Below are positions 1 to 64,000 of a stretch of DNA of 64,000 nt, one piece after another. A program made the translations under genes and the position numbers. Every line of letters starts with the position of its first letter. The first letter of the stretch is position 1. Source of the DNA: Marasmitruncus massiliensis (lineage in GTDB: Bacteria > Bacillota > Clostridia > Oscillospirales > Ruminococcaceae). The notes beneath the pieces are model-generated. The model had not been told where the DNA came from, ran no database searches, and was given only the letters and a program-made list of their open reading frames with translations. Location: assembly GCF_900186535.1 (NCBI RefSeq), contig NZ_FYDE01000005.1, positions 782,895 to 846,894 on the forward strand, given 5' to 3'.

Positions 1-13
1 AGATATAAATGGA

Positions 14-358
14 GTGGAGCGCTGTGATTATATCTGCACACATCCGGAAGTTATTTCAGCCGTTACGGAACAGATGCCGGATGAAGAACTGCTTTATGAT
101 CTGGCCGAACTCTATAAGATTTTCGGGGACAGCACCCGCATTAAAATTCTCTATGTGCTGTTGGAGGCGGAAATGTGCGTGTGTGATATTGCGCAGCTGC
201 TCAATATGAGCCAGTCCGCGATTTCCCACCAGCTGCGGGTGCTCAAGCAGTCACGGCTGGTCAAATTCCGCAGAGACGGAAAAATCGTTTTTTATTCCCT
301 GGCGGACGGTCATGTCAGAACCATTATCAGCCAGGGTATGGAACATATTACAGAATAA
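14..358 (+). CDS. ArsR/SmtB-family metal-sensing repressor, CadC/CmtR-like (5' end uncertain)
   Basis: This is a winged-helix repressor that should release the downstream efflux operon when it binds a soft metal such as Cd, Pb or Zn. An N-terminal CDYIC pair of cysteines and the EMCVCDI motif of the recognition-helix region together match the thiolate site of CadC-type sensors. Near the C terminus, DGHVRTII...MEHITE matches the second (alpha-5) zinc site. SQSAISHQLRVLKQ is the DNA-reading helix. The GTG at 14 is the first usable start in the window, but the frame is open to the left edge and no ribosome binding site is visible, so a few N-terminal residues may lie outside. The HMA protein and P1B ATPase follow at once, which supports a metal-resistance operon. 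Confidence 0.85.
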   Translation: MERCDYICTHPEVISAVTEQMPDEELLYDLAELYKIFGDSTRIKILYVLLEAEMCVCDIAQLLNMSQSAISHQLRVLKQSRLVKFRRDGKIVFYSLADGHVRTIISQGMEHITE

Positions 359-375
359 AGAATGGGGGAATTTGT

Positions 376-594
376 ATGAAAAAGACATACCGTATGAAAG
401 ATCTTGACTGTGCCAACTGCGCCGCAAAGATGGAGGCGGCGATTAAGCAGATCGATGGGGTCAGCGCCGCGACCGTCAGCTTTATGACGCAGAAGATGAC
501 CATTGAGGCTGTCGATGAAAAGTTTGAGGCAATCGTAAAGGAAGCCGTAAAAATTTGCAGGAAAATTGAACCCGACTGTTCTGTCGTGCTTTGA
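376..594 (+). CDS. Stand-alone heavy-metal-associated (HMA) domain protein
   Basis: This 72-residue protein is a single ferredoxin-like HMA fold with the metal-binding loop DCANCAAKME near residues 14-23. It probably carries or senses a soft or transition metal for the ATPase encoded 33 bases downstream. That ATPase lacks its own N-terminal HMA domain, so this looks like the detached first domain of a CadA/ZntA-type pump. A GGGGG-rich ribosome binding site (about 364-368) sits ahead of the ATG. A general copper chaperone of CopZ type is the alternative, but gene order favours Cd/Zn/Pb. Confidence 0.85.
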   Translation: MKKTYRMKDLDCANCAAKMEAAIKQIDGVSAATVSFMTQKMTIEAVDEKFEAIVKEAVKICRKIEPDCSVVL

Positions 595-627
595 GACATA
601 TTAAATTAGCAGTTTGAGGGGGTATCG

Positions 628-2481
628 TTGTTGTCGAAGAAACAGAAACGTGCTTTTCTGCGCATTGTATTAGGGGCCTTGCTGTTTATGATCGCGCTTT
701 TGATTCCGCAGAGCGGGATTGGGAGGTTATTCCTGTTTCTGCCCGCTTATCTGGTGGTGGGGGGAGATGTGCTTTGGAAAGCGTGCAGAAATATTGCGCA
801 GGGGCAGGTGTTTGATGAGAATTTTCTCATGAGTATCGCCACCATGGGTGCATTTTTTGTGGGGGAATATCCGGAAGGCGTTGCGGTTATGCTGTTCTAT
901 CAGGTGGGGGAACTGTTCCAAAGCTACGCGGTCAGCCGCTCCCGCCAATCTATTTCCACACTGATGGATATACGTCCCGATTATGCCAACGTTCCGACCC
1001 CGGACGGCCTGAAGCAGGTAGACCCGGAGGAAGTTGCCGTCGGAGATCGAATTGTCATTAAAGCGGGCGAAAAAGTGCCGCTGGACGGTAAGGTGCTTGA
1101 AGGTACCTCAACACTGGATACTTCCGCACTGACCGGTGAGGCTCTTCCGCGTGAGGTAGAGGTTGGGGACGGCGTGATCAGCGGTTGTATCAATCTAACC
1201 GGTATGCTGACAGTGGAGGTCACCAGAGAATTTGGCGAGTCCACCGTTGCGAAAATTCTTGACCTTGTGGAAAATGCGGGCAGCAAAAAAGCAAAGGCGG
1301 AAAACTTTATTACCAAATTTGCCCGCTGGTATACACCGGCGGTTGTCCTTGGCGCGGCTCTGCTCGCGGTAATCCCCCCGCTGGTTTTGGGCGGCGGGTT
1401 TGCTAACTGGGGGCATCGCGCACTGATCTTTCTGGTCATTTCCTGCCCTTGCGCACTGGTGATCTCCGTTCCGCTGAGCTTTTTCGGAGGAATCGGCGGC
1501 GCGTCAAAATGCGGCGTGCTTGTAAAGGGAAGTAACTATCTGGAAGCGCTGGCAAGGACGGATATCGTTGTTTTTGATAAGACGGGAACCCTTACAAAAG
1601 GAACCTTCCGTGTCACGGAGCTGCATCCCAGCGGGGTTTCCGAGCAGGAGCTGCTGGAGCTGGCCGCCCTTGCGGAAAGCTATTCCACCCACCCGATCTC
1701 GCTTTCCCTCCAAAACGCTTACGGCGGACAAAAAGAGGAAAACCGTGTGAGCGATGTGGAGGAACTTGCCGGATACGGCGTGAAAGCGCTGGTGGACGGA
1801 AGAAAGGTATGCGTCGGGAATGCCCGGCTGATGCAGAAAATCGGTGTCGACTGCGCTCCCGCAGAGGCCATTGGCACCGCGGTGCATGTAGCGGCCGACG
1901 GCGTTTATATCGGTTATCTTGTGATATCGGATGTCATTAAAGAGGATTCGGCCGCCGCTGTCGCGGCGTTGAAAAAAGCGGGTGTGCGCAGGACGGTTAT
2001 GCTCACCGGAGACGCCAAGGCGGTCGGCGAGCAGGTTGCCGGACAGCTCGGGCTGGACGAGGTGCATGCCGGGCTGCTGCCCGCCGACAAGGTGGACCGT
2101 GTGGAAGAACTGCTGAATCGGAAGATTCCGGGCGGGCAGCTTGTCTTCGTCGGGGATGGAATCAACGACGCGCCGGTGCTTTCCCGCGCGGATATCGGAA
2201 TCGCAATGGGCGGCCTTGGGTCGGATGCGGCAATTGAAGCGGCGGATGTCGTGATTATGGACGACAAGCCTTCCAAAATTGCTGTTGCCATTCGAATTTC
2301 CCGTAAAACACTCGTTATCGTAAAGCAGAACATCGTGTTTGCGCTGGGCGTGAAGGCCCTGGTGCTGGCGCTGGGCGCGTTTGGCATGGCAAATATGTGG
2401 GAAGCGGTATTTGCGGATGTAGGCGTATCGGTGATTGCGATTCTCAACGCCAGCCGCGCGCTGAAAACACGAAATTTATAA
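628..2481 (+). CDS. cadA: Cd/Zn/Pb-exporting P1B-type ATPase, CadA/ZntA-like
   Basis: This integral membrane pump should export divalent soft metals at the cost of ATP. Visible motifs are the TGEALP actuator loop, the CPC metal-binding motif in a membrane helix (about residues 273-275), the phosphorylation site DKTGTLTKG (Asp about 317), the HP-locus THPIS, and the hinge GDGINDAP (about 509-516). The last helices carry FADVGVSVIAILN, with the Asp typical of the Zn/Cd/Pb subgroup. At 617 residues it is short for the family because it begins directly at the first membrane helix. The likely start is TTG at 628 (or 631), 6 bases after a GAGGGGG ribosome binding site. A strong terminator follows. 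Confidence 0.92.
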   Translation: MLSKKQKRAFLRIVLGALLFMIALLIPQSGIGRLFLFLPAYLVVGGDVLWKACRNIAQGQVFDENFLMSIATMGAFFVGEYPEGVAVMLFYQVGELFQSYAVSRSRQSISTLMDIRPDYANVPTPDGLKQVDPEEVAVGDRIVIKAGEKVPLDGKVLEGTSTLDTSALTGEALPREVEVGDGVISGCINLTGMLTVEVTREFGESTVAKILDLVENAGSKKAKAENFITKFARWYTPAVVLGAALLAVIPPLVLGGGFANWGHRALIFLVISCPCALVISVPLSFFGGIGGASKCGVLVKGSNYLEALARTDIVVFDKTGTLTKGTFRVTELHPSGVSEQELLELAALAESYSTHPISLSLQNAYGGQKEENRVSDVEELAGYGVKALVDGRKVCVGNARLMQKIGVDCAPAEAIGTAVHVAADGVYIGYLVISDVIKEDSAAAVAALKKAGVRRTVMLTGDAKAVGEQVAGQLGLDEVHAGLLPADKVDRVEELLNRKIPGGQLVFVGDGINDAPVLSRADIGIAMGGLGSDAAIEAADVVIMDDKPSKIAVAIRISRKTLVIVKQNIVFALGVKALVLALGAFGMANMWEAVFADVGVSVIAILNASRALKTRNL

Positions 2482-2489
2482 AAAAGAAA

Positions 2490-2524
2490 GGAACCCCCTT
2501 GCCGCTTGCCGGCAGGGGGGTTCC
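2490..2524. terminator. Bidirectional terminator between cadA and ferredoxin
   Basis: A 14-bp stem (GGAACCCCC-type left arm at 2490-2503, right arm 2511-2524) with a 7-base loop lies between two convergent genes. A-rich sequence on the left and T-rich sequence on the right fit termination in both directions. Confidence 0.85.
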
Positions 2525-2535
2525 TGAAATTTTGT

Positions 2536-2724
2536 TCAGCTAATGCTGATGACCGATACAGGACAGCCGTCGCGCGCTTCCTCGGCGGCATCCTCCTCTT
2601 CTTCGGGAATTTCATCCACATAAGCTTCCGCCAGACCGTCTTCCGCCATCCGGAACACCTCAGGGCAGGTTTCGGCGCAAAGGCCGCAGGAAATACAGCC
2701 GTCACGGTCGATGATTGCTTTCAT
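2536..2724 (-). CDS. Small [4Fe-4S] ferredoxin
   Basis: This is a 62-residue electron carrier with a CISCGLCAETCP cluster-binding motif near the N terminus and a distant CPV near the C terminus, the pattern of a single-cluster ferredoxin. The middle is a very acidic stretch (EIPEEEEDAAEE). I chose the ATG at 2724 because a GGAAAGGAGG ribosome binding site (2731-2740) stands 6 bases before it; an ATG at 2742 would overlap that site. It is apparently monocistronic, and nothing in the context identifies its redox partner. Confidence 0.88.
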   Translation of the reverse strand: MKAIIDRDGCISCGLCAETCPEVFRMAEDGLAEAYVDEIPEEEEDAAEEARDGCPVSVISIS

Positions 2725-2807
2725 AGCAACCCTCCTTTCCATTTTCAGGGGACGGCTATAGTATGGTCAGAGTTTACCAGGCACATACATTTTTAAAACT
2801 GAAAAAA

Positions 2808-2830
2808 GTGCCGCCCGGGCAGGGCGGCAC
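2808..2830 (-). terminator. Terminator of the ECF S-component gene
   Basis: The hairpin GTGCCGCCC...GGGCGGCAC is followed, read on the minus strand, by a run of six T. It lies just beyond the stop of the minus-strand ECF gene. Confidence 0.85.
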
Positions 2831-2838
2831 AGTCTATG

Positions 2839-3426
2839 CTAATTTCGAGATGGAAACAGTTTCTGGCCGAACCCCGCGCGAAGCAGGGCGGCGCGGAAGA
2901 CAGGCGCCAAAAGCACCGATACCACAACCGCAAACACCGCGTTGAATCCGGAAGTAATCAATTGGATTCCGCAGGCGGCAATCGCGGCGGAAAATCCGCT
3001 TCCCGCGAGCAGCAGGGTAATCAGGCTCTTTCCGATATGCAGTACCAGATAGGTTCCCGCGCCGGAAACCGCACCGATGATATTCCATTTGGTGTCCGTG
3101 CCTTTCCTCCCGTTCCAATGGGCAATCAGCCCGCATACAAAGCTCATAAGAAAGAAAAAGAGGAGTGTAAACGGGGCGCTTGCCGCAAAAACCGGATCGG
3201 TCAGATCATAAAGCGCCGAACCGATGCCTGCGGAGAGCCCTCCCCGGATACCCCCAAACAACAGTCCGCTAAGCAGGCAGACGATGTTGCCGACCTTCAG
3301 CATCGTGGGGCCCGCCGGCGTAGGAATCGGCCCGATTTTCAGAAAAGCGGTTGTGACAAAACATAAAGCCGCCATAACCCCTACGATGACGATATCATAG
3401 GTGGAAAAATGCCTGGATGAACGCAT
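2839..3426 (-). CDS. ECF transporter S component (substrate unknown)
   Basis: This hydrophobic protein of about 195 residues has five or six membrane segments and resembles the substrate-binding (S) subunits of energy-coupling-factor vitamin or micronutrient importers. The stretch around PAGPTMLKVGNIVCLLSGLLFG and GGLSAGIGSALYDLTDP is typical of an uncharacterised clostridial S-component group. The start at 3426 follows GAGGAGG with 8-base spacing; the longer upstream frame lacks a ribosome binding site. No EcfA/EcfT genes are here, so it probably shares a module encoded elsewhere. No recognisable riboswitch precedes it, and the substrate cannot be named. Confidence 0.75.
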   Translation of the reverse strand: MRSSRHFSTYDIVIVGVMAALCFVTTAFLKIGPIPTPAGPTMLKVGNIVCLLSGLLFGGIRGGLSAGIGSALYDLTDPVFAASAPFTLLFFFLMSFVCGLIAHWNGRKGTDTKWNIIGAVSGAGTYLVLHIGKSLITLLLAGSGFSAAIAACGIQLITSGFNAVFAVVVSVLLAPVFRAALLRAGFGQKLFPSRN

Positions 3427-3681
3427 GGTAAAAACCTCCTCAAAAAATCTGTCCACTGTTATTATATCGTTCCCAATTTAAACAGGCAAAAAGCCTGACA
3501 GCAGGAGGGGTCTGCCGGGGAAGTAGGTTATTTGCACAAATGCGGTCTTTAAAAATTTTAGAATTTAGAGAGAAAATACAGCCCGGTTCCGCCCGCCGGA
3601 GCGGAAAAAACCGGACTGCAAAAATGTGCATAAATGGTATAGGGAAAGAGTTCCTGAAGCTGTGAAGAAGGTAGAATTTTA

Positions 3682-4092
3682 TCATTCAGCGGCAAGATAA
3701 GCCGCTCTTCCTTTTTGTGTAACGGTAACGACTCCGCGTTTGACAGCCGCAGTGTCAAACAGGAATCCAGGCTTGCCGCGTCCTTCCTCCACAAGCCCGC
3801 AAAGCTGCGCAAACAGATCGCTGTCGTAATAGATCTGATAATCCGAGCGGGCGGAAACGGGCAGATGGAAGCAGACCTGAATCAGCCCTTCTTCGCACAT
3901 TTCCCGAAGCAGCGCGCCTCGGCTTTTTACAGCCTCCATGGTATCGTGTATATCCTTGATGCGGACAAAATCCAACGCGGTTGAGATTAAATCGCTTTCG
4001 CGGCTGCTGCGTAACTCAAACTTTGCCACACAATACCGTTTGCAGTTCTTCACATCGGCAATCAGCGCCTTTTGCTCTGGGGATAGTTCCAT
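3682..4092 (-). CDS. Uncharacterised 136-residue protein
   Basis: I do not recognise this family. It is soluble, has no signal peptide, and is rich in charged helices (SPEQKALIADVKNCKRYCVAKFELRS). The pattern LLREMCEEGLIQVCFHLP followed later by VVTVTQKGRAAYL resembles a helix-turn-helix plus wing, so a winged-helix role is possible but weak. The ATG at 4092 follows AGAGGA with reasonable spacing. The gene stands alone: the ECF gene ends about 250 bases away and the hydrolase on its other side is divergent. The 3457-3681 gap holds one imperfect inverted repeat (about 3578-3620) and nothing else I can identify. Confidence 0.6.
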   Translation of the reverse strand: MELSPEQKALIADVKNCKRYCVAKFELRSSRESDLISTALDFVRIKDIHDTMEAVKSRGALLREMCEEGLIQVCFHLPVSARSDYQIYYDSDLFAQLCGLVEEGRGKPGFLFDTAAVKRGVVTVTQKGRAAYLAAE

Positions 4093-4229
4093 GATGAATC
4101 CTCTTTTCTTCCGGTTAAACCGGATAAACTTATTTTATCATTTCGTCATTTTTGTTTCAATAAAATTCGAAAACCTGTCCAAAATTCAGTAAGAGATGAT
4201 TTTTTTCCGAATCCATACCGCTGTTACTG

Positions 4230-4258
4230 TTGGAAAATTTTTCTTTTTGTTGTAAAAT
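4230..4258 (+). promoter_or_regulatory. Sigma-A promoter of the alpha/beta hydrolase
   Basis: TTGGAA at 4230-4235 and TAAAAT at 4253-4258 are separated by 17 bases, about 55 bases upstream of the start codon. Confidence 0.6.
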
Positions 4259-4314
4259 AAGAGAAATAAAGCAGAGCCGCGGATCGCGGCGAATCTGCGG
4301 TAGGAGGTGCTAAA

Positions 4315-5061
4315 ATGCCGGAGTTTTTTGTGGACGGCGCATCGCTGCACTACGAGGATACCGGAGAAGGCGAGCCGTTATTGCTGCTTCACGGTAACGG
4401 GGAGGATCTGCACTATTTTGATAAGCAGATCCCTGTATTTGCCCAGCGGTACCGGGTGATTGCGATGGATACGCGCGCTCACGGAAAATCAACCCACGGA
4501 GAGGGCGAGCTTCGTTTTGAACGGCTTGCCGACGACGCAGCGGCGCTTTTAAAACATTTGGGGATCAAAAGCGCCCATCTGCTCGGTTTTTCCGACGGAG
4601 GCAATACGGCAATGCTGTTTGCGCTCAGGCATCCGGAAATGATTCGTTCCCTGATTCTTAACGGTGCGAACGCAGACCCGTCGGGCGTAAAACTGTTTTG
4701 GCGGATTTTTACATGGATCAGCTATTGGCTGCTGTTTCTATTCGCCCAATTTTCTGAATCGGCAGGATATAAGCGGGAAGTCATAGGGCTTATGGTCTCT
4801 CAGCCACATCTTACCTCGGTCAACTTATCTGCGATCAGAATACCTACGCTCGTGGTGGTGGGGCAACATGATATGATCCGCGCGTCCCACAGCAGGATGC
4901 TTGCAAGGAATATCAGGCACGCAAAGCTTGTAGTCGTTCCGGGAGCCGGTCACGCGGTGGCCCGGAAAAAGCCGGAAACATTCAACCGGATTGCGCTGGA
5001 TTTTTTTCAGGACCCCATGAAACAAACGGATGAGGAAGCCGGGCTTTTGCAGGAGCAATAA
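4315..5061 (+). CDS. Alpha/beta-hydrolase
   Basis: This 248-residue soluble hydrolase has the canonical fold: an oxyanion region LLLLHGNGED, the nucleophile elbow GFSDGG (Ser about residue 93), an acid in VVVGQHDMI, and the catalytic His in GAGHAVA. A cap region (about 120-165) is hydrophobic and aromatic (FTWISYWLLFLFAQF), suggesting a lipophilic ester substrate. GGTAGGAGGTG precedes the ATG. Substrate and pathway cannot be read from sequence. It is transcribed from its own promoter, and a separate strong promoter for prs follows. Confidence 0.85.
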   Translation: MPEFFVDGASLHYEDTGEGEPLLLLHGNGEDLHYFDKQIPVFAQRYRVIAMDTRAHGKSTHGEGELRFERLADDAAALLKHLGIKSAHLLGFSDGGNTAMLFALRHPEMIRSLILNGANADPSGVKLFWRIFTWISYWLLFLFAQFSESAGYKREVIGLMVSQPHLTSVNLSAIRIPTLVVVGQHDMIRASHSRMLARNIRHAKLVVVPGAGHAVARKKPETFNRIALDFFQDPMKQTDEEAGLLQEQ

Positions 5062-5087
5062 AAGGGAATTCTTTTACGGCGCGCAAA

Positions 5088-5116
5088 TTGACAATCGATG
5101 TCTGTGTGGTTATAAT
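5088..5116 (+). promoter_or_regulatory. Perfect-consensus sigma-A promoter of prs
   Basis: TTGACA (5088-5093), exactly 17 bases, then TATAAT (5111-5116). The untranslated leader would be about 95 bases, and I see no convincing riboswitch in it. Confidence 0.85.
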
Positions 5117-5219
5117 AAAATGGCTCAATTGCGGATATGCTGGGATTTCCGGCCGAAAAATGAGTGAAATTGGAAAATGTGCGGTTTAAAGAACCGAAAA
5201 AGAAAAGGAGCTTATGCAA

Positions 5220-6371
5220 ATGGCATCACAGATGGAAGTTGGGGATTTTTTTAATTTGGAAAACCGGGTGGCGCCCCTTGGCTTGGTTGTTACCGAAGGT
5301 GCTCAGGAACTCGGTGCAAAAATTGATGCCCACCTGACCAAATGGGCTGCGGAAGGCGGCAAAGATATTGAGACCTTTATTGTAGAGAGTGAATGCCCGA
5401 GGTTTTCCTCCGGAGACAGCAAGGGCCTGATTAAATCCACGGTTCGCGGTGATGACCTGTTTTTTCTGATTGATGTCGGTAACTATAGCTGCACATACGA
5501 TCTCTTTGGCGAAAAGAACCATATGTCGCCGGATGACCATTTTCAGGATTTGAAGCGCCTGATTCAGGCGGCATCCGGAAAAGCACACCGTATCACTGTT
5601 ATTATGCCCATCCTGTACGGCGGAAGGCAGCATCGCCGCAACTACCGGGAATCCCTTGACTGTGCCTGCGCCCTGCAGGAACTGCAGGCAATGGGCGTTT
5701 CCAACATTATTTCCTTTGATGCGCATGATGCCCGCGTGCAGAACGCGATCCCTCTGATGGGATTTGATAATGTCATGCCTTCTTATCAGGTGCTGAAAGC
5801 ATTGTTCCACAATGTTCCCGACCTTATGCTGGACCGGGATCATTTTATGGTGGTCAGCCCGGATGAGGGCGCCATGAACCGCAATATGTATTATGCCTCC
5901 GTTCTTGGAGTGGACCTCGGCATGTTCTATAAGCGCCGCGATTATTCCCGCGTGGTCAACGGGCGCAACCCGATTGTCGCCCATGAATATCTGGGTACTT
6001 CCGTAGAAGGCAAGGATGTTTTCATTACAGACGATATTATTTCATCCGGCGAATCGATGCTGGATATTGCCTATGAGCTCAAAAAGCAGAAAGCCCGCCG
6101 TATTTTCTGCTATGCGACCTATGCGATTTTCACAAATGGGCTTGACCCGTTTGACAAAGCCGTGAACAGCGGGGTAGTTGACGGCGTATTCGGAAGCAAC
6201 CTGACCTATCGGAGCCCCGAACTGCGCCGCCGGGAGTGGTTCTATGAAGTGGATGTTTCCAAATATATCGCTTATTTCATTGCGGCAATTAATCATGACA
6301 TGTCTATCAGCTCTATTATTGACCCGCATGAAAAGATCAAAGCGCTGCTTGCAAAGCGTAAAGGCGAATAA
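5220..6371 (+). CDS. prs: Ribose-phosphate pyrophosphokinase, divergent clostridial form
   Basis: This enzyme should transfer pyrophosphate from ATP to ribose 5-phosphate, giving PRPP for nucleotide, His and Trp synthesis. The C-terminal half carries the PRPP loop VFITDDIISSGESMLD, preceded by VVSPDEGAMNRN, FDAHDARVQNAIPL and GGRQHRRNYRES, which correspond in order to the family's conserved blocks. At about 383 residues it is longer than the usual ~315, with an N-terminal extension and insertions, so it belongs to a divergent group. The ATG at 5220 lies 9 bases from AAAAGGAG; an ATG at 5214 is only 3 bases away and is less likely. It has the strongest promoter in the window. Confidence 0.8.
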   Translation: MASQMEVGDFFNLENRVAPLGLVVTEGAQELGAKIDAHLTKWAAEGGKDIETFIVESECPRFSSGDSKGLIKSTVRGDDLFFLIDVGNYSCTYDLFGEKNHMSPDDHFQDLKRLIQAASGKAHRITVIMPILYGGRQHRRNYRESLDCACALQELQAMGVSNIISFDAHDARVQNAIPLMGFDNVMPSYQVLKALFHNVPDLMLDRDHFMVVSPDEGAMNRNMYYASVLGVDLGMFYKRRDYSRVVNGRNPIVAHEYLGTSVEGKDVFITDDIISSGESMLDIAYELKKQKARRIFCYATYAIFTNGLDPFDKAVNSGVVDGVFGSNLTYRSPELRRREWFYEVDVSKYIAYFIAAINHDMSISSIIDPHEKIKALLAKRKGE

Positions 6372-6381
6372 AAACAGGAGA

Positions 6382-6408
6382 GGCCGGCGCTTGCTTTGCT
6401 CCGGCCTT
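6382..6408 (+). terminator. Terminator of prs
   Basis: AGGCCGG (6382-6388) and CCGGCCT (6402-6408) form the stem, followed by TTT then CCC; it comes directly after the prs stop codon. Confidence 0.75.
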
Positions 6409-6633
6409 TTCCCGAAAACAAAAGCCGATCAGATTGTAGGACTGTAATATCATAAAAAATTAAAATGTACGAAACAAAACATTTAAATTTCGCCAATTTC
6501 AGTCGATAATCACAATGTAGGTAAACTTGTTTTACAGCGAATGATCGTTCTGCAAGCGGGTGTCAGGCTGTTCACGTACATCATTTGTAAATGCGCATCA
6601 GGCTGGTGCTGTCTCAATAAAAAGGAGGTGCAC

Positions 6634-7143
6634 TTGTTGCTACAAAATGATAAACGTTCTGTCTACGAACAACAGGACGTCAATCTGCTGGACTTGGAGA
6701 TGGAAACTATCCGCAGTGTGGAGACGGATTTTTCCATTATCCTGTCGGAGTTATCGGAAGCCCAGGAATATGATGGAGCTTATTGTTGTACCTATGAGGG
6801 CTTCAAGAACATTTACCGGTTTGTCACGCGAAACACCAAACGGAGCAGGCAGCCCTGCTATCTGGTGCTGTATACGCTGATCGACCGCAATAACGATGTG
6901 CCTTCGGCCAGCTTGGGGGATCGGGCTATCCGTATTCTCAAGGATGCGATTTCCCGCTCGCTTCGCTGTGGGGATTTGTATGCGCGCTACAGCTATTGTC
7001 AGTTTGTTGTGATATTGCCCGGTGCTTCGGATGAAAATGCGCAGAAGGTTGCGCAGCGCGTTTTGGAATGCTACAGCAGCTATGGCACGATCCCCGGTAT
7101 CCGGCTCACCTATAAACTCCACCCCCTTGCGGACGATGAATAA
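6634..7143 (+). CDS. GGDEF-like protein lacking the catalytic motif
   Basis: The C-terminal half of this protein of about 169 residues resembles a diguanylate-cyclase fold: LKDAISRSLRCGDLYARYSYCQFVVILPGA aligns with the strand-turn-strand that normally holds GGDEF, but here reads SYCQF. It therefore should not make cyclic-di-GMP and may only bind a ligand or partner. The N-terminal part (DVNLLDLEMETIRSVETDFSIILSEL) looks helical. An AAAGGAGGTG ribosome binding site (6621-6630) supports the TTG start at 6634 or 6637; the frame continues upstream to an ATG at 6541 without a ribosome binding site. No linked signalling gene is visible. Confidence 0.65.
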   Translation: MLLQNDKRSVYEQQDVNLLDLEMETIRSVETDFSIILSELSEAQEYDGAYCCTYEGFKNIYRFVTRNTKRSRQPCYLVLYTLIDRNNDVPSASLGDRAIRILKDAISRSLRCGDLYARYSYCQFVVILPGASDENAQKVAQRVLECYSSYGTIPGIRLTYKLHPLADDE

Positions 7144-7147
7144 GAAA

Positions 7148-7179
7148 AAAGGCTGTCTCACTCCGTTGAGACAGCCTTT
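7148..7179. terminator. Bidirectional terminator
   Basis: A perfect stem AAAGGCTGTCTCA / TGAGACAGCCTTT with a CTCCGT-type loop lies between the convergent GGDEF-like and DEAD-box genes. Confidence 0.9.
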
Positions 7180-7187
7180 CATATGCC

Positions 7188-8324
7188 TTAAGCTTCCACA
7201 AGTTCTCCTTTTTCATTAAAGCGAAGTTCCACCACATGGGCACGGGCGTATTTCAGAATATTGCGCAGGCGGGGAAGCTCTTCCCGCGAATAAAAGATAT
7301 AGGAAGTTCCTTCTTTTTTTGCCCGCCCGGTGCGCCCGATCCGATGCGTATAATATTCATTCTCCGTGGGAATTTCAAAATTGAAAACGGCATCCACATC
7401 GGTGACATCGATCCCGCGCGCGGCCACATCGGTAGCCACCAGCACATCAATTTTGCCTTCGCGGAAATCGGACATGATTTTATTGCGTTCGGACTGGCGC
7501 ATATCGCCGTTGAGACAGTCCGCATTGAACCCCTTTTCCCGCAGCATGCTGGAAAGGCTGGTGGTGGAATATTTGGTGTTGCAGAAGATCATCACTCTGT
7601 GATATTCATAAAACTGCATGATATATACCAGATCCGCGAATTTCTGCCGGCCCACGCTTTCAATCATATATTGTGAAATCTTCGGCTCGTTGTCCTGCAC
7701 CGGCTCTACGGTAAGCTCCACAGTGTCCCGCTGGTAAAGCCAGCCGATATCCATAACCTCGCGGGAGATGGTAGCGGAAAACATCACCATCTGCTTGTCC
7801 TTGGGCAGGCGGTCAAGAATTTTGCAGACATCTTTGTAGAAGCCCATATCCAGCATTTCATCCGCCTCGTCGAGGACGGCGTATCTGACCGCTGAAAGGT
7901 TGATTGTCCGGCGGTGCATATGGTCGAGCATGCGCCCCGGGGTGGCGACGACAATCTGCGCGCCGCGTTTGAGCGCGTTGATCTGCTTGTCGATCGGCTG
8001 TCCGCCGTACACGGAAATAATTTTAAGCCCCTGCTTGAAAAATGCCAGCTCCCGCAGCTCGTCGCAGATCTGGGTGGCGAGCTCACGGGTGGGACAGAGC
8101 ACAATCGCCTGCAGTCTGGGGCTGGAAAGGTCAACCTTTTCAATCAGCGGGATACCGAAAGCGCAGGTTTTCCCGGTGCCTGTCGGCGCTTTCGCAATGA
8201 TCTCGTGCCCTTCCAGCATGACGGGAATGGCTTTTTCCTGAATTTCGGTCATTTCTGTGAACCCCATGCGTTCCACAGCGTTCAGCAATTCCTCAGAGAG
8301 GGGCAAATCGCGATATTTTGCCAT
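7188..8324 (-). CDS. DEAD-box ATP-dependent RNA helicase
   Basis: This protein should unwind RNA duplexes during ribosome assembly, mRNA decay or cold adaptation. All core motifs are present in order: the Q-motif region MTEIQEKAIP, motif I APTGTGKT, Ia PTRELA, GG, Ib TPGR, II DEAD, III SAT, then IV-VI including VATDVAARGID and HRIGRTGR. At 378 residues it is essentially the bare two-RecA core, without the C-terminal RNA-binding extension of CshA or DbpA, so a specific role cannot be assigned. An AAAGGAG site lies 12 bases before the ATG, slightly far. It appears monocistronic. Confidence 0.92.
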   Translation of the reverse strand: MAKYRDLPLSEELLNAVERMGFTEMTEIQEKAIPVMLEGHEIIAKAPTGTGKTCAFGIPLIEKVDLSSPRLQAIVLCPTRELATQICDELRELAFFKQGLKIISVYGGQPIDKQINALKRGAQIVVATPGRMLDHMHRRTINLSAVRYAVLDEADEMLDMGFYKDVCKILDRLPKDKQMVMFSATISREVMDIGWLYQRDTVELTVEPVQDNEPKISQYMIESVGRQKFADLVYIMQFYEYHRVMIFCNTKYSTTSLSSMLREKGFNADCLNGDMRQSERNKIMSDFREGKIDVLVATDVAARGIDVTDVDAVFNFEIPTENEYYTHRIGRTGRAKKEGTSYIFYSREELPRLRNILKYARAHVVELRFNEKGELVEA

Positions 8325-8488
8325 CTACTATTCAAACTCCTTTATTAAAAACGGCGTCATAACCGTTTAAATAAGCATCTTTTATGTATTATAGCACATA
8401 CCTATCCTCACCGTAAAGGTCGGAATGCCAATTGCCGGCGGAGGAAAGACATGAATTCGAAAAAAAGAATGCTGATTGCACCTATTCG

Positions 8489-8497
8489 TGGTATAAT
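8489..8497 (+). promoter_or_regulatory. Extended -10 promoter of the cinA operon
   Basis: TGGTATAAT, an extended -10 element, lies about 38 bases before the cinA start. No good -35 is present at standard spacing. Confidence 0.6.
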
Positions 8498-8534
8498 AAA
8501 TGCGCTAACCGCGAAAGAAATGGAGTGAAACCGA

Positions 8535-9788
8535 ATGAAAGATTCAGCCGAAATTCTCTGTATCGGAACTGAAATTTTGCTGGGAAACATCGTCAATACC
8601 AACTCGGCGGTGATTTCCCGCGGGCTTGCCGATATCGGCATTGACATGTATCACCATACGGTCGTGGGCGATAACCCGGAACGCCTGAAGCAGGCGCTGG
8701 ATATCGCTTTTTCCCGTAATAATATTGTCATCACCACCGGAGGGCTCGGCCCCACCTATGATGATCTGAGCAAGGAGACGATTGCCGAATATTTTGGCAT
8801 GCCGCTGGAAATGCACCAGCCGTCTGCGGATTTTTTGACTGCCTTTTTTAAAAAGGTGGGCCGGGAAATGACGGAAAACAACCTCAAGCAGGCGATGATG
8901 CCAAAAGGCTGTATTGTGCTGGAAAACCATAACGGGACCGCGCCCGGCGCGATTCTGGAAAAGGACGGAAAAGTAGCGGTCATGATGCCCGGCCCGCCCC
9001 GTGAGATGGAGCCGATGTTCCAAAAGCAGGTTCTGCCGTGGCTGATGAAACGTTCTCATCAGGTGTTCCGCTCCCACTGCATCTATTTCTTCGGGATCGG
9101 CGAGAGCGCGCTGGAATATCAGCTGCGCGATCAGATGCAGGCCATGAAAAATCCGACCCTGGCGCCGTATGCCAAGGAAGGGGAAGTGATGCTCCGTGTC
9201 ACCGCCTCCGCCAAAACCGAGGAGGAAGCGGAAGCGCTGATGCAGCCGGTCCTGAAGGACTTGCAGGAACGGTTTCCGGATCTGATTTACGGCGTGGATG
9301 TGGACAACCTCCAGACCGCGGTTGTATGCGCGCTCAAGGAGAAGGGGCTGAAACTTGCGACGGCGGAAAGCTGTACCGGCGGCTATCTTTCCAAGCGCAT
9401 CACCGATGTGCCGGGAAGCTCGCAGGTATTTGACTGCGGCGTTACCAGCTATGCCAATGAAATCAAAGAGAAGGTGCTGGGCGTCAGCCATGAAACGCTG
9501 CAAACATACGGCGCCGTATCCCCGCAGACCGCGCGCGAAATGGCGGACGGCGCGCGCAGGATTTCAGGGGCGGATATCGCCGTTTCCACAACCGGAATCG
9601 CCGGCCCTGACGGCGGCACCGCTGAAAAACCGGTCGGGCTGGTCTATGTGGGAGTCAGCAGCGGATGGCACAGTGATGTAATTGAGCTGAAGCTTGGCCG
9701 CGGATATGCCGCCGAGCGCGACCTGATCCGTTATGTCGCCGCTTCCCATGCGCTGTCCCAGGTTCTGAAAGCCGTCCGGCTGAAATGA
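8535..9788 (+). CDS. cinA: CinA: competence/damage-inducible protein, NMN amidohydrolase
   Basis: This 417-residue protein has the two-domain CinA layout. The N-terminal domain (about 1-170) is a MoaB/MogA-like fold with CIGTEILLGNIVNTN and TTGGLGPTYDD. The C-terminal domain (about 255-415) is a PncC-like nicotinamide-nucleotide amidase with the catalytic ATAESCTGGYLS and later STTGIAGPDGGT. It should recycle NMN to nicotinate mononucleotide, and in naturally competent relatives it is linked with RecA. The ATG follows GAAATGGAGTG. Its stop overlaps the next start by 4 bases (ATGA), so it is translationally coupled to the glycosylase and then to luxS. Confidence 0.95.
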   Translation: MKDSAEILCIGTEILLGNIVNTNSAVISRGLADIGIDMYHHTVVGDNPERLKQALDIAFSRNNIVITTGGLGPTYDDLSKETIAEYFGMPLEMHQPSADFLTAFFKKVGREMTENNLKQAMMPKGCIVLENHNGTAPGAILEKDGKVAVMMPGPPREMEPMFQKQVLPWLMKRSHQVFRSHCIYFFGIGESALEYQLRDQMQAMKNPTLAPYAKEGEVMLRVTASAKTEEEAEALMQPVLKDLQERFPDLIYGVDVDNLQTAVVCALKEKGLKLATAESCTGGYLSKRITDVPGSSQVFDCGVTSYANEIKEKVLGVSHETLQTYGAVSPQTAREMADGARRISGADIAVSTTGIAGPDGGTAEKPVGLVYVGVSSGWHSDVIELKLGRGYAAERDLIRYVAASHALSQVLKAVRLK

Positions 9789-10303
9789 CGGGGAGCGGAA
9801 AACCGGAGCGTATTGTCCATGAGATTTCCCCCGTTTACGATACGCGCTCCCGCGTGCTGGTTCTGGGAACCATGCCGTCGCCCAAGTCGAGGGAAGCGGG
9901 CTTTTTCTACGGGCATCCGCAGAACCGGTTCTGGCGGGTGATGGCGTCTATCCTGAAAAGTCCATTGCCCCGGACTACGGAGGAAAAACGGGCGCTCATG
10001 CTGGAAAACCGGATTGCGCTGTGGGACGTACTTCATTCGTGCATGATTGAAGGGGCGGGGGACGCCAGTATCCGGGATGCCGTCCCGAACGATCTTACGC
10101 CGATTCTGCGGGCCGCGGACATCCGCGCCGTTTTTACCACTGGGACAAAGGCGTTTGCGCTTTACAACCGTTATATCCGGCCAAATGTCGGCAGGGAAGC
10201 GATTCCGCTCCCTTCCACAAGCCCCGCAAACTGCGCACAGTCGCTGGAAAGCCTCTGCGGGCGGTATGCGGAAATTCTGACTTATTTGGAGGAACTGCCA
10301 TGA
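9785..10303 (+). CDS. DNA-deoxyinosine (hypoxanthine) glycosylase, UDG superfamily
   Basis: This 172-residue repair enzyme should excise hypoxanthine formed by adenine deamination. LGTMPSPKSREAGFFYGHPQ followed by NRFWRVM is the hallmark block of the family-6 uracil-DNA-glycosylase-like group, and PLPSTSPANC near the C terminus is the second conserved loop. Length fits the family. It overlaps cinA by 4 bases upstream and luxS by 4 bases downstream, an unusual three-gene coupling. Another member of the superfamily is the only realistic alternative. Confidence 0.85.
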   Translation: MTGSGKPERIVHEISPVYDTRSRVLVLGTMPSPKSREAGFFYGHPQNRFWRVMASILKSPLPRTTEEKRALMLENRIALWDVLHSCMIEGAGDASIRDAVPNDLTPILRAADIRAVFTTGTKAFALYNRYIRPNVGREAIPLPSTSPANCAQSLESLCGRYAEILTYLEELP

Positions 10304-10761
10304 ATAAAATTGCCAGTTTTTGCGTCGATCATACAAAATTGAAGCCGGGCGTCTATGTTTCTCGCGTGGATGGGGACGTGGTAACCTATGATATCCGTAT
10401 GCGGCGCCCGAACTGCGGAAACTATCTGGAAAACGGTGTGCTGCACACGTTTGAGCACCTGTTTGCCACCTACGCGCGCAACAGCCGGTTCAGCGACAGC
10501 ATCATCTATGTGGGACCCATGGGCTGCCGCACAGGGTTCTATTTCCTCGTGCGCGATAAAATGTCCCATGAGGACGTCATCAGGCTTTTGCAGGAGTCGT
10601 TTGCATTTGTAGCCGCTTTCGAGGGGGACATTCCGGGAGCCGCCGAGTCGGAATGCGGGAACTATCTGGAGCATGATCTGGAAGGCGCCAAACGGGTAGC
10701 CGCGGAAATGGGCGAAGTGATTAAAGACTGGACGCCTGAAAAGACGCGCTATGAAGCCTGA
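10300..10761 (+). CDS. luxS: S-ribosylhomocysteine lyase LuxS
   Basis: LuxS cleaves S-ribosylhomocysteine into homocysteine and DPD, the precursor of autoinducer-2, closing the activated methyl cycle. The metal site is visible as HTFEH (His49, His53) and Cys in ESECGNY (about 119), and the catalytic Cys lies in PMGCRTGFY (about 76). Full length at 153 residues. Its ATG overlaps the glycosylase stop, so expression follows the cinA promoter unless there is an internal one. Neither mtnN nor metK is adjacent. Confidence 0.96.
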   Translation: MNKIASFCVDHTKLKPGVYVSRVDGDVVTYDIRMRRPNCGNYLENGVLHTFEHLFATYARNSRFSDSIIYVGPMGCRTGFYFLVRDKMSHEDVIRLLQESFAFVAAFEGDIPGAAESECGNYLEHDLEGAKRVAAEMGEVIKDWTPEKTRYEA

Positions 10762-10801
10762 CCTCCGGACACGGTTTGTCTGTAAGAATTCCATAAAAAC
10801 G

Positions 10802-10842
10802 AAAAGCGCGCTGTCCGGCTGAATACCGGGCAGTGCGCTTTT
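10802..10842. terminator. Bidirectional terminator after luxS / prfC
   Basis: A 17-bp stem with two G-T wobbles (AAAAGCGC... / ...GCGCTTTT) lies between convergent luxS and prfC. Confidence 0.85.
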
Positions 10843-10850
10843 GTTTATCA

Positions 10851-12452
10851 TCACCAGCGTCCGAATTCGGTCAGGCGCAGGTCGGGGTTTTTCTCGAGCG
10901 CCCAGCGGATATTCCATTCGTTGGTGAAAAGCAGCAGGAAATTGCCTTTGAAGTCCTGCACGATTTTCGTATCGGAGGTGAGGTCGAGCTTTTTCAGGTC
11001 GCTTTCCTCGTAGTCATTTTCAATCCAGCGGATAAACTGGTAGGAGAGGTTCTCCCGCCTGATATCTACGCCATATTCGTTTTTCAGACGGTATTCCAGA
11101 ATTTCAAACTGTAGGACGCCGACAACGCCCACAATGACTTCCTCCATGCCCTTGAGCGGTTCCTGAAAAATCTGGATAGCGCCCTCCTGCGCAATCTGCG
11201 CGGTGCCCTTGATGAACTGCTTGCGCTTGAGGGTGTCCACCTGCGTGACACGGGCGAAGTGTTCCGGCGCAAAGGTCGGGATACCCGCGTACTCCAGCTT
11301 TTGTCCCGGCATGCAGATGGTGTCCCCGATGGAAAAAATGCCGGGGTCAAAGACGCCGATGATGTCACCGGCGTAGGCTTCCTCAACAATTTCACGTTCC
11401 TGCGCCATCAGCTGCTGCGGCTGGGAAAGCTTGATTTTTTTGTTTCCCTGCACATGCCAGACTTCCATGCCCTTTTTAAACTTACCGGAACAAATCCGCA
11501 TAAACGCGATACGGTCACGGTGCGCTTTATTCATGTTCGCCTGAATCTTAAATACAAAGGCGGTAAAATTCGGGTCGAACGGGTCGACCGTATCTTCACC
11601 CGCCTGACGGGGCAGGGGCGAAGTTGTCAGGCGGAGAAAATCCTCCAGAAACGGTTCCACACCGAAATTTGTGAGCGCAGATCCGAAAAATACGGGAGAC
11701 AGCTGCCCGTTCTGCACCGCGTCCGTGTCAAAGTCATAGCTTGCCCCGTCGAGGAGCTCAATATCGTCCGAAAGCTGCCGATGCAGATGTTCGCCCAACA
11801 ACTCATCCAGACGGGGGTCGCCGGGCTGGAACGCCTCTTTTTCAACTTCGCGCTGGCCGTTTGCGAATTCGCCGGCGGTAAACTTGATGACCTCTTTCCG
11901 GTTACGGTCATAAACGCCTTTAAACTCTTTCCCGCAGCCGATCGGCCAGTTCATGGGATAGGTTTGGATGCCAAGCTCCTGCTCAATCTGTTCAAGCAGA
12001 TCAAACGGGTCGCGTGCCTCACGGTCCATCTTGTTGATAAAGGTGAAGATAGGAATATGCCGCAGGACGCAGACCTTGAACAGCTTGCGGGTCTGATTTT
12101 CCACACCCTTGGAAGCGTCGATGACCATGACGGCGGAATCCGCCGCCATCAGTGTCCGGTAGGTATCTTCCGAGAAGTCCTGATGTCCGGGTGTATCCAG
12201 AATGTTGATGCAGAAGCCCTCGTAATTAAACTGCATCACCGAGGATGTAACCGAAATTCCGCGCTGTTTTTCAATTTCCATCCAGTCGGAAACGGCATGG
12301 CGCGCGTTCTTTTTCCCTTTGACCGAGCCGGCCAGCGCAATGGCGCCCCCGTACAGCAGAAATTTTTCCGTCAGCGTTGTTTTGCCCGCGTCCGGATGGG
12401 AGATAATCGCAAAGGTTCTCCTGCGTTTTATTTCATCAATATAGTCAGACAA
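10851..12452 (-). CDS. prfC: Peptide chain release factor 3 (RF3)
   Basis: RF3 is a translational GTPase that removes RF1/RF2 from the ribosome after termination. The G domain shows SHPDAGKTTLTE, the switch region ISVTSSVM, DTPGHQDF and INKMDRE; elongation-factor-like domains follow. At 533 residues it is standard for PrfC and shorter than EF-G. Translation probably starts at the TTG at 12452, 7 bases after GGAGG. It stands alone, convergent with luxS. Confidence 0.95.
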   Translation of the reverse strand: MSDYIDEIKRRRTFAIISHPDAGKTTLTEKFLLYGGAIALAGSVKGKKNARHAVSDWMEIEKQRGISVTSSVMQFNYEGFCINILDTPGHQDFSEDTYRTLMAADSAVMVIDASKGVENQTRKLFKVCVLRHIPIFTFINKMDREARDPFDLLEQIEQELGIQTYPMNWPIGCGKEFKGVYDRNRKEVIKFTAGEFANGQREVEKEAFQPGDPRLDELLGEHLHRQLSDDIELLDGASYDFDTDAVQNGQLSPVFFGSALTNFGVEPFLEDFLRLTTSPLPRQAGEDTVDPFDPNFTAFVFKIQANMNKAHRDRIAFMRICSGKFKKGMEVWHVQGNKKIKLSQPQQLMAQEREIVEEAYAGDIIGVFDPGIFSIGDTICMPGQKLEYAGIPTFAPEHFARVTQVDTLKRKQFIKGTAQIAQEGAIQIFQEPLKGMEEVIVGVVGVLQFEILEYRLKNEYGVDIRRENLSYQFIRWIENDYEESDLKKLDLTSDTKIVQDFKGNFLLLFTNEWNIRWALEKNPDLRLTEFGRW

Positions 12453-12645
12453 TCAAATTCCTCCAACCTGTAAACCACCCGGACATACCGGCTGTATAAC
12501 GCCGAAAGGCGGTCACAAAGCATTAACCAAATTATTTTACCATTTTTCCCGTTCCTGTGCAAGAAATCCCGCGAAATTATTTCTGCCGCCGCCAAAGTGA
12601 TCCCCATGTTTTCAGCCCGCGCGGGTTGGCGGAACCGCGGATTTA

Positions 12646-12654
12646 TGCTATAAT
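12646..12654 (+). promoter_or_regulatory. Upstream extended -10 promoter
   Basis: TGCTATAAT, part of the repeated block that recurs at 12793. A transcript from here would traverse the three hairpins before reaching the DUF3006-like gene. Confidence 0.5.
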
Positions 12655-12667
12655 AACCGCAGAACAA
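12649..12667 (+). repeat. Direct repeat, copy 1
   Basis: TATAATAACCGCAGAACAA, repeated at 12793-12812 with one extra A; the copies are 144 bases apart. Confidence 0.8.
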
Positions 12668-12727
12668 ATAGCGAAGCTGTTTGTGGCCACGCTGATGTGC
12701 CGCGCTGCGGATGTTCAAACATAATCC

Positions 12728-12783
12728 AGCCGACATTGTCGGCTATCGCCGCTTTACGGCGAATCAAACCATAAAATGGTTTG
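12728..12783 (+). repeat. Three tandem perfect hairpins
   Basis: AGCCGAC-att-GTCGGCT (12728-12744), CGCCG-cttta-CGGCG (12747-12761) and CAAACCAT-aaa-ATGGTTTG (12765-12783) follow one another with gaps of 2-3 bases. This could be a structured leader, a small RNA or operator sites. Confidence 0.75.
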
Positions 12784-12789
12784 TAATTA

Positions 12790-12798
12790 TGTTATAAT
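12790..12798 (+). promoter_or_regulatory. Downstream extended -10 promoter of the DUF3006-like/MGMT pair
   Basis: TGTTATAAT, 47 bases before the DUF3006-like start; the third hairpin occupies the region where a -35 box would lie. Confidence 0.55.
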
Positions 12799-12812
12799 AA
12801 CCGCAGAAACAA
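12793..12812 (+). repeat. Direct repeat, copy 2
   Basis: TATAATAACCGCAGAAACAA, nearly identical to the block at 12649-12667. Confidence 0.8.
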
Positions 12813-12845
12813 CCGGGCATGCCGCCCGGAATTGGGAGGATGCGC

Positions 12846-13010
12846 ATGGGGCCGGTTTATTATACTGTCAGACAGATTAACGGAGAGTATGCACAGCTGA
12901 TAACGGACGACGGGGTTGAGAACACAGTGGCTATGGCGCTGCTGCCGCCCGAAACGGATGAGGGGATGCGTCTGCTGTGGGAGAACTTTCTCTATTCCGT
13001 AATCGTCTGA
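12846..13010 (+). CDS. Small DUF3006-like protein
   Basis: This 54-residue protein (VYYTVRQINGEYAQLITDDG then ALLPPETDEGMRL) has the spacing of DUF3006 proteins, small beta-rich proteins of unknown function. The ATG at 12846 lies 6 bases after GGGAGG (12834-12839). The MGMT-family gene begins 32 bases downstream on the same strand, so the two probably share a transcript. The family match is by pattern only. Confidence 0.6.
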   Translation: MGPVYYTVRQINGEYAQLITDDGVENTVAMALLPPETDEGMRLLWENFLYSVIV

Positions 13011-13042
13011 ACAAGCAGATGCGTGAAAAGGGGAAACATCAG

Positions 13043-13354
13043 ATGAGCTTCTATGAACTGGTATACGACGCGGTGCAGAAAATCCCGAAGGGCCGGGTCG
13101 CATCTTACGGACAGATTGCGATGCTGTGCGGAAATCCCCGGGCGTCCCGCGCGGTGGGCGGCGCGCTCCACCAGAACCCGCTGCCCGGCGTCATCCCCTG
13201 CCACCGCGTGGTGAACCGAAATGGGCGTCTCGCGCCCGAATTCGCGTTCGGCGGGCCGGAGGAGCAGAAAAGGCTTCTGGAGGCGGAGGGCGTCGAGGTA
13301 GGGGACGATCACTGTGTCAATATGGCGCGCTATGCATGGTATGGCGAACCGTGA
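13043..13354 (+). CDS. MGMT-family (alkyltransferase-like) protein, C-terminal domain only
   Basis: This protein of about 103 residues is a free-standing C-terminal O6-alkylguanine alkyltransferase domain. SFYELVYDAVQKIPKGRVASYG is the start of the winged-helix DNA-binding part, and PCHRVV holds the alkyl-accepting cysteine. Alkyltransferase-like proteins of similar length usually have Trp instead (PWHR), so this one keeps the reactive residue but lacks the N-terminal domain of Ogt. The ATG at 13043 follows AAAAGGGG at 9 bases; the longer upstream frame overlaps nothing but lacks a site. Confidence 0.8.
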   Translation: MSFYELVYDAVQKIPKGRVASYGQIAMLCGNPRASRAVGGALHQNPLPGVIPCHRVVNRNGRLAPEFAFGGPEEQKRLLEAEGVEVGDDHCVNMARYAWYGEP

Positions 13355-13365
13355 AGCAGAGCAGG

Positions 13366-13397
13366 AAAGCGGCTGCCCGGGACCGGGCAGCCGCTTT
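13366..13397. terminator. Bidirectional terminator
   Basis: A 15-bp GC-rich stem (AAAGCGGCTGCCCGG / CCGGGCAGCCGCTTT) followed by T residues lies between the convergent MGMT-family and methyltransferase genes. Confidence 0.9.
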
Positions 13398-13398
13398 T

Positions 13399-13965
13399 TC
13401 ACAGTTCCTTGATGATGTAGGCGAAGATGGTGGGGCAGTTGGGGCGGTTGACAAACTGGCTGACCACCACGGTATAACACTGGGAATCAATGGTTTGAAA
13501 ATAACGGAGAAGGGCATCCCGCTCTTCAAACCCGGATTCCCCGCCGTAGTAGATGCACATGCTGATCAGCCCTTCCGGACGGACAACCCGCATGGCGGCC
13601 TCAATCGCGGGGATACTGGTTTCCGCCCGCGTAAAAATGGAGTGGTTGCCTTTTGGCAGCCAGCCGAAGTTGAACGCGACGCAGTCCGCCGTTTCCGGCT
13701 TGACATACCCTTCCATGTTGCTGTGGCTGTCCAGAATCAGGCGGGCATTGGAGAGCCCGCGCTCTTTTAACAGTTGGGTGGTGCTGTCCAGCGCGTCCTG
13801 CTGGATGTCAAATGCAAGCACCTGCCCGTCCGGCCCTGTCAGGCCGCACAGATAGGCGGTATCAAATCCGCGCCCCATCGTCGCGTCGACGCAGAGGCCG
13901 CCGGGACGCACAAATTCCGCCAACATTTTGTGCGAGAGGGTCAGCGCGTTGTAATTTTGCGGCAT
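13399..13965 (-). CDS. SAM-dependent methyltransferase, MnmM/YtqB-like
   Basis: This class I methyltransferase of about 188 residues belongs to the putative rRNA-methylase family that includes MnmM, which methylates the wobble uridine modification nm5s2U in some tRNAs. The SAM-binding motif is VDATMGRGFDTAYL; VAFNFGWLPKGNHSI and AMRVVRPEGLISMCIYYGGESG are the family's later blocks. The ATG at 13965 follows AAGGAG by 8 bases; the longer frame runs into the exonuclease gene. It lies 13 bases after that gene and is probably co-transcribed. The tRNA substrate is inferred from family only. Confidence 0.8.
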   Translation of the reverse strand: MPQNYNALTLSHKMLAEFVRPGGLCVDATMGRGFDTAYLCGLTGPDGQVLAFDIQQDALDSTTQLLKERGLSNARLILDSHSNMEGYVKPETADCVAFNFGWLPKGNHSIFTRAETSIPAIEAAMRVVRPEGLISMCIYYGGESGFEERDALLRYFQTIDSQCYTVVVSQFVNRPNCPTIFAYIIKEL

Positions 13966-13978
13966 GATGAACGCTCCT

Positions 13979-14731
13979 TCAGAAAATCTCCAGCTCCACC
14001 GGGCAGTGATCGCTTCCGGTGATTTCCGGATGGATTCTGCTGTCGTGCATCCGGTCCCGGAGCCGCGCGGAGACCAAAAAATAGTCGATGCGCCAACCGG
14101 CATTGTTTGCCCGAGCGTTGAACCGGTAGGACCACCAGCTGTAAGCGCCGGTCAGCTCCGGATAAAAATGGCGGAACGAATCGATGAAGCCGCTGCCGAG
14201 CAGCGTGGTCATTTTAGCGCGCTCCTGATCAGAAAAGCCGGGGTTTTCCCGGTTGGTCTTCGGATTTTTCAGGTCGATTTCCTCGTGCGCGACGTTGAGG
14301 TCCCCGCAGAGGATGACCGGTTTTCTGGCGTCAAGCCCCATGACGTAGGCGCGGAAATCCTCCTCCCAGCGCATGCGGTAATCGATGCGGGCCAGCTTGT
14401 CCTGCGAGTTGGGGGTATAGACATTCACCAGAAAAAACGAATCAAATTCCAGCGTGATGACACGGCCTTCGTGGTCATGCTCCTCAATCCCCAGCCCGTA
14501 AGAGACCGAAAGCGGAGGGATGCGGCTGAAAACCGCCGTGCCGGAATAGCCCTTGCGTTCCGCGCTGTTCCAGTACTGCAGATAGCCCGGCAGGTCGACC
14601 TGCGCCTGTTCGGGCTGCATCTTTGTTTCCTGCAGGCTGACGATGTCCGCGTCCAGCGACGCCAGCGATTCCAGCATGCCCTTCCCCAGGCAGGCCCGCA
14701 GGCCGTTCACATTCCAAGAAGCCAGTTTCAT
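13979..14731 (-). CDS. Exodeoxyribonuclease III (AP endonuclease)
   Basis: This enzyme of 250 residues should cut DNA at abasic sites and trim 3' ends in base-excision repair. The family blocks are clear: KLASWNVNGLRA at the start, LQETKMQ (metal-binding Glu), ILCGDLNVAHEEID, SWWSYRFNARANNAGWRIDYFL and the terminal GSDHCPVELEI. I start at the ATG at 14731 because MKLASWNVNG is the usual N terminus, though the site (AAAGGATGG) is modest. Co-transcribed with the methyltransferase downstream. Confidence 0.93.
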   Translation of the reverse strand: MKLASWNVNGLRACLGKGMLESLASLDADIVSLQETKMQPEQAQVDLPGYLQYWNSAERKGYSGTAVFSRIPPLSVSYGLGIEEHDHEGRVITLEFDSFFLVNVYTPNSQDKLARIDYRMRWEEDFRAYVMGLDARKPVILCGDLNVAHEEIDLKNPKTNRENPGFSDQERAKMTTLLGSGFIDSFRHFYPELTGAYSWWSYRFNARANNAGWRIDYFLVSARLRDRMHDSRIHPEITGSDHCPVELEIF

Positions 14732-14817
14732 CCAACCATCCTTTTCCATTGTGATTCTTGCTTCAGCATACCATAGCTTGCCCGAAAAGGCAATCATTCC
14801 GCAATTCTGTACAGCAC

Positions 14818-14846
14818 TGGACATCCATGGGGAAATTTAGTAAAAT
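14818..14846 (+). promoter_or_regulatory. Sigma-A promoter of the patatin gene
   Basis: TGGACA (14818-14823), 17 bases, TAAAAT (14841-14846), 33 bases before the start codon. Confidence 0.6.
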
Positions 14847-14879
14847 AAAGGATAATCAGATAAAAGCGGGGAAAAGACA

Positions 14880-15725
14880 ATGAAAACAGGTTTGGTTCTG
14901 GAAGGCGGCGGAATGCGCGGCCTTTATACGATCGGTGTTCTGGACTGCCTGATGGACAGCCAATTTATGGTGGACTATGTGATCGGCGTTTCAGCCGGGG
15001 CCTGCAACGGGGTTTCCTATATTTCCGGCCAGCGGGGGCGCAGCCTGCGGGTCAACACCGGTTATCTTGGCGATGAGCGTTATGTCAGCCTGAAGAGCTT
15101 TCTCAAAACAAAATCCATGTTTGGGATGGACTTCTTATTCGACGAAATCCCGAACCGGCTTGAGCCGTTTGACTATGACGCGTTTTTCGCCAATCCCTGT
15201 GAATTTACAGCGGGTGTAACGGATGTCGAAACCGGGAAGCCCGACTATTTTGATAAATCGCATTTTGACCATGACTGCACGGTGCTGCGGGCATCCTCTT
15301 CCATTCCGGTGTTTTCGCCGATTGTCCATTACCGCGGCGGAAGCTATCTTGACGGCGGTACCTCCGACCCGATTCCGGTGAAAAGGGCCCTGGAGGACGG
15401 CTGCGATCGGGTAATTGTGGTTTTGACGCGCGACGCGGGCTATGTCAAACGTCCGGAAAGCTTCCGGCCTGTCTACCGCCGCATGTTCCGGGATTATCCG
15501 GCCATGGTGGAGACCCTTGATCACCGGCATGAGGCGTATAACCAAACCCGTGCCGATCTGCACGGTCTTGAAAAACAGGGCAGGGCAATTGTAATCGCGC
15601 CCGAAAAGCCTGTGGAAATCAGCCGGTTTGAAAAGAACCTCAAAAAGCTGACGGCGCTTTACAAGACGGGGATGACGGACGCCGCAAAACGGCTCGCTGC
15701 CCTGCGGGAATTTGTATCTGTATAA
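14880..15725 (+). CDS. Patatin-like phospholipase, YjjU type
   Basis: This 281-residue acyl hydrolase uses a Ser-Asp dyad. The oxyanion loop GGGMRGLYTIG, nucleophile motif GVSAGACNG (Ser about residue 40) and DGGTSDPIP (catalytic Asp about 160) are intact. No signal peptide or membrane segment is seen, so it is probably cytosolic or peripheral. It is monocistronic between its own promoter and terminator. Substrate lipid unknown. Confidence 0.88.
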   Translation: MKTGLVLEGGGMRGLYTIGVLDCLMDSQFMVDYVIGVSAGACNGVSYISGQRGRSLRVNTGYLGDERYVSLKSFLKTKSMFGMDFLFDEIPNRLEPFDYDAFFANPCEFTAGVTDVETGKPDYFDKSHFDHDCTVLRASSSIPVFSPIVHYRGGSYLDGGTSDPIPVKRALEDGCDRVIVVLTRDAGYVKRPESFRPVYRRMFRDYPAMVETLDHRHEAYNQTRADLHGLEKQGRAIVIAPEKPVEISRFEKNLKKLTALYKTGMTDAAKRLAALREFVSV

Positions 15726-15731
15726 AAAAAT

Positions 15732-15766
15732 AACAGGCGCGGAGGCATTTACGCTCCGTGCCTGTT
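15732..15766. terminator. Bidirectional terminator
   Basis: A 13-bp stem AACAGGCGCGGAG / CTCCGTGCCTGTT with one wobble, A-rich on the left and T-rich beyond, lies between convergent patatin and rpoN. Confidence 0.85.
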
Positions 15767-15767
15767 G

Positions 15768-17114
15768 CTATTTTCTGGCGGAGGAATTCGGGATGCCGAG
15801 TTCCTCGCGGTATTTTGCGACCGTACGCCGCGAAATGGTGAACCCCTCGGCGGACAGCAGCTCCGCGAGCTTCTGGTCGCTGAGCGGACGAGCACTGTTT
15901 TCGGCTTCAATGAGCTGGGTAATACGCCGTTTTGCGTCCGGGGCTCCCGGAGCTTCCGGCGAAGCGCAGTTTTCCATCCCGCGCACAAAGAAATGTCTGA
16001 GCGGATAGACGCCGTGTGAACACTGCAGATATTTGTCCCGTACAGCCCTGCTGACGGTGGATTCATGAATTTCCAGCTGGTCGGCGACATCCTTCATCCG
16101 CAGAACGTTCAGGTACTGCGGCCCGTAGCGGAAGAACCGCTCCTGCCGGCGGACAATCGCTTTTGCTACGCGCAGCAGGGTATTGTTGCGGCTTTCAATG
16201 CATTTGTGAATCCATTCGATCTGCCTGATTTTTCCGCTGATGTAATCGGATACCTCGCGGTCTCCACTTTCCTGCGCCATGCGAAGATAGCTTTGGTTGA
16301 TCCGGATTTCCGGGTAGCTGAATTCACAGAGCATAACGTTATACTGGTTTTCAAAGCTGGTGACCACAACGTCCGGCGTGATATAACGCGGGGCTTCCGT
16401 GCGGCTGTAAAGCGCGCCGGGTTTGGGATTGAGCTGCCGGATGCGGCGGATTGCACTCTCAATCTCGGTTTCCGAAGTATGTAACTGTTTCACAAGATTC
16501 GCAATCCTGTTTCTGGCAATCTCCTCAAGGTGGCAGTCCACCAGCCGGCGGGCAAGCGTATCCTCCGGCGCCAGCTGCAGGAGCAGGCATTCGCGCAGAT
16601 CCGCGGCGCCTACCCCGGCGGGGTCGAACCCCTGCACGACTGAAACCGCCTGAGAAGTTTGTTCTTCGGAAAAATCGGACGAGGCAAGCAGTTCCTGTTT
16701 TGACATGGCCAGATAGCCGTTTTCATCGAGACATCCAATCACGTAACGGACGGCGGGCAGCAGGGTTTGGGCAATATCAGAGTAGGAAGTCTGCCTGAGC
16801 AGATAATCAGCGAGGGCTTCCCCGCCTTCCGCGGCAGCCATTTTTTCCACCGTCATGCCGTCGTCCTCATCATAGTAACCGACGTTTTCTTTTTCACGGA
16901 CGGTCTGGTTTTCCAGCCATTCCATTTTTTTGATTGCCAGTTCATCCCGGTTTTCCCTTTCGGGCGGCAATTCCAATTCGGCGACCGGATTTTCCAGCAT
17001 GACTTCCCGGAGATATTCTGTCAACCGGATGCTGTCCATCTGCAAAATGCGGACAGACAGTTCCATCTGGGGCGAAAGCGTTAGATTTTGTGAAGTTTTT
17101 AAAGAGAGCTCCAT
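15768..17114 (-). CDS. rpoN: RNA polymerase sigma-54 factor
   Basis: This alternative sigma factor (SigL/RpoN) recognises -24/-12 promoters and needs an enhancer-binding ATPase. Region I is at the start (MELSLKTSQNLTLSPQMELSV), the core-binding region includes LNPKPGALYS, the helix-turn-helix is in MKDVADQLEIHESTVSRAV, and the RpoN box reads SRRTVAKYREELGI near the end. About 448 residues, normal. I start at 17114 because homologues begin MEL; an ATG five codons earlier is possible. No sigma-54 activator gene and no clear -24/-12 promoter was noticed in this window. Confidence 0.95.
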   Translation of the reverse strand: MELSLKTSQNLTLSPQMELSVRILQMDSIRLTEYLREVMLENPVAELELPPERENRDELAIKKMEWLENQTVREKENVGYYDEDDGMTVEKMAAAEGGEALADYLLRQTSYSDIAQTLLPAVRYVIGCLDENGYLAMSKQELLASSDFSEEQTSQAVSVVQGFDPAGVGAADLRECLLLQLAPEDTLARRLVDCHLEEIARNRIANLVKQLHTSETEIESAIRRIRQLNPKPGALYSRTEAPRYITPDVVVTSFENQYNVMLCEFSYPEIRINQSYLRMAQESGDREVSDYISGKIRQIEWIHKCIESRNNTLLRVAKAIVRRQERFFRYGPQYLNVLRMKDVADQLEIHESTVSRAVRDKYLQCSHGVYPLRHFFVRGMENCASPEAPGAPDAKRRITQLIEAENSARPLSDQKLAELLSAEGFTISRRTVAKYREELGIPNSSARK

Positions 17115-17296
17115 CTGCCCACCTGCCATTCAAATTTGTAATAATTATATCAAATTTCAAAGAATCGTGCAAGATGATTTGGCTATTTGCCGATTTCTGC
17201 CGATTTTTAGACGATTCAGCGGGACATCCGGATGCGTTAAATGATTGCGCGCTTTCATAAAAACGGACTGCGCGGCTGGTTTCGGTTTCCCGTTTC

Positions 17297-17305
17297 TGCT
17301 ATAAT
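17297..17305 (+). promoter_or_regulatory. Extended -10 promoter of sbcDC
   Basis: TGCTATAAT, 95 bases upstream of sbcD; no strong -35 at standard spacing. Confidence 0.55.
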
Positions 17306-17400
17306 CTTATTCAGAATATCCCGGCTAATTGCCTGACCGGAGAAAATCCGGGATAACAAAACTCCGGAGGGTACGAAACCGGGAACAGGAGGGAATCGAC

Positions 17401-18522
17401 ATGCGCATCCTGCATACATCCGACTGGCATCTGGGTTTGGCGCTGTATCATGTTTCCATGCTGGACGAGCAGCGGGAAATGGTGCGGCAGCTTTTGAAAA
17501 CGGTAGAAATCGAGCGGGTGGAAGCGGTGATTCTGGCGGGGGATGTTTTTGACCACGCGGTGGCGAATGCCGAGACCATCAGGCTTTATAACGACGCGAT
17601 GACTGCGCTTTGCCAGAGGGCGGGTGTCCCTGTGCTCATCTGTGCCGGCAACCACGACGGCGCGGCGCGCCTCGCTTCCTGCGCATCCCTTCTACGGGAA
17701 GCCGGGCTGTTTGTGTCCGGCAGGCTGACCAGGGAAATTCAGCCGGTTATCGTCGGGGACGCGGCGATCTTTCTGCTGCCTTATTTTCATATCGATGAAG
17801 TGCGCGCCCTCTACCCCGAAGCGGAGGTGAAAAGCTATGCGGAAGCCATGGCGGCGGTAACGGCGGAGATGCGCGGCAGGTTCGTGGCGGGCAAGCGCAA
17901 TATTTTGGCGGCGCACTGCTTCGCGGCGGGTGCGCAGCTTTCGGAAAGCGACCGCGCCGCCGCTGTCGGAGGCAGTAATCAGGTGGGCTGCGACGTGTTT
18001 GAAGGGTTTGATTATGTGGCGTTGGGGCATCTGCACCGCGCCCAGAATCCCGCGCCGCAGGTACGTTACAGCGGGACGCCGCTCTGCTATTCCTTTTCGG
18101 AAGCCGGGCAGGGAAAGTCCTTTACCCTGCTGGATACGTCCGATCTGTCGGTGCGGGAGATTCCCGTCTGCCCGGTTCACGAACTGCGCGTCATCAAAGG
18201 CGGTTATGACCGGATTCTGGAACAGGCCCCTTTTGACGTCCGGCCGGACGACTACCTGAAAATAGAACTGGACGATTGCTTTGCCGGGCTGGAACGGCTG
18301 GAGCTGCTGCGGCAGTATTACCCGAATCTGCTTTTGCTCACCGGCAAAGCGGAGGAAGGAAAAGACTCCGGTGAGCTGACGGTGGAAGCACTGTCCGCGC
18401 TACAGCCAAAAGATCTGGTTTGCCGCTTTTACGCGGAAATGACCGGGGAGGAACCGGATGAGGAGCTGCTTGGCTGGTTTGAGCAGGCGGCGCGGGAGAT
18501 TGAGGAGGCTGAGGCAGAATGA
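17401..18522 (+). CDS. sbcD: Nuclease SbcCD subunit D
   Basis: SbcD is the Mre11-type nuclease subunit that, with SbcC, opens hairpins and processes blocked DNA ends. Metallophosphatase motifs appear in order: HTSDWHLG, LAGDVFDHA, CAGNHDG, AAHCF and ALGHLHRAQ. The start at 17401 follows AACAGGAGGGAATCGAC; MRILHTSDWHLG is the canonical N terminus. 373 residues, normal. Its stop overlaps the sbcC start by 4 bases. Confidence 0.95.
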   Translation: MRILHTSDWHLGLALYHVSMLDEQREMVRQLLKTVEIERVEAVILAGDVFDHAVANAETIRLYNDAMTALCQRAGVPVLICAGNHDGAARLASCASLLREAGLFVSGRLTREIQPVIVGDAAIFLLPYFHIDEVRALYPEAEVKSYAEAMAAVTAEMRGRFVAGKRNILAAHCFAAGAQLSESDRAAAVGGSNQVGCDVFEGFDYVALGHLHRAQNPAPQVRYSGTPLCYSFSEAGQGKSFTLLDTSDLSVREIPVCPVHELRVIKGGYDRILEQAPFDVRPDDYLKIELDDCFAGLERLELLRQYYPNLLLLTGKAEEGKDSGELTVEALSALQPKDLVCRFYAEMTGEEPDEELLGWFEQAAREIEEAEAE

Positions 18523-21500
18523 TTCCGGTATCGGTGCGTTTTTCGGCGTTCGGCCCTTATGTCGAGGAGCAGACGGTGGATTTCACAAGGTTCCAGCCCT
18601 CCGGGCTGGTTCTGATTCATGGCGAAACAGGCGCCGGCAAAACGGTTTTGCTTGACGCCGTCACATTTGCGCTCTATGGACGCAGCAGCGGGGGCTCCCG
18701 GGGTGACTTTGCCTCCATGCGCTGCCTTTCCGCCCAGCCGCTCGCACAAACGATGGTGGAGTTTCTCTTTGAAGTGCGCGGAAAGCGTTACCGCTTTACC
18801 CGCAGCCTGCGCGTCCGGAAAAAACGCGGCGGTTCCCTGGAATACCTGCCGGAACAGAATACGGCATTTCTGGACGAAGCGGGCGTATGGATTCCGTTTT
18901 TTGAGAATCCGAAAGCGCGGGATCTGGAACAGAAGGCGCAGGAGCTGATCGGGCTTTCCTGCGAACAGTTCTGCCAGGTCATGATCCTGCCGCAGGGGCA
19001 GTTTGAACGGCTTCTGGTGGCAAAATCGGAGGAAAAGGAAGCGGTCCTGGTGAGCCTGTTCCATGCCCGGCGCTGGCATGAGATTGCGGAACGACTCTGT
19101 GCGCGGGCAAATGCCATGCGGCAGGAACTGGATGCCCGAAAGACTGAGATCAAAGCTGTGCTGGAGGGGTTCGGTTCCTCAGACCTTACGGGATTGGAAA
19201 AGCTGGCGGCGGAAGCGAAAGAGCAGCTCGCGGCCAAAACTGCGAAGCGGCGGGAGCTGGCCGGGGCGCTTGAACTTCAACGGAAGCTTCTGGAGAGCGA
19301 AATACAGCTGTCTGCGTTATTCGAAAAGCGGGCGCAGCTTCAAAAGGCAGCCGCAGGGTTTGCGCTGCGGGCGGATGAAATGACGGAAAAAGCGGCGATG
19401 GCCGCGCGCGCAAGGCGTGCGGCCGCGATGCTTCCGTATCAGGAACGGTTGGAGTCGCTGCAAAACGCCTGTGCGAAACGCAGGGCTGAAAGAGTTGCGG
19501 GAGAAGCCGCTCTGGCAGGGGCGCAGCATGCGCTTGCAGCCGCGGACGGCAAACTGGAAGCGCTTCACAGGGAGGAACCGCGGCAGGAAGGACGGAAAAC
19601 CCTGCTTGCACGCCTGACGATGCTTGCGGAAAGTTACCGGCAGCTGGACGCGGCAAGAGCTGAAAAAGGACAGGCCGAAGCGGCATGGGAGAAAGCCCGC
19701 GCTGCGGCTGACGGTGCGCAAAGCCGCCTTGCGGGGCAGCTTTTGAGCGAAGAATCCATCCGGAAGGAATCCGACACGATATTCGACCGTTACACCTCGC
19801 GGCTTCCCGCCCTGCGGGAACAGGCGGAACGGATGTCCCGCGGGAAGGTGCTGGCGGACAAGCGGCAGGAGCTGTGCGCAAAGCTGGAGGCATCGGAACA
19901 GCTCCGCGCCCGGCTCGACAGGCAGGAAGCGCAGCTTCGTCTTAGCCTGGAACAGGCGAAAGAGAAACAGGAAAAGCTGCGGGCTTTGTGGATGGAAAAC
20001 GCAGCCTTTGCGCTTGCCCAGCAGCTGCGCGAGGGGGAACCCTGCCCTGTCTGCGGCAGTGTTCATCATCAAAAGAATGCGCAGTTCCCGCTGGAACATC
20101 AGGTAACGGAGGAAATTCTGAATGCCGCCGCGAAGGCTACGGAACAGGCGAGGAAAAATCTGGCGGACTGCGGTCAGAAACGCGCCGAAGCGGCGGCCTC
20201 CTGCGCGGCAACCCGAAGCGAACTGGAAACGCTGGAAAAACAGGCCGCCGGGTCGGAACGTTATGACGAAGAACAATTTGCCGCGCTCAATGCAGAACTG
20301 GAAACCGCAAAAGCGAAAAATGCCCGCCGGGAGGGGCTGACGGAACAGCTCCGGCAGGCGGAACTGCTTCTGGAAAGTTTGAAAAAAGAAGCGGAAACCT
20401 CGGCGAACAAGCTGGTGGAGCTGTCCGCGCAGAAGGAACGCGCCGCCGCCCGCTTCCAGGCGCTCACAGACCAGCGTGACCCGGAAATCCCGGACGGCGC
20501 CGCGCTTCAATTGCATATGGCTTCGTTAAAAAAAGAGGCGGAAGCATTTGAACGGGCGTATCAGGAAGCGCGGGAACAGGCTTCACAGGCGGCTCTGAAA
20601 GCGGAATCAGCGAAAACTGCGCTGGAACATTTATGCGCCGAAGAAAAGCAGGCAATGGCACAGCTCGCCGAGCAGGAGGCCCAATTTAGCCGGCTGCTTG
20701 CGGAGAATCAGTTTGCGAACCACCTGGAGCTGAAAGCGGCGGCCATGGATTCCACTTCGCTAAAGGCTTTGGAACAGGAGCTGATCGATTTCAGCGCGCA
20801 GCAGACAGCCGCAAACGAGCAGCTTGCCGTTCTGGCACAACAGCTGGAGGGAAAGCAGCCCCCCGATGTGGCACAGCGTCAGGCGCAGGTTGAAATGCTG
20901 GAACGCGAGAAAGCGGATATGGATGCCCAATGGGGCGCGCTTTCGCAGGAATCGGAGCGCAGGGAAAAAAGCGCGCGCGAACTTAAACGCAAGACAGAAC
21001 AGCTTGACCGGCAGCGGGAAGTTTATGACAAACTCAGCGGGTTCGGGAAACTGCTGCGCGGGGACAGCGGCGTCAGCCTGCGGCGATATGTGCTGGGAAT
21101 CATGCTCTCTTCCGTGACGGCAGAGGCGAACCGCCTGCTGCGCAGGGTTCACGGTGGGCGGTATCAGCTGTTCCGTTCCTCGGAGGGAACCGGACGCGCC
21201 CGCAAGGTGGGGCTTGATCTGGAAGTGCTGGACAGCAATTCCGGAAAGCGGCGCGGTGTGGCCAGCCTTTCGGGCGGGGAAAAGTTCCTTGTTTCACTGT
21301 CGCTCGCGCTGGGGCTTTCCGCGGTGGTACAGGCGCAGTCGGGGGGCATCAGCATGGAAGCCATGTTCATTGATGAGGGGTTCGGCTCCCTCGACCCCCA
21401 GTCGATTAACGACGCGCTGGAAGTGCTGGCGACTGTAAAGGGGTCCCGCCGCCTTGTGGGAATTATTTCGCATGTGGAGGCGCTCAAGGAAAGCATCGGG

Positions 21501-21557
21501 ACTTCCATTGAGGTCGTGAAGAACCGGCAGGGGAGCCGCCTGATTTTTCATATGTAA
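18519..21557 (+). CDS. sbcC: Nuclease SbcCD subunit C (Rad50-like ATPase)
   Basis: This 1012-residue SMC-like ATPase pairs with SbcD. Walker A is IHGETGAGKTVLLDA near residue 35; two long Ala/Glu/Lys-rich coiled coils flank a zinc hook, CPVCG (about 508-512); the ABC signature LSGGEKFLVSLSLALG and Walker B MFIDEGFGSLD lie near the C terminus. The RNase-end domain and hook are complete, so the complex should be functional. Co-transcribed and translationally coupled with sbcD. Confidence 0.95.
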   Translation: MIPVSVRFSAFGPYVEEQTVDFTRFQPSGLVLIHGETGAGKTVLLDAVTFALYGRSSGGSRGDFASMRCLSAQPLAQTMVEFLFEVRGKRYRFTRSLRVRKKRGGSLEYLPEQNTAFLDEAGVWIPFFENPKARDLEQKAQELIGLSCEQFCQVMILPQGQFERLLVAKSEEKEAVLVSLFHARRWHEIAERLCARANAMRQELDARKTEIKAVLEGFGSSDLTGLEKLAAEAKEQLAAKTAKRRELAGALELQRKLLESEIQLSALFEKRAQLQKAAAGFALRADEMTEKAAMAARARRAAAMLPYQERLESLQNACAKRRAERVAGEAALAGAQHALAAADGKLEALHREEPRQEGRKTLLARLTMLAESYRQLDAARAEKGQAEAAWEKARAAADGAQSRLAGQLLSEESIRKESDTIFDRYTSRLPALREQAERMSRGKVLADKRQELCAKLEASEQLRARLDRQEAQLRLSLEQAKEKQEKLRALWMENAAFALAQQLREGEPCPVCGSVHHQKNAQFPLEHQVTEEILNAAAKATEQARKNLADCGQKRAEAAASCAATRSELETLEKQAAGSERYDEEQFAALNAELETAKAKNARREGLTEQLRQAELLLESLKKEAETSANKLVELSAQKERAAARFQALTDQRDPEIPDGAALQLHMASLKKEAEAFERAYQEAREQASQAALKAESAKTALEHLCAEEKQAMAQLAEQEAQFSRLLAENQFANHLELKAAAMDSTSLKALEQELIDFSAQQTAANEQLAVLAQQLEGKQPPDVAQRQAQVEMLEREKADMDAQWGALSQESERREKSARELKRKTEQLDRQREVYDKLSGFGKLLRGDSGVSLRRYVLGIMLSSVTAEANRLLRRVHGGRYQLFRSSEGTGRARKVGLDLEVLDSNSGKRRGVASLSGGEKFLVSLSLALGLSAVVQAQSGGISMEAMFIDEGFGSLDPQSINDALEVLATVKGSRRLVGIISHVEALKESIGTSIEVVKNRQGSRLIFHM

Positions 21558-21605
21558 TGCGCAGCTGCTTTGCACGGTTCAGGCAGGGCAGTTGCGTTGC
21601 AGACA

Positions 21606-21634
21606 TTGACGTCGCACGTCGTACGAGATATAAT
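21606..21634 (+). promoter_or_regulatory. Sigma-A promoter of lrgAB
   Basis: TTGACG (21606-21611), 17 bases, TATAAT (21629-21634). The spacer contains the short direct repeat ACGTCG-c-ACGTCG. Confidence 0.75.
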
Positions 21635-21667
21635 AATAAGGATTTTTGAAAAATAAAGAGGAATTTT

Positions 21668-22093
21668 ATGAAGCTACTTTTGGAAATCAGCCTGATTTTT
21701 GCCGTCTGCCTTGCGGGACAGGGGCTTGCCGCGCTGCTGCCGTTCCCGTTTCCGTCGAGTGTGATGGCAATGGTGCTGCTCTTCCTGCTGCTGTTGATAA
21801 AACTGATCAAACCACGGCAGATTGAGAATTTTTCCGGGTTTCTGCTGAAAAATATGGCGCTGCTGTTCATTCCGTCCGGCGTCGGGATTCTGGAAAGCCT
21901 GGATGCTTTGCGGGGCAGTATTCTCCCGCTGCTGGTCATCTGCCTGGTTACAACGGTGCTGACCTTTGCCGTTACAGCCTGCACCGTCCACGGCGTGATT
22001 CTGCTGCAGGAGGCGGTCTGCCGAAGAGCGGAGGAAAACAAATGCGGCATGTCCAAAGGGCTTGCCGGGAAGGAGGATATTCTGCATGACTGA
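21668..22093 (+). CDS. lrgA: CidA/LrgA family holin-like membrane protein
   Basis: This small integral membrane protein has four predicted membrane helices (starting LLLEISLIFAVCLAGQGLAALL). The block FPSSVMAMVLLFLLLL...IENFSGFLLKNMALLFIPSGVGIL is typical of LrgA/CidA, a family tied to murein-hydrolase control, programmed lysis and, in several bacteria, pyruvate or other small-acid movement. The C-terminal 25 residues are charged and unusual. It overlaps lrgB by 8 bases, and the lrgB ribosome binding site lies inside its end. Confidence 0.9.
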   Translation: MKLLLEISLIFAVCLAGQGLAALLPFPFPSSVMAMVLLFLLLLIKLIKPRQIENFSGFLLKNMALLFIPSGVGILESLDALRGSILPLLVICLVTTVLTFAVTACTVHGVILLQEAVCRRAEENKCGMSKGLAGKEDILHD

Positions 22094-22763
22094 ATTTTTC
22101 AACAGTCCGCTTTTCGGGATTATCCTCTGTGTTGTCGCCTATCAGGCCGGCCTTCTGATTCAGCACAAGCTGAATTCCCCACTTGCCAATCCGCTGCTCA
22201 TTGCAATTGCGCTGGTGATCATTCTGCTGAAAACCGCCAACATTCCGCTGGAGTCCTTCCAGCGCGGCGGGGATGTGATTACCATGCTGCTGCCGCCGGC
22301 AACGGCGGTGCTCGCCTCCTCGATTTACGCCCAGATTCAGGTGCTGAAGAAGCACTTTCTGCCGGTTGTGCTCGGCTGTCTTGCCGGTTCCGTGACATCC
22401 GTAGCCAGCGTCTATGGGTTGTGCAAACTGTTCGGGCTGACCGATGAGCTTGTTTTTTCCGTTCTTCCCAAGTCCGTTACAACGCCGATTGCCATGGAGA
22501 TATCAGGCGCACATGGGGGGATTACGGCGATCACCGTCGCGGCTGTGGTCTGCACCGGGATTTTCGGCGCGGTTTTCGCGCCTTTGATGATCCGGGTTTT
22601 CCGCGTAAAGCATCCGGTTGCGGCGGGTGTCGCGATCGGAACCTGCAGCCACGCGGTGGGGACCTCCCGCGCACTGCAGCTCGGCGAGGTGGAAGGGGCG
22701 ATGAGCGGAATCGCGATCGGCGTTTCCGGCCTGATCACCGTTGGGCTGTCCCTTCTGCTGTAA
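22086..22763 (+). CDS. lrgB: LrgB/CidB family membrane protein
   Basis: This membrane partner of LrgA has about 225 residues and multiple helices. PKSVTTPIAMEIS and GTCSHAVGTSRALQLGEVEGAMSG are strongly conserved LrgB blocks. The start at 22086 follows AAGGAGG by 9 bases; an upstream ATG at 22062 is in frame but precedes that site. Adjacent lactate/malate-type dehydrogenase gene may be coincidental, although LrgAB proteins have been connected with carboxylate flux in other organisms. Confidence 0.92.
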   Translation: MTEFFNSPLFGIILCVVAYQAGLLIQHKLNSPLANPLLIAIALVIILLKTANIPLESFQRGGDVITMLLPPATAVLASSIYAQIQVLKKHFLPVVLGCLAGSVTSVASVYGLCKLFGLTDELVFSVLPKSVTTPIAMEISGAHGGITAITVAAVVCTGIFGAVFAPLMIRVFRVKHPVAAGVAIGTCSHAVGTSRALQLGEVEGAMSGIAIGVSGLITVGLSLLL

Positions 22764-22881
22764 AATGGGTGAATCGATTCGTTTTGGGAAATATGCAAAC
22801 AGGTTTTGACGCCAATGATTCAAAAATTTTGTATAAAACCCAGAATTATTCCCGGCATGGCCGACTATGGCAAATTGTGTC

Positions 22882-22910
22882 TTTACTCCCGCGTCCGGAC
22901 GTAATATGAT
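22882..22910 (+). promoter_or_regulatory. Probable promoter of the LDH-family gene
   Basis: TTTACT (22882-22887), 17 bases, TATGAT (22905-22910). The spacer holds the perfect 10-bp palindrome CGTCCGGACG (22892-22901), a possible operator. Confidence 0.5.
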
Positions 22911-22979
22911 GAAACCATATAAGGGCGGCTCAGATCTGCGCGGCCGACAAATATGATATGGAAAAGGCGGGAAACAATT

Positions 22980-23933
22980 ATGACAATTAAGCCCAGAAAA
23001 GTTGCGATTGTCGGTGCAGGCCATGTCGGGTCCCACTGCGCGCTTTCCCTGGCCACGCAGGGAATCTGCGATGAACTCATCATGATTGATGTCGATCAGC
23101 CCAAAGCGCTCGCCCAGGCGACGGATCTTGCCGATGCTACGGTATACCTGCCTCACCATGTGGATGTGCAGAAAGGCGGCCTGAGCGACTGCGGGGATGC
23201 CGATGTGGTGGTGATCAGCGCCGGGCCGCTTCCAAAGCCCGGACAAACCCGCGTGGATACGCTTTTTGATACGATAGCGGTCATGGATCAGATCATCGGG
23301 CCGCTGGTGAAATCCGGATTTAACGGAATCTTGATTAATATCTCCAATCCGTGTGATGTGATAACGCGTTATCTGCAGGAGCGCACCGGATTTGACAGCA
23401 GACGCGTGATCGGCACTTCTACTGCGCTGGATTCCGCGAGGCTGCGCAGGGTCCTTTCGCAGAAGCTGGATATTGATCAGAAATCCATTCAGGCATATGT
23501 CATGGGAGAACACGGGGAAAGCCAGATGGTGCCGTGGTCGAATGTGACCGTCGGCGGCAAACCGCTCTTAGCGCTGATGAGCCAGTATCCCGAAACTTAC
23601 GGCAGGATCGATCTTGTAAACGTTGCCGAAAAGGCGAGGCGCGCCGGATGGGTGGTTCTGGAAGGAAAAGGCTCCACCGAGTTCGGTATCGGTACATCCC
23701 TTGCCGAAATCGTTAAGACGATCTTTCACAATGAACGCAGAATTCTTCCGGTGTCTGTCCGGCTCAATGGTGAATACGGACAGAAGGATGTTTATGCCAG
23801 CGTTCCGGCAGTCCTGGGCTGTGACGGAGTGGTTGATATTCTGGAAATCTCCATGACATCGGACGAAAAAACGGAATTTGCGGCGTCCTGCAACGCCATG
23901 AAGGAATTCTATGAAAGAATCGGCAGCATTTAG
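22980..23933 (+). CDS. LDH/MDH-superfamily L-2-hydroxyacid dehydrogenase
   Basis: This 317-residue NAD-dependent enzyme should interconvert a 2-keto acid and an L-2-hydroxy acid. It has the Rossmann motif VGAGHVGSHCA, an acidic residue ending beta-2 (MIDVDQ, NAD preference), the ISNPCDV block, the substrate-binding LDSARLR (Asp/Arg) and catalytic GEHGES (His). In the substrate-specificity loop the residue before KPG is Pro (GPLPKPGQTR), whereas L-lactate dehydrogenases have Gln and malate dehydrogenases Arg. It is usually labelled lactate dehydrogenase, but the substrate is open; hydroxyisocaproate-type activity is possible. Start chosen at 22980 after AAAAGGCGGGAA. Confidence 0.8.
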   Translation: MTIKPRKVAIVGAGHVGSHCALSLATQGICDELIMIDVDQPKALAQATDLADATVYLPHHVDVQKGGLSDCGDADVVVISAGPLPKPGQTRVDTLFDTIAVMDQIIGPLVKSGFNGILINISNPCDVITRYLQERTGFDSRRVIGTSTALDSARLRRVLSQKLDIDQKSIQAYVMGEHGESQMVPWSNVTVGGKPLLALMSQYPETYGRIDLVNVAEKARRAGWVVLEGKGSTEFGIGTSLAEIVKTIFHNERRILPVSVRLNGEYGQKDVYASVPAVLGCDGVVDILEISMTSDEKTEFAASCNAMKEFYERIGSI

Positions 23934-23960
23934 TTCTGACCGACCGATAAAAAGGGTACC

Positions 23961-23986
23961 AAAGCCGGGTATAAACCCGGCTTTTT
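23961..23986 (+). terminator. Terminator of the LDH-family gene
   Basis: AAAGCCGGGT-ataa-ACCCGGCTTT followed by further T residues. Confidence 0.9.
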
Positions 23987-24011
23987 GTCGTTTTCCGGCG
24001 TATCGTTCGCG

Positions 24012-24040
24012 TTGACATGGGGAATAAACTGTGATAGCAT
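24012..24040 (+). promoter_or_regulatory. Promoter of the nucleoside salvage operon
   Basis: TTGACA (24012-24017), 17 bases, TAGCAT (24035-24040). Transcription would begin near 24047, downstream of the first in-frame ATG of the deoC frame, which supports the later TTG start. Confidence 0.7.
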
Positions 24041-24081
24041 GGAAATACCAAATTATGAGAACCATCAGGGGGGATTTTTCG

Positions 24082-24744
24082 TTGGAAAACAGTCAAATTT
24101 ATCCTCATATTGATCATACATTGCTGAAAGCGGTTTCTGATTGGGCAGGGATTCAAAAGCTCTGCGAGGAGGCTGTCCAATACTGCACGGCTTCTGTGTG
24201 TGTACCTCCATCCTATATCTCGCGTATCCATGAGGCTTACCCCCAGTTGAACATCTGTACCGTAATCGGGTTCCCTCTGGGATATAACACAACGGAAGTG
24301 AAAACGTTTGAAGTGCGTCAGGCGATAGCGGACGGCGCGAACGAGGTGGACATGGTGGTCAACCTCGGCGACGTCAAAAACGGAGCATTCGATAAAGTGA
24401 CCGCCGAAATAGCCGCACTGAAAAAGGAAGCCGGCAGCCACATCCTGAAGGTCATCGTTGAGACCTGCTATCTTACAGAATCGGAAAAGATCGCGCTCTG
24501 CAAATGTGTGACCGACGGCGGAGCGGATTATATCAAAACGTCTACCGGCTTTGGAACCGGCGGGGCAACTCTGGAGGATGTGCTGTTATTCCGTAAGCAT
24601 ATCGGGCCGAAGGTAAAGATCAAGGCGGCAGGCGGAGTAAAAAGCAAGGCTGATCTGGAACAGTTTTTAAGCGCCGGATGCGAACGTATCGGTACCAGCT
24701 CAGCCATTTCCATTCTGACCTCCGGACAGTCCGGAACGTATTAG
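24082..24744 (+). CDS. deoC: Deoxyribose-phosphate aldolase
   Basis: DeoC splits 2-deoxyribose 5-phosphate into acetaldehyde and glyceraldehyde 3-phosphate through a Schiff base. The class I aldolase blocks are IDHTLLKA, NEVDMVVNLG, the Schiff-base lysine in IKTSTGFGTGGAT and the second lysine in VKIKAAGGVK. The TTG at 24082 lies 8 bases after AGGGGGG and gives 220 residues, normal for DeoC; earlier ATGs lie before the likely transcription start. It is the first gene of an operon running to pdp. Confidence 0.93.
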   Translation: MENSQIYPHIDHTLLKAVSDWAGIQKLCEEAVQYCTASVCVPPSYISRIHEAYPQLNICTVIGFPLGYNTTEVKTFEVRQAIADGANEVDMVVNLGDVKNGAFDKVTAEIAALKKEAGSHILKVIVETCYLTESEKIALCKCVTDGGADYIKTSTGFGTGGATLEDVLLFRKHIGPKVKIKAAGGVKSKADLEQFLSAGCERIGTSSAISILTSGQSGTY

Positions 24745-24764
24745 AATACGGAAAGGGAAATCAT

Positions 24765-25934
24765 ATGGTAAAAAGGGTTTTTCTGATTGTACTGGACAGT
24801 GTGGGAATCGGGGAAGGCCCTGATGCCGCCGCTTACGGAGACGAGGGCAGCAATACGCTGCGCGCCTGCTGGCAGTCGGGCAAGCTCCAAATCCCGAATA
24901 TGCAGAAGCTGGGAATTTTCAATATCGAAGGGGTCGGATGCGGAGAACCTTCCGGCAGCCCTCTGGGATCGTTTGCGCGTATGCGGGAATCCTCCGCCGG
25001 AAAAGACACGACGATCGGGCATTGGGAAATCGCGGGGATTATTTCCCCTCAACCGATGCCAACCTATCCTGACGGTTTCCCGGAGGAGATTATTTCCGAG
25101 TTTTCCCTCAAGACGGGACGCGGCGTGCTGTGCAATAAGCCGTACTCCGGCACACAGGTGATCCTCGACTACGGCAGGCAGCACATGGAGACAGGCGAAC
25201 TGATCGTCTATACAAGCGCCGACAGCGTTTTCCAGATTGCGGCGCACGAGGAGGTTGTCCCCCCGGAATCCCTGTATGAATACTGCCGCATTGCCCGGGA
25301 ATTATTGCAGGGCAAGCACGGTGTGGGCAGGGTAATCGCGCGCCCGTTTATCGGCGTTTATCCCGAATTTAAACGTACGTCGAACCGGCATGACTTCTCA
25401 CTGGTCCCACCACGGGACACATTCCTGGACAAACTGAGAGCGGCGGGGAAGGATACCATCGCCGTGGGGAAGATCAATGACATCTTTGCAGGCAAGGGGA
25501 TTTCTTCCACAAGCCGTACCGTGAATAACGATGATGGAATGGACAAAACCATTGAGCATGTTTCGGAAGATTGGAACGGGGTCTGTTTTGTAAACCTTGT
25601 GGATTTTGATATGGTATATGGGCACCGCAATAACATTGCAGGCTATACCGCCGCGCTCAACCGCGTGGATGAGCGGCTTGGGGAGTTGCTGCCGCTGCTT
25701 CAAAAGGGCGACGTGCTGATGCTCACAGCAGACCACGGCTGCGACCCGTCCACCCCCTCCACCGACCACAGCCGTGAATATACGCCATGGGTGATTTACG
25801 GCGATGCTATCAAAGCCGGGGTTGACCTCGGAACCAGACCGACCTTTGCCGACATCGGCGAGACAGCCGCGGCCCTGCTGGGTGTTACCGCCGAAACCGA
25901 CGGCACATCGCTCGCGGGGAGGCTCTTAAAATGA
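24765..25934 (+). CDS. deoB: Phosphopentomutase
   Basis: DeoB converts (deoxy)ribose 1-phosphate to the 5-phosphate, linking the phosphorylase to DeoC. It belongs to the alkaline-phosphatase-like superfamily: FLIVLDSVGIGEGPDA carries the first metal-binding Asp, KDTTIGHWE the phosphorylated Thr region, and TADHGCDPSTPSTDHSREY the second metal site. 389 residues, normal. The ATG at 24765 follows GAAAGGGA. Its stop overlaps cdd by 4 bases. Confidence 0.95.
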   Translation: MVKRVFLIVLDSVGIGEGPDAAAYGDEGSNTLRACWQSGKLQIPNMQKLGIFNIEGVGCGEPSGSPLGSFARMRESSAGKDTTIGHWEIAGIISPQPMPTYPDGFPEEIISEFSLKTGRGVLCNKPYSGTQVILDYGRQHMETGELIVYTSADSVFQIAAHEEVVPPESLYEYCRIARELLQGKHGVGRVIARPFIGVYPEFKRTSNRHDFSLVPPRDTFLDKLRAAGKDTIAVGKINDIFAGKGISSTSRTVNNDDGMDKTIEHVSEDWNGVCFVNLVDFDMVYGHRNNIAGYTAALNRVDERLGELLPLLQKGDVLMLTADHGCDPSTPSTDHSREYTPWVIYGDAIKAGVDLGTRPTFADIGETAAALLGVTAETDGTSLAGRLLK

Positions 25935-26350
25935 GGCCGGATTACGGAATGCTTGTGCGCGAGGCGATCGCCGCGCGTGAAAACGCCTATGTGCCTTATT
26001 CCCGGTTTGCCGTCGGCGCCGCCCTGCTGACGAAAAGCGGCGCAGTGTACCGCGGCTGCAATGTGGAAAACGCATCTTATACCCCCACAAACTGTGCGGA
26101 ACGGACAGCCGTTTTCTCCGCGGTTTGCGCGGGGGAACGTGAATTTGAGGCAATTGCGGTTGTAGGCGGCGGCAAGGATGCCGGGCCGCTGTCCGCGTGC
26201 TTTCCCTGCGGCGTCTGCCGGCAGGTGCTCGCAGAATTCTGCCCGCCGGATTTTCCGATTATCATCGCTGCCGATGAGCAGCATTATCAGGTTTTCACAC
26301 TGGCTGACCTGCTGCCTCACAGCTTCGGCCCATCCGACCTGACCCGATGA
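25931..26350 (+). CDS. cdd: Cytidine deaminase
   Basis: Cdd deaminates (deoxy)cytidine to (deoxy)uridine, feeding pyrimidine nucleosides to Pdp. The zinc site is complete: CAERTAVF and PCGVCRQVL. 139 residues, a homotetramer-type enzyme with a normal N terminus (AYVPYSRFAVGAALL). It overlaps deoB by 4 bases. A weak inverted repeat (TTTTAAGACGC...GCGCCTTAAAA, about 26353-26380) follows the stop, before the lipoprotein gene. Confidence 0.95.
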   Translation: MRPDYGMLVREAIAARENAYVPYSRFAVGAALLTKSGAVYRGCNVENASYTPTNCAERTAVFSAVCAGEREFEAIAVVGGGKDAGPLSACFPCGVCRQVLAEFCPPDFPIIIAADEQHYQVFTLADLLPHSFGPSDLTR

Positions 26351-26411
26351 TTTTAAGACGCGATACAGCGCCTTAAAATAAATGAACGCTTGAAACATAG
26401 GAGGAAAGATA

Positions 26412-27569
26412 ATGAAAAAATTTCTTGCACTCACAATCGCGATGCTCATGACCGCATCCATGGCGGCATGCGGCGGTTCCGGGGCCGCATCGTCTGCGCC
26501 GGCCGCGTCGTCTGAAGCCGCTCCGGCTTCTTCTGCCGCTGCTTCCGAGACCGCATCCGCGGGCGAGGACGGCAAATTTGAACTTGCGCTGATTACCGAT
26601 ATCGGTACGATTGACGACAAATCCTTCAACCAGGGCGCCTGGGAAGGGCTGAAAAAGTATGCGGAGGAGAAAAACATCTCCCACAAATACTATAAGCCCA
26701 CCGAAAAGAGCAACGACGCTTACCTGTCTGCGATTGAACTGGCTGTAAAAGGCGGTGCGAAGGTGATTGTAACGCCGGGCTTCCTGTTCGAGGAGCCGGT
26801 CTATATCGCGCAGGACCAGTATCCGGATGTCAAGTTTATCCTCATCGACGGCAACCCCCACGATGCGGACTATAACTACAAGACCGGCGACAACACCGTA
26901 GGAATTACCTACGCCGAGGAACAGGCCGGTTTCCTTGCCGGATATGCGGCTGTTAAAGAAGGCAACACCAAGCTGGGCTTCCTGGGCGGCATGGCGGTTC
27001 CCGCGGTTGTGCGCTTTGGCTACGGCTTTGTGCAGGGCGCCGACTATGCGGCAAAAGAGCTGAACGTTCCGGAAATCTCCATGAACTACCACTATACCGG
27101 CGGATTTGACGCGACCCCTGAAGCTCAGACGCTGGCGGCATCCTGGTACCAGTCCGGCACAGAAGTCATCTTCGCCTGCGGCGGCGCGGTCGGCAACTCC
27201 GCAATGGCGGCTGCCGAGCAGGCAAACGGCAAGGTCATCGGCGTTGACGTTGACCAGTCCCCCGAGTCCCAGACGGTTATTACCTCTGCGATGAAGGGCC
27301 TTGGCGCCTCGGTTTATACCATCGTATCCCAGTTCTATGACGACAAATTCCCGGGCGGCCAGAATCTTGTGTTTGACGCTACCAATGAAGGTGTCGCCCT
27401 GCCGATGGACACCTCCAAGTTTGAAAAGTTCACCCAGGCGGATTATGACAAACTGTATGCGGCTCTGGTTGCCGATACCGACGGCATTGCCTCGAACATT
27501 ATGAAAGATACCGAGAAGCAGGTCACCGATATTGCTACCACGGCTGTAAAAGTAACAGTTGTAGAATAA
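26412..27569 (+). CDS. BMP-family nucleoside-binding lipoprotein
   Basis: This is the extracytoplasmic ligand-binding protein of the nucleoside ABC importer. A signal peptide ends in the lipobox SMAAC (Cys about residue 19), followed by an Ala/Ser-rich tether of about 35 residues. The Med/PnrA-type domain follows, with ITDIGTIDDKSFNQGAWEGL, NTVGITYAEEQAGFLAGYAA and VIGVDVDQSPES. The gene sits between cdd and the transporter ATPase/permeases, which points to nucleosides rather than other BMP ligands. A 16-bp stem-loop directly after it probably lets this gene be expressed more than the membrane components. AGGAGG precedes the ATG. Confidence 0.92.
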   Translation: MKKFLALTIAMLMTASMAACGGSGAASSAPAASSEAAPASSAAASETASAGEDGKFELALITDIGTIDDKSFNQGAWEGLKKYAEEKNISHKYYKPTEKSNDAYLSAIELAVKGGAKVIVTPGFLFEEPVYIAQDQYPDVKFILIDGNPHDADYNYKTGDNTVGITYAEEQAGFLAGYAAVKEGNTKLGFLGGMAVPAVVRFGYGFVQGADYAAKELNVPEISMNYHYTGGFDATPEAQTLAASWYQSGTEVIFACGGAVGNSAMAAAEQANGKVIGVDVDQSPESQTVITSAMKGLGASVYTIVSQFYDDKFPGGQNLVFDATNEGVALPMDTSKFEKFTQADYDKLYAALVADTDGIASNIMKDTEKQVTDIATTAVKVTVVE

Positions 27570-27585
27570 GCGGATTTTTCCATAC

Positions 27586-27621
27586 GGATATAAAAGGGCG
27601 CTTTTGCGCCCTTTTATATCC
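27586..27621 (+). terminator. Strong stem-loop between binding protein and ABC genes (attenuator)
   Basis: A perfect 16-bp stem (27586-27601 / 27606-27621) with a TTTT loop; the right arm contains CCCTTTTATATCC rather than a clean T-run. A second long, imperfect inverted repeat follows at 27629-27684. Likely partial termination or 3'-end protection. Confidence 0.8.
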
Positions 27622-27721
27622 GCGGCGGTTTTTCTGGCGGCTTTGAAAAATTGCATCCCTCATTTTTCAAAACAGCCAGAAAAAGGACATTCTAAAAATT
27701 TGTATTCAGGGGTGAACAGGA

Positions 27722-29248
27722 ATGGACTATATTATTGAAATGCTGGGTATCACAAAAGAGTTTCCCGGTATCATTGCGAATGACAATGTGACGCTCCAGC
27801 TCGCCCGCGGAGAGATTCACGCTCTGCTGGGGGAAAACGGCGCAGGAAAATCCACCCTGATGAGCGTACTGTTCGGCATGTACCAGCCGGAGGAAGGCGT
27901 CATTAAGAAGAATGGGCAGGAAGTTCATATCAAAGACCCGAACGATGCAAATCACCTTGGAATCGGTATGGTTCATCAGCATTTTAAACTGGTGCACAAT
28001 TTCACCGTACTGGAAAATATTATTTTAGGCGTGGAAACAACCGCAAACGGGTTTTTAAAGATGGACAAGGCCCGCAAGCGTGTGGTGGAATTATCCAACC
28101 AGTATGGGCTGCGCGTGGACCCGGACGCTTTGATTTCGGATATTACGGTTGGCATGCAGCAGCGCGTTGAAATCCTGAAAATGCTTTACCGCGACAATGA
28201 AATCCTGATCTTCGACGAGCCTACCGCAGTGCTTACCCCGCAGGAAATTGAAGAACTCATGAAAATTATGAAAGGGCTGGCAGCCGAAGGCAAGTCCATC
28301 CTGTTTATCACACATAAGCTCAACGAGATCAAGGCAGTGGCAAACCGCTGCACAGTTCTGCGTAAAGGAAAATACATCGGTACCGTTGATGTGGCGGATA
28401 CCTCTATGGAGCAGATGTCCGAGATGATGGTCGGGCGCAAGGTCAGCCTTCAGGTGGAAAAGGGAGAGACCCAGCCCGGCGAAGTGATTCTCGAAACCGA
28501 GGGATTAACGGTGCGCAGTAAGGCCACCGGGAAAAATGTGGTGGACCATGTCTCGCTGTCTGTGCGCGCGGGGGAGATTGTCTGCATTGCGGGAATCGAC
28601 GGCAACGGACAGTCCGAACTGGTATACGCGCTGACCGGGCTGATCAGGCCGGACGAGGGAACCATCCGCCTGAATGGAAAAGACATTACGCATGCCTCTA
28701 TCCGCGAGCGCAATATCAGTGGGATGGGGCATATTCCGGAGGACAGACACCGTCATGGTTTGGTGCTGGATTACAGCCTTGCCTATAATCTTGTGCTGCA
28801 AACTTATTTTACCCCGCGGTTTCAGAAAAGCGGGATGCTGAAATTTGATGCGATCAATGACTATGCCAACGGGCTGATTCAAAAGTTTGACATCCGAAGC
28901 GGCCAGGGCGCAAATACGGTTGCCCGCAGCATGTCGGGCGGAAACCAGCAGAAAGCGATTGTGGCCCGCGAGGTTGACCGCAATCCAGACCTGCTGATCG
29001 CGGTGCAGCCCACCAGAGGACTCGATGTCGGCGCAATCGAGTACATTCACAAACAGCTGATCGCGGAGCGTGATTCCGGAAAGGGTATTCTGCTCGTTTC
29101 GCTGGAATTGGACGAGGTTATGAATGTCAGCGACCGGATTCTGGTGATCTATGAGGGGGAAATCGTAGCGGAACTGGACCCGAAACAGGTCTCTGTTCAG
29201 GAACTGGGGCTGTATATGGCCGGATCGAAAAGGGGGAATCAGGCGTGA
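27722..29248 (+). CDS. Nucleoside ABC transporter ATP-binding protein (two ABC domains)
   Basis: This 508-residue protein has two fused nucleotide-binding domains, as in NupO and RbsA. The first has Walker A GENGAGKSTL and Walker B LIFDEPTAVL; its signature region reads ITVGMQQRVEILK, degenerate. The second has a degenerate Walker A (GIDGNGQSEL), a good signature SMSGGNQQK and a Walker B-like LLIAVQPTRGLD without the catalytic Glu. This asymmetry is normal for the family. Its GTGA overlap couples it to the first permease. Confidence 0.93.
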   Translation: MDYIIEMLGITKEFPGIIANDNVTLQLARGEIHALLGENGAGKSTLMSVLFGMYQPEEGVIKKNGQEVHIKDPNDANHLGIGMVHQHFKLVHNFTVLENIILGVETTANGFLKMDKARKRVVELSNQYGLRVDPDALISDITVGMQQRVEILKMLYRDNEILIFDEPTAVLTPQEIEELMKIMKGLAAEGKSILFITHKLNEIKAVANRCTVLRKGKYIGTVDVADTSMEQMSEMMVGRKVSLQVEKGETQPGEVILETEGLTVRSKATGKNVVDHVSLSVRAGEIVCIAGIDGNGQSELVYALTGLIRPDEGTIRLNGKDITHASIRERNISGMGHIPEDRHRHGLVLDYSLAYNLVLQTYFTPRFQKSGMLKFDAINDYANGLIQKFDIRSGQGANTVARSMSGGNQQKAIVAREVDRNPDLLIAVQPTRGLDVGAIEYIHKQLIAERDSGKGILLVSLELDEVMNVSDRILVIYEGEIVAELDPKQVSVQELGLYMAGSKRGNQA

Positions 29249-30393
29249 AGGAAAACAAATTCAGCCGGTGGCTGCACGGCGAAGGAGTCACCAGCTTCCT
29301 GTCCTCTTTTATGGCGATTCTGGTTGGACTTCTGGTGGGGTTCGTCATTTTGCTGATCTCCAATCCCTCTCAGGCGCTGGGCGGATTCAAAGCCATTCTG
29401 ATGGGCGGTTTCGTCGACAGGAAGAATATGGGGCAGGTGTTTTACTTTGCAACTCCCATCATTATGACAGGACTTTCGGTGGGATTCGCTAACAAGACCG
29501 GTCTGTTCAATATCGGCGCGCCGGGGCAGTTTATTGTGGGCGCTTATGCGGCGGTCTATGTCGGCGTGCAGTGGAAGTTCCTGCCCGCGGGCGTGCATTG
29601 GATTGCAGCGCTGGTCGCCGCCATGGTGGCAGGCGGAATCTGGGGGCTGCTGCCGGGGATTCTCAGGGCTTACCGTAATGTGAACGTGGTCATTTCCTGT
29701 ATTATGATGAATTATGTGGGAATGTATCTGGTGAATTACGCGATTACCAAAACGATCTTTGACTCGCTGAAAAATCAGACAAAACGCGTCGCATCCACCG
29801 CTGTGATTCCAAAGCTGGGGCTGGATTTGATTTTTAAAACCGGGAACAGCTCTTCCAGCGTTAACGCGGGTATTTTCCTGGCGGTCATCGCGGGAATTGT
29901 CATCTATGTGGTGCTGGATAAAACCAAATTCGGGTTCGAACTGAAAGCCTGCGGCTATAATATGGATGCCTGCAAATACGCCGGTATGAATGAAAAGCGC
30001 AGCATCATCTATTCCATGGTGATTGCGGGGGCGCTTTCGGGGCTGGGAGGCGCGCTGCTCTATCTGGCAGGTTCGGGCAAAGGAATCGAAGTGCTGGATG
30101 TTCTGGCCGCGGAAGGCTTCAACGGCATTCCGGTCGCGCTGCTTGGGCTGAATAATCCCATCGGGATCATTTTTGCGGGGATTTTTGTTGCCTATCTGAA
30201 CGTGGGCGGCTTCAATATGCAGCTTTATGATTTTGTGCCGCAGGTCATTGAAATCATCATTGCTGTCATCATCTATTTCAGCGCGTTTGCGCTTCTGCTT
30301 AAAGGCTTTATCCGTTCGCGTATTGCCCACAGGAATCAAAACGGCCCGAATGCCAATGCGGAACTGAATGCGGAAGGGGGACAGGCCTCATGA
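29245..30393 (+). CDS. Nucleoside ABC transporter permease 1 (NupP/YufP-like)
   Basis: This integral membrane subunit has 382 residues and about eight to ten helices. Conserved blocks include GFANKTGLFNIGAPGQFIVGAYAA and the cytosolic LKACGYNMDACKYAGMN loop that contacts the ATPase, as in the branched-chain/ribose permease superfamily. It starts with GTG (29245) inside the ATPase stop and overlaps the second permease by 4 bases. Confidence 0.92.
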   Translation: MKENKFSRWLHGEGVTSFLSSFMAILVGLLVGFVILLISNPSQALGGFKAILMGGFVDRKNMGQVFYFATPIIMTGLSVGFANKTGLFNIGAPGQFIVGAYAAVYVGVQWKFLPAGVHWIAALVAAMVAGGIWGLLPGILRAYRNVNVVISCIMMNYVGMYLVNYAITKTIFDSLKNQTKRVASTAVIPKLGLDLIFKTGNSSSSVNAGIFLAVIAGIVIYVVLDKTKFGFELKACGYNMDACKYAGMNEKRSIIYSMVIAGALSGLGGALLYLAGSGKGIEVLDVLAAEGFNGIPVALLGLNNPIGIIFAGIFVAYLNVGGFNMQLYDFVPQVIEIIIAVIIYFSAFALLLKGFIRSRIAHRNQNGPNANAELNAEGGQAS

Positions 30394-31343
30394 ATACGTT
30401 ATATTTTCTCGTGCAGCAGACCATGTATTTTTCCATTCCTCTGCTGATTGTCGCTTTGGGCGGTATGTTTTCCGAACGCAGCGGTGTTGTCAACATTGCC
30501 CTGGAAGGCATCATGATCATGGGTGCCTTCTCCAGCATCCTGTTTATCAGCGTGTTCCAGACGGTCCTTCCCGGCCAGCCGGTCCTGCTGCTGGCAATTT
30601 TGATTGCGGCGGCAACGGGCGTCATTATATCGCTGGCGCACGCGTACGCCTCAATCAATATGAAGGCCGACCAGGTCATCAGCGGTACGGCAATCAACAT
30701 GTTTGCGCCCGCATTCGCGATCTATGTGGCGCGCATGATCCGCACCGTGCAGCAGATCCCGTTTGTTAATCAGTTCCGCATCGAAAAGGTTCCGGTGCTG
30801 GGGAATATTCCGGTGATCGGGCCCATGCTGTTTCAAAATACCTATATCACCACTTATCTTGGGTTTGCAATTTTAATTGTGTCGTGGATGGTGCTTTATA
30901 AAACGAGGTTTGGGCTTCGGCTGCGCTCCTGCGGCGAGCACCCGCAGGCGGCGGATTCCGTAGGCATCAACGTTTACAGGATGCGTTATGCCGGCGTGGC
31001 GATTTCCGGAGCGCTGGCGGGCATCGGCGGGCTTGTGTTCGTCATTCCCACCTCCACCAACTTTAACGCGACAGTGGCCGGGTATGGCTTCCTTGCGTTG
31101 GCAGTGCTGATTTTCGGACAGTGGAAGCCGTCCAAAATTCTGATGGCGGCCTTCTTCTTCGGCCTGATGAAAACAATTGCGTCGGCCTATTCGGGAATCC
31201 CGGTACTCGCGGCAATGAAAATACCGAATGACATTTATAAAATGATTCCCTATGTGGCGACGCTGGTGGTGCTGGCGTTCACATCGAAAAATTCCCAGGC
31301 GCCAAGGGCCGAGGGAATCCCCTATGACAAGGGCGGAAGATAA
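30390..31343 (+). CDS. Nucleoside ABC transporter permease 2 (NupQ/YufQ-like)
   Basis: This is the second membrane subunit, 317 residues. FSERSGVVNIALEGIMIMGAF and the coupling loop LRSCGEHPQAADSVGINVYRMRY are family hallmarks. It forms a heterodimeric channel with the preceding permease. pdp follows within 45 bases. Confidence 0.92.
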   Translation: MNTLYFLVQQTMYFSIPLLIVALGGMFSERSGVVNIALEGIMIMGAFSSILFISVFQTVLPGQPVLLLAILIAAATGVIISLAHAYASINMKADQVISGTAINMFAPAFAIYVARMIRTVQQIPFVNQFRIEKVPVLGNIPVIGPMLFQNTYITTYLGFAILIVSWMVLYKTRFGLRLRSCGEHPQAADSVGINVYRMRYAGVAISGALAGIGGLVFVIPTSTNFNATVAGYGFLALAVLIFGQWKPSKILMAAFFFGLMKTIASAYSGIPVLAAMKIPNDIYKMIPYVATLVVLAFTSKNSQAPRAEGIPYDKGGR

Positions 31344-31384
31344 CCAAAAGGGAAATGATATGGGAAAGGAAGGTGCACAATCAG

Positions 31385-32707
31385 ATGCGCATGTATGATA
31401 TCATCATGAAAAAGCGCAACGGCGGAGAACTGTCCGACGAAGAAATCACATTTTTTGTGGAGGGCTACACCGCGGGCACAATTCCGGACTATCAGGTCTC
31501 TTCACTGATGATGGCGATTTATTTTCGCGGGATGACGCCGCGCGAAACCGCGGTGCTGACCGACCGGATGGCCCATTCCGGCGATACGGTGGACCTGTCC
31601 GCAATCCCCGGCATCAAGGTGGATAAGCATTCCACCGGCGGCGTAGGGGATAAGACCAGCCTTGTGGTCGCGCCGGTGGTCGCTGCCTGCGGGGTGCCGG
31701 TGGCGAAGATGAGCGGGCGCGGACTCGGGCACACCGGGGGGACGCTGGATAAGCTGGAGTCTATCCCCGGGCTGTCGGTCAGCGTGGAGCAGGAGCGCTT
31801 CTTTCACATCGTGCAGGAAGTGGGACTTGCGATTATCGGGCAGACGGGTGATATCGCACCCGCCGATAAAAAGCTTTACGCCCTGCGGGACGTGACGGCA
31901 ACGGTCGACAGTCTGCCGCTGATTGCCTCCTCTATTATGAGCAAAAAACTGGCAGCGGGTTCGGACGCCATCGTGCTTGACGTTAAAACGGGCAGCGGCG
32001 CGTTTATGAAAACGCTGGAGGATTCCATCCGTCTGGCGCAGGCCATGGTGCAGATCGGCGAGCATAACGGGCGGCGCACGGTAGCGCTGATTACCGATAT
32101 GGATATTCCGCTCGGCCATGCGATCGGGAATTCGCTGGAAGTGACCGAGGCGGTGGAAACGCTCAAAGGCCATGGCCCCGCCGATTTGACAGAGGTCTGC
32201 ATGCAGCTTGCCTCCAATATGCTGTCGCTGGCGGGCAAAGGCAGCCTGCCCGAATGCCGGAAGCTGGCGGAGGAGGCTGTATCCAGCGGCAGGGCTTTTG
32301 AAAAGCTCAAAGGCATGGCGGCCGCTCTGGGCGGGGATGTGTCTGTACTGGACGACCCCGAAAAGTTCTCCAAAGCTCCGATCCTGTCGGAAGTAAAGGC
32401 GCCCCGTTCCGGGTATATTACCCGGATGCAGACCGAACAGTGCGGGATCGCCTCGGCGGTGCTTGGCGCGGGAAGGGAAAGCAAAGAAGATGCTGTCGAC
32501 CCGAGCGCCGGCATTGTGCTTGCAAAAAAAATTGGTGAGTCAGTCACTGAGGGCGAGACGATTGCCCGTCTGTATACCTCGAAGGGCGAAACGCTGGAAC
32601 AGGCGCGGCAGATTCTGCTGAACGCCATTTTAATCGGCGCGGAAAAACCCGCGCCGGAAAAACTGATTTATGCGCGTGTGACAATAGATTCTGTCGAGCG
32701 CTATTAA
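31385..32707 (+). CDS. pdp: Pyrimidine-nucleoside phosphorylase
   Basis: Pdp cleaves uridine, deoxyuridine or thymidine with phosphate to base plus (deoxy)ribose 1-phosphate, the substrate of DeoB. The signature KMSGRGLGHTGGTLDKLESIPG block is intact, as are VDKHSTGGVGDKTSL and the C-terminal FSKAPILSEVKAPRSGYI domain. About 440 residues. The ATG at 31385 follows AGGAAGGTG; an ATG at 31355 would add ten residues. It is the last gene of the operon, ended by a strong terminator. Confidence 0.94.
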   Translation: MRMYDIIMKKRNGGELSDEEITFFVEGYTAGTIPDYQVSSLMMAIYFRGMTPRETAVLTDRMAHSGDTVDLSAIPGIKVDKHSTGGVGDKTSLVVAPVVAACGVPVAKMSGRGLGHTGGTLDKLESIPGLSVSVEQERFFHIVQEVGLAIIGQTGDIAPADKKLYALRDVTATVDSLPLIASSIMSKKLAAGSDAIVLDVKTGSGAFMKTLEDSIRLAQAMVQIGEHNGRRTVALITDMDIPLGHAIGNSLEVTEAVETLKGHGPADLTEVCMQLASNMLSLAGKGSLPECRKLAEEAVSSGRAFEKLKGMAAALGGDVSVLDDPEKFSKAPILSEVKAPRSGYITRMQTEQCGIASAVLGAGRESKEDAVDPSAGIVLAKKIGESVTEGETIARLYTSKGETLEQARQILLNAILIGAEKPAPEKLIYARVTIDSVERY

Positions 32708-32746
32708 AAAAGGACATCCGGCCGCTAGGCTGGATGTCCTTTTTTG
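32706..32746. terminator. Bidirectional terminator after pdp
   Basis: AAAAAAGGACATCC / GGATGTCCTTTTTT stem with a 12-base loop lies between convergent pdp and the NYN-domain gene. Confidence 0.9.
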
Positions 32747-33589
32747 TTATTTGGGTTTTACATAAATTAGCTTTACCCCGCTGTCCTGTGTCCGGACGCT
32801 TTTAATATCAAACAAGCCGAGCGATTCAATAAATGGCGTCAGTTTGCTGAATCCGAAGTTACGCACGTCGAAATCAGGATAGCGTTTCACCAGCAGATTC
32901 CCAATCGTGCCGATAAACATCCAGTCGTCCTCGTCGGAATTTTCGGCAGCGATCGTCTGGATCGCCTGCTTGATCGTTTCCAGATCGGTCATATCCTCTT
33001 TTGGAAGCGGCTCGGGTGCCGCGGGGGAAAGGTTCAGGGGTGTATCCCTGCGGAAAGTCTGGGGGGCAACCACCGGTTTCGTTTTGCAGGGCTCTTTGCA
33101 GACAGGCAGCTTTGCGGGCTTTGTCTGCGCGGACGGTTCGGCGGTAGCAAGAATATCAAGATATTTAAACCGGTTGCAGGCGGAGATAAACGGCTTTGGC
33201 GTTTTGCGTTCCCCCATCCCGACAATGATCATGCCCGATTCCCGCAGTCGCGCTGCCAGACGGGTGAAATCACTGTCCGAGGAAACGAGGCAGAATCCGT
33301 TGACCTGTCCGGAATAAAGAATGTCCATTGCATCAATGATCATCGAGGAGTCGGTAGAATTTTTTCCGGAGGTATAATTATATTGCTGAATAGGCAGGAT
33401 GGAATAATCCAGCAGTACATTTTTCCAGGAAGCGAGGGCCGGTTTGGTCCAGTCCCCGTAAATCCGTTTATAAGTAGCAACCCCATCATTGGAAATTTCG
33501 TCCAGAATGATTTTAATATATTTATCAGATATGTTGTCGGCGTCGATTAATACTGCAAACTTATTGTCGTTTTTATTGTCGTTTGGCAT
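32747..33589 (-). CDS. NYN-domain (PIN-like) protein with C-terminal OST-HTH/LOTUS-like domain
   Basis: The N-terminal half (about 10-150) is a NYN/LabA-type nuclease fold: VLIDADNIS, NSTDSSMIIDAMDIL and VSSDSDFTRLAARLRE carry the acidic residues expected to bind a metal. A Pro/Lys-rich linker (about 155-200) leads to a C-terminal block (WMFIGTIGNLLVKRYPDFDVRNFGFSKL...) typical of OST-HTH/LOTUS RNA-binding domains. It may process or bind RNA. 280 residues; start at 33589 after AGGTGATGTC. Target unknown, no operon partner. Confidence 0.85.
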   Translation of the reverse strand: MPNDNKNDNKFAVLIDADNISDKYIKIILDEISNDGVATYKRIYGDWTKPALASWKNVLLDYSILPIQQYNYTSGKNSTDSSMIIDAMDILYSGQVNGFCLVSSDSDFTRLAARLRESGMIIVGMGERKTPKPFISACNRFKYLDILATAEPSAQTKPAKLPVCKEPCKTKPVVAPQTFRRDTPLNLSPAAPEPLPKEDMTDLETIKQAIQTIAAENSDEDDWMFIGTIGNLLVKRYPDFDVRNFGFSKLTPFIESLGLFDIKSVRTQDSGVKLIYVKPK

Positions 33590-33660
33590 GACATCACCTC
33601 TTTTTTAGTATAACATAAAAATTTGTCGAAAACGAGGTCTTTTGCAGATAAATGCAAGAG

Positions 33661-33694
33661 AAAAGGTCCGCGGAGTACGTTCCGCGGACCTTTT
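33661..33694 (-). terminator. Terminator of hsp20
   Basis: A perfect 14-bp stem AAAAGGTCCGCGGA / TCCGCGGACCTTTT lies just past the hsp20 stop on the minus strand. Confidence 0.9.
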
Positions 33695-33706
33695 CCTGAG
33701 GAATGC

Positions 33707-34129
33707 TTATTGTATGTCAATCTGCCGTTGCTGTGAGGTCTGGGGATTGGCTTTTGGCAGCCGAAGCTCCAGAACCCCATTGTTGTAAGCGGCAGAGATG
33801 TCCTGCGTATCAATACCGGACACATCGTAGCTTCTGGCGAAGGAACCATACCGGCGTTCGCGGCGGATGAAGCTGTTATCCTTTTCTTCCTTCTCATCGT
33901 TGTGCTCTGCGGATACCGTAAGAGTATCGCCGTTGAGGCTGATATGGATATCCTCTTTGGTAAAGCCCGGGAGATCCGCCTGCAGGAGAAAATGGTCGCC
34001 TTTGTCAAGGATATCCGTGCGCATTTCTGAAAACATGGACGGGAAATCGCTGAAAAAGGCTTTTTCGAAGTTGTCAAAATAATTTGTAAGGTTTCTGGTT
34101 TTACGGTCAAAAGGCATCAGGTCAAACAT
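33707..34129 (-). CDS. Hsp20/alpha-crystallin small heat-shock protein
   Basis: This 140-residue holdase chaperone has an N-terminal arm (MFDLMPFDRKTRNLTNYFDNF), an alpha-crystallin domain including DKGDHFLLQADLPGFTKEDI and YNNGVLELRLPKAN, and a short tail. FLLQADLPGF and the GVLELRLPK motif identify the family. AAGGAGG precedes the ATG. A perfect CIRCE element lies about 185 bases upstream, suggesting HrcA repression, although the promoter itself is not clear. Confidence 0.93.
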   Translation of the reverse strand: MFDLMPFDRKTRNLTNYFDNFEKAFFSDFPSMFSEMRTDILDKGDHFLLQADLPGFTKEDIHISLNGDTLTVSAEHNDEKEEKDNSFIRRERRYGSFARSYDVSGIDTQDISAAYNNGVLELRLPKANPQTSQQRQIDIQ

Positions 34130-34314
34130 AGAAAAAACCTCCTTAATTTATCAGTTTTGTTTGTTTAATCTTAAACGAGTAGATGAACGATCATTCTGCT
34201 GCACAACGCAACCATCTTCTTTCTGTGAAGTTAGGTTTTTATTTCTTTCATCGCTTATAGTATAGATAGCATTTGTTAAAAAAGAGGGAAGAAATTGTTT
34301 CTGAACTGTAAAAA

Positions 34315-34341
34315 TTAGCACTCTTACATATTGAGTGCTAA
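34315..34341. promoter_or_regulatory. CIRCE element (HrcA operator)
   Basis: TTAGCACTC-N9-GAGTGCTAA, a perfect match to the controlling inverted repeat of chaperone expression recognised by HrcA. It most plausibly controls hsp20; read the other way it is 95 bases before the LytTR regulator. Confidence 0.92.
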
Positions 34342-34370
34342 TAGATTTGAAGCGGAAAAGCTGTGAAAAA

Positions 34371-34398
34371 TTACTGTTCAAGTAATTCATTTTATGAT
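34371..34398 (+). promoter_or_regulatory. Possible promoter of the two-component operon
   Basis: TTACTG (34371-34376), 16 bases, TATGAT (34393-34398), 37 bases before the start codon. Confidence 0.4.
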
Positions 34399-34435
34399 AG
34401 GATGTTAAGGAACGAAACATGGGGGGATAAACAAC

Positions 34436-35164
34436 ATGTTGCACGTTATTTTGTGTGACGACGATTCGGAAATTTTGGATAATTACAAGTCCATGCTGGA
34501 CCGGCTGGCAAAAAAACACAAACTGGAACTGGCGATTCGATGTTTCAGCAGTGCGGAGGCCATGCTGTTTGCGCTGGAAGATAACTGGTACACGGATATT
34601 ATTTATCTGGATGTACAGATGTATGCAATCAACGGAATAGAGGCGGCTAAAAGATTGCGGGCGATGGGAAACCATGCGCAGATTATTTTTCTCACCAACA
34701 GCAGAGAATATGTATTTGAAAGTTTTGATGCGGCTCCGCTGCAATATCTGATCAAAGGCGGGTTTTCCGATGAGAAGTTTGAACAGGTATTCCTGAAGGC
34801 GGCTCAGCTTTCCAGCCAGAATTCCGGTGAACTTTTTGAATGCGTCAGAGGTTCCGAGCGGCTGGCGATTCCAATCCGCCAGATCGCATATTTCGAAGTG
34901 ACAAAACGCATTATTACCGTTCATTACGATGATGGCGAATATGAGTTTTATTCCAGCATGGATGAACTGGAAAACCGGCTGCTGAAAAAAGGCTTTGTGC
35001 GTTCTCACCGCGCATTTTTAGTCAATGTATCGCACATCCGCCGGCTTGGGCAGGAGGAACTGGAGCTGACCGGGGGAGAACAGGTGCCTTTGGGGCGTAC
35101 CCATGTGAAACAGGTAAAACAGGAACTGTCACGCTTTTTGTCAAGTGAAGGCATGATCAGATAG
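34436..35164 (+). CDS. LytTR-family response regulator, AgrA-like
   Basis: The receiver domain (about 1-120) has the acidic pocket LCDDDSEIL and the phosphoacceptor in IIYLDVQMYAINGIEAA (Asp about 60); a LytTR DNA-binding domain follows (about 140-240; IAYFEVTKRIITVHY, FVRSHRAFLVNVSHI). This pairing is used for cell-density, bacteriocin and virulence control in Firmicutes. RBS is GGGGG. The kinase gene starts 11 bases later, so they are partners. No peptide pheromone gene or AgrB exporter is nearby. Confidence 0.9.
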   Translation: MLHVILCDDDSEILDNYKSMLDRLAKKHKLELAIRCFSSAEAMLFALEDNWYTDIIYLDVQMYAINGIEAAKRLRAMGNHAQIIFLTNSREYVFESFDAAPLQYLIKGGFSDEKFEQVFLKAAQLSSQNSGELFECVRGSERLAIPIRQIAYFEVTKRIITVHYDDGEYEFYSSMDELENRLLKKGFVRSHRAFLVNVSHIRRLGQEELELTGGEQVPLGRTHVKQVKQELSRFLSSEGMIR

Positions 35165-35175
35165 GAGATGGCTAC

Positions 35176-36501
35176 ATGACAAAATTCGGGGTTATTTGCC
35201 TGCTTGCGGGAATTGCTCTGCTGCTTTTTTATCTGCATGTATTTACTTATGAACGCCAGTTTTTCTCGGAGCAGCATACGAATAAGATGCTTTGGGCGCT
35301 TATATTGTTAAATACGCTGGCAGATCTCTGTGCGGCATGGGCCGGCGCTCCGCTGGCAGTTCTTTATCTGCTGGCATTTGGCCTTTTTGTGAATGAGTTT
35401 ATTTTTATTTTCCACCGGGGGGTAATTCACGGCTTTCTGGTTGGGGGAATTTTCATTTATACATTGCTTTGCCTGCATGGTGTTATCATTCCGCTGATGG
35501 CGCTGCTATTCGGCATGAACATGTATATGCTGGTGCGTGATCCGTATTTATATGGACTTTCGATTTTCTGGGCGCTTGCGGTTTGCGATGCAATCCTGCT
35601 GATATTTCGGAAACTGGTGACGGTTGAACGGTTAAAAATGCTGCTGCGCTGCCGCTCACAGGCCCGGTTGGTTTGCACCAGTATGTGTTTGTTATTGGCC
35701 TATCTTTTGCTGGAAACTTATATCTATTATTATAATTTCCCGCAAATCTGGACTTCGCTGTTTCACATGCTTACCAGCCTTGTAGCGCAGGCGTCATTGT
35801 ATGTGGTTCTCTGGTATTCCATAGACATCAGCTCCTATATCGAATATGAACTGAAAACCAGGCAGGTGGAAAAACAGCTGCAAAGACAGGTGGTGCACTA
35901 TCAGCAGTACACCAAATATATCAGCAGCCTGCGCGCCTTTAAACATGATTACAAGCGCATGGCGGAAACGGCAAGGCATCTGGTTGACATCGGTTCGCAG
36001 GAAAAGGCGCTGCGCCTGCTTTCCCAGATGAACGAGGAGATGGAGCGCTCTTTGCGGTACGTCCAGTATTCCAACCATGTTGTGGTTGACGCCATTCTTC
36101 AGGAATGCGCCAACCGGTGCAAGGAAAAAGACTTCTCATTTTCAGCGGTCGTCAATCTGCCTGAAAGTCTTGGCCTGAGCGATCTTGAGCTTTGCCGCAT
36201 TTTCGGAAACCTGGTGGATAACGCGTATGAGGCATGTGAGCAGGTGCGGGAGGGAAAGCGGTTTATCCGGATTGAAAGCGGCGTCAGCGGCGATTGGGTG
36301 ACGGTGAAGCTTTCCAATTCATTTGCCGGAACAATTCAGCTGGCCGACGGGCTTCCTGTTACGCGGAAAAGCGACCAGCCCGAGCACGGAATCGGGCTTG
36401 CTTCCACGAAGCAGATTGTGGAAAGTACAGGCGGGTTCCTGCAGATAAACGTCGATTCGGACCGCCATGTTTTTGTCGTAAATTTACATTTATGCATCTG
36501 A
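35176..36501 (+). CDS. Membrane sensor histidine kinase, AgrC/GHKL type
   Basis: This 441-residue kinase has six to seven N-terminal membrane helices (about 1-215), a dimerisation helix with the phosphoacceptor in LRAFKHDYKRMAETARHL, and an ATP-binding GHKL domain with FGNLVDNAYEAC (N box) and HGIGLASTKQIV (G box). The polytopic sensor without an extracellular domain fits peptide-sensing kinases of the AgrC/ComD group. Partner of the preceding LytTR regulator; the stimulus is unknown. Confidence 0.9.
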   Translation: MTKFGVICLLAGIALLLFYLHVFTYERQFFSEQHTNKMLWALILLNTLADLCAAWAGAPLAVLYLLAFGLFVNEFIFIFHRGVIHGFLVGGIFIYTLLCLHGVIIPLMALLFGMNMYMLVRDPYLYGLSIFWALAVCDAILLIFRKLVTVERLKMLLRCRSQARLVCTSMCLLLAYLLLETYIYYYNFPQIWTSLFHMLTSLVAQASLYVVLWYSIDISSYIEYELKTRQVEKQLQRQVVHYQQYTKYISSLRAFKHDYKRMAETARHLVDIGSQEKALRLLSQMNEEMERSLRYVQYSNHVVVDAILQECANRCKEKDFSFSAVVNLPESLGLSDLELCRIFGNLVDNAYEACEQVREGKRFIRIESGVSGDWVTVKLSNSFAGTIQLADGLPVTRKSDQPEHGIGLASTKQIVESTGGFLQINVDSDRHVFVVNLHLCI

Positions 36502-36594
36502 TGAAAGAGTCTGGGAAATGCCTATTTATTCAATGCGGTTCAGAACAAATTTTATGCGTTTTGGAACATCGGATAACAAGTGGGAATCGCTTTT

Positions 36595-36711
36595 TGGTAT
36601 AGTATTTTCAGCGGATTTTGATTCTCAAAGTTCGTAAGACAGGCAATCGCTTTGTTCATCAACCCACTCGATCGTTCCCTTTCGATCACCCCTGGGTGCT
36701 GTCAAAGTATT
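36595..36711 (+). ncRNA. Possible small RNA or long 3' UTR (weak)
   Basis: An extended -10 (TGGTATAGT, 36595-36603) followed about 150 bases later by a strong terminator would give a transcript of roughly 145 bases without an ORF. The region includes the hairpin CACCC-ct-GGGTG. It could equally be the 3' UTR of the kinase gene. Confidence 0.25.
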
Positions 36712-36756
36712 AAAAAACAAGTCACTGCGTCCGGATAGCGCAGTGACTTGTTTTTT
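36712..36756. terminator. Strong bidirectional terminator
   Basis: A perfect 18-bp stem AAAAAACAAGTCACTGCG / CGCAGTGACTTGTTTTTT with a 9-base loop serves the convergent kinase region and ccdA-thioredoxin gene. Confidence 0.93.
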
Positions 36757-36777
36757 GTGCGGGCTAGAGCGGGCGGG

Positions 36778-38046
36778 CTATCTGCCCGCCTTGGTCTGTT
36801 CGATGATACTCTCCATCATACTTTTGGTCAGCGCGCCCGATACATATCCGAAGACGTTTCCGTCCGTATCAATCATAAACGTAGTGGGGAACGCACTGAT
36901 TCCGTACTGCGCAAACAGTTCGCCGGTTTCGTCCATGACCACCGGGAAAGTATACCCGTTGTCGGAGAGAAACTGAATAACCCCGTCCAAATCTTTTTCC
37001 CGGTTGTAGGGATCATCGGCAGACTTGGGGTTTGCCATTCCCAGAATGATCACATCATCGCTATTTTGCCCCAGTTCCTTGTAGAGTTCTTCAATTTCAG
37101 GCATTTCCTGCCGGCAGGGAGGGCACCATGTCGCCCAGAAATTGAGGAATACAACCTTTCCCTGATAATCCGACAGCGTGTGAGTGTTGCCATACTGGTC
37201 GGTCAGAGTGAAATCCGGTGCGGGTACAACCGGCATGGATTCCTCTTCCGATGATGAGCCGGATTCGGGAGAACCGGCATTTTCAGGCGCTGCGCTGCTT
37301 TCTGACGAGGCAGGGCTGGGAACTCCGGAAAGATAGCCTGTCACGCCGTTCATCCAGCCGGTGAAGGTCATAAAGCCGATCAGAATCAGCAGCACGCCGC
37401 CGGCCTTGATGGTCCAGCGCAGGAGATTCTGCCTGTGCTTGAGAAAAGCGAGCGCCTGGGTCGTAAAGAAGCCGAGCAATGCGAATGGCAGGACAAACCC
37501 CAGTGTATAAACCAAAACCAGCAGGTTCCCGGTCAGAGCGCTTTTTGCGCCGGAGGCGAGGATCAGTACCGAGGAGAGCGCCGGACCGACACAGGGCGTC
37601 CAGGCAAAGGAAAAAGTGAATCCCATTACAAAAGCGATCAAGGGATTTACAGATTTTCCGGCAAGGTTCAGATGAAATCTGCGCTCCCGCGAAAGAAATT
37701 TTAAGTCAAAGAAGCCTGCCTGTACCAACCCCAGTATCAAAATCACAATACCGCCGATTCGGGTGAAGATCGTTTTATGCGCGTTGAAAAACTGGCCGAG
37801 AACCGAGAAAGACAGTCCAAGCAGAAAGAATGCAAAGGAGATGCCCAATACAAAAAACAGGGTATGAAGCAGGGTACGCCCGCGGGGATATAGGGGTTCG
37901 CCGCTCTGGGATTTTACGCCGCTGCCCGCCAGATAACTCATGTAGACAGGCAAAAGCGGAAGTACACACGGCGAAAAGAAGGATAGCAGCCCTTCCAGAA
38001 AAACGAGAAGAAAACTGATGTGCTGCACAGCATTGAGTCCCTGCAT
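36778..38046 (-). CDS. CcdA-type membrane protein fused to a TlpA/ResA-like thioredoxin
   Basis: This 422-residue fusion should move reducing power from cytosolic thioredoxin across the membrane. The N-terminal part (about 1-235) is a six-helix CcdA domain with its redox cysteines in FFSPCVLPLLP and WTPCVGPALSS. A Ser/Glu/Pro-rich linker of about 45 residues follows, then an extracytoplasmic thioredoxin domain with WATWCPPCRQEMPEIE and cis-Pro SAFPTTF. AGGAGGG lies 6 bases before the ATG. It is monocistronic; the target (cytochrome c, spore or envelope disulfides) cannot be told. Confidence 0.92.
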   Translation of the reverse strand: MQGLNAVQHISFLLVFLEGLLSFFSPCVLPLLPVYMSYLAGSGVKSQSGEPLYPRGRTLLHTLFFVLGISFAFFLLGLSFSVLGQFFNAHKTIFTRIGGIVILILGLVQAGFFDLKFLSRERRFHLNLAGKSVNPLIAFVMGFTFSFAWTPCVGPALSSVLILASGAKSALTGNLLVLVYTLGFVLPFALLGFFTTQALAFLKHRQNLLRWTIKAGGVLLILIGFMTFTGWMNGVTGYLSGVPSPASSESSAAPENAGSPESGSSSEEESMPVVPAPDFTLTDQYGNTHTLSDYQGKVVFLNFWATWCPPCRQEMPEIEELYKELGQNSDDVIILGMANPKSADDPYNREKDLDGVIQFLSDNGYTFPVVMDETGELFAQYGISAFPTTFMIDTDGNVFGYVSGALTKSMMESIIEQTKAGR

Positions 38047-38222
38047 GTGATACCCTCCTAAGCTTAATAATGGATAAAAATAGTATATTTTACATTACAG
38101 GAAAATCAGAAAAAAGTCAAGGGAATGGTGCAGATTTTCATAAAATATGATATACTGTACTGTATCTTTATAAAATACGGCCTGATGGCCTGAGATAGAA
38201 CAGATAGATTCGGGGTAACATT

Positions 38223-39239
38223 ATGCAGGAATACTCGCTGCCGCCTCAAAGCGGCAACTCAATGGAGCCGGGCAACAGGGAAGACTATGAACGGTTCCGC
38301 ATCAAACTCGGCTGGAAAAATAGCCTGCGCTCGCAGGGTGGGCTTCTCGCACTGACTGTAATCGTGAATGTGCTGCTGCTCTACGTCATTCAGACAGCAG
38401 CCTCATGGGTGCTTTCCCCGCTGCTTTGGGAGTTTCCGCAGCTTACTGATCTGGCGAATGAACTGTTTACTTTTTTCCTATACATTCTGGCGTTTTTGCT
38501 TCCATACCTGGCATATGCCAAATTGGTGCATTTCAGTTTCCGGGAGATTCCCTGTGACCGTCCTGACCCGCCGGTGCTTGCGTCTTGTGTGGGGATTGCT
38601 TTGGGCGCTTCCGTGGCGGGCGTACTGCTTTCCGCCCTGGTCAGCCTGTTTTTTTCGCTGTTCGGGCTTTATCCGATGGAATTTCCGACGGGTTTGCCTT
38701 CACAGCCGCTGGTGGCCCTGCTGTATCTGCTGAACATGACCGTTTTGCCGGCTGTTGTGGAAGAACTTGTCCACCGGGGGATTGTGCTCGGCTCTTTACG
38801 CAGGTATGGCGACGGGTTTGCGATTGTGATTTCTTCCATTCTGTTCGCTATGCTGCACCGCAACATGGTGCAGGCTCCTAACGCGCTGCTCCTTGGGCTG
38901 CTGCTGGGCTACTTTATGGTGAAAACCAATTCCATTTTTACCTCTATGACGATCCATTTTGTTAATAATCTGATTGCGGTGCTATTATCCATTTTTGTGG
39001 AGAATATGGGGGATATGGGAGCTTTTCTCGTGCAAAGCGCGCTATGGCTGGTTTATCTGGCGGCGTGTGCGGCAGGCCTGATCTACCTGCTGGGGGTCCG
39101 GCGTGTGCAGCTGGAACTGATGCGTCCCGGCTGTCCGCTGGATACGGCGGAACTGCACGGATATTTTTGGTCGACGCTGCCCGCAGTGGTCATGGTACTG
39201 TTGATGATATGGGTGACTTTTTTGAATTTTACCAGATAG
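38223..39239 (+). CDS. CPBP-family intramembrane metalloprotease
   Basis: This 338-residue protein with about eight membrane helices has the CPBP (Abi/Rce1-like) motifs: VVEELVHRGIVLGSL (EExxxR type, with His in place of the usual Phe), a following FAMLHRNMVQAPNALLLGLLLGYF and the third motif TIHFVNNLIAV. Such proteins process prenylated or peptide substrates, or give bacteriocin immunity. The EE and two His residues are present, so it is likely active. It lies 12 bases before tadA, probably by chance. Confidence 0.85.
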   Translation: MQEYSLPPQSGNSMEPGNREDYERFRIKLGWKNSLRSQGGLLALTVIVNVLLLYVIQTAASWVLSPLLWEFPQLTDLANELFTFFLYILAFLLPYLAYAKLVHFSFREIPCDRPDPPVLASCVGIALGASVAGVLLSALVSLFFSLFGLYPMEFPTGLPSQPLVALLYLLNMTVLPAVVEELVHRGIVLGSLRRYGDGFAIVISSILFAMLHRNMVQAPNALLLGLLLGYFMVKTNSIFTSMTIHFVNNLIAVLLSIFVENMGDMGAFLVQSALWLVYLAACAAGLIYLLGVRRVQLELMRPGCPLDTAELHGYFWSTLPAVVMVLLMIWVTFLNFTR

Positions 39240-39252
39240 CAGGAGTAAAATA

Positions 39253-39705
39253 ATGACGGACACGGATTTTATGAGGCTGGCGCTGGAGCTGGCGGCTCAG
39301 GCGGCGGCTCTCGGCGAGGTGCCGGTGGGGGCCGTGGTCGTGTGTGACGGCGAGGTTGTGGGAACCGGCTTTAACCGGCGCGAAACCGGAAAAAATGCGC
39401 TTGCGCACGCCGAGCTGGAAGCGATTGATGCCGCATGCAGAAAACTGGGCGGCTGGAGGCTCCACCGCTGCGACCTGTATGTGACGCTGGAACCCTGCCC
39501 GATGTGCTCCGGCGCGATTGTAAATGCGCGCATCCGGCGGCTGGTGTATGGCGCGAGTGACCCGAAAGCGGGATGCTTCGGGTCTGTCTGTGATTTCAAT
39601 GCCCTGTCGTTTAATCATAAGCCGGAGGTAACGGGCGGGGTTATGGCGGAGGAATGCGCGGCGGCGCTTTCTGATTTTTTCAAAACATTGCGCAAAATAC
39701 GGTGA
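39253..39705 (+). CDS. tadA: tRNA-specific adenosine deaminase
   Basis: TadA converts wobble adenosine 34 of tRNA-Arg(ACG) to inosine. The zinc and catalytic residues are in HAELEAID and EPCPMCSGAIVNARI. 150 residues, normal. CAGGAGTAAAATA precedes the ATG. In many Firmicutes tadA is followed by the SRP RNA gene and dnaX; here neither is present downstream and a different small transcript seems to occupy that place. Confidence 0.94.
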   Translation: MTDTDFMRLALELAAQAAALGEVPVGAVVVCDGEVVGTGFNRRETGKNALAHAELEAIDAACRKLGGWRLHRCDLYVTLEPCPMCSGAIVNARIRRLVYGASDPKAGCFGSVCDFNALSFNHKPEVTGGVMAEECAAALSDFFKTLRKIR

Positions 39706-39721
39706 AAAAAGTCGATTATCT

Positions 39722-39745
39722 ACAATATATTGTGTCGTTCACAAT
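39722..39745. promoter_or_regulatory. Overlapping palindromes upstream of the putative small RNA
   Basis: The 12-bp palindrome ACAATATATTGT (39722-39733) overlaps ATTGTG-N5-CACAAT (39729-39745), about 42-65 bases before the predicted transcription start. This is the layout of a regulator site; the regulator is unknown. Confidence 0.5.
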
Positions 39746-39771
39746 TTGTTCACCATTGTAGGCATACTCCA

Positions 39772-39780
39772 TGCTATAAT
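39772..39780 (+). promoter_or_regulatory. Extended -10 promoter of the putative small RNA
   Basis: TGCTATAAT; transcription would start about 39786-39788, exactly at the first base of a hairpin. Confidence 0.65.
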
Positions 39781-39786
39781 CTTTTC

Positions 39787-39878
39787 AGAAACGAAACGTT
39801 TCTATGTTAATCCCCCCTCCTTTATTTTATCTCCAGATTATTTTTCCTGATAACGGGCATTATGCTCGTTATTTTTTT
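39787..39878 (+). ncRNA. Putative trans-acting small RNA with C-rich anti-SD seed
   Basis: Three parts are visible: a 5' hairpin AGAAACG-aaa-CGTTTCT (39787-39803), an unpaired pyrimidine-rich stretch with TCCCCCCTCCTT (39811-39822), complementary to AGGAGG ribosome binding sites, and a terminator ATAACGGGC-attat-GCTCGTTAT with seven T (39850-39878). No ORF fits. The architecture matches C-rich Gram-positive regulatory RNAs in general, but I do not recognise a named family. Absence of the SRP RNA core argues against that gene. Confidence 0.55.
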
Positions 39879-39905
39879 GCATTTTAATCGGAAAAACGGT
39901 ATAAT
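39877..39905 (+). promoter_or_regulatory. Promoter of the nitrilase-like gene pair
   Basis: TTGCAT (39877-39882), 17 bases, TATAAT (39900-39905). The -35 box overlaps the end of the preceding terminator T-run. Confidence 0.7.
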
Positions 39906-39941
39906 GTCAGTTAAATAAATTGTCGAAAGTGGGGGACGGGT

Positions 39942-40646
39942 TTGGATAATGTGGTAACGGAAGTGGTAATGCCCTGGCAGCCGCCGTCCGACGGAACACG
40001 CCTGGTTCTGCTGTCTGATGACACCGTGCATGCAGGGCGGCCGGAGGTCAACCGGCATCTGCGCGGCTGTTCCGAATACGCCAAACGCCACGAAGTCTGG
40101 CTTGTCAGCGGGCTGGTCGTGCATAAGGATAACCTCTGCCTTGCGCTCTTCGGGCCGGACGGAAACCCGCTTTGCCGCCAGCCGGCCATCCATCTTGCAA
40201 TGCCGATGCGGGGAACGCTGAAACCGGCGGATCAGGTGGAGGTGGTGCATACCGAACTGGGGAATCTCTGCCTTTGCGTGGACGCGGATATCCTGCATCC
40301 GGAAACAGTGCGGGCAGCCGCGCTGAAGGGTGCCGATGTTGTAGTCAGCATCCAGCATCTCGATCCGGTGGATGACACCCCCCAGCGCCTGATGGCGTCT
40401 GTCTGGAACGCGGCGCAGACCAATAATCTATATGTCATAGGCATTATGTGCGGGAACTGCGCGGTAGCCTGCCCCGCACCGCTCACCCGCAGCAAAGACG
40501 GCTATCTGGTGCGGCGCACGCGCAACCTTCCGCTGAGGTTCGGACTGAATCTGGTCCGGCTGGATGACATCCGCTCCCAATTCCAGATCATCGAGGGCCT
40601 GAATAACCGGCTTGTGCAGAATTATGCCGCTGAACTGGGGAGATAG
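39942..40646 (+). CDS. Nitrilase-fold protein 1, keeps Cys but lacks Glu and Lys positions
   Basis: This 234-residue protein aligns with the later part of the carbon-nitrogen hydrolase fold. NLCLCVDADILHPETVRAAALKGADVVV corresponds to the nucleophile block, with Cys in the ICYD-like LCVD. The usual N-terminal Glu block is not recognisable, and the Lys block appears as QPAIHLAMPM with no Lys. Catalysis by the standard Glu-Lys-Cys triad is therefore unlikely on its own. The start is TTG at 39942 after GGGGGACGGG. A second nitrilase-fold gene begins 4 bases after its stop. Confidence 0.7.
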   Translation: MDNVVTEVVMPWQPPSDGTRLVLLSDDTVHAGRPEVNRHLRGCSEYAKRHEVWLVSGLVVHKDNLCLALFGPDGNPLCRQPAIHLAMPMRGTLKPADQVEVVHTELGNLCLCVDADILHPETVRAAALKGADVVVSIQHLDPVDDTPQRLMASVWNAAQTNNLYVIGIMCGNCAVACPAPLTRSKDGYLVRRTRNLPLRFGLNLVRLDDIRSQFQIIEGLNNRLVQNYAAELGR

Positions 40647-40650
40647 TCAG

Positions 40651-41751
40651 ATGTGGAAACTGATTTTGAATCTGCTCGCATTTTGGATGTCCTTCCGTAT
40701 AACCCCCAAGAAGATTACGGATTATTTGGAGTCCAGGGTGGGTGAACCGAAAAACAATCTGGAATACGTCACGCCGGAGACTGTGCGGGTGTGCGCAGTG
40801 CAGCTTACGCACCGCCGTTATCATCATCTGCGGGAGTTTTTGGATGAAATGCTGTCCCTGACCGCACAGGCGGTGGAAGAGGGTGCACAGATGGTGGTGT
40901 TCCCCGAATATATCGGGCTTGCGCCTCTGACGCTTGTGCCCGGTATGGAATCGCTGCTGCGCCGCACGGTTCTGGGAGGCGGCCTGTCTGACCCCGATGG
41001 GCTCAGGCTGCATCCCAAATGGGCGAAATGGATGCTGGAAGCGTTTCATCATATGATCTATGAAACCTATGTGTACACCTTCAGTACCATTGCGCGGCTG
41101 AAAAAGGTTTATCTGGTCGCCGGTACCACACTTTTGCTTGAACAGGGAAGCCTGATCAACAGCAGTATGGTTTTTGCGCCGGACGGCAGTACCGTCGGTG
41201 CACAGGGAAAAACGAATATTGTCGGGCTGGACCGGCAGCTCGGTGTGGAGCCCTCCAGCCAGATTGAGATCATTGATACGCAGATGGGAAAGCTGGGCGT
41301 CATTATCGGTTCCGACGTTTATTACTTTGAGAATTTCCGGATTGCCAAGGCGCTTGGGGCGCAGATCATCGCGGTGCCGGATTCCAGGGCGGGTATCGTG
41401 TGCAACTTACTGCGCTGCCGGGCGGATGAACAGCAGATTTATACGGTTTATTCCTGCTATGCGGGAATCGCGGCCAATACTCGCGCCGGCATCTTCTGCC
41501 CGACGGAAATCGGGCCGCGGCGGACCGGCATTACGGCGATTGCCGACACGATTGACACGGCAGCAGTCACAGCCCGAATCAATGTCAGTAAACTAGGGGG
41601 GAGCGCCCGGCTGGAAGCGGGGGAACCCAACGATTCGTTTTTGCAGGGTGACTATCTGCACAGTTACTGCTATTGCGGCGCCCTGCCGATTGTGGATACC
41701 GAATCCGAGACTGTGCGGGACCAACTGCAGGAAGAATTCCCGGAAAAATAA
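40651..41751 (+). CDS. Nitrilase-fold protein 2, keeps Glu and Lys but lacks Cys
   Basis: This 366-residue protein has a short hydrophobic N terminus (LILNLLAFWMSF) and a carbon-nitrogen hydrolase fold. VVFPEYIGLAPL contains the expected Glu and GAQGKTNIVG the expected Lys. The nucleophile block reads KLGVIIGSDVYYFENFRIAKALGAQII, so the Cys of IC.D is replaced by Gly. It should be inactive by the standard mechanism, or depend on the Cys of the partner encoded just upstream. GGGGAG precedes the ATG at 40651. Confidence 0.75.
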   Translation: MWKLILNLLAFWMSFRITPKKITDYLESRVGEPKNNLEYVTPETVRVCAVQLTHRRYHHLREFLDEMLSLTAQAVEEGAQMVVFPEYIGLAPLTLVPGMESLLRRTVLGGGLSDPDGLRLHPKWAKWMLEAFHHMIYETYVYTFSTIARLKKVYLVAGTTLLLEQGSLINSSMVFAPDGSTVGAQGKTNIVGLDRQLGVEPSSQIEIIDTQMGKLGVIIGSDVYYFENFRIAKALGAQIIAVPDSRAGIVCNLLRCRADEQQIYTVYSCYAGIAANTRAGIFCPTEIGPRRTGITAIADTIDTAAVTARINVSKLGGSARLEAGEPNDSFLQGDYLHSYCYCGALPIVDTESETVRDQLQEEFPEK

Positions 41752-41769
41752 AAATTGATGTCAACAGTA

Positions 41770-41799
41770 AAAAAGAGCCTGCAAAAGCGGGCTCTTTTT
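41770..41799 (+). terminator. Terminator of the nitrilase-like pair
   Basis: AAAAAGAGCCTGC-aaaa-GCGGGCTCTTTTT with one T-G wobble. Confidence 0.9.
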
Positions 41800-41958
41800 C
41801 TGTCTCTATTCAGATCAGACATGTTGCTGCATCATTTAGTCATGGTAAAGTGCATAAAAATCAACTGCATATTATAGAAACCATATAGAAAAAAAGGAAA
41901 TATCAAAAAATAATTGGGAATCATGTTGACATTATCGGTTCAAATCAATATACTGTCA

Positions 41959-41974
41959 ATGTAATCCATTACAT
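41959..41974. promoter_or_regulatory. Palindromic operator candidate, copy 1
   Basis: ATGTAAT-cc-ATTACAT, perfect 7-bp arms. Confidence 0.6.
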
Positions 41975-42034
41975 AAACCGGTAATAATTTGTTTAGAAAC
42001 TACTAAAAAATCGGATTTTATCGAATCATTTAAT

Positions 42035-42048
42035 TGTAATCTATTACA
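42035..42048. promoter_or_regulatory. Palindromic operator candidate, copy 2
   Basis: TGTAAT-ct-ATTACA, centred 75 bases (about seven helical turns) from copy 1. Confidence 0.6.
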
Positions 42049-42123
42049 TAATTGCAAAAATAGTCAGAATATCGAACTGCTATTGACTTTTTGGAAAAAT
42101 AAGGCTAGTGTAAATGAAAAGCC

Positions 42124-42156
42124 TTTTCCTGTAAAATGAGGGGCTTTACAGGAAAA
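42124..42156. repeat. Perfect inverted repeat with 12-bp arms
   Basis: TTTTCCTGTAAA (42124-42135), 9-base loop, TTTACAGGAAAA (42145-42156). It may act as a leader hairpin or as paired GTAAA/TTTAC operator half-sites. Confidence 0.7.
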
Positions 42157-42192
42157 TTGAAGTGGTTTACAGGGGTAACCATGTAAATTTTT

Positions 42193-42206
42193 CGTAATCG
42201 TTTACA
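42193..42206. promoter_or_regulatory. LacI/CcpA-type operator (cre-like)
   Basis: On the minus strand TGTAAACGATTACG matches the cre pattern TGWAANCGNTNWCA at 13 of 14 positions. It lies 19 bases before the LacI-family start, so autoregulation or catabolite repression is likely. Confidence 0.6.
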
Positions 42207-42224
42207 TGATCGAGAGGGGTCTTT

Positions 42225-43238
42225 ATGAGTACAATAGCTGATGTTGCAAAGGAAGCGGGCGTTTCGGTGGCAACCGTATCGCGCGTAATCAATGGAAAAG
42301 GAACCGTTACCGCTGAAACCGCCGAGCGGGTTAACGCCGCGATTGCCAAGTTTCATTACCAGCCCAATGTGTGGGGACGTAATCTGCGGAGAAAAGAAAG
42401 CCGCATGCTTCTGGTGCTGATTCCGAATATCACCAATCCGTACTATTCTTCCATTGTTTCCGGAATTGAGGATACCGCGCGCCGGCAGGATTACACCACC
42501 ATCCTGTGCATTACCAATTCGGATAAAACGCGTGAGCAGGAGTTTTTGAATCTGCTTCGCAGCGGCAGGGCCGACGGCGCGATTTTTCTGGCAACGGAAA
42601 GGGACAGCCTGACTGTCACCAAGCTGGCGAGAACCTATCCGGTCGTCCAGTGCTGTGAATATTGCGGGGATGAAGAAATTCCGCATGTTTCGATTGATAA
42701 TTTTGAGGCCGCGCGCCAGGTGCTGCGCCATCTGCTGAACCTCGGGCACAGGCAAATTGGATTTGTCGGCAGTACAAACCGCTTTATCTCCACCCTGCAG
42801 CGTGAGGAAGGCTATAAAAGTGCTTTGGAACAGGCGGGTTTGCAGCCGGATGAACGGTATTTAGCTTATGCGGATGATGATTATAATTTTCTGAGCGGTG
42901 TGAGGGCTGTGTGGGAACTACTCTGTTTAAAAGACCGCCCCACAGCGGTATTTTGCATTTCTGATATGATTGCCCTTGGCGCTATCCGCGCGGCAAATGA
43001 ATTGGGGCTGGATGTGCCGCAGGACCTTACGGTGGTAGGCTTTGACGATGTGGAATACGCTTCGATGTTCAAGCCGATGCTGACCACGGTGTCCCAGCCC
43101 TGCTACTCCTTGGGGAAGGTGAGCGCCACAATGCTGCTGCGTCAGATTGCGACCGGCGAAAAAGGCGGGGCGGTGTTCCTGGAGCATAAATTAATTTTGC
43201 GCGACTCATCGGCGTTTTATAAAGCTGGTGATGAATAA
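42225..43238 (+). CDS. LacI-family transcriptional regulator
   Basis: This 337-residue repressor has the N-terminal helix-turn-helix TIADVAKEAGVSVATVSRVINGKGTVTAETAERV, the hinge helix region WGRNLRRKESRML, and a periplasmic-binding-protein-like effector domain (LVLIPNITNPYYSSIVSGIE, TAVFCISDMIALGAIRAANELGL, LTVVGFDDVEYASMFKPMLTTV). It should bind the operators just upstream and respond to the ligand of the ABC operon that it heads. The substrate-binding-protein gene follows after 19 bases. Confidence 0.93.
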   Translation: MSTIADVAKEAGVSVATVSRVINGKGTVTAETAERVNAAIAKFHYQPNVWGRNLRRKESRMLLVLIPNITNPYYSSIVSGIEDTARRQDYTTILCITNSDKTREQEFLNLLRSGRADGAIFLATERDSLTVTKLARTYPVVQCCEYCGDEEIPHVSIDNFEAARQVLRHLLNLGHRQIGFVGSTNRFISTLQREEGYKSALEQAGLQPDERYLAYADDDYNFLSGVRAVWELLCLKDRPTAVFCISDMIALGAIRAANELGLDVPQDLTVVGFDDVEYASMFKPMLTTVSQPCYSLGKVSATMLLRQIATGEKGGAVFLEHKLILRDSSAFYKAGDE

Positions 43239-43257
43239 TTATTTAGGAGGAAAGAAA

Positions 43258-44358
43258 ATGAGAAAATTATTGGCACTATTGATGACAGCGGCAATAAGCG
43301 TTTCCATGGCAGCCTGCGGTGGGGCGGCTCCCGCATCAAGTGCGGCTCCCGCGCCGGCATCTTCCGCTCCGGAATCAAAATCAGAGGCGCCGTCCAGCTC
43401 CGAGGCTGCTTCCGCCGGTGAAGGGGAAAGCCTGAAAGGCAAGATGCTGGGCGTTGTGACGCCAAGCGCGGACCACGGTTTTACGGCGGAGAGCATTAAA
43501 CACGCGGAAATGGAAGTCAAGGCGATGGCGGAGAAGTACGGCTTTGACTACAAATTCATGACCGCCGCGGAGAGCAGCGAGCAGTCCAACGCGGTGGAAA
43601 CCATTCTGGGAATGAATCCGGACTGTATCGTCCTGTGGCCGATCACCGGAAACGAACTGCGCAGCGCGGCGCAGGCGGTGCAGGATGCGGGCGTGCCGCT
43701 CATCATCTATGACCGCCTGATCGAAGGGTTTACCCCCACCTGCTGGATCATGGGTGACAACGATAAAATCGGTGAGGAATCCGGCACCTACTTCAACAAC
43801 TTCTTCAAAGACGACCTTGCCAAGGGCAAAGTCAGTCTGCTGGAATTCAAGGGCGACTCCTCGACCGTTCCGATGCAGCGCAGCAATGGGTTCCAGAAAA
43901 CCGCCGACCCGAACTTCCAGATCGTTCAGGCATTCGATACCGGCTGGCAGCGCCAGACCGCGATGGAACAGATGGAAAACTTCCTGAACACCAAGACCCC
44001 GGAAGAAATTGAATCGATCAAAGGCATTTTCTGCCATGATGACGAACCGATGCTGGGAATCATCGATGCGATCAAGAACTATAACGGCTCCGCGAAACTG
44101 GATATCCGTCTGCTTTCCGGCGTAGGCGGGCGTAAAGAGAATGTTACCATCTTCAAAGATTCCGGTGTCGAAGGGCTGTCGCTGATGACCTATACCTTCA
44201 GCCCGGCAATGATCCGCGACGCGGTGGATAAGGGCGTGGAAGTGCTTCAGGGCAAGACGCTGGAGGATCACTATCTGCTTCCGACAGAGATGGTGGATGC
44301 TTCCAATGTGGATGCCTATATGCAGTCCGAGGAATATCAGACACGTTACAGCATCTGA
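43258..44358 (+). CDS. Sugar ABC transporter substrate-binding lipoprotein
   Basis: This 366-residue lipoprotein has a signal peptide ending in SMAAC, an Ala/Ser/Pro-rich tether, and a ribose-binding-protein-like (type 1) domain: LGVVTPSADHGFTAESIKHAEMEVKAMA, ILGMNPDCIVLWPITGNEL, IKGIFCHDDEPMLGIIDAIKNY. It should capture a monosaccharide, cyclitol or sugar derivative. AGGAGG lies close before the ATG. A stem-loop after the stop separates it from the ATPase gene. Confidence 0.9.
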   Translation: MRKLLALLMTAAISVSMAACGGAAPASSAAPAPASSAPESKSEAPSSSEAASAGEGESLKGKMLGVVTPSADHGFTAESIKHAEMEVKAMAEKYGFDYKFMTAAESSEQSNAVETILGMNPDCIVLWPITGNELRSAAQAVQDAGVPLIIYDRLIEGFTPTCWIMGDNDKIGEESGTYFNNFFKDDLAKGKVSLLEFKGDSSTVPMQRSNGFQKTADPNFQIVQAFDTGWQRQTAMEQMENFLNTKTPEEIESIKGIFCHDDEPMLGIIDAIKNYNGSAKLDIRLLSGVGGRKENVTIFKDSGVEGLSLMTYTFSPAMIRDAVDKGVEVLQGKTLEDHYLLPTEMVDASNVDAYMQSEEYQTRYSI

Positions 44359-44382
44359 TACCGCATCTGTTTGAGGATGATC

Positions 44383-44414
44383 GGGCCGGCCGAAGGTTGT
44401 CGGCCGGCCCTTTT
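44383..44414 (+). terminator. Stem-loop between binding protein and ABC genes (attenuator)
   Basis: GGGCCGGCCG / CGGCCGGCCC with an 8-base loop, followed by TTTTG. Probably partial termination inside the operon. Confidence 0.75.
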
Positions 44415-44459
44415 GTTTGCAGACCGTGACGACCGAGGAAAAGGAAGGGCTGTGCAGCA

Positions 44460-45956
44460 ATGTTTTTAGAGATGAAACAAATCAGCAAGGAGTTCGGGCC
44501 AGTCAAGGCGCTGACAGACGTCAGCTTTTCTGTCGGCCCGGGAGAGATTCATGGCCTTCTGGGGGAGAACGGCGCCGGCAAAACGACGCTGATGAATGTG
44601 CTTTCGGGGACCTTCCCTCCCACCAGCGGGGAGATTTTTATCGACGGCAAAAAAATGGAGCACATGACCCCCAGAAAATCCACCATGCTTGGCATCCGCT
44701 TTATCCATCAGGAACTGAATCTCTGCAACGACCTGACCGTTTACGAAAATATGTATCTTGGTGAAGAAATCCTTCGGAATGGCTGCCTCATCAACAAGAA
44801 AGAAATGGCGCGCAGGGCACAGGAAGTTTTGGATGGCATGAACGTGAAGATCAATGCCGTAAGCGTTGTTTCCCAGCTCGATCAGGCGCAGAAGCAGCTG
44901 GTGGAAATTGCTAAGGCGCTGCTGTTCCGCTCGGAACTGATTATTATGGATGAACCGACGACCGCGCTGAACAACCATGAAATTGAAAACCTATTTGAAA
45001 TCATGCGCGCGCTCAAACAGCAGGGAGTCAGCTTTATTTATATTTCGCATAAAATGCCCGAGCTGTTTGCCGTCTGCGACAAATATACGGTTCTGCGTGA
45101 CGGGATGTTCATTCAGAGCGGTCATTTTGCCGAGATTGACGAACACGGGGCAACGGAGCTGCTGATCGGAAAAGCGTTTGTAGACGCAAATCTGAAAGAC
45201 GATAGCTGCTCTCCGGCGGATACCGAAGTGGTTCTGTCGGTCAGGGGACTGACGGGAAAGACCTTTCACGATGTCAGCTTTGAACTGCACAGGGGCGAAG
45301 TGATCGCTGTTACGGGTTTGCAGGGGGCAGGGTCCGCCGAGCTGGCCGAGGCGCTGTTTGGCGCATCTGCAAGCACGGGAGAAATTGTACTGAACGGGCG
45401 CAGGCTGAAACCGGTGACAATCCGCAATGCGATGCGCAGCGGAATTGCCATGGTGCCCTGCAACCGGAAAGAGCGGGGGATTTTTCCGGACTTGAGCATT
45501 CAGAACAACCACTCAATGGCTGGTTTTGTGATCCGAAAAGGGATGGCTGTTCATGAAAAAGTAGAGCGCCAGAGCTTTGAGGGAAACAGAAAAAAGCTGG
45601 AAATTAAAGTTGACAGCCCAAAGGACCCGATTACTTCCCTTTCCGGCGGCAACCAGCAGAAGGTGATCGTGGGGCGGTGGCTTGAAACCGATGCCGACGT
45701 TTTTATCATGGATAACCCGACGCAGGGAATCGACGTGGGCGCAAAGTACCAGATCTACAAGCTGATTGTGGAGCTTGCGCGGCAGGGGAAGAGCATCCTT
45801 GTCTTTTCCACAGAGTTTCCGGAAATCTGGCATATCGCGGACCGCTGTATTGTGATGTACAAAGGGCGCGTCAACGGGGACATTCCGCGAAGCAGCCTGA
45901 CGGAAGTGTCCATGATGGCATATTCCACGGGGTCTAATTTGGAGGTGCGAAGATGA
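44460..45956 (+). CDS. Sugar ABC transporter ATP-binding protein, RbsA/MglA-like
   Basis: This 498-residue protein has two ABC domains. The first has Walker A GENGAGKTTL and Walker B LIIMDEPTTAL; the second has a degenerate P-loop (GLQGAGSAEL), a signature LSGGNQQKV and FIMDNPTQGIDVGAKYQ, as usual for importers of ribose, galactose or inositol. It overlaps the permease by 4 bases. Confidence 0.93.
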   Translation: MFLEMKQISKEFGPVKALTDVSFSVGPGEIHGLLGENGAGKTTLMNVLSGTFPPTSGEIFIDGKKMEHMTPRKSTMLGIRFIHQELNLCNDLTVYENMYLGEEILRNGCLINKKEMARRAQEVLDGMNVKINAVSVVSQLDQAQKQLVEIAKALLFRSELIIMDEPTTALNNHEIENLFEIMRALKQQGVSFIYISHKMPELFAVCDKYTVLRDGMFIQSGHFAEIDEHGATELLIGKAFVDANLKDDSCSPADTEVVLSVRGLTGKTFHDVSFELHRGEVIAVTGLQGAGSAELAEALFGASASTGEIVLNGRRLKPVTIRNAMRSGIAMVPCNRKERGIFPDLSIQNNHSMAGFVIRKGMAVHEKVERQSFEGNRKKLEIKVDSPKDPITSLSGGNQQKVIVGRWLETDADVFIMDNPTQGIDVGAKYQIYKLIVELARQGKSILVFSTEFPEIWHIADRCIVMYKGRVNGDIPRSSLTEVSMMAYSTGSNLEVRR

Positions 45957-46930
45957 ATAAGCTGGAACTGTCAAAAGAATCCATGAGTTTGCGCTGGCGC
46001 AATATTACCACCAATTACAGCCACTGGCTTTCGTTTATCCTGCTGATGATTGTAGCCGTTTGTGTCAATCCCTCGTTCCTGTCCTGGAACAATCTAACCA
46101 ACCAGTTTGTTCAGGGCGCGATCATTGGAATCTGTGCGATGGGGATGAGTCTGGTCATCACAGCCGGTATGATCGACCTTTCCACCGGCTCGACTGTTGC
46201 GATTATTTCGGGACTTTCCGTTTATGTGCTCAACGCTACAAAAAGCATTCTGCTAACCATGCTGTTTTGTCTGGCCATGGGGCTGGCGCTTGGCGCTGTC
46301 AACGGGCTGCTGGTTACGAAAGGCAATATTGCCCCGTTCATTGTGACACTGGCGACCATGTCCGCCTACCGGTCGATTATCAACCAGCTGGGACAGGGAG
46401 GGCCGTTTACCGTCAGCAGCGAAATGTATGAGTCCTTCCGGATGGTGGCGGCGGGAAAAACACTGGGGTTTCCAAATCTGCTTCTCTTCTTTGTGATGAT
46501 CACCGTGATCACAAGCCTCCTGATGAATCACGTCAAATTTGGACGTTATGTATACGCCGTCGGTTCCAATGAACTGTCTGCCCGGCTGTCCGGCATCAAT
46601 GTCGACCGGGTAAAATTCCTGATTTTTTCCTATGCGGGGCTCTTGTCCGGTTTAAGCGCATTTCTGCTTGCTTCGCGCCTGACGGCAATTCAGGCGGCAA
46701 GCGCTGGAGACGGCTATGAGATGGACGCGATTGCGGCTGTCGCAATCGGCGGCACCAGCATGTCGGGGGGGAAGGGTAAGATCATCGGCACGTTCCTGGG
46801 CGTATTAATGCTGCGCATCATCAATACCGTGCTGATTATGGCAAATGTGCCGCCGTTCCTCAACGGACTGGTGAGGGGGATTATCATCATCATTGCCGTG
46901 CTGGCGCAGAGCAAAAAGAAAAATAAATAA
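45953..46930 (+). CDS. Sugar ABC transporter permease, RbsC-like
   Basis: This 325-residue integral membrane protein has about eight to ten helices. GMSLVITAGMIDLSTGSTVAIISGL and the C-terminal AVAIGGTSMSGGKGKIIGTFLGVLML are RbsC/AraH-family hallmarks, and the coupling loop is YAVGSNELSARLSGINVDRVK. Only one permease gene is present, so it should form a homodimer. Confidence 0.93.
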   Translation: MNKLELSKESMSLRWRNITTNYSHWLSFILLMIVAVCVNPSFLSWNNLTNQFVQGAIIGICAMGMSLVITAGMIDLSTGSTVAIISGLSVYVLNATKSILLTMLFCLAMGLALGAVNGLLVTKGNIAPFIVTLATMSAYRSIINQLGQGGPFTVSSEMYESFRMVAAGKTLGFPNLLLFFVMITVITSLLMNHVKFGRYVYAVGSNELSARLSGINVDRVKFLIFSYAGLLSGLSAFLLASRLTAIQAASAGDGYEMDAIAAVAIGGTSMSGGKGKIIGTFLGVLMLRIINTVLIMANVPPFLNGLVRGIIIIIAVLAQSKKKNK

Positions 46931-46944
46931 CTGGGGGTTGGAGT

Positions 46945-47979
46945 ATGTTTCAAATCGGCATCATCGGCTGCGGCAAGATTGCCCAGGTGCGGCATCTTCC
47001 GGAATATGCCGCGCATCCGCAGGCAAAGCTTGCGGGCTATTATGACATCAACACGGTACGGGCTATGGAACTGTCATCCCGATACGGGGGAACGGTTTAT
47101 GAAAGCTATCAGTCTCTGCTGGCGGACCCCGCGATTGACGCGGTCAGCGTCTGTTCGGCCAATGTGACGCATGCGGAAATCGCAATCGCGGCCTTGAAAG
47201 CGGGGAAACATGTGCTCTGCGAAAAACCGATGGCGACCACACTTGAGGATTGCCAGGCAATGGTGGATACGGCCAGAGCCTGCGGCAGGTTTTTAATGGT
47301 CGGGCACAACCAGCGCCTTGCAAAAGCGCATATCAAGGCCCGGGACCTGATTCGGCAGGGCGTAATCGGCCGGGTGCTGACCTTCCGGACGATTTTTGCG
47401 CACAGCGGCCCGGAAAACTGGGCGATTGACGGAAAACAGACCTGGTTTTTCGATAAGAAATCCGCTATGCTCGGCGCTATGGCAGACCTTGGCATTCACA
47501 AAACCGATCTGATTCAGTATCTGACCGGGCAAAAGGTGAAAGAGGTGCAGGCATTTGTCAGCACAATTGATAAGCGCGGGCCGGATGGAATGCTTGTGGG
47601 AGTGGATGATAACGCAATCTGCATTTTTAAAATGGACGGCGGAGCCGTCGGTACGATGACCGCCAGCTGGACTAACTACGGCAGTGAAGAGAATTCCACT
47701 GTACTCTACGGAACCGACGGGGTCATGAGGCTTTATGCCGATCCCAATTATTCGATGGTCGTGGAATCGCGGGACGGGCAGCGCACATTTTATGAGATTG
47801 ACCAAATTCAGACAAATGATCACCAGACAAAATCCGGCGTGATTGATTTGTTTATGGAAAGCCTGATCAATGGGACGCAGCCGGAAATTTCCGGCGAGGA
47901 TGCGCTGAGCGCCATGAAAGCGGTATTTGCGGCAATGGAGTCTGCGAAAACCGGAAAAACTATGACTGTTGAATCATAA
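46945..47979 (+). CDS. Gfo/Idh/MocA-family oxidoreductase
   Basis: This 344-residue NAD(P)-dependent enzyme oxidises or reduces a sugar or cyclitol. The Rossmann motif IGIIGCGKIAQVRHLP opens the protein, and EKPMATTLEDC holds the conserved EKP lysine. A DLGIHKTDLIQYL block carries the catalytic-type His/Asp region. GGGGGTTGGAGT precedes the ATG. With the isomerase gene it probably acts on the transported compound; inositol-like, 3-keto-sugar or amino-sugar substrates are all possible. Confidence 0.88.
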   Translation: MFQIGIIGCGKIAQVRHLPEYAAHPQAKLAGYYDINTVRAMELSSRYGGTVYESYQSLLADPAIDAVSVCSANVTHAEIAIAALKAGKHVLCEKPMATTLEDCQAMVDTARACGRFLMVGHNQRLAKAHIKARDLIRQGVIGRVLTFRTIFAHSGPENWAIDGKQTWFFDKKSAMLGAMADLGIHKTDLIQYLTGQKVKEVQAFVSTIDKRGPDGMLVGVDDNAICIFKMDGGAVGTMTASWTNYGSEENSTVLYGTDGVMRLYADPNYSMVVESRDGQRTFYEIDQIQTNDHQTKSGVIDLFMESLINGTQPEISGEDALSAMKAVFAAMESAKTGKTMTVES

Positions 47980-47991
47980 GGGGGAATTCGT

Positions 47992-48981
47992 ATGGCAAGA
48001 CCAATTACGCTCGCAACCGGGCAGTTTGGGGATTTGGGACTTGAGGAACTGTGCGTTTTGGCAAAGAAAATGGGCTATGAAGGGCTGGAGCTTGCCTGCC
48101 ACGCGCATTTTGATGTTACCAAGGCGCTGAACGACGCCGGGTATATCCCATGGCTGAAAGAAACGCTCGCGAAGCATCAGCTGGAATGTTATGCGCTGTC
48201 TGCCCATCTGACAGGCCAGTGCGTGGGGGATATCTGGGATTCGCGGCTGGATAATTTTGCGCCGCCGGCTTTGGCGGGCCAACCGGAGGCGATCCGGGGC
48301 TGGGCGGTTGAAGAAATGAAAAATACCGCGAGGGCGGCACAGAAAATGGGCGTCAAAGTCGTGACCTGCTTCACAGGCAGCCCGATCTGGAGTTTCTGGT
48401 ATGCTTATCCACAGACAACGGAACAGATGGTGGAGGATGGCTACCAAAAGATTTATGACCTTTGGACGCCGATTTTTGACGTGTTCGATGAGTGCGGTGT
48501 GAAATTTGCGCTAGAAGTGCACCCGACAGAAATTGCCTATGACTATTACAGCACCAAACGCCTGCTGGAAAAGTTCGGTTATCGGGAGACGCTTGGTCTC
48601 AATTATGACCCGAGCCATCTGGTATGGCAGGGAGTCAATGAACTGATTTTTTTGCGCGATTTTGCCGACCGTATCTATCATGTACATATGAAGGATGTGA
48701 AAATCACGAGAGACGAGCGCGCAGGTGTATTGGGATCGCATCTGATGTTCGGCGATACGCGCCGCGGCTGGAATTTTGTCTCCGTTGGGCACGGGGATGT
48801 CGATTTTGACGGAATCATACGGGAGCTGAACCAGATGGGATACAGCGGCCCTCTTTCCGTGGAATGGGAAGACAGCGGGATGGAGCGTGAATTCGGCGCC
48901 ACAGAGAGCTGTGCCTATGTCCGCGGAATCAATTTCAGCGCTTCCCAGACAGCCTTTGATTCTGCGCTGAAAACCAAATAA
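47992..48981 (+). CDS. Sugar phosphate isomerase/epimerase-family protein (TIM barrel)
   Basis: This 329-residue protein belongs to the xylose-isomerase-like AP-endonuclease-2 superfamily. Metal ligands are suggested by FALEVHPTEIAYDY (Glu), LNYDPSHLVWQG (Asp/His), IYHVHMKDV (His) and LSVEWEDSGMERE (Glu), and GHGDVDFDGI is also typical. It may isomerise or dehydrate the keto product of the preceding oxidoreductase. GGGGGAATTCGT precedes the ATG. It is the last gene of the LacI operon. Confidence 0.85.
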   Translation: MARPITLATGQFGDLGLEELCVLAKKMGYEGLELACHAHFDVTKALNDAGYIPWLKETLAKHQLECYALSAHLTGQCVGDIWDSRLDNFAPPALAGQPEAIRGWAVEEMKNTARAAQKMGVKVVTCFTGSPIWSFWYAYPQTTEQMVEDGYQKIYDLWTPIFDVFDECGVKFALEVHPTEIAYDYYSTKRLLEKFGYRETLGLNYDPSHLVWQGVNELIFLRDFADRIYHVHMKDVKITRDERAGVLGSHLMFGDTRRGWNFVSVGHGDVDFDGIIRELNQMGYSGPLSVEWEDSGMEREFGATESCAYVRGINFSASQTAFDSALKTK

Positions 48982-48990
48982 TCAGAATGA

Positions 48991-49028
48991 AAAGCCTGTG
49001 CGGCAATCGATCATACCGCATAGGCTTT
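48991..49028. terminator. Bidirectional terminator
   Basis: AAAGCCTGTGCGG / CCGCATAGGCTTT stem with one wobble lies between the convergent isomerase and tgl genes. Confidence 0.85.
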
Positions 49029-49066
49029 CTATTTTTACAAAGGGCAAAGCAAGCCGGCCATTCCTG

Positions 49067-49837
49067 TTAAGCGGCTGCAAGCCCTCTCTCGTATAGATCA
49101 GCAAACTTTTTAAAATTGGGACGCCCGGCCGAATCCATCAGATAGGCTGATTCATCGGCATCCTCTTTCCGGTTTTGATTTAAGGCATCGATGATGACCG
49201 CTGCGTTGTACTTGCCGATACCGTGTCCGTAATAGAGCCCGTTGCCCATATCAATGACATTTTCGCCCTGCCATTCGGGAGTTGTCGGGTCGACATCCGG
49301 GTTCATGAAGTATAGCCGGTCCCCGGGCAGGAAATCGCTGACGCTTCTCATCAGACCGATTTCCCTTAGCAGGGGATCAATCTGGTGCCAGTTCATCAAA
49401 TAGATTTTTGGGAACATTCTGTCAAACTGATTTGCGGGGAAAACGTTGAGCAGGGCTTTGTAATAAACGATCACCATTGCGGTGGCACATTCGGTTCCGT
49501 AGAGGGAACTGTTTATGAAGATATCCTGAATTGCCTCACTCGGGCGGACGCCTTCCTTGAGCGAAAAACCGCCGTCATTCATGCGGTTCCAATAGCGGGG
49601 GTTGCATATCGAATCCCGGAATACTTTAAAAGCCATCCGGCTTCGGTAAAGCTCATTTGCCGCGTTGATAATTTCCCTGCGAAGCTTCAGCTCAAACTGC
49701 AGCTGCGCGACCGTACTGTACTCATATCTTTCACTGCCTGCATTCATCTTTGTCAGGATTTCCCGTTCAACGCTGCCGGCAGGATAACCGCTGCTGATGG
49801 TGGAAACATCAATTTGCTGATTCCCGATGAAGATCAT
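49067..49837 (-). CDS. tgl: Spore-coat protein-glutamine gamma-glutamyltransferase
   Basis: Tgl cross-links spore-coat proteins through glutamine-lysine isopeptide bonds. The active-site block SSLYGTECATAMVIVYYKALL is intact (Cys about 117, with the preceding Glu), and the later GNGLYYGHGIG carries the conserved His. 256 residues, close to the Bacillus enzyme. Its start overlaps by 4 bases the stop of an upstream gene of unknown function, implying coupling in a sporulation operon. Confidence 0.9.
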   Translation of the reverse strand: MIFIGNQQIDVSTISSGYPAGSVEREILTKMNAGSERYEYSTVAQLQFELKLRREIINAANELYRSRMAFKVFRDSICNPRYWNRMNDGGFSLKEGVRPSEAIQDIFINSSLYGTECATAMVIVYYKALLNVFPANQFDRMFPKIYLMNWHQIDPLLREIGLMRSVSDFLPGDRLYFMNPDVDPTTPEWQGENVIDMGNGLYYGHGIGKYNAAVIIDALNQNRKEDADESAYLMDSAGRPNFKKFADLYERGLAAA

Positions 49838-50832
49838 TGCGCTTCCCTCCCTTGGCCTTTCGCGTATTTTACCTGCTGATTGATATCAGCGTGCATCCAT
49901 TCTTTCCATTGCTGCGGGTTTTTGCTGTAAATTTGCTTGGAATATTTTGCAAGCAGCTTTCGGTCGGAGTCTTTTGTCTGGTGGAACTGCTCAAGCTTTT
50001 CCTGTTCAAATTTTGTCAGCGAGTAAGGCTTTTTCTGACTTGCCGACAGTCTCTTTTTGGAAAGATATTTTGCGTCGAGGTCTACTTTGAAAGCCCGCGG
50101 TTCGCTGGAACACTGCAGGTTTTCTCCTGTAAAATACAGATATGGCTGGTTTTCTTGAAACCAGTTCAGGTAGGATTCATATTTTCTTTCCGGGTTTCCG
50201 TGAATTTCTTCTTCCTCCTCGGACGTATAGTGCAAAAGTTCGCTTGCCAGTTTTACATCCTCCGGATTATTGGAGCGCAAATAGCGTGCCGCTAATTTTA
50301 ACGCATAAGGATTGCGCGTTTCATAAAAGCACCATACCAAATCATGGATATAGTACCCTTTTCTGTTGCGTTCAAAGATTTCATTGACTACTGTTGGAAG
50401 GATGCTTTGATCTTTATATTTTTTGATCAGGAGCGCCGTTGTTACATCCAGAACCTGATCAAACTGATTGCTGAAGCCGTCTTCCCTCCAGCCGGTGTTA
50501 AACATCCATTTTAACACATGATAGTTCTGCTCATTGGTTGCCTGACTTGCAGTGTTGAGATGCTCCGCGAGGACTTCATTCCTCAATGCTTTGGAACAAA
50601 CTTTACATGCTGTTGTATTGCGCAGATTCAGCAGGGGATATAAGTCCAGCGTATCGATTTCCGGCAGCAGCGTATAGAACGTAGGAAACGTAAGGTTTGG
50701 GTCGTTTAGCTGTGCGGCTGCTCTCTTCCGGTCTTTTTCGCCCAGACTGTAAAAAGTTTTTTTCAACTGGTCAATATCATGGCTGCTTTTATAGGCGTCG
50801 AGATAACTGACCATTTGCCGGTTGTTCATCAT
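49834..50832 (-). CDS. Uncharacterised protein coupled to tgl
   Basis: This 332-residue protein has no recognised domain. It is soluble and helical with repeated charged/aromatic segments, a CKVC pair near residue 98, and a C-terminal 80 residues very rich in Lys, Gln and Ser (SASQKKPYSLTKFEQEKLEQ and following), which is chemically suited to be a transglutaminase substrate. The ATG at 50832 follows AAGGAG; the frame continues upstream without a site. A sporulation role is inferred only from its overlap with tgl. Confidence 0.7.
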   Translation of the reverse strand: MMNNRQMVSYLDAYKSSHDIDQLKKTFYSLGEKDRKRAAAQLNDPNLTFPTFYTLLPEIDTLDLYPLLNLRNTTACKVCSKALRNEVLAEHLNTASQATNEQNYHVLKWMFNTGWREDGFSNQFDQVLDVTTALLIKKYKDQSILPTVVNEIFERNRKGYYIHDLVWCFYETRNPYALKLAARYLRSNNPEDVKLASELLHYTSEEEEEIHGNPERKYESYLNWFQENQPYLYFTGENLQCSSEPRAFKVDLDAKYLSKKRLSASQKKPYSLTKFEQEKLEQFHQTKDSDRKLLAKYSKQIYSKNPQQWKEWMHADINQQVKYAKGQGREAQ

Positions 50833-50953
50833 ATTGTACTCCTTTCTTGCAGGATGAGGATCGCATGGGACCCTACAGTACATCATATTAAAAACCGCCG
50901 TTATGTTTCCGAAACCCCAAACTACAAATAAATGCCATTTTTTAAAATAAAAC

Positions 50954-50990
50954 AAAAGAACCGGCGGGGCAAGCGCCCCGCCGGTTCTTT
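50954..50990 (-). terminator. Terminator of the MmcQ/YjbR gene
   Basis: AAAAGAACCGGCGGGGC / GCCCCGCCGGTTCTTTT, a perfect 17-bp stem, directly after the stop on the minus strand. Confidence 0.92.
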
Positions 50991-50998
50991 TTTCCTGT

Positions 50999-51358
50999 TT
51001 AGCCGCATATTTCCGTCTGCAGTTTTTTACTCAGGGATTTCAGCACAATCTGATATGCCTGATCCAGCATATCCCTCAAAACTTCATCCGGAACGTCCCC
51101 CTCAAGATAAAGGGAGTTCCAGTGCTCCTTGTTCATATAATAACCGGGGACAATGTCACGGTACTGGTTTCTCAACAGCTGTCCGAACATGGGGTCCAGT
51201 TTGACGGTGATAATTGGTTTTCCTTCCTTGTCCCCGCCGTGCATGGCGAACATTTTACCGTTCAGCATATACCGGGTCGCGTTCCAATCTGCTTTAAACT
51301 CTTTCTGGACCCCTCTTTTGGATAAGCAGTATTCGTCAAGCCAGTCATAGTTCATCAT
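50999..51358 (-). CDS. MmcQ/YjbR-family protein
   Basis: This 119-residue protein (DYDWLDEYCLS-type start, then KMFAMHGGDKEGKPIITVKLDP and YYMNKEHWNSLYLEGDVPDEVLRDML) matches the MmcQ/YjbR family, a CyaY-like fold often annotated as DNA-binding, of unclear function. The start at 51358 follows AGAGGG; the longer frame overlaps the purA terminator. It is a single gene between two terminators. Confidence 0.88.
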   Translation of the reverse strand: MMNYDWLDEYCLSKRGVQKEFKADWNATRYMLNGKMFAMHGGDKEGKPIITVKLDPMFGQLLRNQYRDIVPGYYMNKEHWNSLYLEGDVPDEVLRDMLDQAYQIVLKSLSKKLQTEICG

Positions 51359-51393
51359 TGCAGCCCTCTCTGTAGAAAGTTTATTGATAAAAA

Positions 51394-51422
51394 ACAGCCG
51401 ATACCCTTCGGATACCGGCTGT
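51394..51422 (-). terminator. Terminator of purA
   Basis: On the minus strand ACAGCCGGTATCC-gaa-GGGTATCGGCTGT (two wobbles) is followed by six T. Confidence 0.85.
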
Positions 51423-51458
51423 GCCGCAAGCCGCAAAGGGCTTTTTTATAGTCAGGAA

Positions 51459-52733
51459 TTACCGCTCCAGATTCTGGTCCCTCGCAGGCCCTACGCCGAC
51501 CATTTTGATCGGGCATTCGCAGATATGCTCCAGCTTTTCCACATAATGCTTGCAGGCGGCGGGAAGTTCGTCATAGGATTTGCATTTAGACAGGTCTCCT
51601 TCAAACCCTTCGATTTCCTCGTAAACCGGTTTGCACTCGGCAAGTTCATCGATTGTTGGTGGGAAATCACGGATGATGGTGCCGTCCGCCTTCTTGTAAG
51701 CCACGCACACTTTGAGGGTTCCAAGATTGCTTAATGTATCCACCTTGTTCAGGGCGATGGCGGTCAGCCCGTTGACACGCACCGAATGGCGCATAATGAC
51801 CGAATCAAACCAGCCGCAGCGTCTGGGGCGGCCGGTGACCGTACCGAACTCATGGCCGAGATTGCGGATTTTATCTCCCATTTCATCAAACAGCTCGGTG
51901 GGGAAAGGCCCTTCCCCGACGCGGGTGGTATAGGCCTTTGCGGCGCCGATCACTTCGTCAATCAGCGTGGGGCCGATCCCGCTGCCGACGCAGACGCCGC
52001 CGGAAATAGGATGGGAGCTGGTAACATACGGATAGGTGCCGACATCAATGTCCAACAGGGTACCCTGTGCGCCCTCAAACAGCACTTCTTTGCCCTCGCG
52101 GATGGCATTGTAGGCAAGCACGGAAACATCTGCCACATAGTTCTTCAGGCGTTTTCCGCAGGCAATATACTGCTCAATGATCGCGTCCAGATCCAGAGGC
52201 TGTTCTTTATAAAAATCCGTCAGCAGGCGGTTTTTGATTTCCCCGGTAATTCTTGCCTTCTGCGCAAAAACTTCGGGATGCACCAGATCATAAATGCGAA
52301 GGCCGGAGCGCTCCGCCTTATCCATATAGCAGGGTCCGATCCCCTTTTTTGTCGTGCCGATTTTTGAGTCCCCGCGCATTTTTTCGCTGAGCCCGTCCAG
52401 CGCCAGATGCCATGGCATAATCAGATGCGCACGCGGATCGATGCGAAGATGGTCACAGGAAATGCCGCGTGATTCCAGCCCGTCGATCTCCTTGAGAATA
52501 TGAACGGGATCAATTACCACGCCGCTGCCCAGCAGGCAAAGGGTATTCGGATAGAGAACGCCTGAGGGGATCAGCTGGAGCTTATAAGTCTCACCATTAC
52601 TTTCCACTGTATGCCCGGCGTTGTTACCGCCCTGCGAGCGCACAACCACCTGAGCACGGGAAGCGAGGATATCGATGATTTTGCCCTTGCCCTCGTCACC
52701 CCATTGAACACCGACTACTACTTTTGCAGGCAC
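51459..52733 (-). CDS. purA: Adenylosuccinate synthetase
   Basis: PurA joins IMP and aspartate using GTP, the first committed step to AMP. VVVGVQWGDEGKGKIID, RSQGGNNAGHT, GTTKKGIGPCY, EGAQGTLLDIDVGTYPYVTSS and the C-terminal ALNKVDTL block are family signatures. 424 residues, normal. A promoter (52883-52911) gives a leader of about 140 bases. No clear PurR box or purine riboswitch core was recognised. Confidence 0.97.
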   Translation of the reverse strand: MPAKVVVGVQWGDEGKGKIIDILASRAQVVVRSQGGNNAGHTVESNGETYKLQLIPSGVLYPNTLCLLGSGVVIDPVHILKEIDGLESRGISCDHLRIDPRAHLIMPWHLALDGLSEKMRGDSKIGTTKKGIGPCYMDKAERSGLRIYDLVHPEVFAQKARITGEIKNRLLTDFYKEQPLDLDAIIEQYIACGKRLKNYVADVSVLAYNAIREGKEVLFEGAQGTLLDIDVGTYPYVTSSHPISGGVCVGSGIGPTLIDEVIGAAKAYTTRVGEGPFPTELFDEMGDKIRNLGHEFGTVTGRPRRCGWFDSVIMRHSVRVNGLTAIALNKVDTLSNLGTLKVCVAYKKADGTIIRDFPPTIDELAECKPVYEEIEGFEGDLSKCKSYDELPAACKHYVEKLEHICECPIKMVGVGPARDQNLER

Positions 52734-52882
52734 AACAAAAACCTCCCAACAAATTTACGACAGCTGCCAGAAACAAAACCATTCCCGCACATCCAAAGAT
52801 GGCAGGAATCAAAACTTTTCCTACAGCTGCCTGAAAACGACCTGAACATCAGGCTGTCACCACTTATTGAAATCCGCTAATT

Positions 52883-52911
52883 ATTATATCAATAATTTGT
52901 CGAAATAGCAA
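52883..52911 (-). promoter_or_regulatory. Promoter of purA
   Basis: Minus strand: TTGCTA (52911-52906), 17 bases, TATAAT (52888-52883). The leader that follows contains two copies of GGCAGCTGT. Confidence 0.75.
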
Positions 52912-52979
52912 CCGAAGAATAAAACTAATTTTTTTGCAGAAGATACAGAAGCAGATTTTGTATTAAGGTGGAATGATAG

Positions 52980-53423
52980 ATGAAAATGACTCCGGAAGAA
53001 TATGATCGGCTGTCAAAAAAAGCATCGCCGAATTCGCCGTCGGGGAAAAATATTACGATGGCGTTTTTGATCGGCGGTCTGATCTGCGCGCTTGGGCAGG
53101 CATTATCGCTCCTGTTTCAAAATAACGGGATGGACAAGGACACCGCGGCAGCGGCCGTATCGGTATCGCTGGTATTTCTGTCGGTCTTGCTGACAGGCCT
53201 GAACGTTTACGATAATATTGCGAAAGTGGCAGGCGCAGGGACGCTGGTACCGATCACCGGTTTCGCCAATTCTATGGCGGCTCCCGCTTTGGAGTTTAAG
53301 AGCGAGGGCTATGTATTGGGTCTTGGTGCCAAAATGTTTATCATCGCAGGCCCGGTAATCGTTTATGGAATCAGTGCCAGCGTGATTTACGGCCTGATTA
53401 TCTACCTGTTTAAACTTTACTGA
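52980..53423 (+). CDS. spoVAC: Stage V sporulation protein AC
   Basis: SpoVAC is a membrane component of the channel that moves dipicolinic acid into the forespore. This 147-residue form has four helices and family blocks YDRLSKKASPNSPSGKNI, FLIGGLICALGQAL and VPITGFANSMAAPALEFKSEGYVLGLGAKMF. A weak sigma-G-like promoter may exist (GAATA near 52916, GATACAG about 18 bases later), but the match is poor. It is followed by spoVAD after 11 bases. Confidence 0.95.
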   Translation: MKMTPEEYDRLSKKASPNSPSGKNITMAFLIGGLICALGQALSLLFQNNGMDKDTAAAAVSVSLVFLSVLLTGLNVYDNIAKVAGAGTLVPITGFANSMAAPALEFKSEGYVLGLGAKMFIIAGPVIVYGISASVIYGLIIYLFKLY

Positions 53424-53434
53424 GGAGGCGCTAT

Positions 53435-54466
53435 ATGGCACAGCGAAAAGGAAACTATACGATTTTGTTTGACGATCCCCCCAGTGTCTGCGCATCTTCA
53501 GCGGTCGGCGGCAAAAAAGAAGCGGAGGGCCCGCTCGGGAATATGTTTGATATGACCAGCGACGACAGTTACTTCGGGGAATCGAGCTGGGAAAAGGCGG
53601 AAAGCAGGATGCAGAAGGACGCCGTCAACAAAGCGCTGGAGAAAGCAAATTTCTCCAATGCGGAGATAGAGTGCATCTTTGCGGGCGACCTGCTCAACCA
53701 GTGCGTGGGAAGCAGCTACGGACTTCGCGATCTGGGAATACCGCTTATCGGACTTTACGGCGCATGCTCCACCATGGCGGAAAGCCTGACGGTGGCGTCG
53801 GTCTTTCTGGAGTCGGGAGCGATCAACAAAGCAATCGCCTGCACATCGTCTCATTTCTGTTCTGCTGAACGGCAGTTCCGTTATCCGCTTGAATATGGCG
53901 GCCAGCGTACCCCGACCGCCCAATGGACAGCAACAGCCGCTGGCGCCGCTGTACTGGAAAAGGGGGATACGCCGCCGTTTGTCCGTGCGGCGACCGTGGG
54001 GACCATTGAGGATCTGGGAATCAAAGATGCGAATAACATGGGCGCCGCGATGGCGCCGGCCGCCGCAATGACGCTGAAGCGGTTTTTCGCGGACACGCAG
54101 ACAAATGCCGAAAATTTTGACCTGATTATCACCGGAGATCTCGGAAAGGTCGGAACCAAGCTGCTGCGCGAACTGATGCAGCAGGATGGCTATCATCTGG
54201 AACATGCTCATACCGACTGCGGCCTGATGCTCTACAATATGGAAAAACAGGACGTCCACTCCGGCGGCAGCGGATGCGGATGCTCCGCATCTGTGATGTG
54301 CGGGCATATTTTCCCATTGATGCGCAAAGGGCAGCTCAACGATATTTTGTTTATCGCGACGGGCGCCCTGATGAGCCCGACCGTAGTACAGCAGGGGGAA
54401 AGTATTGCATCGATTGCCCATCTGGTTTATATCTCATCACAAAAGACAGGAGGCCGGGTATCATGA
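53435..54466 (+). CDS. spoVAD: Stage V sporulation protein AD
   Basis: SpoVAD is the soluble, thiolase-fold, dipicolinate-binding member of the SpoVA complex at the inner spore membrane. Family blocks include SSWEKAESRMQKDAV, FAGDLLNQCVGSSYGLRDLGIPLIGLYGACSTMAESL and HTDCGLMLYN...HSGGSGCGCSASV. 343 residues, normal. It overlaps spoVAE by 4 bases. Confidence 0.96.
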   Translation: MAQRKGNYTILFDDPPSVCASSAVGGKKEAEGPLGNMFDMTSDDSYFGESSWEKAESRMQKDAVNKALEKANFSNAEIECIFAGDLLNQCVGSSYGLRDLGIPLIGLYGACSTMAESLTVASVFLESGAINKAIACTSSHFCSAERQFRYPLEYGGQRTPTAQWTATAAGAAVLEKGDTPPFVRAATVGTIEDLGIKDANNMGAAMAPAAAMTLKRFFADTQTNAENFDLIITGDLGKVGTKLLRELMQQDGYHLEHAHTDCGLMLYNMEKQDVHSGGSGCGCSASVMCGHIFPLMRKGQLNDILFIATGALMSPTVVQQGESIASIAHLVYISSQKTGGRVS

Positions 54467-54831
54467 GTGTTTTAGTCGATTTATTGAAAGCGTTTGTGGT
54501 AGGCGGCATTATCTGTGCAATCGGGCAGGTTTTAATTGATTATACCAAGCTGACTCCCGCCCGCATTCTCACCTCCTATGTCGTAGCGGGCGTCATCCTC
54601 GGCGGTCTGGGCTGGTATCAAAAGCTGATCGATTTTGCCGGCGCGGGGGCCAGCGTACCTCTGCTCGGGTTTGGCAGCCTGCTTGCCAAGGGCGTTAAAA
54701 AAGCGGTTGCGGAAGATGGCGTGCTCGGTATACTCACCGGGGGATTTACGGCTTCCGCTGCCGGCGTCGCGGCCGCAGTCTTCTTCTCGCTGCTGATTGC
54801 ATCCATTTTCAAACCAAAAGAAAAAGGTTGA
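54463..54831 (+). CDS. spoVAE: Stage V sporulation protein AE (AEb-type)
   Basis: This small four-helix membrane protein (122 residues) completes the minimal clostridial set spoVAC-D-E. FVVGGIICAIGQVLIDYTKLTPARILTSYVV and FAGAGASVPLLGFGSLLAKGVKKAV identify it. The ATG at 54463 follows AGGAGG inside the end of spoVAD. The other Bacillus members (AA, AB, AEa, AF) are absent from the window, as is usual in Clostridia. Confidence 0.95.
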   Translation: MSVLVDLLKAFVVGGIICAIGQVLIDYTKLTPARILTSYVVAGVILGGLGWYQKLIDFAGAGASVPLLGFGSLLAKGVKKAVAEDGVLGILTGGFTASAAGVAAAVFFSLLIASIFKPKEKG

Positions 54832-54846
54832 TTGTATTCCAAATAA

Positions 54847-54882
54847 GACCCGCCCTGCGCCAATCATGACGCAGGGCGGGTC
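54847..54882. terminator. Bidirectional terminator
   Basis: GACCCGCCCTGCG / CGCAGGGCGGGTC with a 10-base loop lies between convergent spoVAE and uxuA. Confidence 0.85.
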
Positions 54883-54924
54883 CTGGCATTTTACAGAATC
54901 CATGAGAATCTTGACCGCTTCCCA

Positions 54925-55989
54925 TCAGCGTGATTTTGAAACTGCTTCCCACAGGCCATTCAGATAACAGGCCCCCATTGCGCGGTCATACAGCCCGTAA
55001 CCCGGCATAGAGACTTCACCCCATACGGCGCGTCCGTGGTCAGGACGGGTGATACCGTCAAATCCGATCTCATGAAGCGCCTTTACAATTGCATACATAT
55101 TCAGAGAGCCGTCGGAGGAAAGGTGGGACGTTTCCTCAAAATCGCCGGGCGCATTGTGCCTGATGTTGCGAAGGTGTGCGAACGAAATGCGTCCTTTTAG
55201 TGCATGGATGATCTCCGGAATGTTGTTTTGGGGATTCGATCCAAGTGAGCCGGTGCAAAGTGTCACGCTGTTGCAGGGCGTATCCACCGCCTTCATCAGC
55301 CGCAGAAGGTTTTCTTTACAGGTCATGATACGCGGCAGGCCAAACACAGGCCAGGCGGGATCATCCGGATGAATGGCCATTTTGATTCCATATTTTTCAC
55401 AGGTAGGCATAATCCTGTTCAGGAAATAGACCAGATTCTCAAACAGCTTCTCTTCGTCCACACCCTGATAGAGTTCAAACAGCTCCTTGATCCGGGCCAT
55501 TCGTTCCGGTTCCCAGCCCGGCAAAAGGAAGCCGTTGGATTTGGAATCCATCGACGCGAACATATCTGTCGGATTTACCTTGTCGATTTCGCTCTGCTGA
55601 TAAGCCAGCACGGTGGACCCATCCGTGCGCAGTTTTGCAAGATCGGAGCGGGTCCAGTCGAATACCGGCATAAAATTGTAGCAGATGACCAGAATCCCCT
55701 CCTGGCCGAGGTGCTCCAATGTGGCGATATAGTTGTCGATGTACTGCTCCCGGTCCGGAGTGCCGACTTTAATGGAATCATGGATATTTACACTCTCGAT
55801 TCCCATGATCTTTAATCCCGCGTCCTCAACCGTCTTTTTCAGCGCGCGGATTTTCTCAAGCGGCCATACCTCACCGGGTGCCGAACCATAAAGGGTGGTA
55901 ACCACTCCCGTGACACCCGGTATCTGTCTGATCTGCTCCAGAGAAACAGAATCATATCCCGGACCAAACCAGCGCAAAGTCATATTCAT
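54925..55989 (-). CDS. uxuA: Mannonate dehydratase
   Basis: UxuA dehydrates D-mannonate to 2-keto-3-deoxygluconate in hexuronate breakdown. The N terminus MTLRWFGPGYDSVSLEQIRQIPGVTGVV and blocks such as CYNFMPVFDWTRSDL, AIHPDDPAWPVFGLPRI and LRNIRHNAPGDFEETSHLSSDGSL match the family; the last two bear metal-binding residues. 354 residues, normal. It is the last gene of the minus-strand hexuronate operon. Confidence 0.95.
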   Translation of the reverse strand: MNMTLRWFGPGYDSVSLEQIRQIPGVTGVVTTLYGSAPGEVWPLEKIRALKKTVEDAGLKIMGIESVNIHDSIKVGTPDREQYIDNYIATLEHLGQEGILVICYNFMPVFDWTRSDLAKLRTDGSTVLAYQQSEIDKVNPTDMFASMDSKSNGFLLPGWEPERMARIKELFELYQGVDEEKLFENLVYFLNRIMPTCEKYGIKMAIHPDDPAWPVFGLPRIMTCKENLLRLMKAVDTPCNSVTLCTGSLGSNPQNNIPEIIHALKGRISFAHLRNIRHNAPGDFEETSHLSSDGSLNMYAIVKALHEIGFDGITRPDHGRAVWGEVSMPGYGLYDRAMGACYLNGLWEAVSKSR

Positions 55990-56037
55990 TGTTTTGTTTT
56001 CCTCCTACACATACAGATCTTTCAATTTCGCATACCG

Positions 56038-57438
56038 TTACTTTTCTAAATAGTTTCTCACGTTTTTGAAGCAGATTCCCTCGATGATGGTTTTCAGTGT
56101 CTCCTCGTCCCCAGGGAATTCGCCGTTTTCCACCCATCCGCCTACCAGATTGCACAGGATACGGCGGAAATACTCATGACGCGGATAGGACAAAAAGCTG
56201 CGGGAATCCGTCAGCATGCCGATAAACCTGCCAAGCAGGCCGGTGTTTGCCAGCACACGCATCTGCTCCTCCATGCCGTCGCGGTGATCCTGGAACCACC
56301 ATGCCGTACCGAATTGAATTTTTCCCGGGATTTGTCCATCCTGAAAATTTCCGGTCATCGAGCCAAGCACATAGTTGTCTGCGGGATTTAAGGTAAAGAG
56401 GATCGTTTTGGGGCATTGCTTCGTCTTGTCAAGCTCATTCAGCAGCGCAGCGACATTATGGGCTTGCGCATGGTCCGCAACGGAATCATATCCGGTGTTG
56501 GCTCCGATTTGGGACACCATCCGTGAATTGCAGCTGCGCATTGCACCCATGTGAAGTTCCATTGCCCAGCCGCGGCGGCTGTACTGTCTTCCTAAAAACA
56601 GCATTAACACGGTTTTGAATTTTTCGGCGTCTTCGGCTGAAATGGGAACTCCTGCTACTGCGTCCGCAAAAATTCGCTGTGCATCCTCAGGGGTCGCCTG
56701 TGTAAACGGTACAAATTCAAACCCATGGTCACTGGCCATACACCCGCACGCTGAAAAATCGTCCATTCGTTTCTTTAAGGCCTGCTCGAGCTCAGAATAA
56801 TTGAAAACGGGAAGACGGGCCGCATGGGAAAGTGTTTTCATATAATCGGAATAGTCGGCTGCCTCTACGGAAAGCGCCCGGTCAGGCCGGAATGCGGGGG
56901 ATATCCTGGTTTGCAGCTTGTTTTCCTTTTGCAGCAGGATATGGTAGTCCAGCGAATCCGCGGGGTCTTCTGTCGTGACAATCGCAAACACATTTGAACG
57001 TGCGATTAGTTCCTGCGGGGTAAACCCGCCGTTCTGAATGACTGCGTTTGCTTTTTCCCAGATTGCCTGCGCGTTGTTCGAATTCAGTACCTGCGTGATT
57101 CCAAAATAGCGCTGCAATTCAAGATGCGACCAGTGGTAAAGCGGATTTCCGACAGCATAAGGAAGCGTTTCGGCATATGCCTTGAACTTTTCCCAACCGT
57201 TTGCATCTCCGGTTATATATTTTTCGGGAACCCCGTTCGCGCGCATAAGCCGCCATTTATAATGATCGCCCCCGAGCCACGCCTCGGCAATATTGCTGAA
57301 AGGCTTATTTTCATAAATTTCTTTGGCACTCAAATGACAGTGATAGTCAAAAATCGGCTGATTTTTCGCATAAGTCTCAAACAGCCTCACGGCAGTGGAA
57401 TTTGAGAGCATAAAGTCTTTGCCCATAAACTGTTTCAT
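56038..57438 (-). CDS. uxaC: Glucuronate (uronate) isomerase
   Basis: UxaC converts glucuronate to fructuronate and galacturonate to tagaturonate. IFDYHCHLSAKEIYEN, GGDHYKWRLMRANG, ELHMGAMRSCNSRM and the C-terminal LTDSRSFLSYPRHEYFRRILCNLVG are conserved amidohydrolase-superfamily blocks. 466 residues from the ATG at 57438, 8 bases after AGAGGA; an in-frame TTG two codons earlier is not needed. It is followed after about 48 bases by uxuA. Confidence 0.96.
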   Translation of the reverse strand: MKQFMGKDFMLSNSTAVRLFETYAKNQPIFDYHCHLSAKEIYENKPFSNIAEAWLGGDHYKWRLMRANGVPEKYITGDANGWEKFKAYAETLPYAVGNPLYHWSHLELQRYFGITQVLNSNNAQAIWEKANAVIQNGGFTPQELIARSNVFAIVTTEDPADSLDYHILLQKENKLQTRISPAFRPDRALSVEAADYSDYMKTLSHAARLPVFNYSELEQALKKRMDDFSACGCMASDHGFEFVPFTQATPEDAQRIFADAVAGVPISAEDAEKFKTVLMLFLGRQYSRRGWAMELHMGAMRSCNSRMVSQIGANTGYDSVADHAQAHNVAALLNELDKTKQCPKTILFTLNPADNYVLGSMTGNFQDGQIPGKIQFGTAWWFQDHRDGMEEQMRVLANTGLLGRFIGMLTDSRSFLSYPRHEYFRRILCNLVGGWVENGEFPGDEETLKTIIEGICFKNVRNYLEK

Positions 57439-57465
57439 CAGCAAGTCCTCTTTTTATCATGATTT

Positions 57466-58626
57466 TTAGGAATGAAAACGCTCACTTGCCAGGGAAATTT
57501 TTCCCGGCTGCTGGGTATCTATCGATTTGCTTTTCTGATAATAATGCGGAACTGTTGCCTGAAGCCCTTCCTGTGTATAAAAGGAATCGTCTTTTTGAAT
57601 CGGAAGCTTTGCAGGCATCCCTGTTGATGCGGATTTGTAAATTGCCATAATGACTTCTACGGTATTGCGCCCGGCGATCCCGTCGGTAATGAGCGGAGTT
57701 CCGTTTTCAATCGCATTGATGAAATGATCGATCTGACCTGTGTGGCCTTCATATTTTAAAGGCGGCAGGCTGTGATACTTTTTCGACAGTTCTTCCGCGA
57801 ACAATGGGTCAGGCTCCGGAAACCCGTTTGGCAGTGATTTGCTGCACTGGATATCAAACGGCAGGGAGATGCCTGCCCGCTCCGTCTGGAAGGTCATCTG
57901 CTGCTGTTCTCCATGGTGCACCAGGGAACTGGTGATCTGACCGACAGACCCGTTTTCAAAACGCAGCAGCGCCATGGAGAGGTCTTCCACCTCAGAGTTG
58001 GTATGTGCAAGGTTAGCCATGATTGCGGTGACTTCAGTCGGCATACCCGCCATCCAGGTTAAAAGGTCGATGTGATGCACCGCATGGTTTAACGTACATC
58101 CTCCGCCTTCTGTTTCCCAGCGGCCCCGCCAGCTTAAGTCATAATAGCAGCCGCCTCGCCACCAAACGGAATAGGCCTGCGAATACAGCAGTTTCCCACA
58201 GATTCCATCATCCAGCAACTGCTTGATATGGTAAGTGGAAGAGATAAACCTGCTTTGCGCCACAACCGAAATCAGACGGTGCGCACTTTGCGCCGCTTCA
58301 AGAATCGCATCGCATTCCGCAAGGGAGGAAGCCATCGGCTTCTCCAGTAAAACGTGTTTCTCTGCATGCAGGCAATCGACCGCGATTTTACAATGGAGGG
58401 ATGGGGGAACACAGATGGAGACAATATCGATCGTTTCCTGCCGTAAGGCTTCTTTATAATCGCTGTAGGCCCGCGCATTTAACTGATAATCATCCATAAG
58501 TCTTTGGGCTTTTTCAAGATTTACATCGGCAATCGCGGCAATGGAAACTCGGTCTTTCAGTGCCAGATAGCTCTCGATGTGTGTACTTGCGATTGCTCCG
58601 GCGCCAATAATCATGACATGCAGCAT
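57466..58626 (-). CDS. Gfo/Idh/MocA-family oxidoreductase in the hexuronate operon
   Basis: This 386-residue NAD(P)-dependent enzyme starts VMIIGAGAIASTHIESYL and has the conserved EKPMASSLAECD. GGGCTLNHAVHHIDLLTWMAG contains the His/Asp catalytic-type region. It lies in the uronate operon where a fructuronate reductase (UxuB) would be expected, and no UxuB is present, so it may carry out that reduction or act on another uronate derivative. GAGGTG precedes the ATG. Function inferred from position only. Confidence 0.85.
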   Translation of the reverse strand: MLHVMIIGAGAIASTHIESYLALKDRVSIAAIADVNLEKAQRLMDDYQLNARAYSDYKEALRQETIDIVSICVPPSLHCKIAVDCLHAEKHVLLEKPMASSLAECDAILEAAQSAHRLISVVAQSRFISSTYHIKQLLDDGICGKLLYSQAYSVWWRGGCYYDLSWRGRWETEGGGCTLNHAVHHIDLLTWMAGMPTEVTAIMANLAHTNSEVEDLSMALLRFENGSVGQITSSLVHHGEQQQMTFQTERAGISLPFDIQCSKSLPNGFPEPDPLFAEELSKKYHSLPPLKYEGHTGQIDHFINAIENGTPLITDGIAGRNTVEVIMAIYKSASTGMPAKLPIQKDDSFYTQEGLQATVPHYYQKSKSIDTQQPGKISLASERFHS

Positions 58627-58658
58627 TTGCTCACCTCTTCAGCAGATTTTTGAAACAA

Positions 58659-58691
58659 AAAGCTCTGCCATATACCGTATGGCAGAGCTTT
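58659..58691 (-). terminator. Stem-loop after dctM, before the oxidoreductase
   Basis: AAAGCTCTGCCATA-taccg-TATGGCAGAGCTTT, a perfect 14-bp stem within the operon. It may partly separate transport from catabolic genes. Confidence 0.8.
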
Positions 58692-58752
58692 AACTCGTAA
58701 ATACGGTATTCCTCTTTTGACGGCATCATCCTGGAATACCAACTATGCGATT

Positions 58753-60045
58753 TTATGCCGGACCAAAAATCAGATTCGGGATAAACAAGACTACCTGCGG
58801 CAGGAACACAAGGATGCACATTTCCAGCATAATTGCGAAAAAGAACGGCAAAGCCTCTTTTGTATATTCCTCAGTCGGGCATTTTAGGATACCACAAACG
58901 GTATAAAGAGCAGATCCTACAGGAGGAGTCATAACGCCCATGGTAACAATGGTCGCCATTAAAACGCCGAAGTGCACCGGGTCTACCCCGAGTTTCGTAA
59001 CCATCGGAAGGAAAATCGGAGTTAACAGGAGGAAGTTCACATTGCTGTCAACAAACATACCGGAAATAAACAGGAAAACCAACATGATAATCAGCAGCAG
59101 CTGAGGGTTATCGGTAATTCCAAAGATAAAGTTTGAGAGTGCGACGGGCAGCTTTACATAGGTGATTGCATAGCTGAACGGGCCGGATAAAGCAATGATC
59201 AGCATAATCGCGCCGTTATCAATGAAAGAGGTGCGCAGGGCACTTTTAAACTTTTCCCAAGTCAGTTCTTTATAAACGAATTTGCCAATTATGAGCGCGT
59301 ACACAACCGCAAAAGCACCGGCTTCTGAAGGAGTAAACAAACCAAAACGAATGCCGACAATTAAGATGATCGGGAACAAAAGTGCCCAGATAGAACTTTT
59401 TAAGTTTTCCATGACCTCACTGAAGGTTGCTTTTGGGACATTCGGATCAGGAGCATCATACCCCTTCCTCTTGGAAGTGATGGTAACGGTCGCCATTAAG
59501 AAAACCATCATTAAGATGCCGGGGATAATGCCGGCGGCGAACAGGCGGCCGATAGATACCTCACCGATAAAACCAAACAGAATCAACCCGAGGCTTGGGG
59601 GAATGGTTGCCGTAATCAATGCGGTCAAACAGTTAACAGCAGTAATATAACCTTTCGGGTAACCCTTTTTAATCATATCCGGGCCTAAAATGCGGGTTTC
59701 CATCGCAGCGTCAGCTGTGGCAGAACCGGAAACACCGCCCATCAGTGTACTCATTACCACGCTGACCTGCGCCAAACCGCCGTACATTCTTCTTGTAATC
59801 AAAGACGAAAGGCTTAAAAGACGCTTTGTAATTCCGGTTTCATTCATCAGGTTTCCCGCGAAAATGAAAAACGGAACAGCTAAAAAAGCAAATGACTGGG
59901 TCTGTGTTACAATTCTCTGCACCGCAATTGAAAAGGGGATATCGGGGGTGGCAGAGAAGTACGCCAGTCCCGCGATGCCAATTACGAATGCAATCGGCAT
60001 ACCTATCAACAACAGTATTACAAACGCGATTAACAATAGTGCCAT
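58753..60045 (-). CDS. dctM: TRAP transporter large permease (DctM)
   Basis: DctM is the 12-helix sodium-driven translocation subunit of a tripartite ATP-independent carrier. FLAVPFFIFAGNLMNETGIT, MGGVSGSATADAAM and TPPVGSALYTVCGI are its hallmark blocks. About 430 residues. I start at the ATG at 60045, 9 bases after AAAGGAG; a TTG at 60054 would touch that site. It follows dctQ by 31 bases, and the substrate is probably a hexuronate. Confidence 0.94.
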   Translation of the reverse strand: MALLLIAFVILLLIGMPIAFVIGIAGLAYFSATPDIPFSIAVQRIVTQTQSFAFLAVPFFIFAGNLMNETGITKRLLSLSSLITRRMYGGLAQVSVVMSTLMGGVSGSATADAAMETRILGPDMIKKGYPKGYITAVNCLTALITATIPPSLGLILFGFIGEVSIGRLFAAGIIPGILMMVFLMATVTITSKRKGYDAPDPNVPKATFSEVMENLKSSIWALLFPIILIVGIRFGLFTPSEAGAFAVVYALIIGKFVYKELTWEKFKSALRTSFIDNGAIMLIIALSGPFSYAITYVKLPVALSNFIFGITDNPQLLLIIMLVFLFISGMFVDSNVNFLLLTPIFLPMVTKLGVDPVHFGVLMATIVTMGVMTPPVGSALYTVCGILKCPTEEYTKEALPFFFAIMLEMCILVFLPQVVLFIPNLIFGPA

Positions 60046-60076
60046 ATCGTTCAACTCCTTTTAAAAGACTCAAGAC

Positions 60077-60544
60077 CTAGTTATTAAACGTTTTTATGCG
60101 TTCCACAATCTGCCTGATTGCGGTAACCGACATAAAAGCCGAAGCCACCGGCAGGCTCATCGTTACAAAGGAGTAACTGAGGGTCAGAGTCTGAAATGCA
60201 CGTTTGTAACTGTCAATACTCAATTTCACACCAAAGATGATAAAGATGACCAAAGCAACCAGCATCAATATTAAAACCAGCAGCTCGATGGATCTTTGCA
60301 TTTTTACCGGGAATTTTCTTGTGACCAAATCGATTCCAACCAGATTATGCTCGCGAAATGCAACGTCCGCACCCAAAAAAGCCGTCCATGCAAGCAGTAG
60401 CTGGGAGATATCAATACTCCATGGGATTGGATGGTTTAACCCGCGTGCAACTGCGGAAATAAACACCAAAGACACAATCGAAATAAAACTGATGCCACAG
60501 AAAATTTCTTCAATCTTGCAAAAGTATTTAAATACTGTTTTCAT
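60077..60544 (-). CDS. dctQ: TRAP transporter small permease (DctQ)
   Basis: This 155-residue, four-helix protein binds DctM and is needed for transport. INHPIPWSIDISQLLLAWTAFLGA and FREHNLVGIDLVTRKFP match the family. GGAGG precedes the ATG at 60544. It lies between the DctP gene (with an intervening stem-loop) and dctM. Confidence 0.93.
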   Translation of the reverse strand: MKTVFKYFCKIEEIFCGISFISIVSLVFISAVARGLNHPIPWSIDISQLLLAWTAFLGADVAFREHNLVGIDLVTRKFPVKMQRSIELLVLILMLVALVIFIIFGVKLSIDSYKRAFQTLTLSYSFVTMSLPVASAFMSVTAIRQIVERIKTFNN

Positions 60545-60644
60545 AGTTTACCTCCAAAGCACACGTTCTCATGTGCGGCACATCACCACCATTTTGGCAA
60601 TCGACACCGCCGGATAGAAACATATGTCCTGCCAATCTTAGTAT

Positions 60645-60678
60645 GGGAGACCGGTTTCTTATTGGAAACCGATCTCCC
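60645..60678 (-). terminator. Stem-loop between dctP and dctQ (attenuator)
   Basis: GGGAGACCGGTTTC / GAAACCGATCTCCC stem with one wobble, lying directly after dctP on the minus strand. No long T-run, so an attenuator or RNA-stability element is likely. Confidence 0.65.
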
Positions 60679-60702
60679 AATAGATCTTCTGATGAGTTCA
60701 AA

Positions 60703-61758
60703 TTATTTGTTCAATTCAGCAAGAATCTGGTCTCTCAGCTGGGAATAACCCAGTTCTTCATAAACAGGCTGTACTGCCGCAATAAAGGGAGCAGGATCGA
60801 CTTCATGAATTGTCATGCCATGATTTTCTGCCATATCCTTTTCATAATCCTCGGAGAGCTGTACGCACTGTGCCTGATATTCTGTACCAACATCACGGAA
60901 GGTCTTGGTGAACAGCTGCTGATATTCAGGAGACAGACTGTCGAAGAATTTTGTGCCGGTGACCGCGCTGCCGATCAGTTGGAAATGGCCGGTCTTATTT
61001 GTGTAGGAGCAGATCTCATAGAGACGGGATGCATAGGAGGAAGGAGTCTGCACCTCGGCACCGTCAAGAGCTTTTTGCTGAATTGACGGATAAACCTCAG
61101 ACCACTCCATCGGGGTCGCAACGGCACCCATTGCGTTAACAGACTTAGTGAACAAGTCACTTCCGATCGTACGAATTCTCAGGCCTTTCAGGTCTTCAGG
61201 AGTGTTGATTTCCTTGTTGCAAACAAAGTGGCGGGCTCCGGAATACCAGTTGGAGGTAACGAGCTTAATCCCCTGATCCTCAAACTCTTTTTCCCACTGC
61301 TTGTAAATGTCGGTTTCCATAAGCTTGTCCAACAGTTTATAGTCTTCCAGCATGTAGGGCATTTGAATGATACCATAATCTTTCACAAAAGATGCCAGAC
61401 GACCGGGATCGGAAATTGTAAGAATTGCAGCGCCCTGCATTGCCTGCTCGGTCAGGTCGTCCGTCGCGCCGAGAGAGGAACTCGGGAATACGTCGACAGA
61501 GAAGTTTCCATCGGTGGCTTCTTCCAGTCTTCTTTCAACTTCAAACAAAGACATGGTCTGAATATCCTGTTCTCCGTTTGTATTGCCGAATTTTACAGAA
61601 ACTTTTTCGCCGCCTGCGGCCGCATTGCCGCTTGCAGCGCTGTCGGCTGCGGGAGCCTTGTCGGCCGAAGAAGAGCTGTTGCCGGCTGGCTTGCTGCCAC
61701 ATGCAGCCATGCTAAGAACCATTGCGGATGCGAGCAAAACAGTAAGTGTTCTTTTCAT
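60703..61758 (-). CDS. dctP: TRAP transporter substrate-binding lipoprotein (DctP)
   Basis: This 351-residue extracytoplasmic binding protein has a lipobox LSMAAC followed by a Ser/Ala-rich tether and a DctP domain. VKFGNTNGEQDIQTMSLFEVERRLEEAT, DLKGLRIRTIGSDLF (with the ligand-carboxylate Arg) and DGAEVQTPSSYASRLYEICSYTNKTGH fit uronate- or acid-binding members. The ATG at 61758 follows AAGGAGG by 5 bases. It is the first structural gene of the operon, under the promoter at 61820-61848. Confidence 0.93.
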   Translation of the reverse strand: MKRTLTVLLASAMVLSMAACGSKPAGNSSSSADKAPAADSAASGNAAAGGEKVSVKFGNTNGEQDIQTMSLFEVERRLEEATDGNFSVDVFPSSSLGATDDLTEQAMQGAAILTISDPGRLASFVKDYGIIQMPYMLEDYKLLDKLMETDIYKQWEKEFEDQGIKLVTSNWYSGARHFVCNKEINTPEDLKGLRIRTIGSDLFTKSVNAMGAVATPMEWSEVYPSIQQKALDGAEVQTPSSYASRLYEICSYTNKTGHFQLIGSAVTGTKFFDSLSPEYQQLFTKTFRDVGTEYQAQCVQLSEDYEKDMAENHGMTIHEVDPAPFIAAVQPVYEELGYSQLRDQILAELNK

Positions 61759-61819
61759 AATTTCCTCCTTAAAACGTACAAATAAATTTGGCATTATGGA
61801 TACCATCAGCCTACCTAGC

Positions 61820-61848
61820 ATCCTATCATTCTTACATGTCAGTGTCAA
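61820..61848 (-). promoter_or_regulatory. Promoter of the hexuronate operon
   Basis: Minus strand: TTGACA (61848-61843), 17 bases, TAGGAT (61825-61820), about 62 bases before dctP. Confidence 0.7.
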
Positions 61849-61849
61849 C

Positions 61850-61913
61850 AATATTGCAACAAAATCTCTGCATTATATAAACAAGGTGTGAATTGCTTGT
61901 TAATAATAAACAA
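61850..61913. promoter_or_regulatory. Candidate GntR operator sites
   Basis: CAATATTG (61850-61857) abuts the upstream edge of the -35 box, and TTGTTAATAATAAACAA (61897-61913) is nearly palindromic. Both lie between the regulator gene and dctP. Confidence 0.4.
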
Positions 61914-61956
61914 TATCTCAAGGGGTGCAACCCGGATAAACGAAGAAAAATCTTCA

Positions 61957-62691
61957 TCACCGAGCCGAATTCAGGTCTCCAAAATCAATATCGAAAAGAT
62001 CCTTTTGTTCTTCCCGCTCAAAAAAATTAGGATATTCTTCCATCAACATTTCTTCTTCCCGGATCAGCTTGCGAAGATGCCGGCTTAACACTTCCTTTGC
62101 CGACGCAAGGTTTCCGGTTTCTGCCTGGTGAACAAGGTCATTATGCTGTTCTACAATTTTTTTTACAATTTCATCCGACCATACCGTCAGTAACCGAATC
62201 CTCCGGTAGTGTCCGCTCATGCTTTCAATGATCTCCCAGCTAAGCGGCTGTTCCGCCACCTCAAAGATAATGCGGTGAAATGCGTCATCGTAATCTACGA
62301 CCTTTGCATACTCTTTTTCAGCGGACATTGCTTGTTGTTTTTCAATAAGCTGGCGAAGCTCCTGAATATTTTTCTGGCTGCAGTTTTTTATGAAAGGCTC
62401 AAGCGCAGCGATTTCAAGGCTTTCACGCAAAAAACGTTCCTGACTTACGCGCTTAGGGTCAATCCTGGAAACCATTGTTTCGCGCTGCGGAACGATTTTC
62501 ACCAGGCCCTCCCTTTCCAGGCGGATAAACGCCTCGCGCACCGGTGTACGGCTGACGTTGAAACGCGCAGATATTTCGTTCGCGCTCATGGTGGTTCCCG
62601 GCATCAGATTCAGGGTCATAATGCTTTTGCGCAGGGACAGGAAAACTGCCTCCTGTACGCTGTATGAATTTGTTTTTTGATTTTCTGCCAA
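61957..62691 (-). CDS. GntR/FadR-family regulator of the hexuronate operon
   Basis: The N-terminal winged helix (VQEAVFLSLRKSIMTLNLMPGTTMSANEISARFNVSRTPVREAFIRLEREGLV) and a C-terminal FCD ligand domain with metal-binding His/Asp-type residues (DYDDAFHRIIFE, H in SGHYRRIR, and EQHNDLVHQAE) identify the FadR subfamily, common for uronate operons. The TTG at 62691, 9 bases after GGGAGG, gives 244 residues; an ATG at 62769 would overlap the neighbouring gene. It likely binds the dctP promoter region and responds to a uronate intermediate. Confidence 0.88.
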   Translation of the reverse strand: MAENQKTNSYSVQEAVFLSLRKSIMTLNLMPGTTMSANEISARFNVSRTPVREAFIRLEREGLVKIVPQRETMVSRIDPKRVSQERFLRESLEIAALEPFIKNCSQKNIQELRQLIEKQQAMSAEKEYAKVVDYDDAFHRIIFEVAEQPLSWEIIESMSGHYRRIRLLTVWSDEIVKKIVEQHNDLVHQAETGNLASAKEVLSRHLRKLIREEEMLMEEYPNFFEREEQKDLFDIDFGDLNSAR

Positions 62692-62755
62692 AATGGCCGA
62701 CCTCCCTATATTGCTTTTTTCATTTTTACTGCCATTTGCGGGATAAAACGTGCCT

Positions 62756-64000
62756 TCATGAAAAGACATGCTGAAAAGACTTTTGAATATCTTCTGCCAC
62801 AGACAGATAGGTGGTAAAGTGCGCCTGCCCGTTAACAGATACTGCGCACTGTCTGTCAGATATGGGAATAAAATCCAGGATATCCATTCCGCCGTCCCGC
62901 AGCTTCACTGTCATCGTTAAAACGGGACTGCCGGCGATGCTCTCATCTTCCGATAACTCTTTTGCGATCGGAATTTCCGAAATTTCCTGATAGAAGGTGG
63001 TAACTGCGATATAATCGAGAATCTTGCCGTTTGCGTCTCCTTTCAGGAATTCCGCTTCACCTGACAGTGCAAGATGGTATTGGAATCCGTTTCCGGTTAT
63101 TGCAAGATCCGCGATCTCAGTTATGTTGCGTGTATAAATGGAACCGCCAAGCAGGCCGGTATAACGGTTTGTCAGAAAAGCCGATTTCTCTGCGGAAATC
63201 AAAAATACCTGCTTTCCGGACAGATCGGCACAGTAATAAGACTGGTCGTCTCGCCGGGCAAAACCGGCGGTATAGGTTTGCCCCCCCATTACGAGAGTAA
63301 CCGTATAGTCCGGTTTGTCAAGACCAAATTCGGACAAAGGCCGGTCCGCGGAGACAAAACTGTCGGGAATAAGGCCTTCCAGCGGAAGCAGCACGCGTTC
63401 CTCCACCAGCTGCCAGTCCAGGGAAGCCTTAACAGGAGAGGCAAGATCGTAAAAGTCCCCGGTATCACCGCTTTCGCGGCGCTTTAAGGTATAAGAATCG
63501 TCGCCATGCGCAATTGTGATTTCTGTCAGATCGGATAGTGCTGTATCGTTCACAGGAGGGAAGAGTTCCATGGATCGAAAGTCGTCAATTCCCTGGTTCA
63601 TCATCGCAGCAGCAGAGGCCTCGACGATGTAAACCTGTGAATCGCCTTCCTTCAGCAGATAATAGGTGCCATCCACCGGATTTGCTTTTCCCAGATACAA
63701 ACGTATTTTGCTGCCGTCGGAAAGCAGCAGTGAAATGCTGCTTTCCGAATTGTCCAGTCCATATTCAGAAAGGGAAGATTTCGGCTGAATGGCCTTTTGC
63801 GCTTTCAGATGTGAGAAGTAGTAAACAAATCCTTTGAGTTTTTCACTGGAATAGTTTCCCTGCGGCGCATCAACCAGCGTGATGCCTTCGGGAGCAACCA
63901 TCATGCCAACGCTTCCGGAAGGATTGCGCAAAGCCACCCCTCCGACCGAAGCCACACTGATATCCGTGACAGTGACAGAATCAGCGGGTACGGAAGGCGA
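62756..64000 (-). CDS. DUF4340-like protein (partial, runs off the window)
   Basis: This beta-rich protein shows three repeats of the DUF4340 pattern, each with SEYGLD, SEFGLD or similar motifs (KSSLSEYGLDNSESSISLLL, DRPLSEFGLDKPDYTVTLVM) followed by YYCADLSGKQVFLISA- or YYLLKEGDSQVYIVEA-like ends. Such proteins usually sit beside ABC-2/gliding-type transporter genes and face the outside. At least 414 residues are visible; the reading frame continues to the right edge, so the N terminus lies outside. No link to the uronate operon. Confidence 0.8.
   Translation of the reverse strand, partial: SPSVPADSVTVTDISVASVGGVALRNPSGSVGMMVAPEGITLVDAPQGNYSSEKLKGFVYYFSHLKAQKAIQPKSSLSEYGLDNSESSISLLLSDGSKIRLYLGKANPVDGTYYLLKEGDSQVYIVEASAAAMMNQGIDDFRSMELFPPVNDTALSDLTEITIAHGDDSYTLKRRESGDTGDFYDLASPVKASLDWQLVEERVLLPLEGLIPDSFVSADRPLSEFGLDKPDYTVTLVMGGQTYTAGFARRDDQSYYCADLSGKQVFLISAEKSAFLTNRYTGLLGGSIYTRNITEIADLAITGNGFQYHLALSGEAEFLKGDANGKILDYIAVTTFYQEISEIPIAKELSEDESIAGSPVLTMTVKLRDGGMDILDFIPISDRQCAVSVNGQAHFTTYLSVAEDIQKSFQHVFS

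Follow-up and report, generated by a model that had tools for sequence, protein, structure and literature searches.

Several small RNAs of low-GC Gram-positive bacteria, RsaE and FsrA among them, have a C-rich UCCC seed that binds the Shine-Dalgarno (SD) region, as stated in the available text of PMC4132741. The original prediction on the locus described here likewise noted that C-rich seeds masking ribosome binding sites are known from Gram-positive small RNAs. For the csRNAs of streptococci, which belong to the CiaRH regulon, translational repression has been proposed, and their promoters have the CiaR box NTTAAG-N5-TTTAAG ten bases upstream of the -10 element (PMC3091779, available text). 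For LhrC of Listeria, translational repression has been shown (PMC4132741, available text).

The locus described here lies in a stretch of 64,000 nucleotides, which is referred to as the window (genome G000). To our knowledge, little is known about the regulatory RNAs of the strictly anaerobic gut Clostridia around Anaerotruncus. The features of the locus, in window coordinates, are as follows.

39253 to 39705, plus strand: tadA (tRNA adenosine deaminase), the syntenic upstream gene; an open reading frame named in the original prediction and by our own reading of the protein
39722 to 39745, no strand: overlapping palindromes, read from the sequence in the original prediction
39738 to 39754, plus strand: operator-like direct repeat TTCACA-N5-TTCACC, at about -49 to -33, from a five-genome alignment
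39772 to 39780, plus strand: extended -10, TGCTATAAT, read from the sequence
39787 to 39878, plus strand: predicted small RNA gene of about 92 nt, from sequence, folding, and covariance-model relatives
39787 to 39803, plus strand: 5' hairpin AGAAACG-AAA-CGTTTCT, from sequence, folding, and covariation
39810 to 39834, plus strand: unpaired conserved stretch ATCCCCCCTCCTTTATTTTATCTCC, from carrier comparison and pairing probabilities
39811 to 39822, plus strand: anti-SD block TCCCCCCTCCTT, read from the sequence
39849 to 39878, plus strand: intrinsic terminator, with its stem at 39849 to 39873 and seven T at 39872 to 39878, from sequence, folding, a terminator scan, and covariation

The original prediction had placed the extended -10, the 5' hairpin, the C-rich block, and the terminator at these positions, and reading the sequence again gave the same coordinates for all four, with the predicted first base of the RNA at about 39787. 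The segment from 39780 to 39880 folds at -18.2 kcal/mol (z = -3.57), a stability reached by none of 200 shuffled sequences, and the fold of the RNA stretch consists of two hairpins with an open middle. A simple terminator scan found two terminators, including that of the RNA; shuffles are expected to give 1.9, so such finds are not rarer there. When the whole 64,000-base window was compared with Rfam, nothing was obtained at gathering score, and the RNA matches no Rfam family. SRP RNA and the other Rfam families were rejected as identities on this ground. Many Firmicutes have the SRP RNA at the tadA-dnaX locus, and the likeness is the position next to tadA. Unlike that locus elsewhere, the window has no match to any Rfam SRP model, and SRP RNA is not among the weak matches at 39700 to 39900 either; the original prediction had noted that its core motif is absent. 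A coding sequence was also rejected, as the 27-codon frame that starts at 39804 extends past the terminator and an ATG at most 12 nt before the block is found in only 5 of 30 carriers of the RNA (G000, G116, G204, G216, and G076). In our own reading, no SD was seen ahead of the ATG preceding the C-rich block.

We investigated the distribution of the RNA by several searches. When 60 other genomes were searched at the DNA level, four had it: 3 of the 10 belonging to the same genus, and one from a different genus. A pattern scan of named genomes found it in two strains of Anaerotruncus colihominis, A. massiliensis, and Merdimmobilis hominis, which suggests an Anaerotruncus-like species as the source of the window. 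The carriers include cultured A. colihominis DSM 17241 and Merdimmobilis hominis. A covariance model built from five sequences (R1) matched 25 of 297 genomes of the family, of which G034 and G277, with neither the core nor tadA, were judged false. A second model (R2), built from 24 sequences, matched 29 of 396 family genomes, belonging to 16 of 126 genera, and all 29 were judged real; the weakest matches, G152 and G076, were kept on inspection, with tadA upstream, TGN-TATAAT, the hairpin, and the terminator. Over a 394-genome sample of the order, R2 gave four matches, three of them known family members and one (G556) judged false, being in our own reading the complement of a ribosome binding site before an open reading frame. 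The 30 carriers considered throughout are the 29 R2 genomes and G004, which came from the DNA search and is absent among the R2 matches. Because searches over more than 40 genomes had stricter filters that lose weak matches, at least 29 of 396 family genomes have the RNA. Given this figure and the result for the order, the RNA appears, within what was searched, to be restricted to a single family, where its distribution is patchy.

The original prediction had called for a comparison of the two hairpins in relatives, and this comparison revealed compensatory change throughout. After 24 sequences had been aligned to the model, 95.4% of the alignment cells were paired and all 14 pairs had changed on both sides, comprising the 6 modelled pairs of the 5' hairpin (98.6% of cells paired) and the 8 of the terminator (92.8%). 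The covariation score was 0.625, compared with 0.203 in shuffles, none of 500 reaching 0.625, and at most 0.189 across six slides; pairing and covariation exceed all 500 shuffles and all six slides. Since the alignment was fitted to the structure, the count leans towards that structure. Single-sequence folds of 23 carriers, made without fitting, contained both the 5' and the terminator hairpin in almost every case, the 5' hairpins of G100 and G020 being built differently. Conservation extends to the C-rich block, for which CCCCC(C)TCCTT(T/G)AT is exact in 28 of the 30 carriers. The changes in the relatives support the proposal of a small RNA gene that has a promoter to itself and in which an anti-SD block lies unpaired between a 5' hairpin and a terminator. 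We regard an independent sRNA gene at 39787 to 39878 on the plus strand as almost certain, and it is presumably transcribed.

The same stretch might instead be the 3' untranslated region and terminator of tadA, with the RNA as a by-product without a separate promoter. It lies immediately after a tadA match in 27 of 29 evaluable carriers (at only 36% identity in G216; the upstream gene of G677 was not judged, as a contig end cuts the locus), and the RNA terminator would presumably also end tadA transcripts. However, a terminator alone would not require a C-rich block as conserved as this one, and 30 family genomes without an RNA match in any search all have tadA, behind which up to 330 bases were inspected without finding such an RNA (the stretches of G006 and G021 being short). 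Moreover, a promoter box and an extended -10 are conserved between tadA and the RNA, and G036 and G100 keep the RNA with no tadA match in 1.3 to 1.5 kb upstream. For these last two reasons, read-through into tadA mRNA only, which the original prediction had weighed against a separate transcript, is unlikely, and we consider it very improbable that the RNA is merely a by-product of tadA. On the downstream side, a match to the first of the two nitrilase-like genes on the same strand is present at only 4 of 30 loci (G000, G004, G036, and G076; on the other strand in G009), and a cis-acting leader of these genes was rejected. Since the neighboring genes are not constant across the carriers, the RNA is not a leader of the nitrilase-like pair and is probably not merely a tadA tail. 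In the window itself, 39942 to 41751 hold two tandem carbon-nitrogen-hydrolase (nitrilase-like) genes, the first of which scores 25.7 bits against a cutoff of 23.2 and may be divergent. On the minus strand at 36778 to 38046, one frame in our own reading encodes a CcdA-type membrane part apparently fused to a thioredoxin-like domain.

Upstream of the -10, the original prediction had pointed to overlapping palindromes, ACAATATATTGT at 39722 to 39733 and an overlapping ATTGTG-N5-CACAAT. They are indeed present in the window, but they are absent in G014 in the five-genome alignment and are not the conserved element. What is conserved in the promoter is instead a direct repeat, which the original prediction did not describe. 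It falls in 19 nt, GTTCACAATTTGTTCACCA, that are invariant in all five aligned genomes, including one of another genus, while the surroundings differ. The pattern GTTCAC-N5-GTTCAC occurs once per genome in all five, only at the RNA promoter. The repeat stands 20 nt before the extended -10, and TGN directly precedes the -10 in 24 of 30 carriers; in two (G020 and G677) there is no -10 in the stretch examined. OmpR/PhoB-type regulators typically use direct repeats that have an 11-base period and lie next to the -35 position, and the regulatory element would thus be a repeat of this type rather than the palindromes. A gapped pattern of the repeat and the -10, applied to 16 carriers, matched in 15, with the sRNA promoter itself matched in 12. 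A fixed pattern of the same geometry was found in 21 of 29 sRNA promoters, against a mean of 0.115 and a largest count of 1 in 200 Markov shuffles; the other 8, including that of G133, are off-pattern in the repeat or the spacing. Fixed-pattern counts, here and below, leave out the sRNA promoter of G677 and the response regulator (RR) genes of G296 (locus short) and G003.

The gapped pattern also finds near-identical promoters of the same geometry in G000, G003, G004, G009, and G014, and in the four that were read (G000, G004, G009, and G014; loci L061 to L064) they precede an operon of an RR and a histidine kinase (HK). In G000, the RR gene (G000:C1:98899-99588) is followed by the kinase gene and encodes a full-length OmpR/PhoB-type protein, which is below the cutoff of each NCBIfam model among the matches listed (25 of 101). 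The kinase domains HAMP, HisKA, and HATPase were found on the G009 copy. Orthologs of the RR with 67 to 95% identity are widespread, being present in 15 of 18 tested carriers at an E value of 1e-60, and repeats of the same geometry were seen before many of them. Of 47 RR promoters, 24 have the fixed pattern and 23 lack it, whereas 200 Markov shuffles gave a mean of 0.54 and at most 3. The pattern was written after 17 of the 47 RR promoters and the sRNA promoters had been seen, and because it derives from these, the fair figure is 12 of the 30 RR promoters that were unseen at that point. The RR at 67% identity or more is also found in 28 of 30 tested family genomes without the RNA, so its co-occurrence with the RNA adds no support. 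On the strength of the promoters, we think that the RR-HK two-component system probably controls the RNA; in our own reading, the system would be autoregulated and would also drive the RNA.

Gapped-pattern promoters in G014, G133, G250, and G303 precede an operon starting with a DUF5685 protein (PF18937, identified on the G303 copy), and a similar site is present in G182. In four genomes (L067, L068, L069, and L071), genes for DUF5685, a DnaJ-like protein, and a small membrane protein stand in a row, with the same repeat in the promoter. Other pattern matches look isolated, for example, those in G116 and G204 and, in G000, a match ahead of a metallo-hydrolase-like gene. The RR-HK operon, the RNA, and the DUF5685 operon may be put forward as a small candidate regulon.

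The same anti-SD RNA could be driven by a different OmpR/PhoB-type regulator with a similar box, for example, PhoP (phosphate) or a WalR-like protein. Known PhoP boxes are TT(A/C/T)ACA direct repeats with an 11-bp period and are thus similar in kind, the variant in G204 is TTAACA-N5-TTAACA, and three carriers, G133 (95% complete), G182 (88%), and G154 (72%), are without a close RR ortholog, with matches of only 43 to 46%. Control by PhoP was our first idea for the repeat and was demoted because the repeats in five pst-type leaders read by eye (L041, L042, and L048 to L050) are of the TTTACA type rather than TTCACC. When those pst loci were scanned strictly for TT(C/A)A(C/T) repeats, none turned up, and it is instead the RR-HK promoter that has TTCANA-N5-TTCACC with about 19 to 20 nt to the -10 in common with the RNA. 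As the phosphate-operon boxes, with their TTTACA repeats, are similar in kind, PhoP or another relative stays a rival, though an unlikely one. At the pst loci, the PstS-like phosphate-binding protein G000:C3:881025-881807 (L050 and L045) matches TIGR02136 in swapped order, profile positions 161 to 294 coming before about 27 to 158. Both parts apparently belong to a single open frame, which would resemble a circular permutation. Similar swapped PstS-like proteins are found in G009 (L049 and L044) and G014 (L048 and L043).

If the RR-HK system is the regulator, the RR of G000 would bind the direct repeat over the -35 position and, presumably as an activator, switch on the RNA from the extended -10 promoter. 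The 5' hairpin may protect the RNA, which the terminator would end. Held open between the hairpins, CCCCCCUCCUUU would pair with purine-rich ribosome binding sites of target mRNAs and block their translation. Translational repression is the natural reading because the block, being open, is free to pair with AAAGGAGGGG-type ribosome binding sites. The original prediction had taken the block to be single-stranded, and it is mostly unpaired: the mean pairing probability of its 11-nt core is below 0.2 in 23 of 30 carriers and 0.20 to 0.52 in the others, with the highest value in G064. The RNA thus has the UCCC-type block in an unpaired region that characterizes the C-rich anti-SD sRNAs of Gram-positive bacteria. 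Divergent versions, CCCTCTCCTTTAT in G152 and CCCCTTCTTTAA in G076, can in our own reading still pair with AAAGGAG or, via a G-U pair, with AAAGGAGGGG. The 5' hairpin is followed by AUGUUAAUCCCCCCUCC in the window and by UCAAUCCCC or similar in the 30 carriers. The stretch 3' of the block comes in few genus-level versions, with TTTTATCTCC or similar in Anaerotruncus and Merdimmobilis and TAATTAACTCCAT in many others. That the RNA acts by pairing with SD sequences is, judging from these features, quite probable.

The block may copy the 3' tail of 16S rRNA (CCUCCUUU). The RNA might then be a mobile version of this tail: once it is released by the two-component system, its open CCUCCUU block would compete with ribosomes at many SDs at once, not at a few specific targets, and serve as a graded, genome-wide brake on translation that responds to an envelope or nutrient signal. 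The core CCUCCUU is present in 28 of 30 carriers with flanks that differ between genera, and no specific conserved target emerged. However, the conserved stretch of about 25 nt is far longer than an anti-SD, with TAATTAACTCCAT common to several genera, which suggests specific pairing, and the RNA would have to be expressed very highly to act stoichiometrically on thousands of mRNAs. We give a general brake, in either form, only a slim chance.

The original prediction had further proposed a search for targets among AGGAGG leaders, and in this respect our pattern searches gave no target across genera. The pattern AAAGGAGGGGN(1-8)ATG has matches in 13 of 15 carrier genomes, with none in G000 or G067, and three of the matches (in G116, G204, and G216) are the RNA's own complement. 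The count of 0 in G000 compares with 14, 9, and 11 in G003, G004, and G009 of the same genus. With up to two mismatches, ATAAAGGAGGGGGATTR matched in 16 of 18 genomes, partly at the RNA's own complement. The places read comprised those given as loci and 40 further stretches, and when the downstream proteins there were clustered, no specific target gene common across genera was found. One protein, of a sugar-binding type in our own reading, is common to G003, G004, and G009; the other clusters are an ortholog pair in G003 and G004, a small protein that G250 and G182 have in common, and distant matches among ABC proteins and sigma-factor-like proteins. Duplex energies that ignore accessibility had a median of -16.3 and a best value of -25.3 over 56 mechanically chosen leaders of the window, among which the leader of the adjacent nitrilase-like gene ranks fourth (-23.8). 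At -14.2, the leader of the G000 RR is no better than other window leaders and gives no sign of feedback on the regulator. With their own RNAs, the RR leaders of G009, G004, and G014 reach -22.3, -20.1, and -21.8, and four DUF5685 leaders reach -11.6 to -14.2, the background in both cases being the G000 window leaders only.

Taken together, we assign a probability of about 0.6 to a trans-acting anti-SD sRNA gene under two-component control, a joint figure whose component steps are not independent of one another. Comparison at the sequence level gives a predicted gene, two covarying helices, a C-rich block that is open, and, in the promoter of the putative regulator, a repeat with matching geometry. 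The conserved small RNA family appears to be real and is not in Rfam. Neither the core sequence as typed text nor the RNA itself was found in the literature searched; in PMC8040213, a term search of the main text gave no relevant passage. The family is well bounded: its helices covary, it has a preferred locus and a promoter box, and there is a candidate regulator, so that it can be tested directly in cultured species. The two-component system, itself widespread across the family of genomes compared, also gains a small candidate regulon.

RsaE, FsrA, and other C-rich sRNAs have no Rfam match to the RNA described here, and RsaE, FsrA, and similar C-rich sRNAs have other promoters and loci. Among the weak Rfam matches over the RNA at a loose threshold, LhrC (RF00616) has the lowest E value (0.066), but its score of 24.7 bits is far from the gathering score of 110. 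Like LhrC, which depends on the LisRK two-component system and binds its targets through UCCC and CU-rich stretches, the RNA would be a two-component-dependent sRNA of similar kind; however, LhrC occurs in several copies, and its UCCC sites lie in both loops as well as in the single-stranded part (PMC4132741, available text), whereas here there are one unpaired block and one match per genome. The csRNAs are small RNAs from a response-regulator direct-repeat promoter, as proposed here; most have two stem-loops flanking an unpaired anti-SD stretch and a conserved sequence just after the first stem-loop (PMC3091779, available text), and both are found in our RNA. In place of the CiaR box, however, it has TTCACA-N5-TTCACC with 20 nt to TATAAT, and it lacks the csRNA nonamer (A/C)UCCUAAA(A/C) after the first stem-loop (PMC3091779, available text). 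Unlike the csRNAs, it has one match per genome, usually behind tadA, in a different bacterial class. The best explanation is that the RNA works like csRNAs or LhrC and belongs to neither, and we conclude that the family joins the known kind of two-component-controlled anti-SD sRNAs. If this is true, a further two-component system of low-GC Gram-positive bacteria acts via an anti-SD RNA, beside those of the csRNAs and LhrC.
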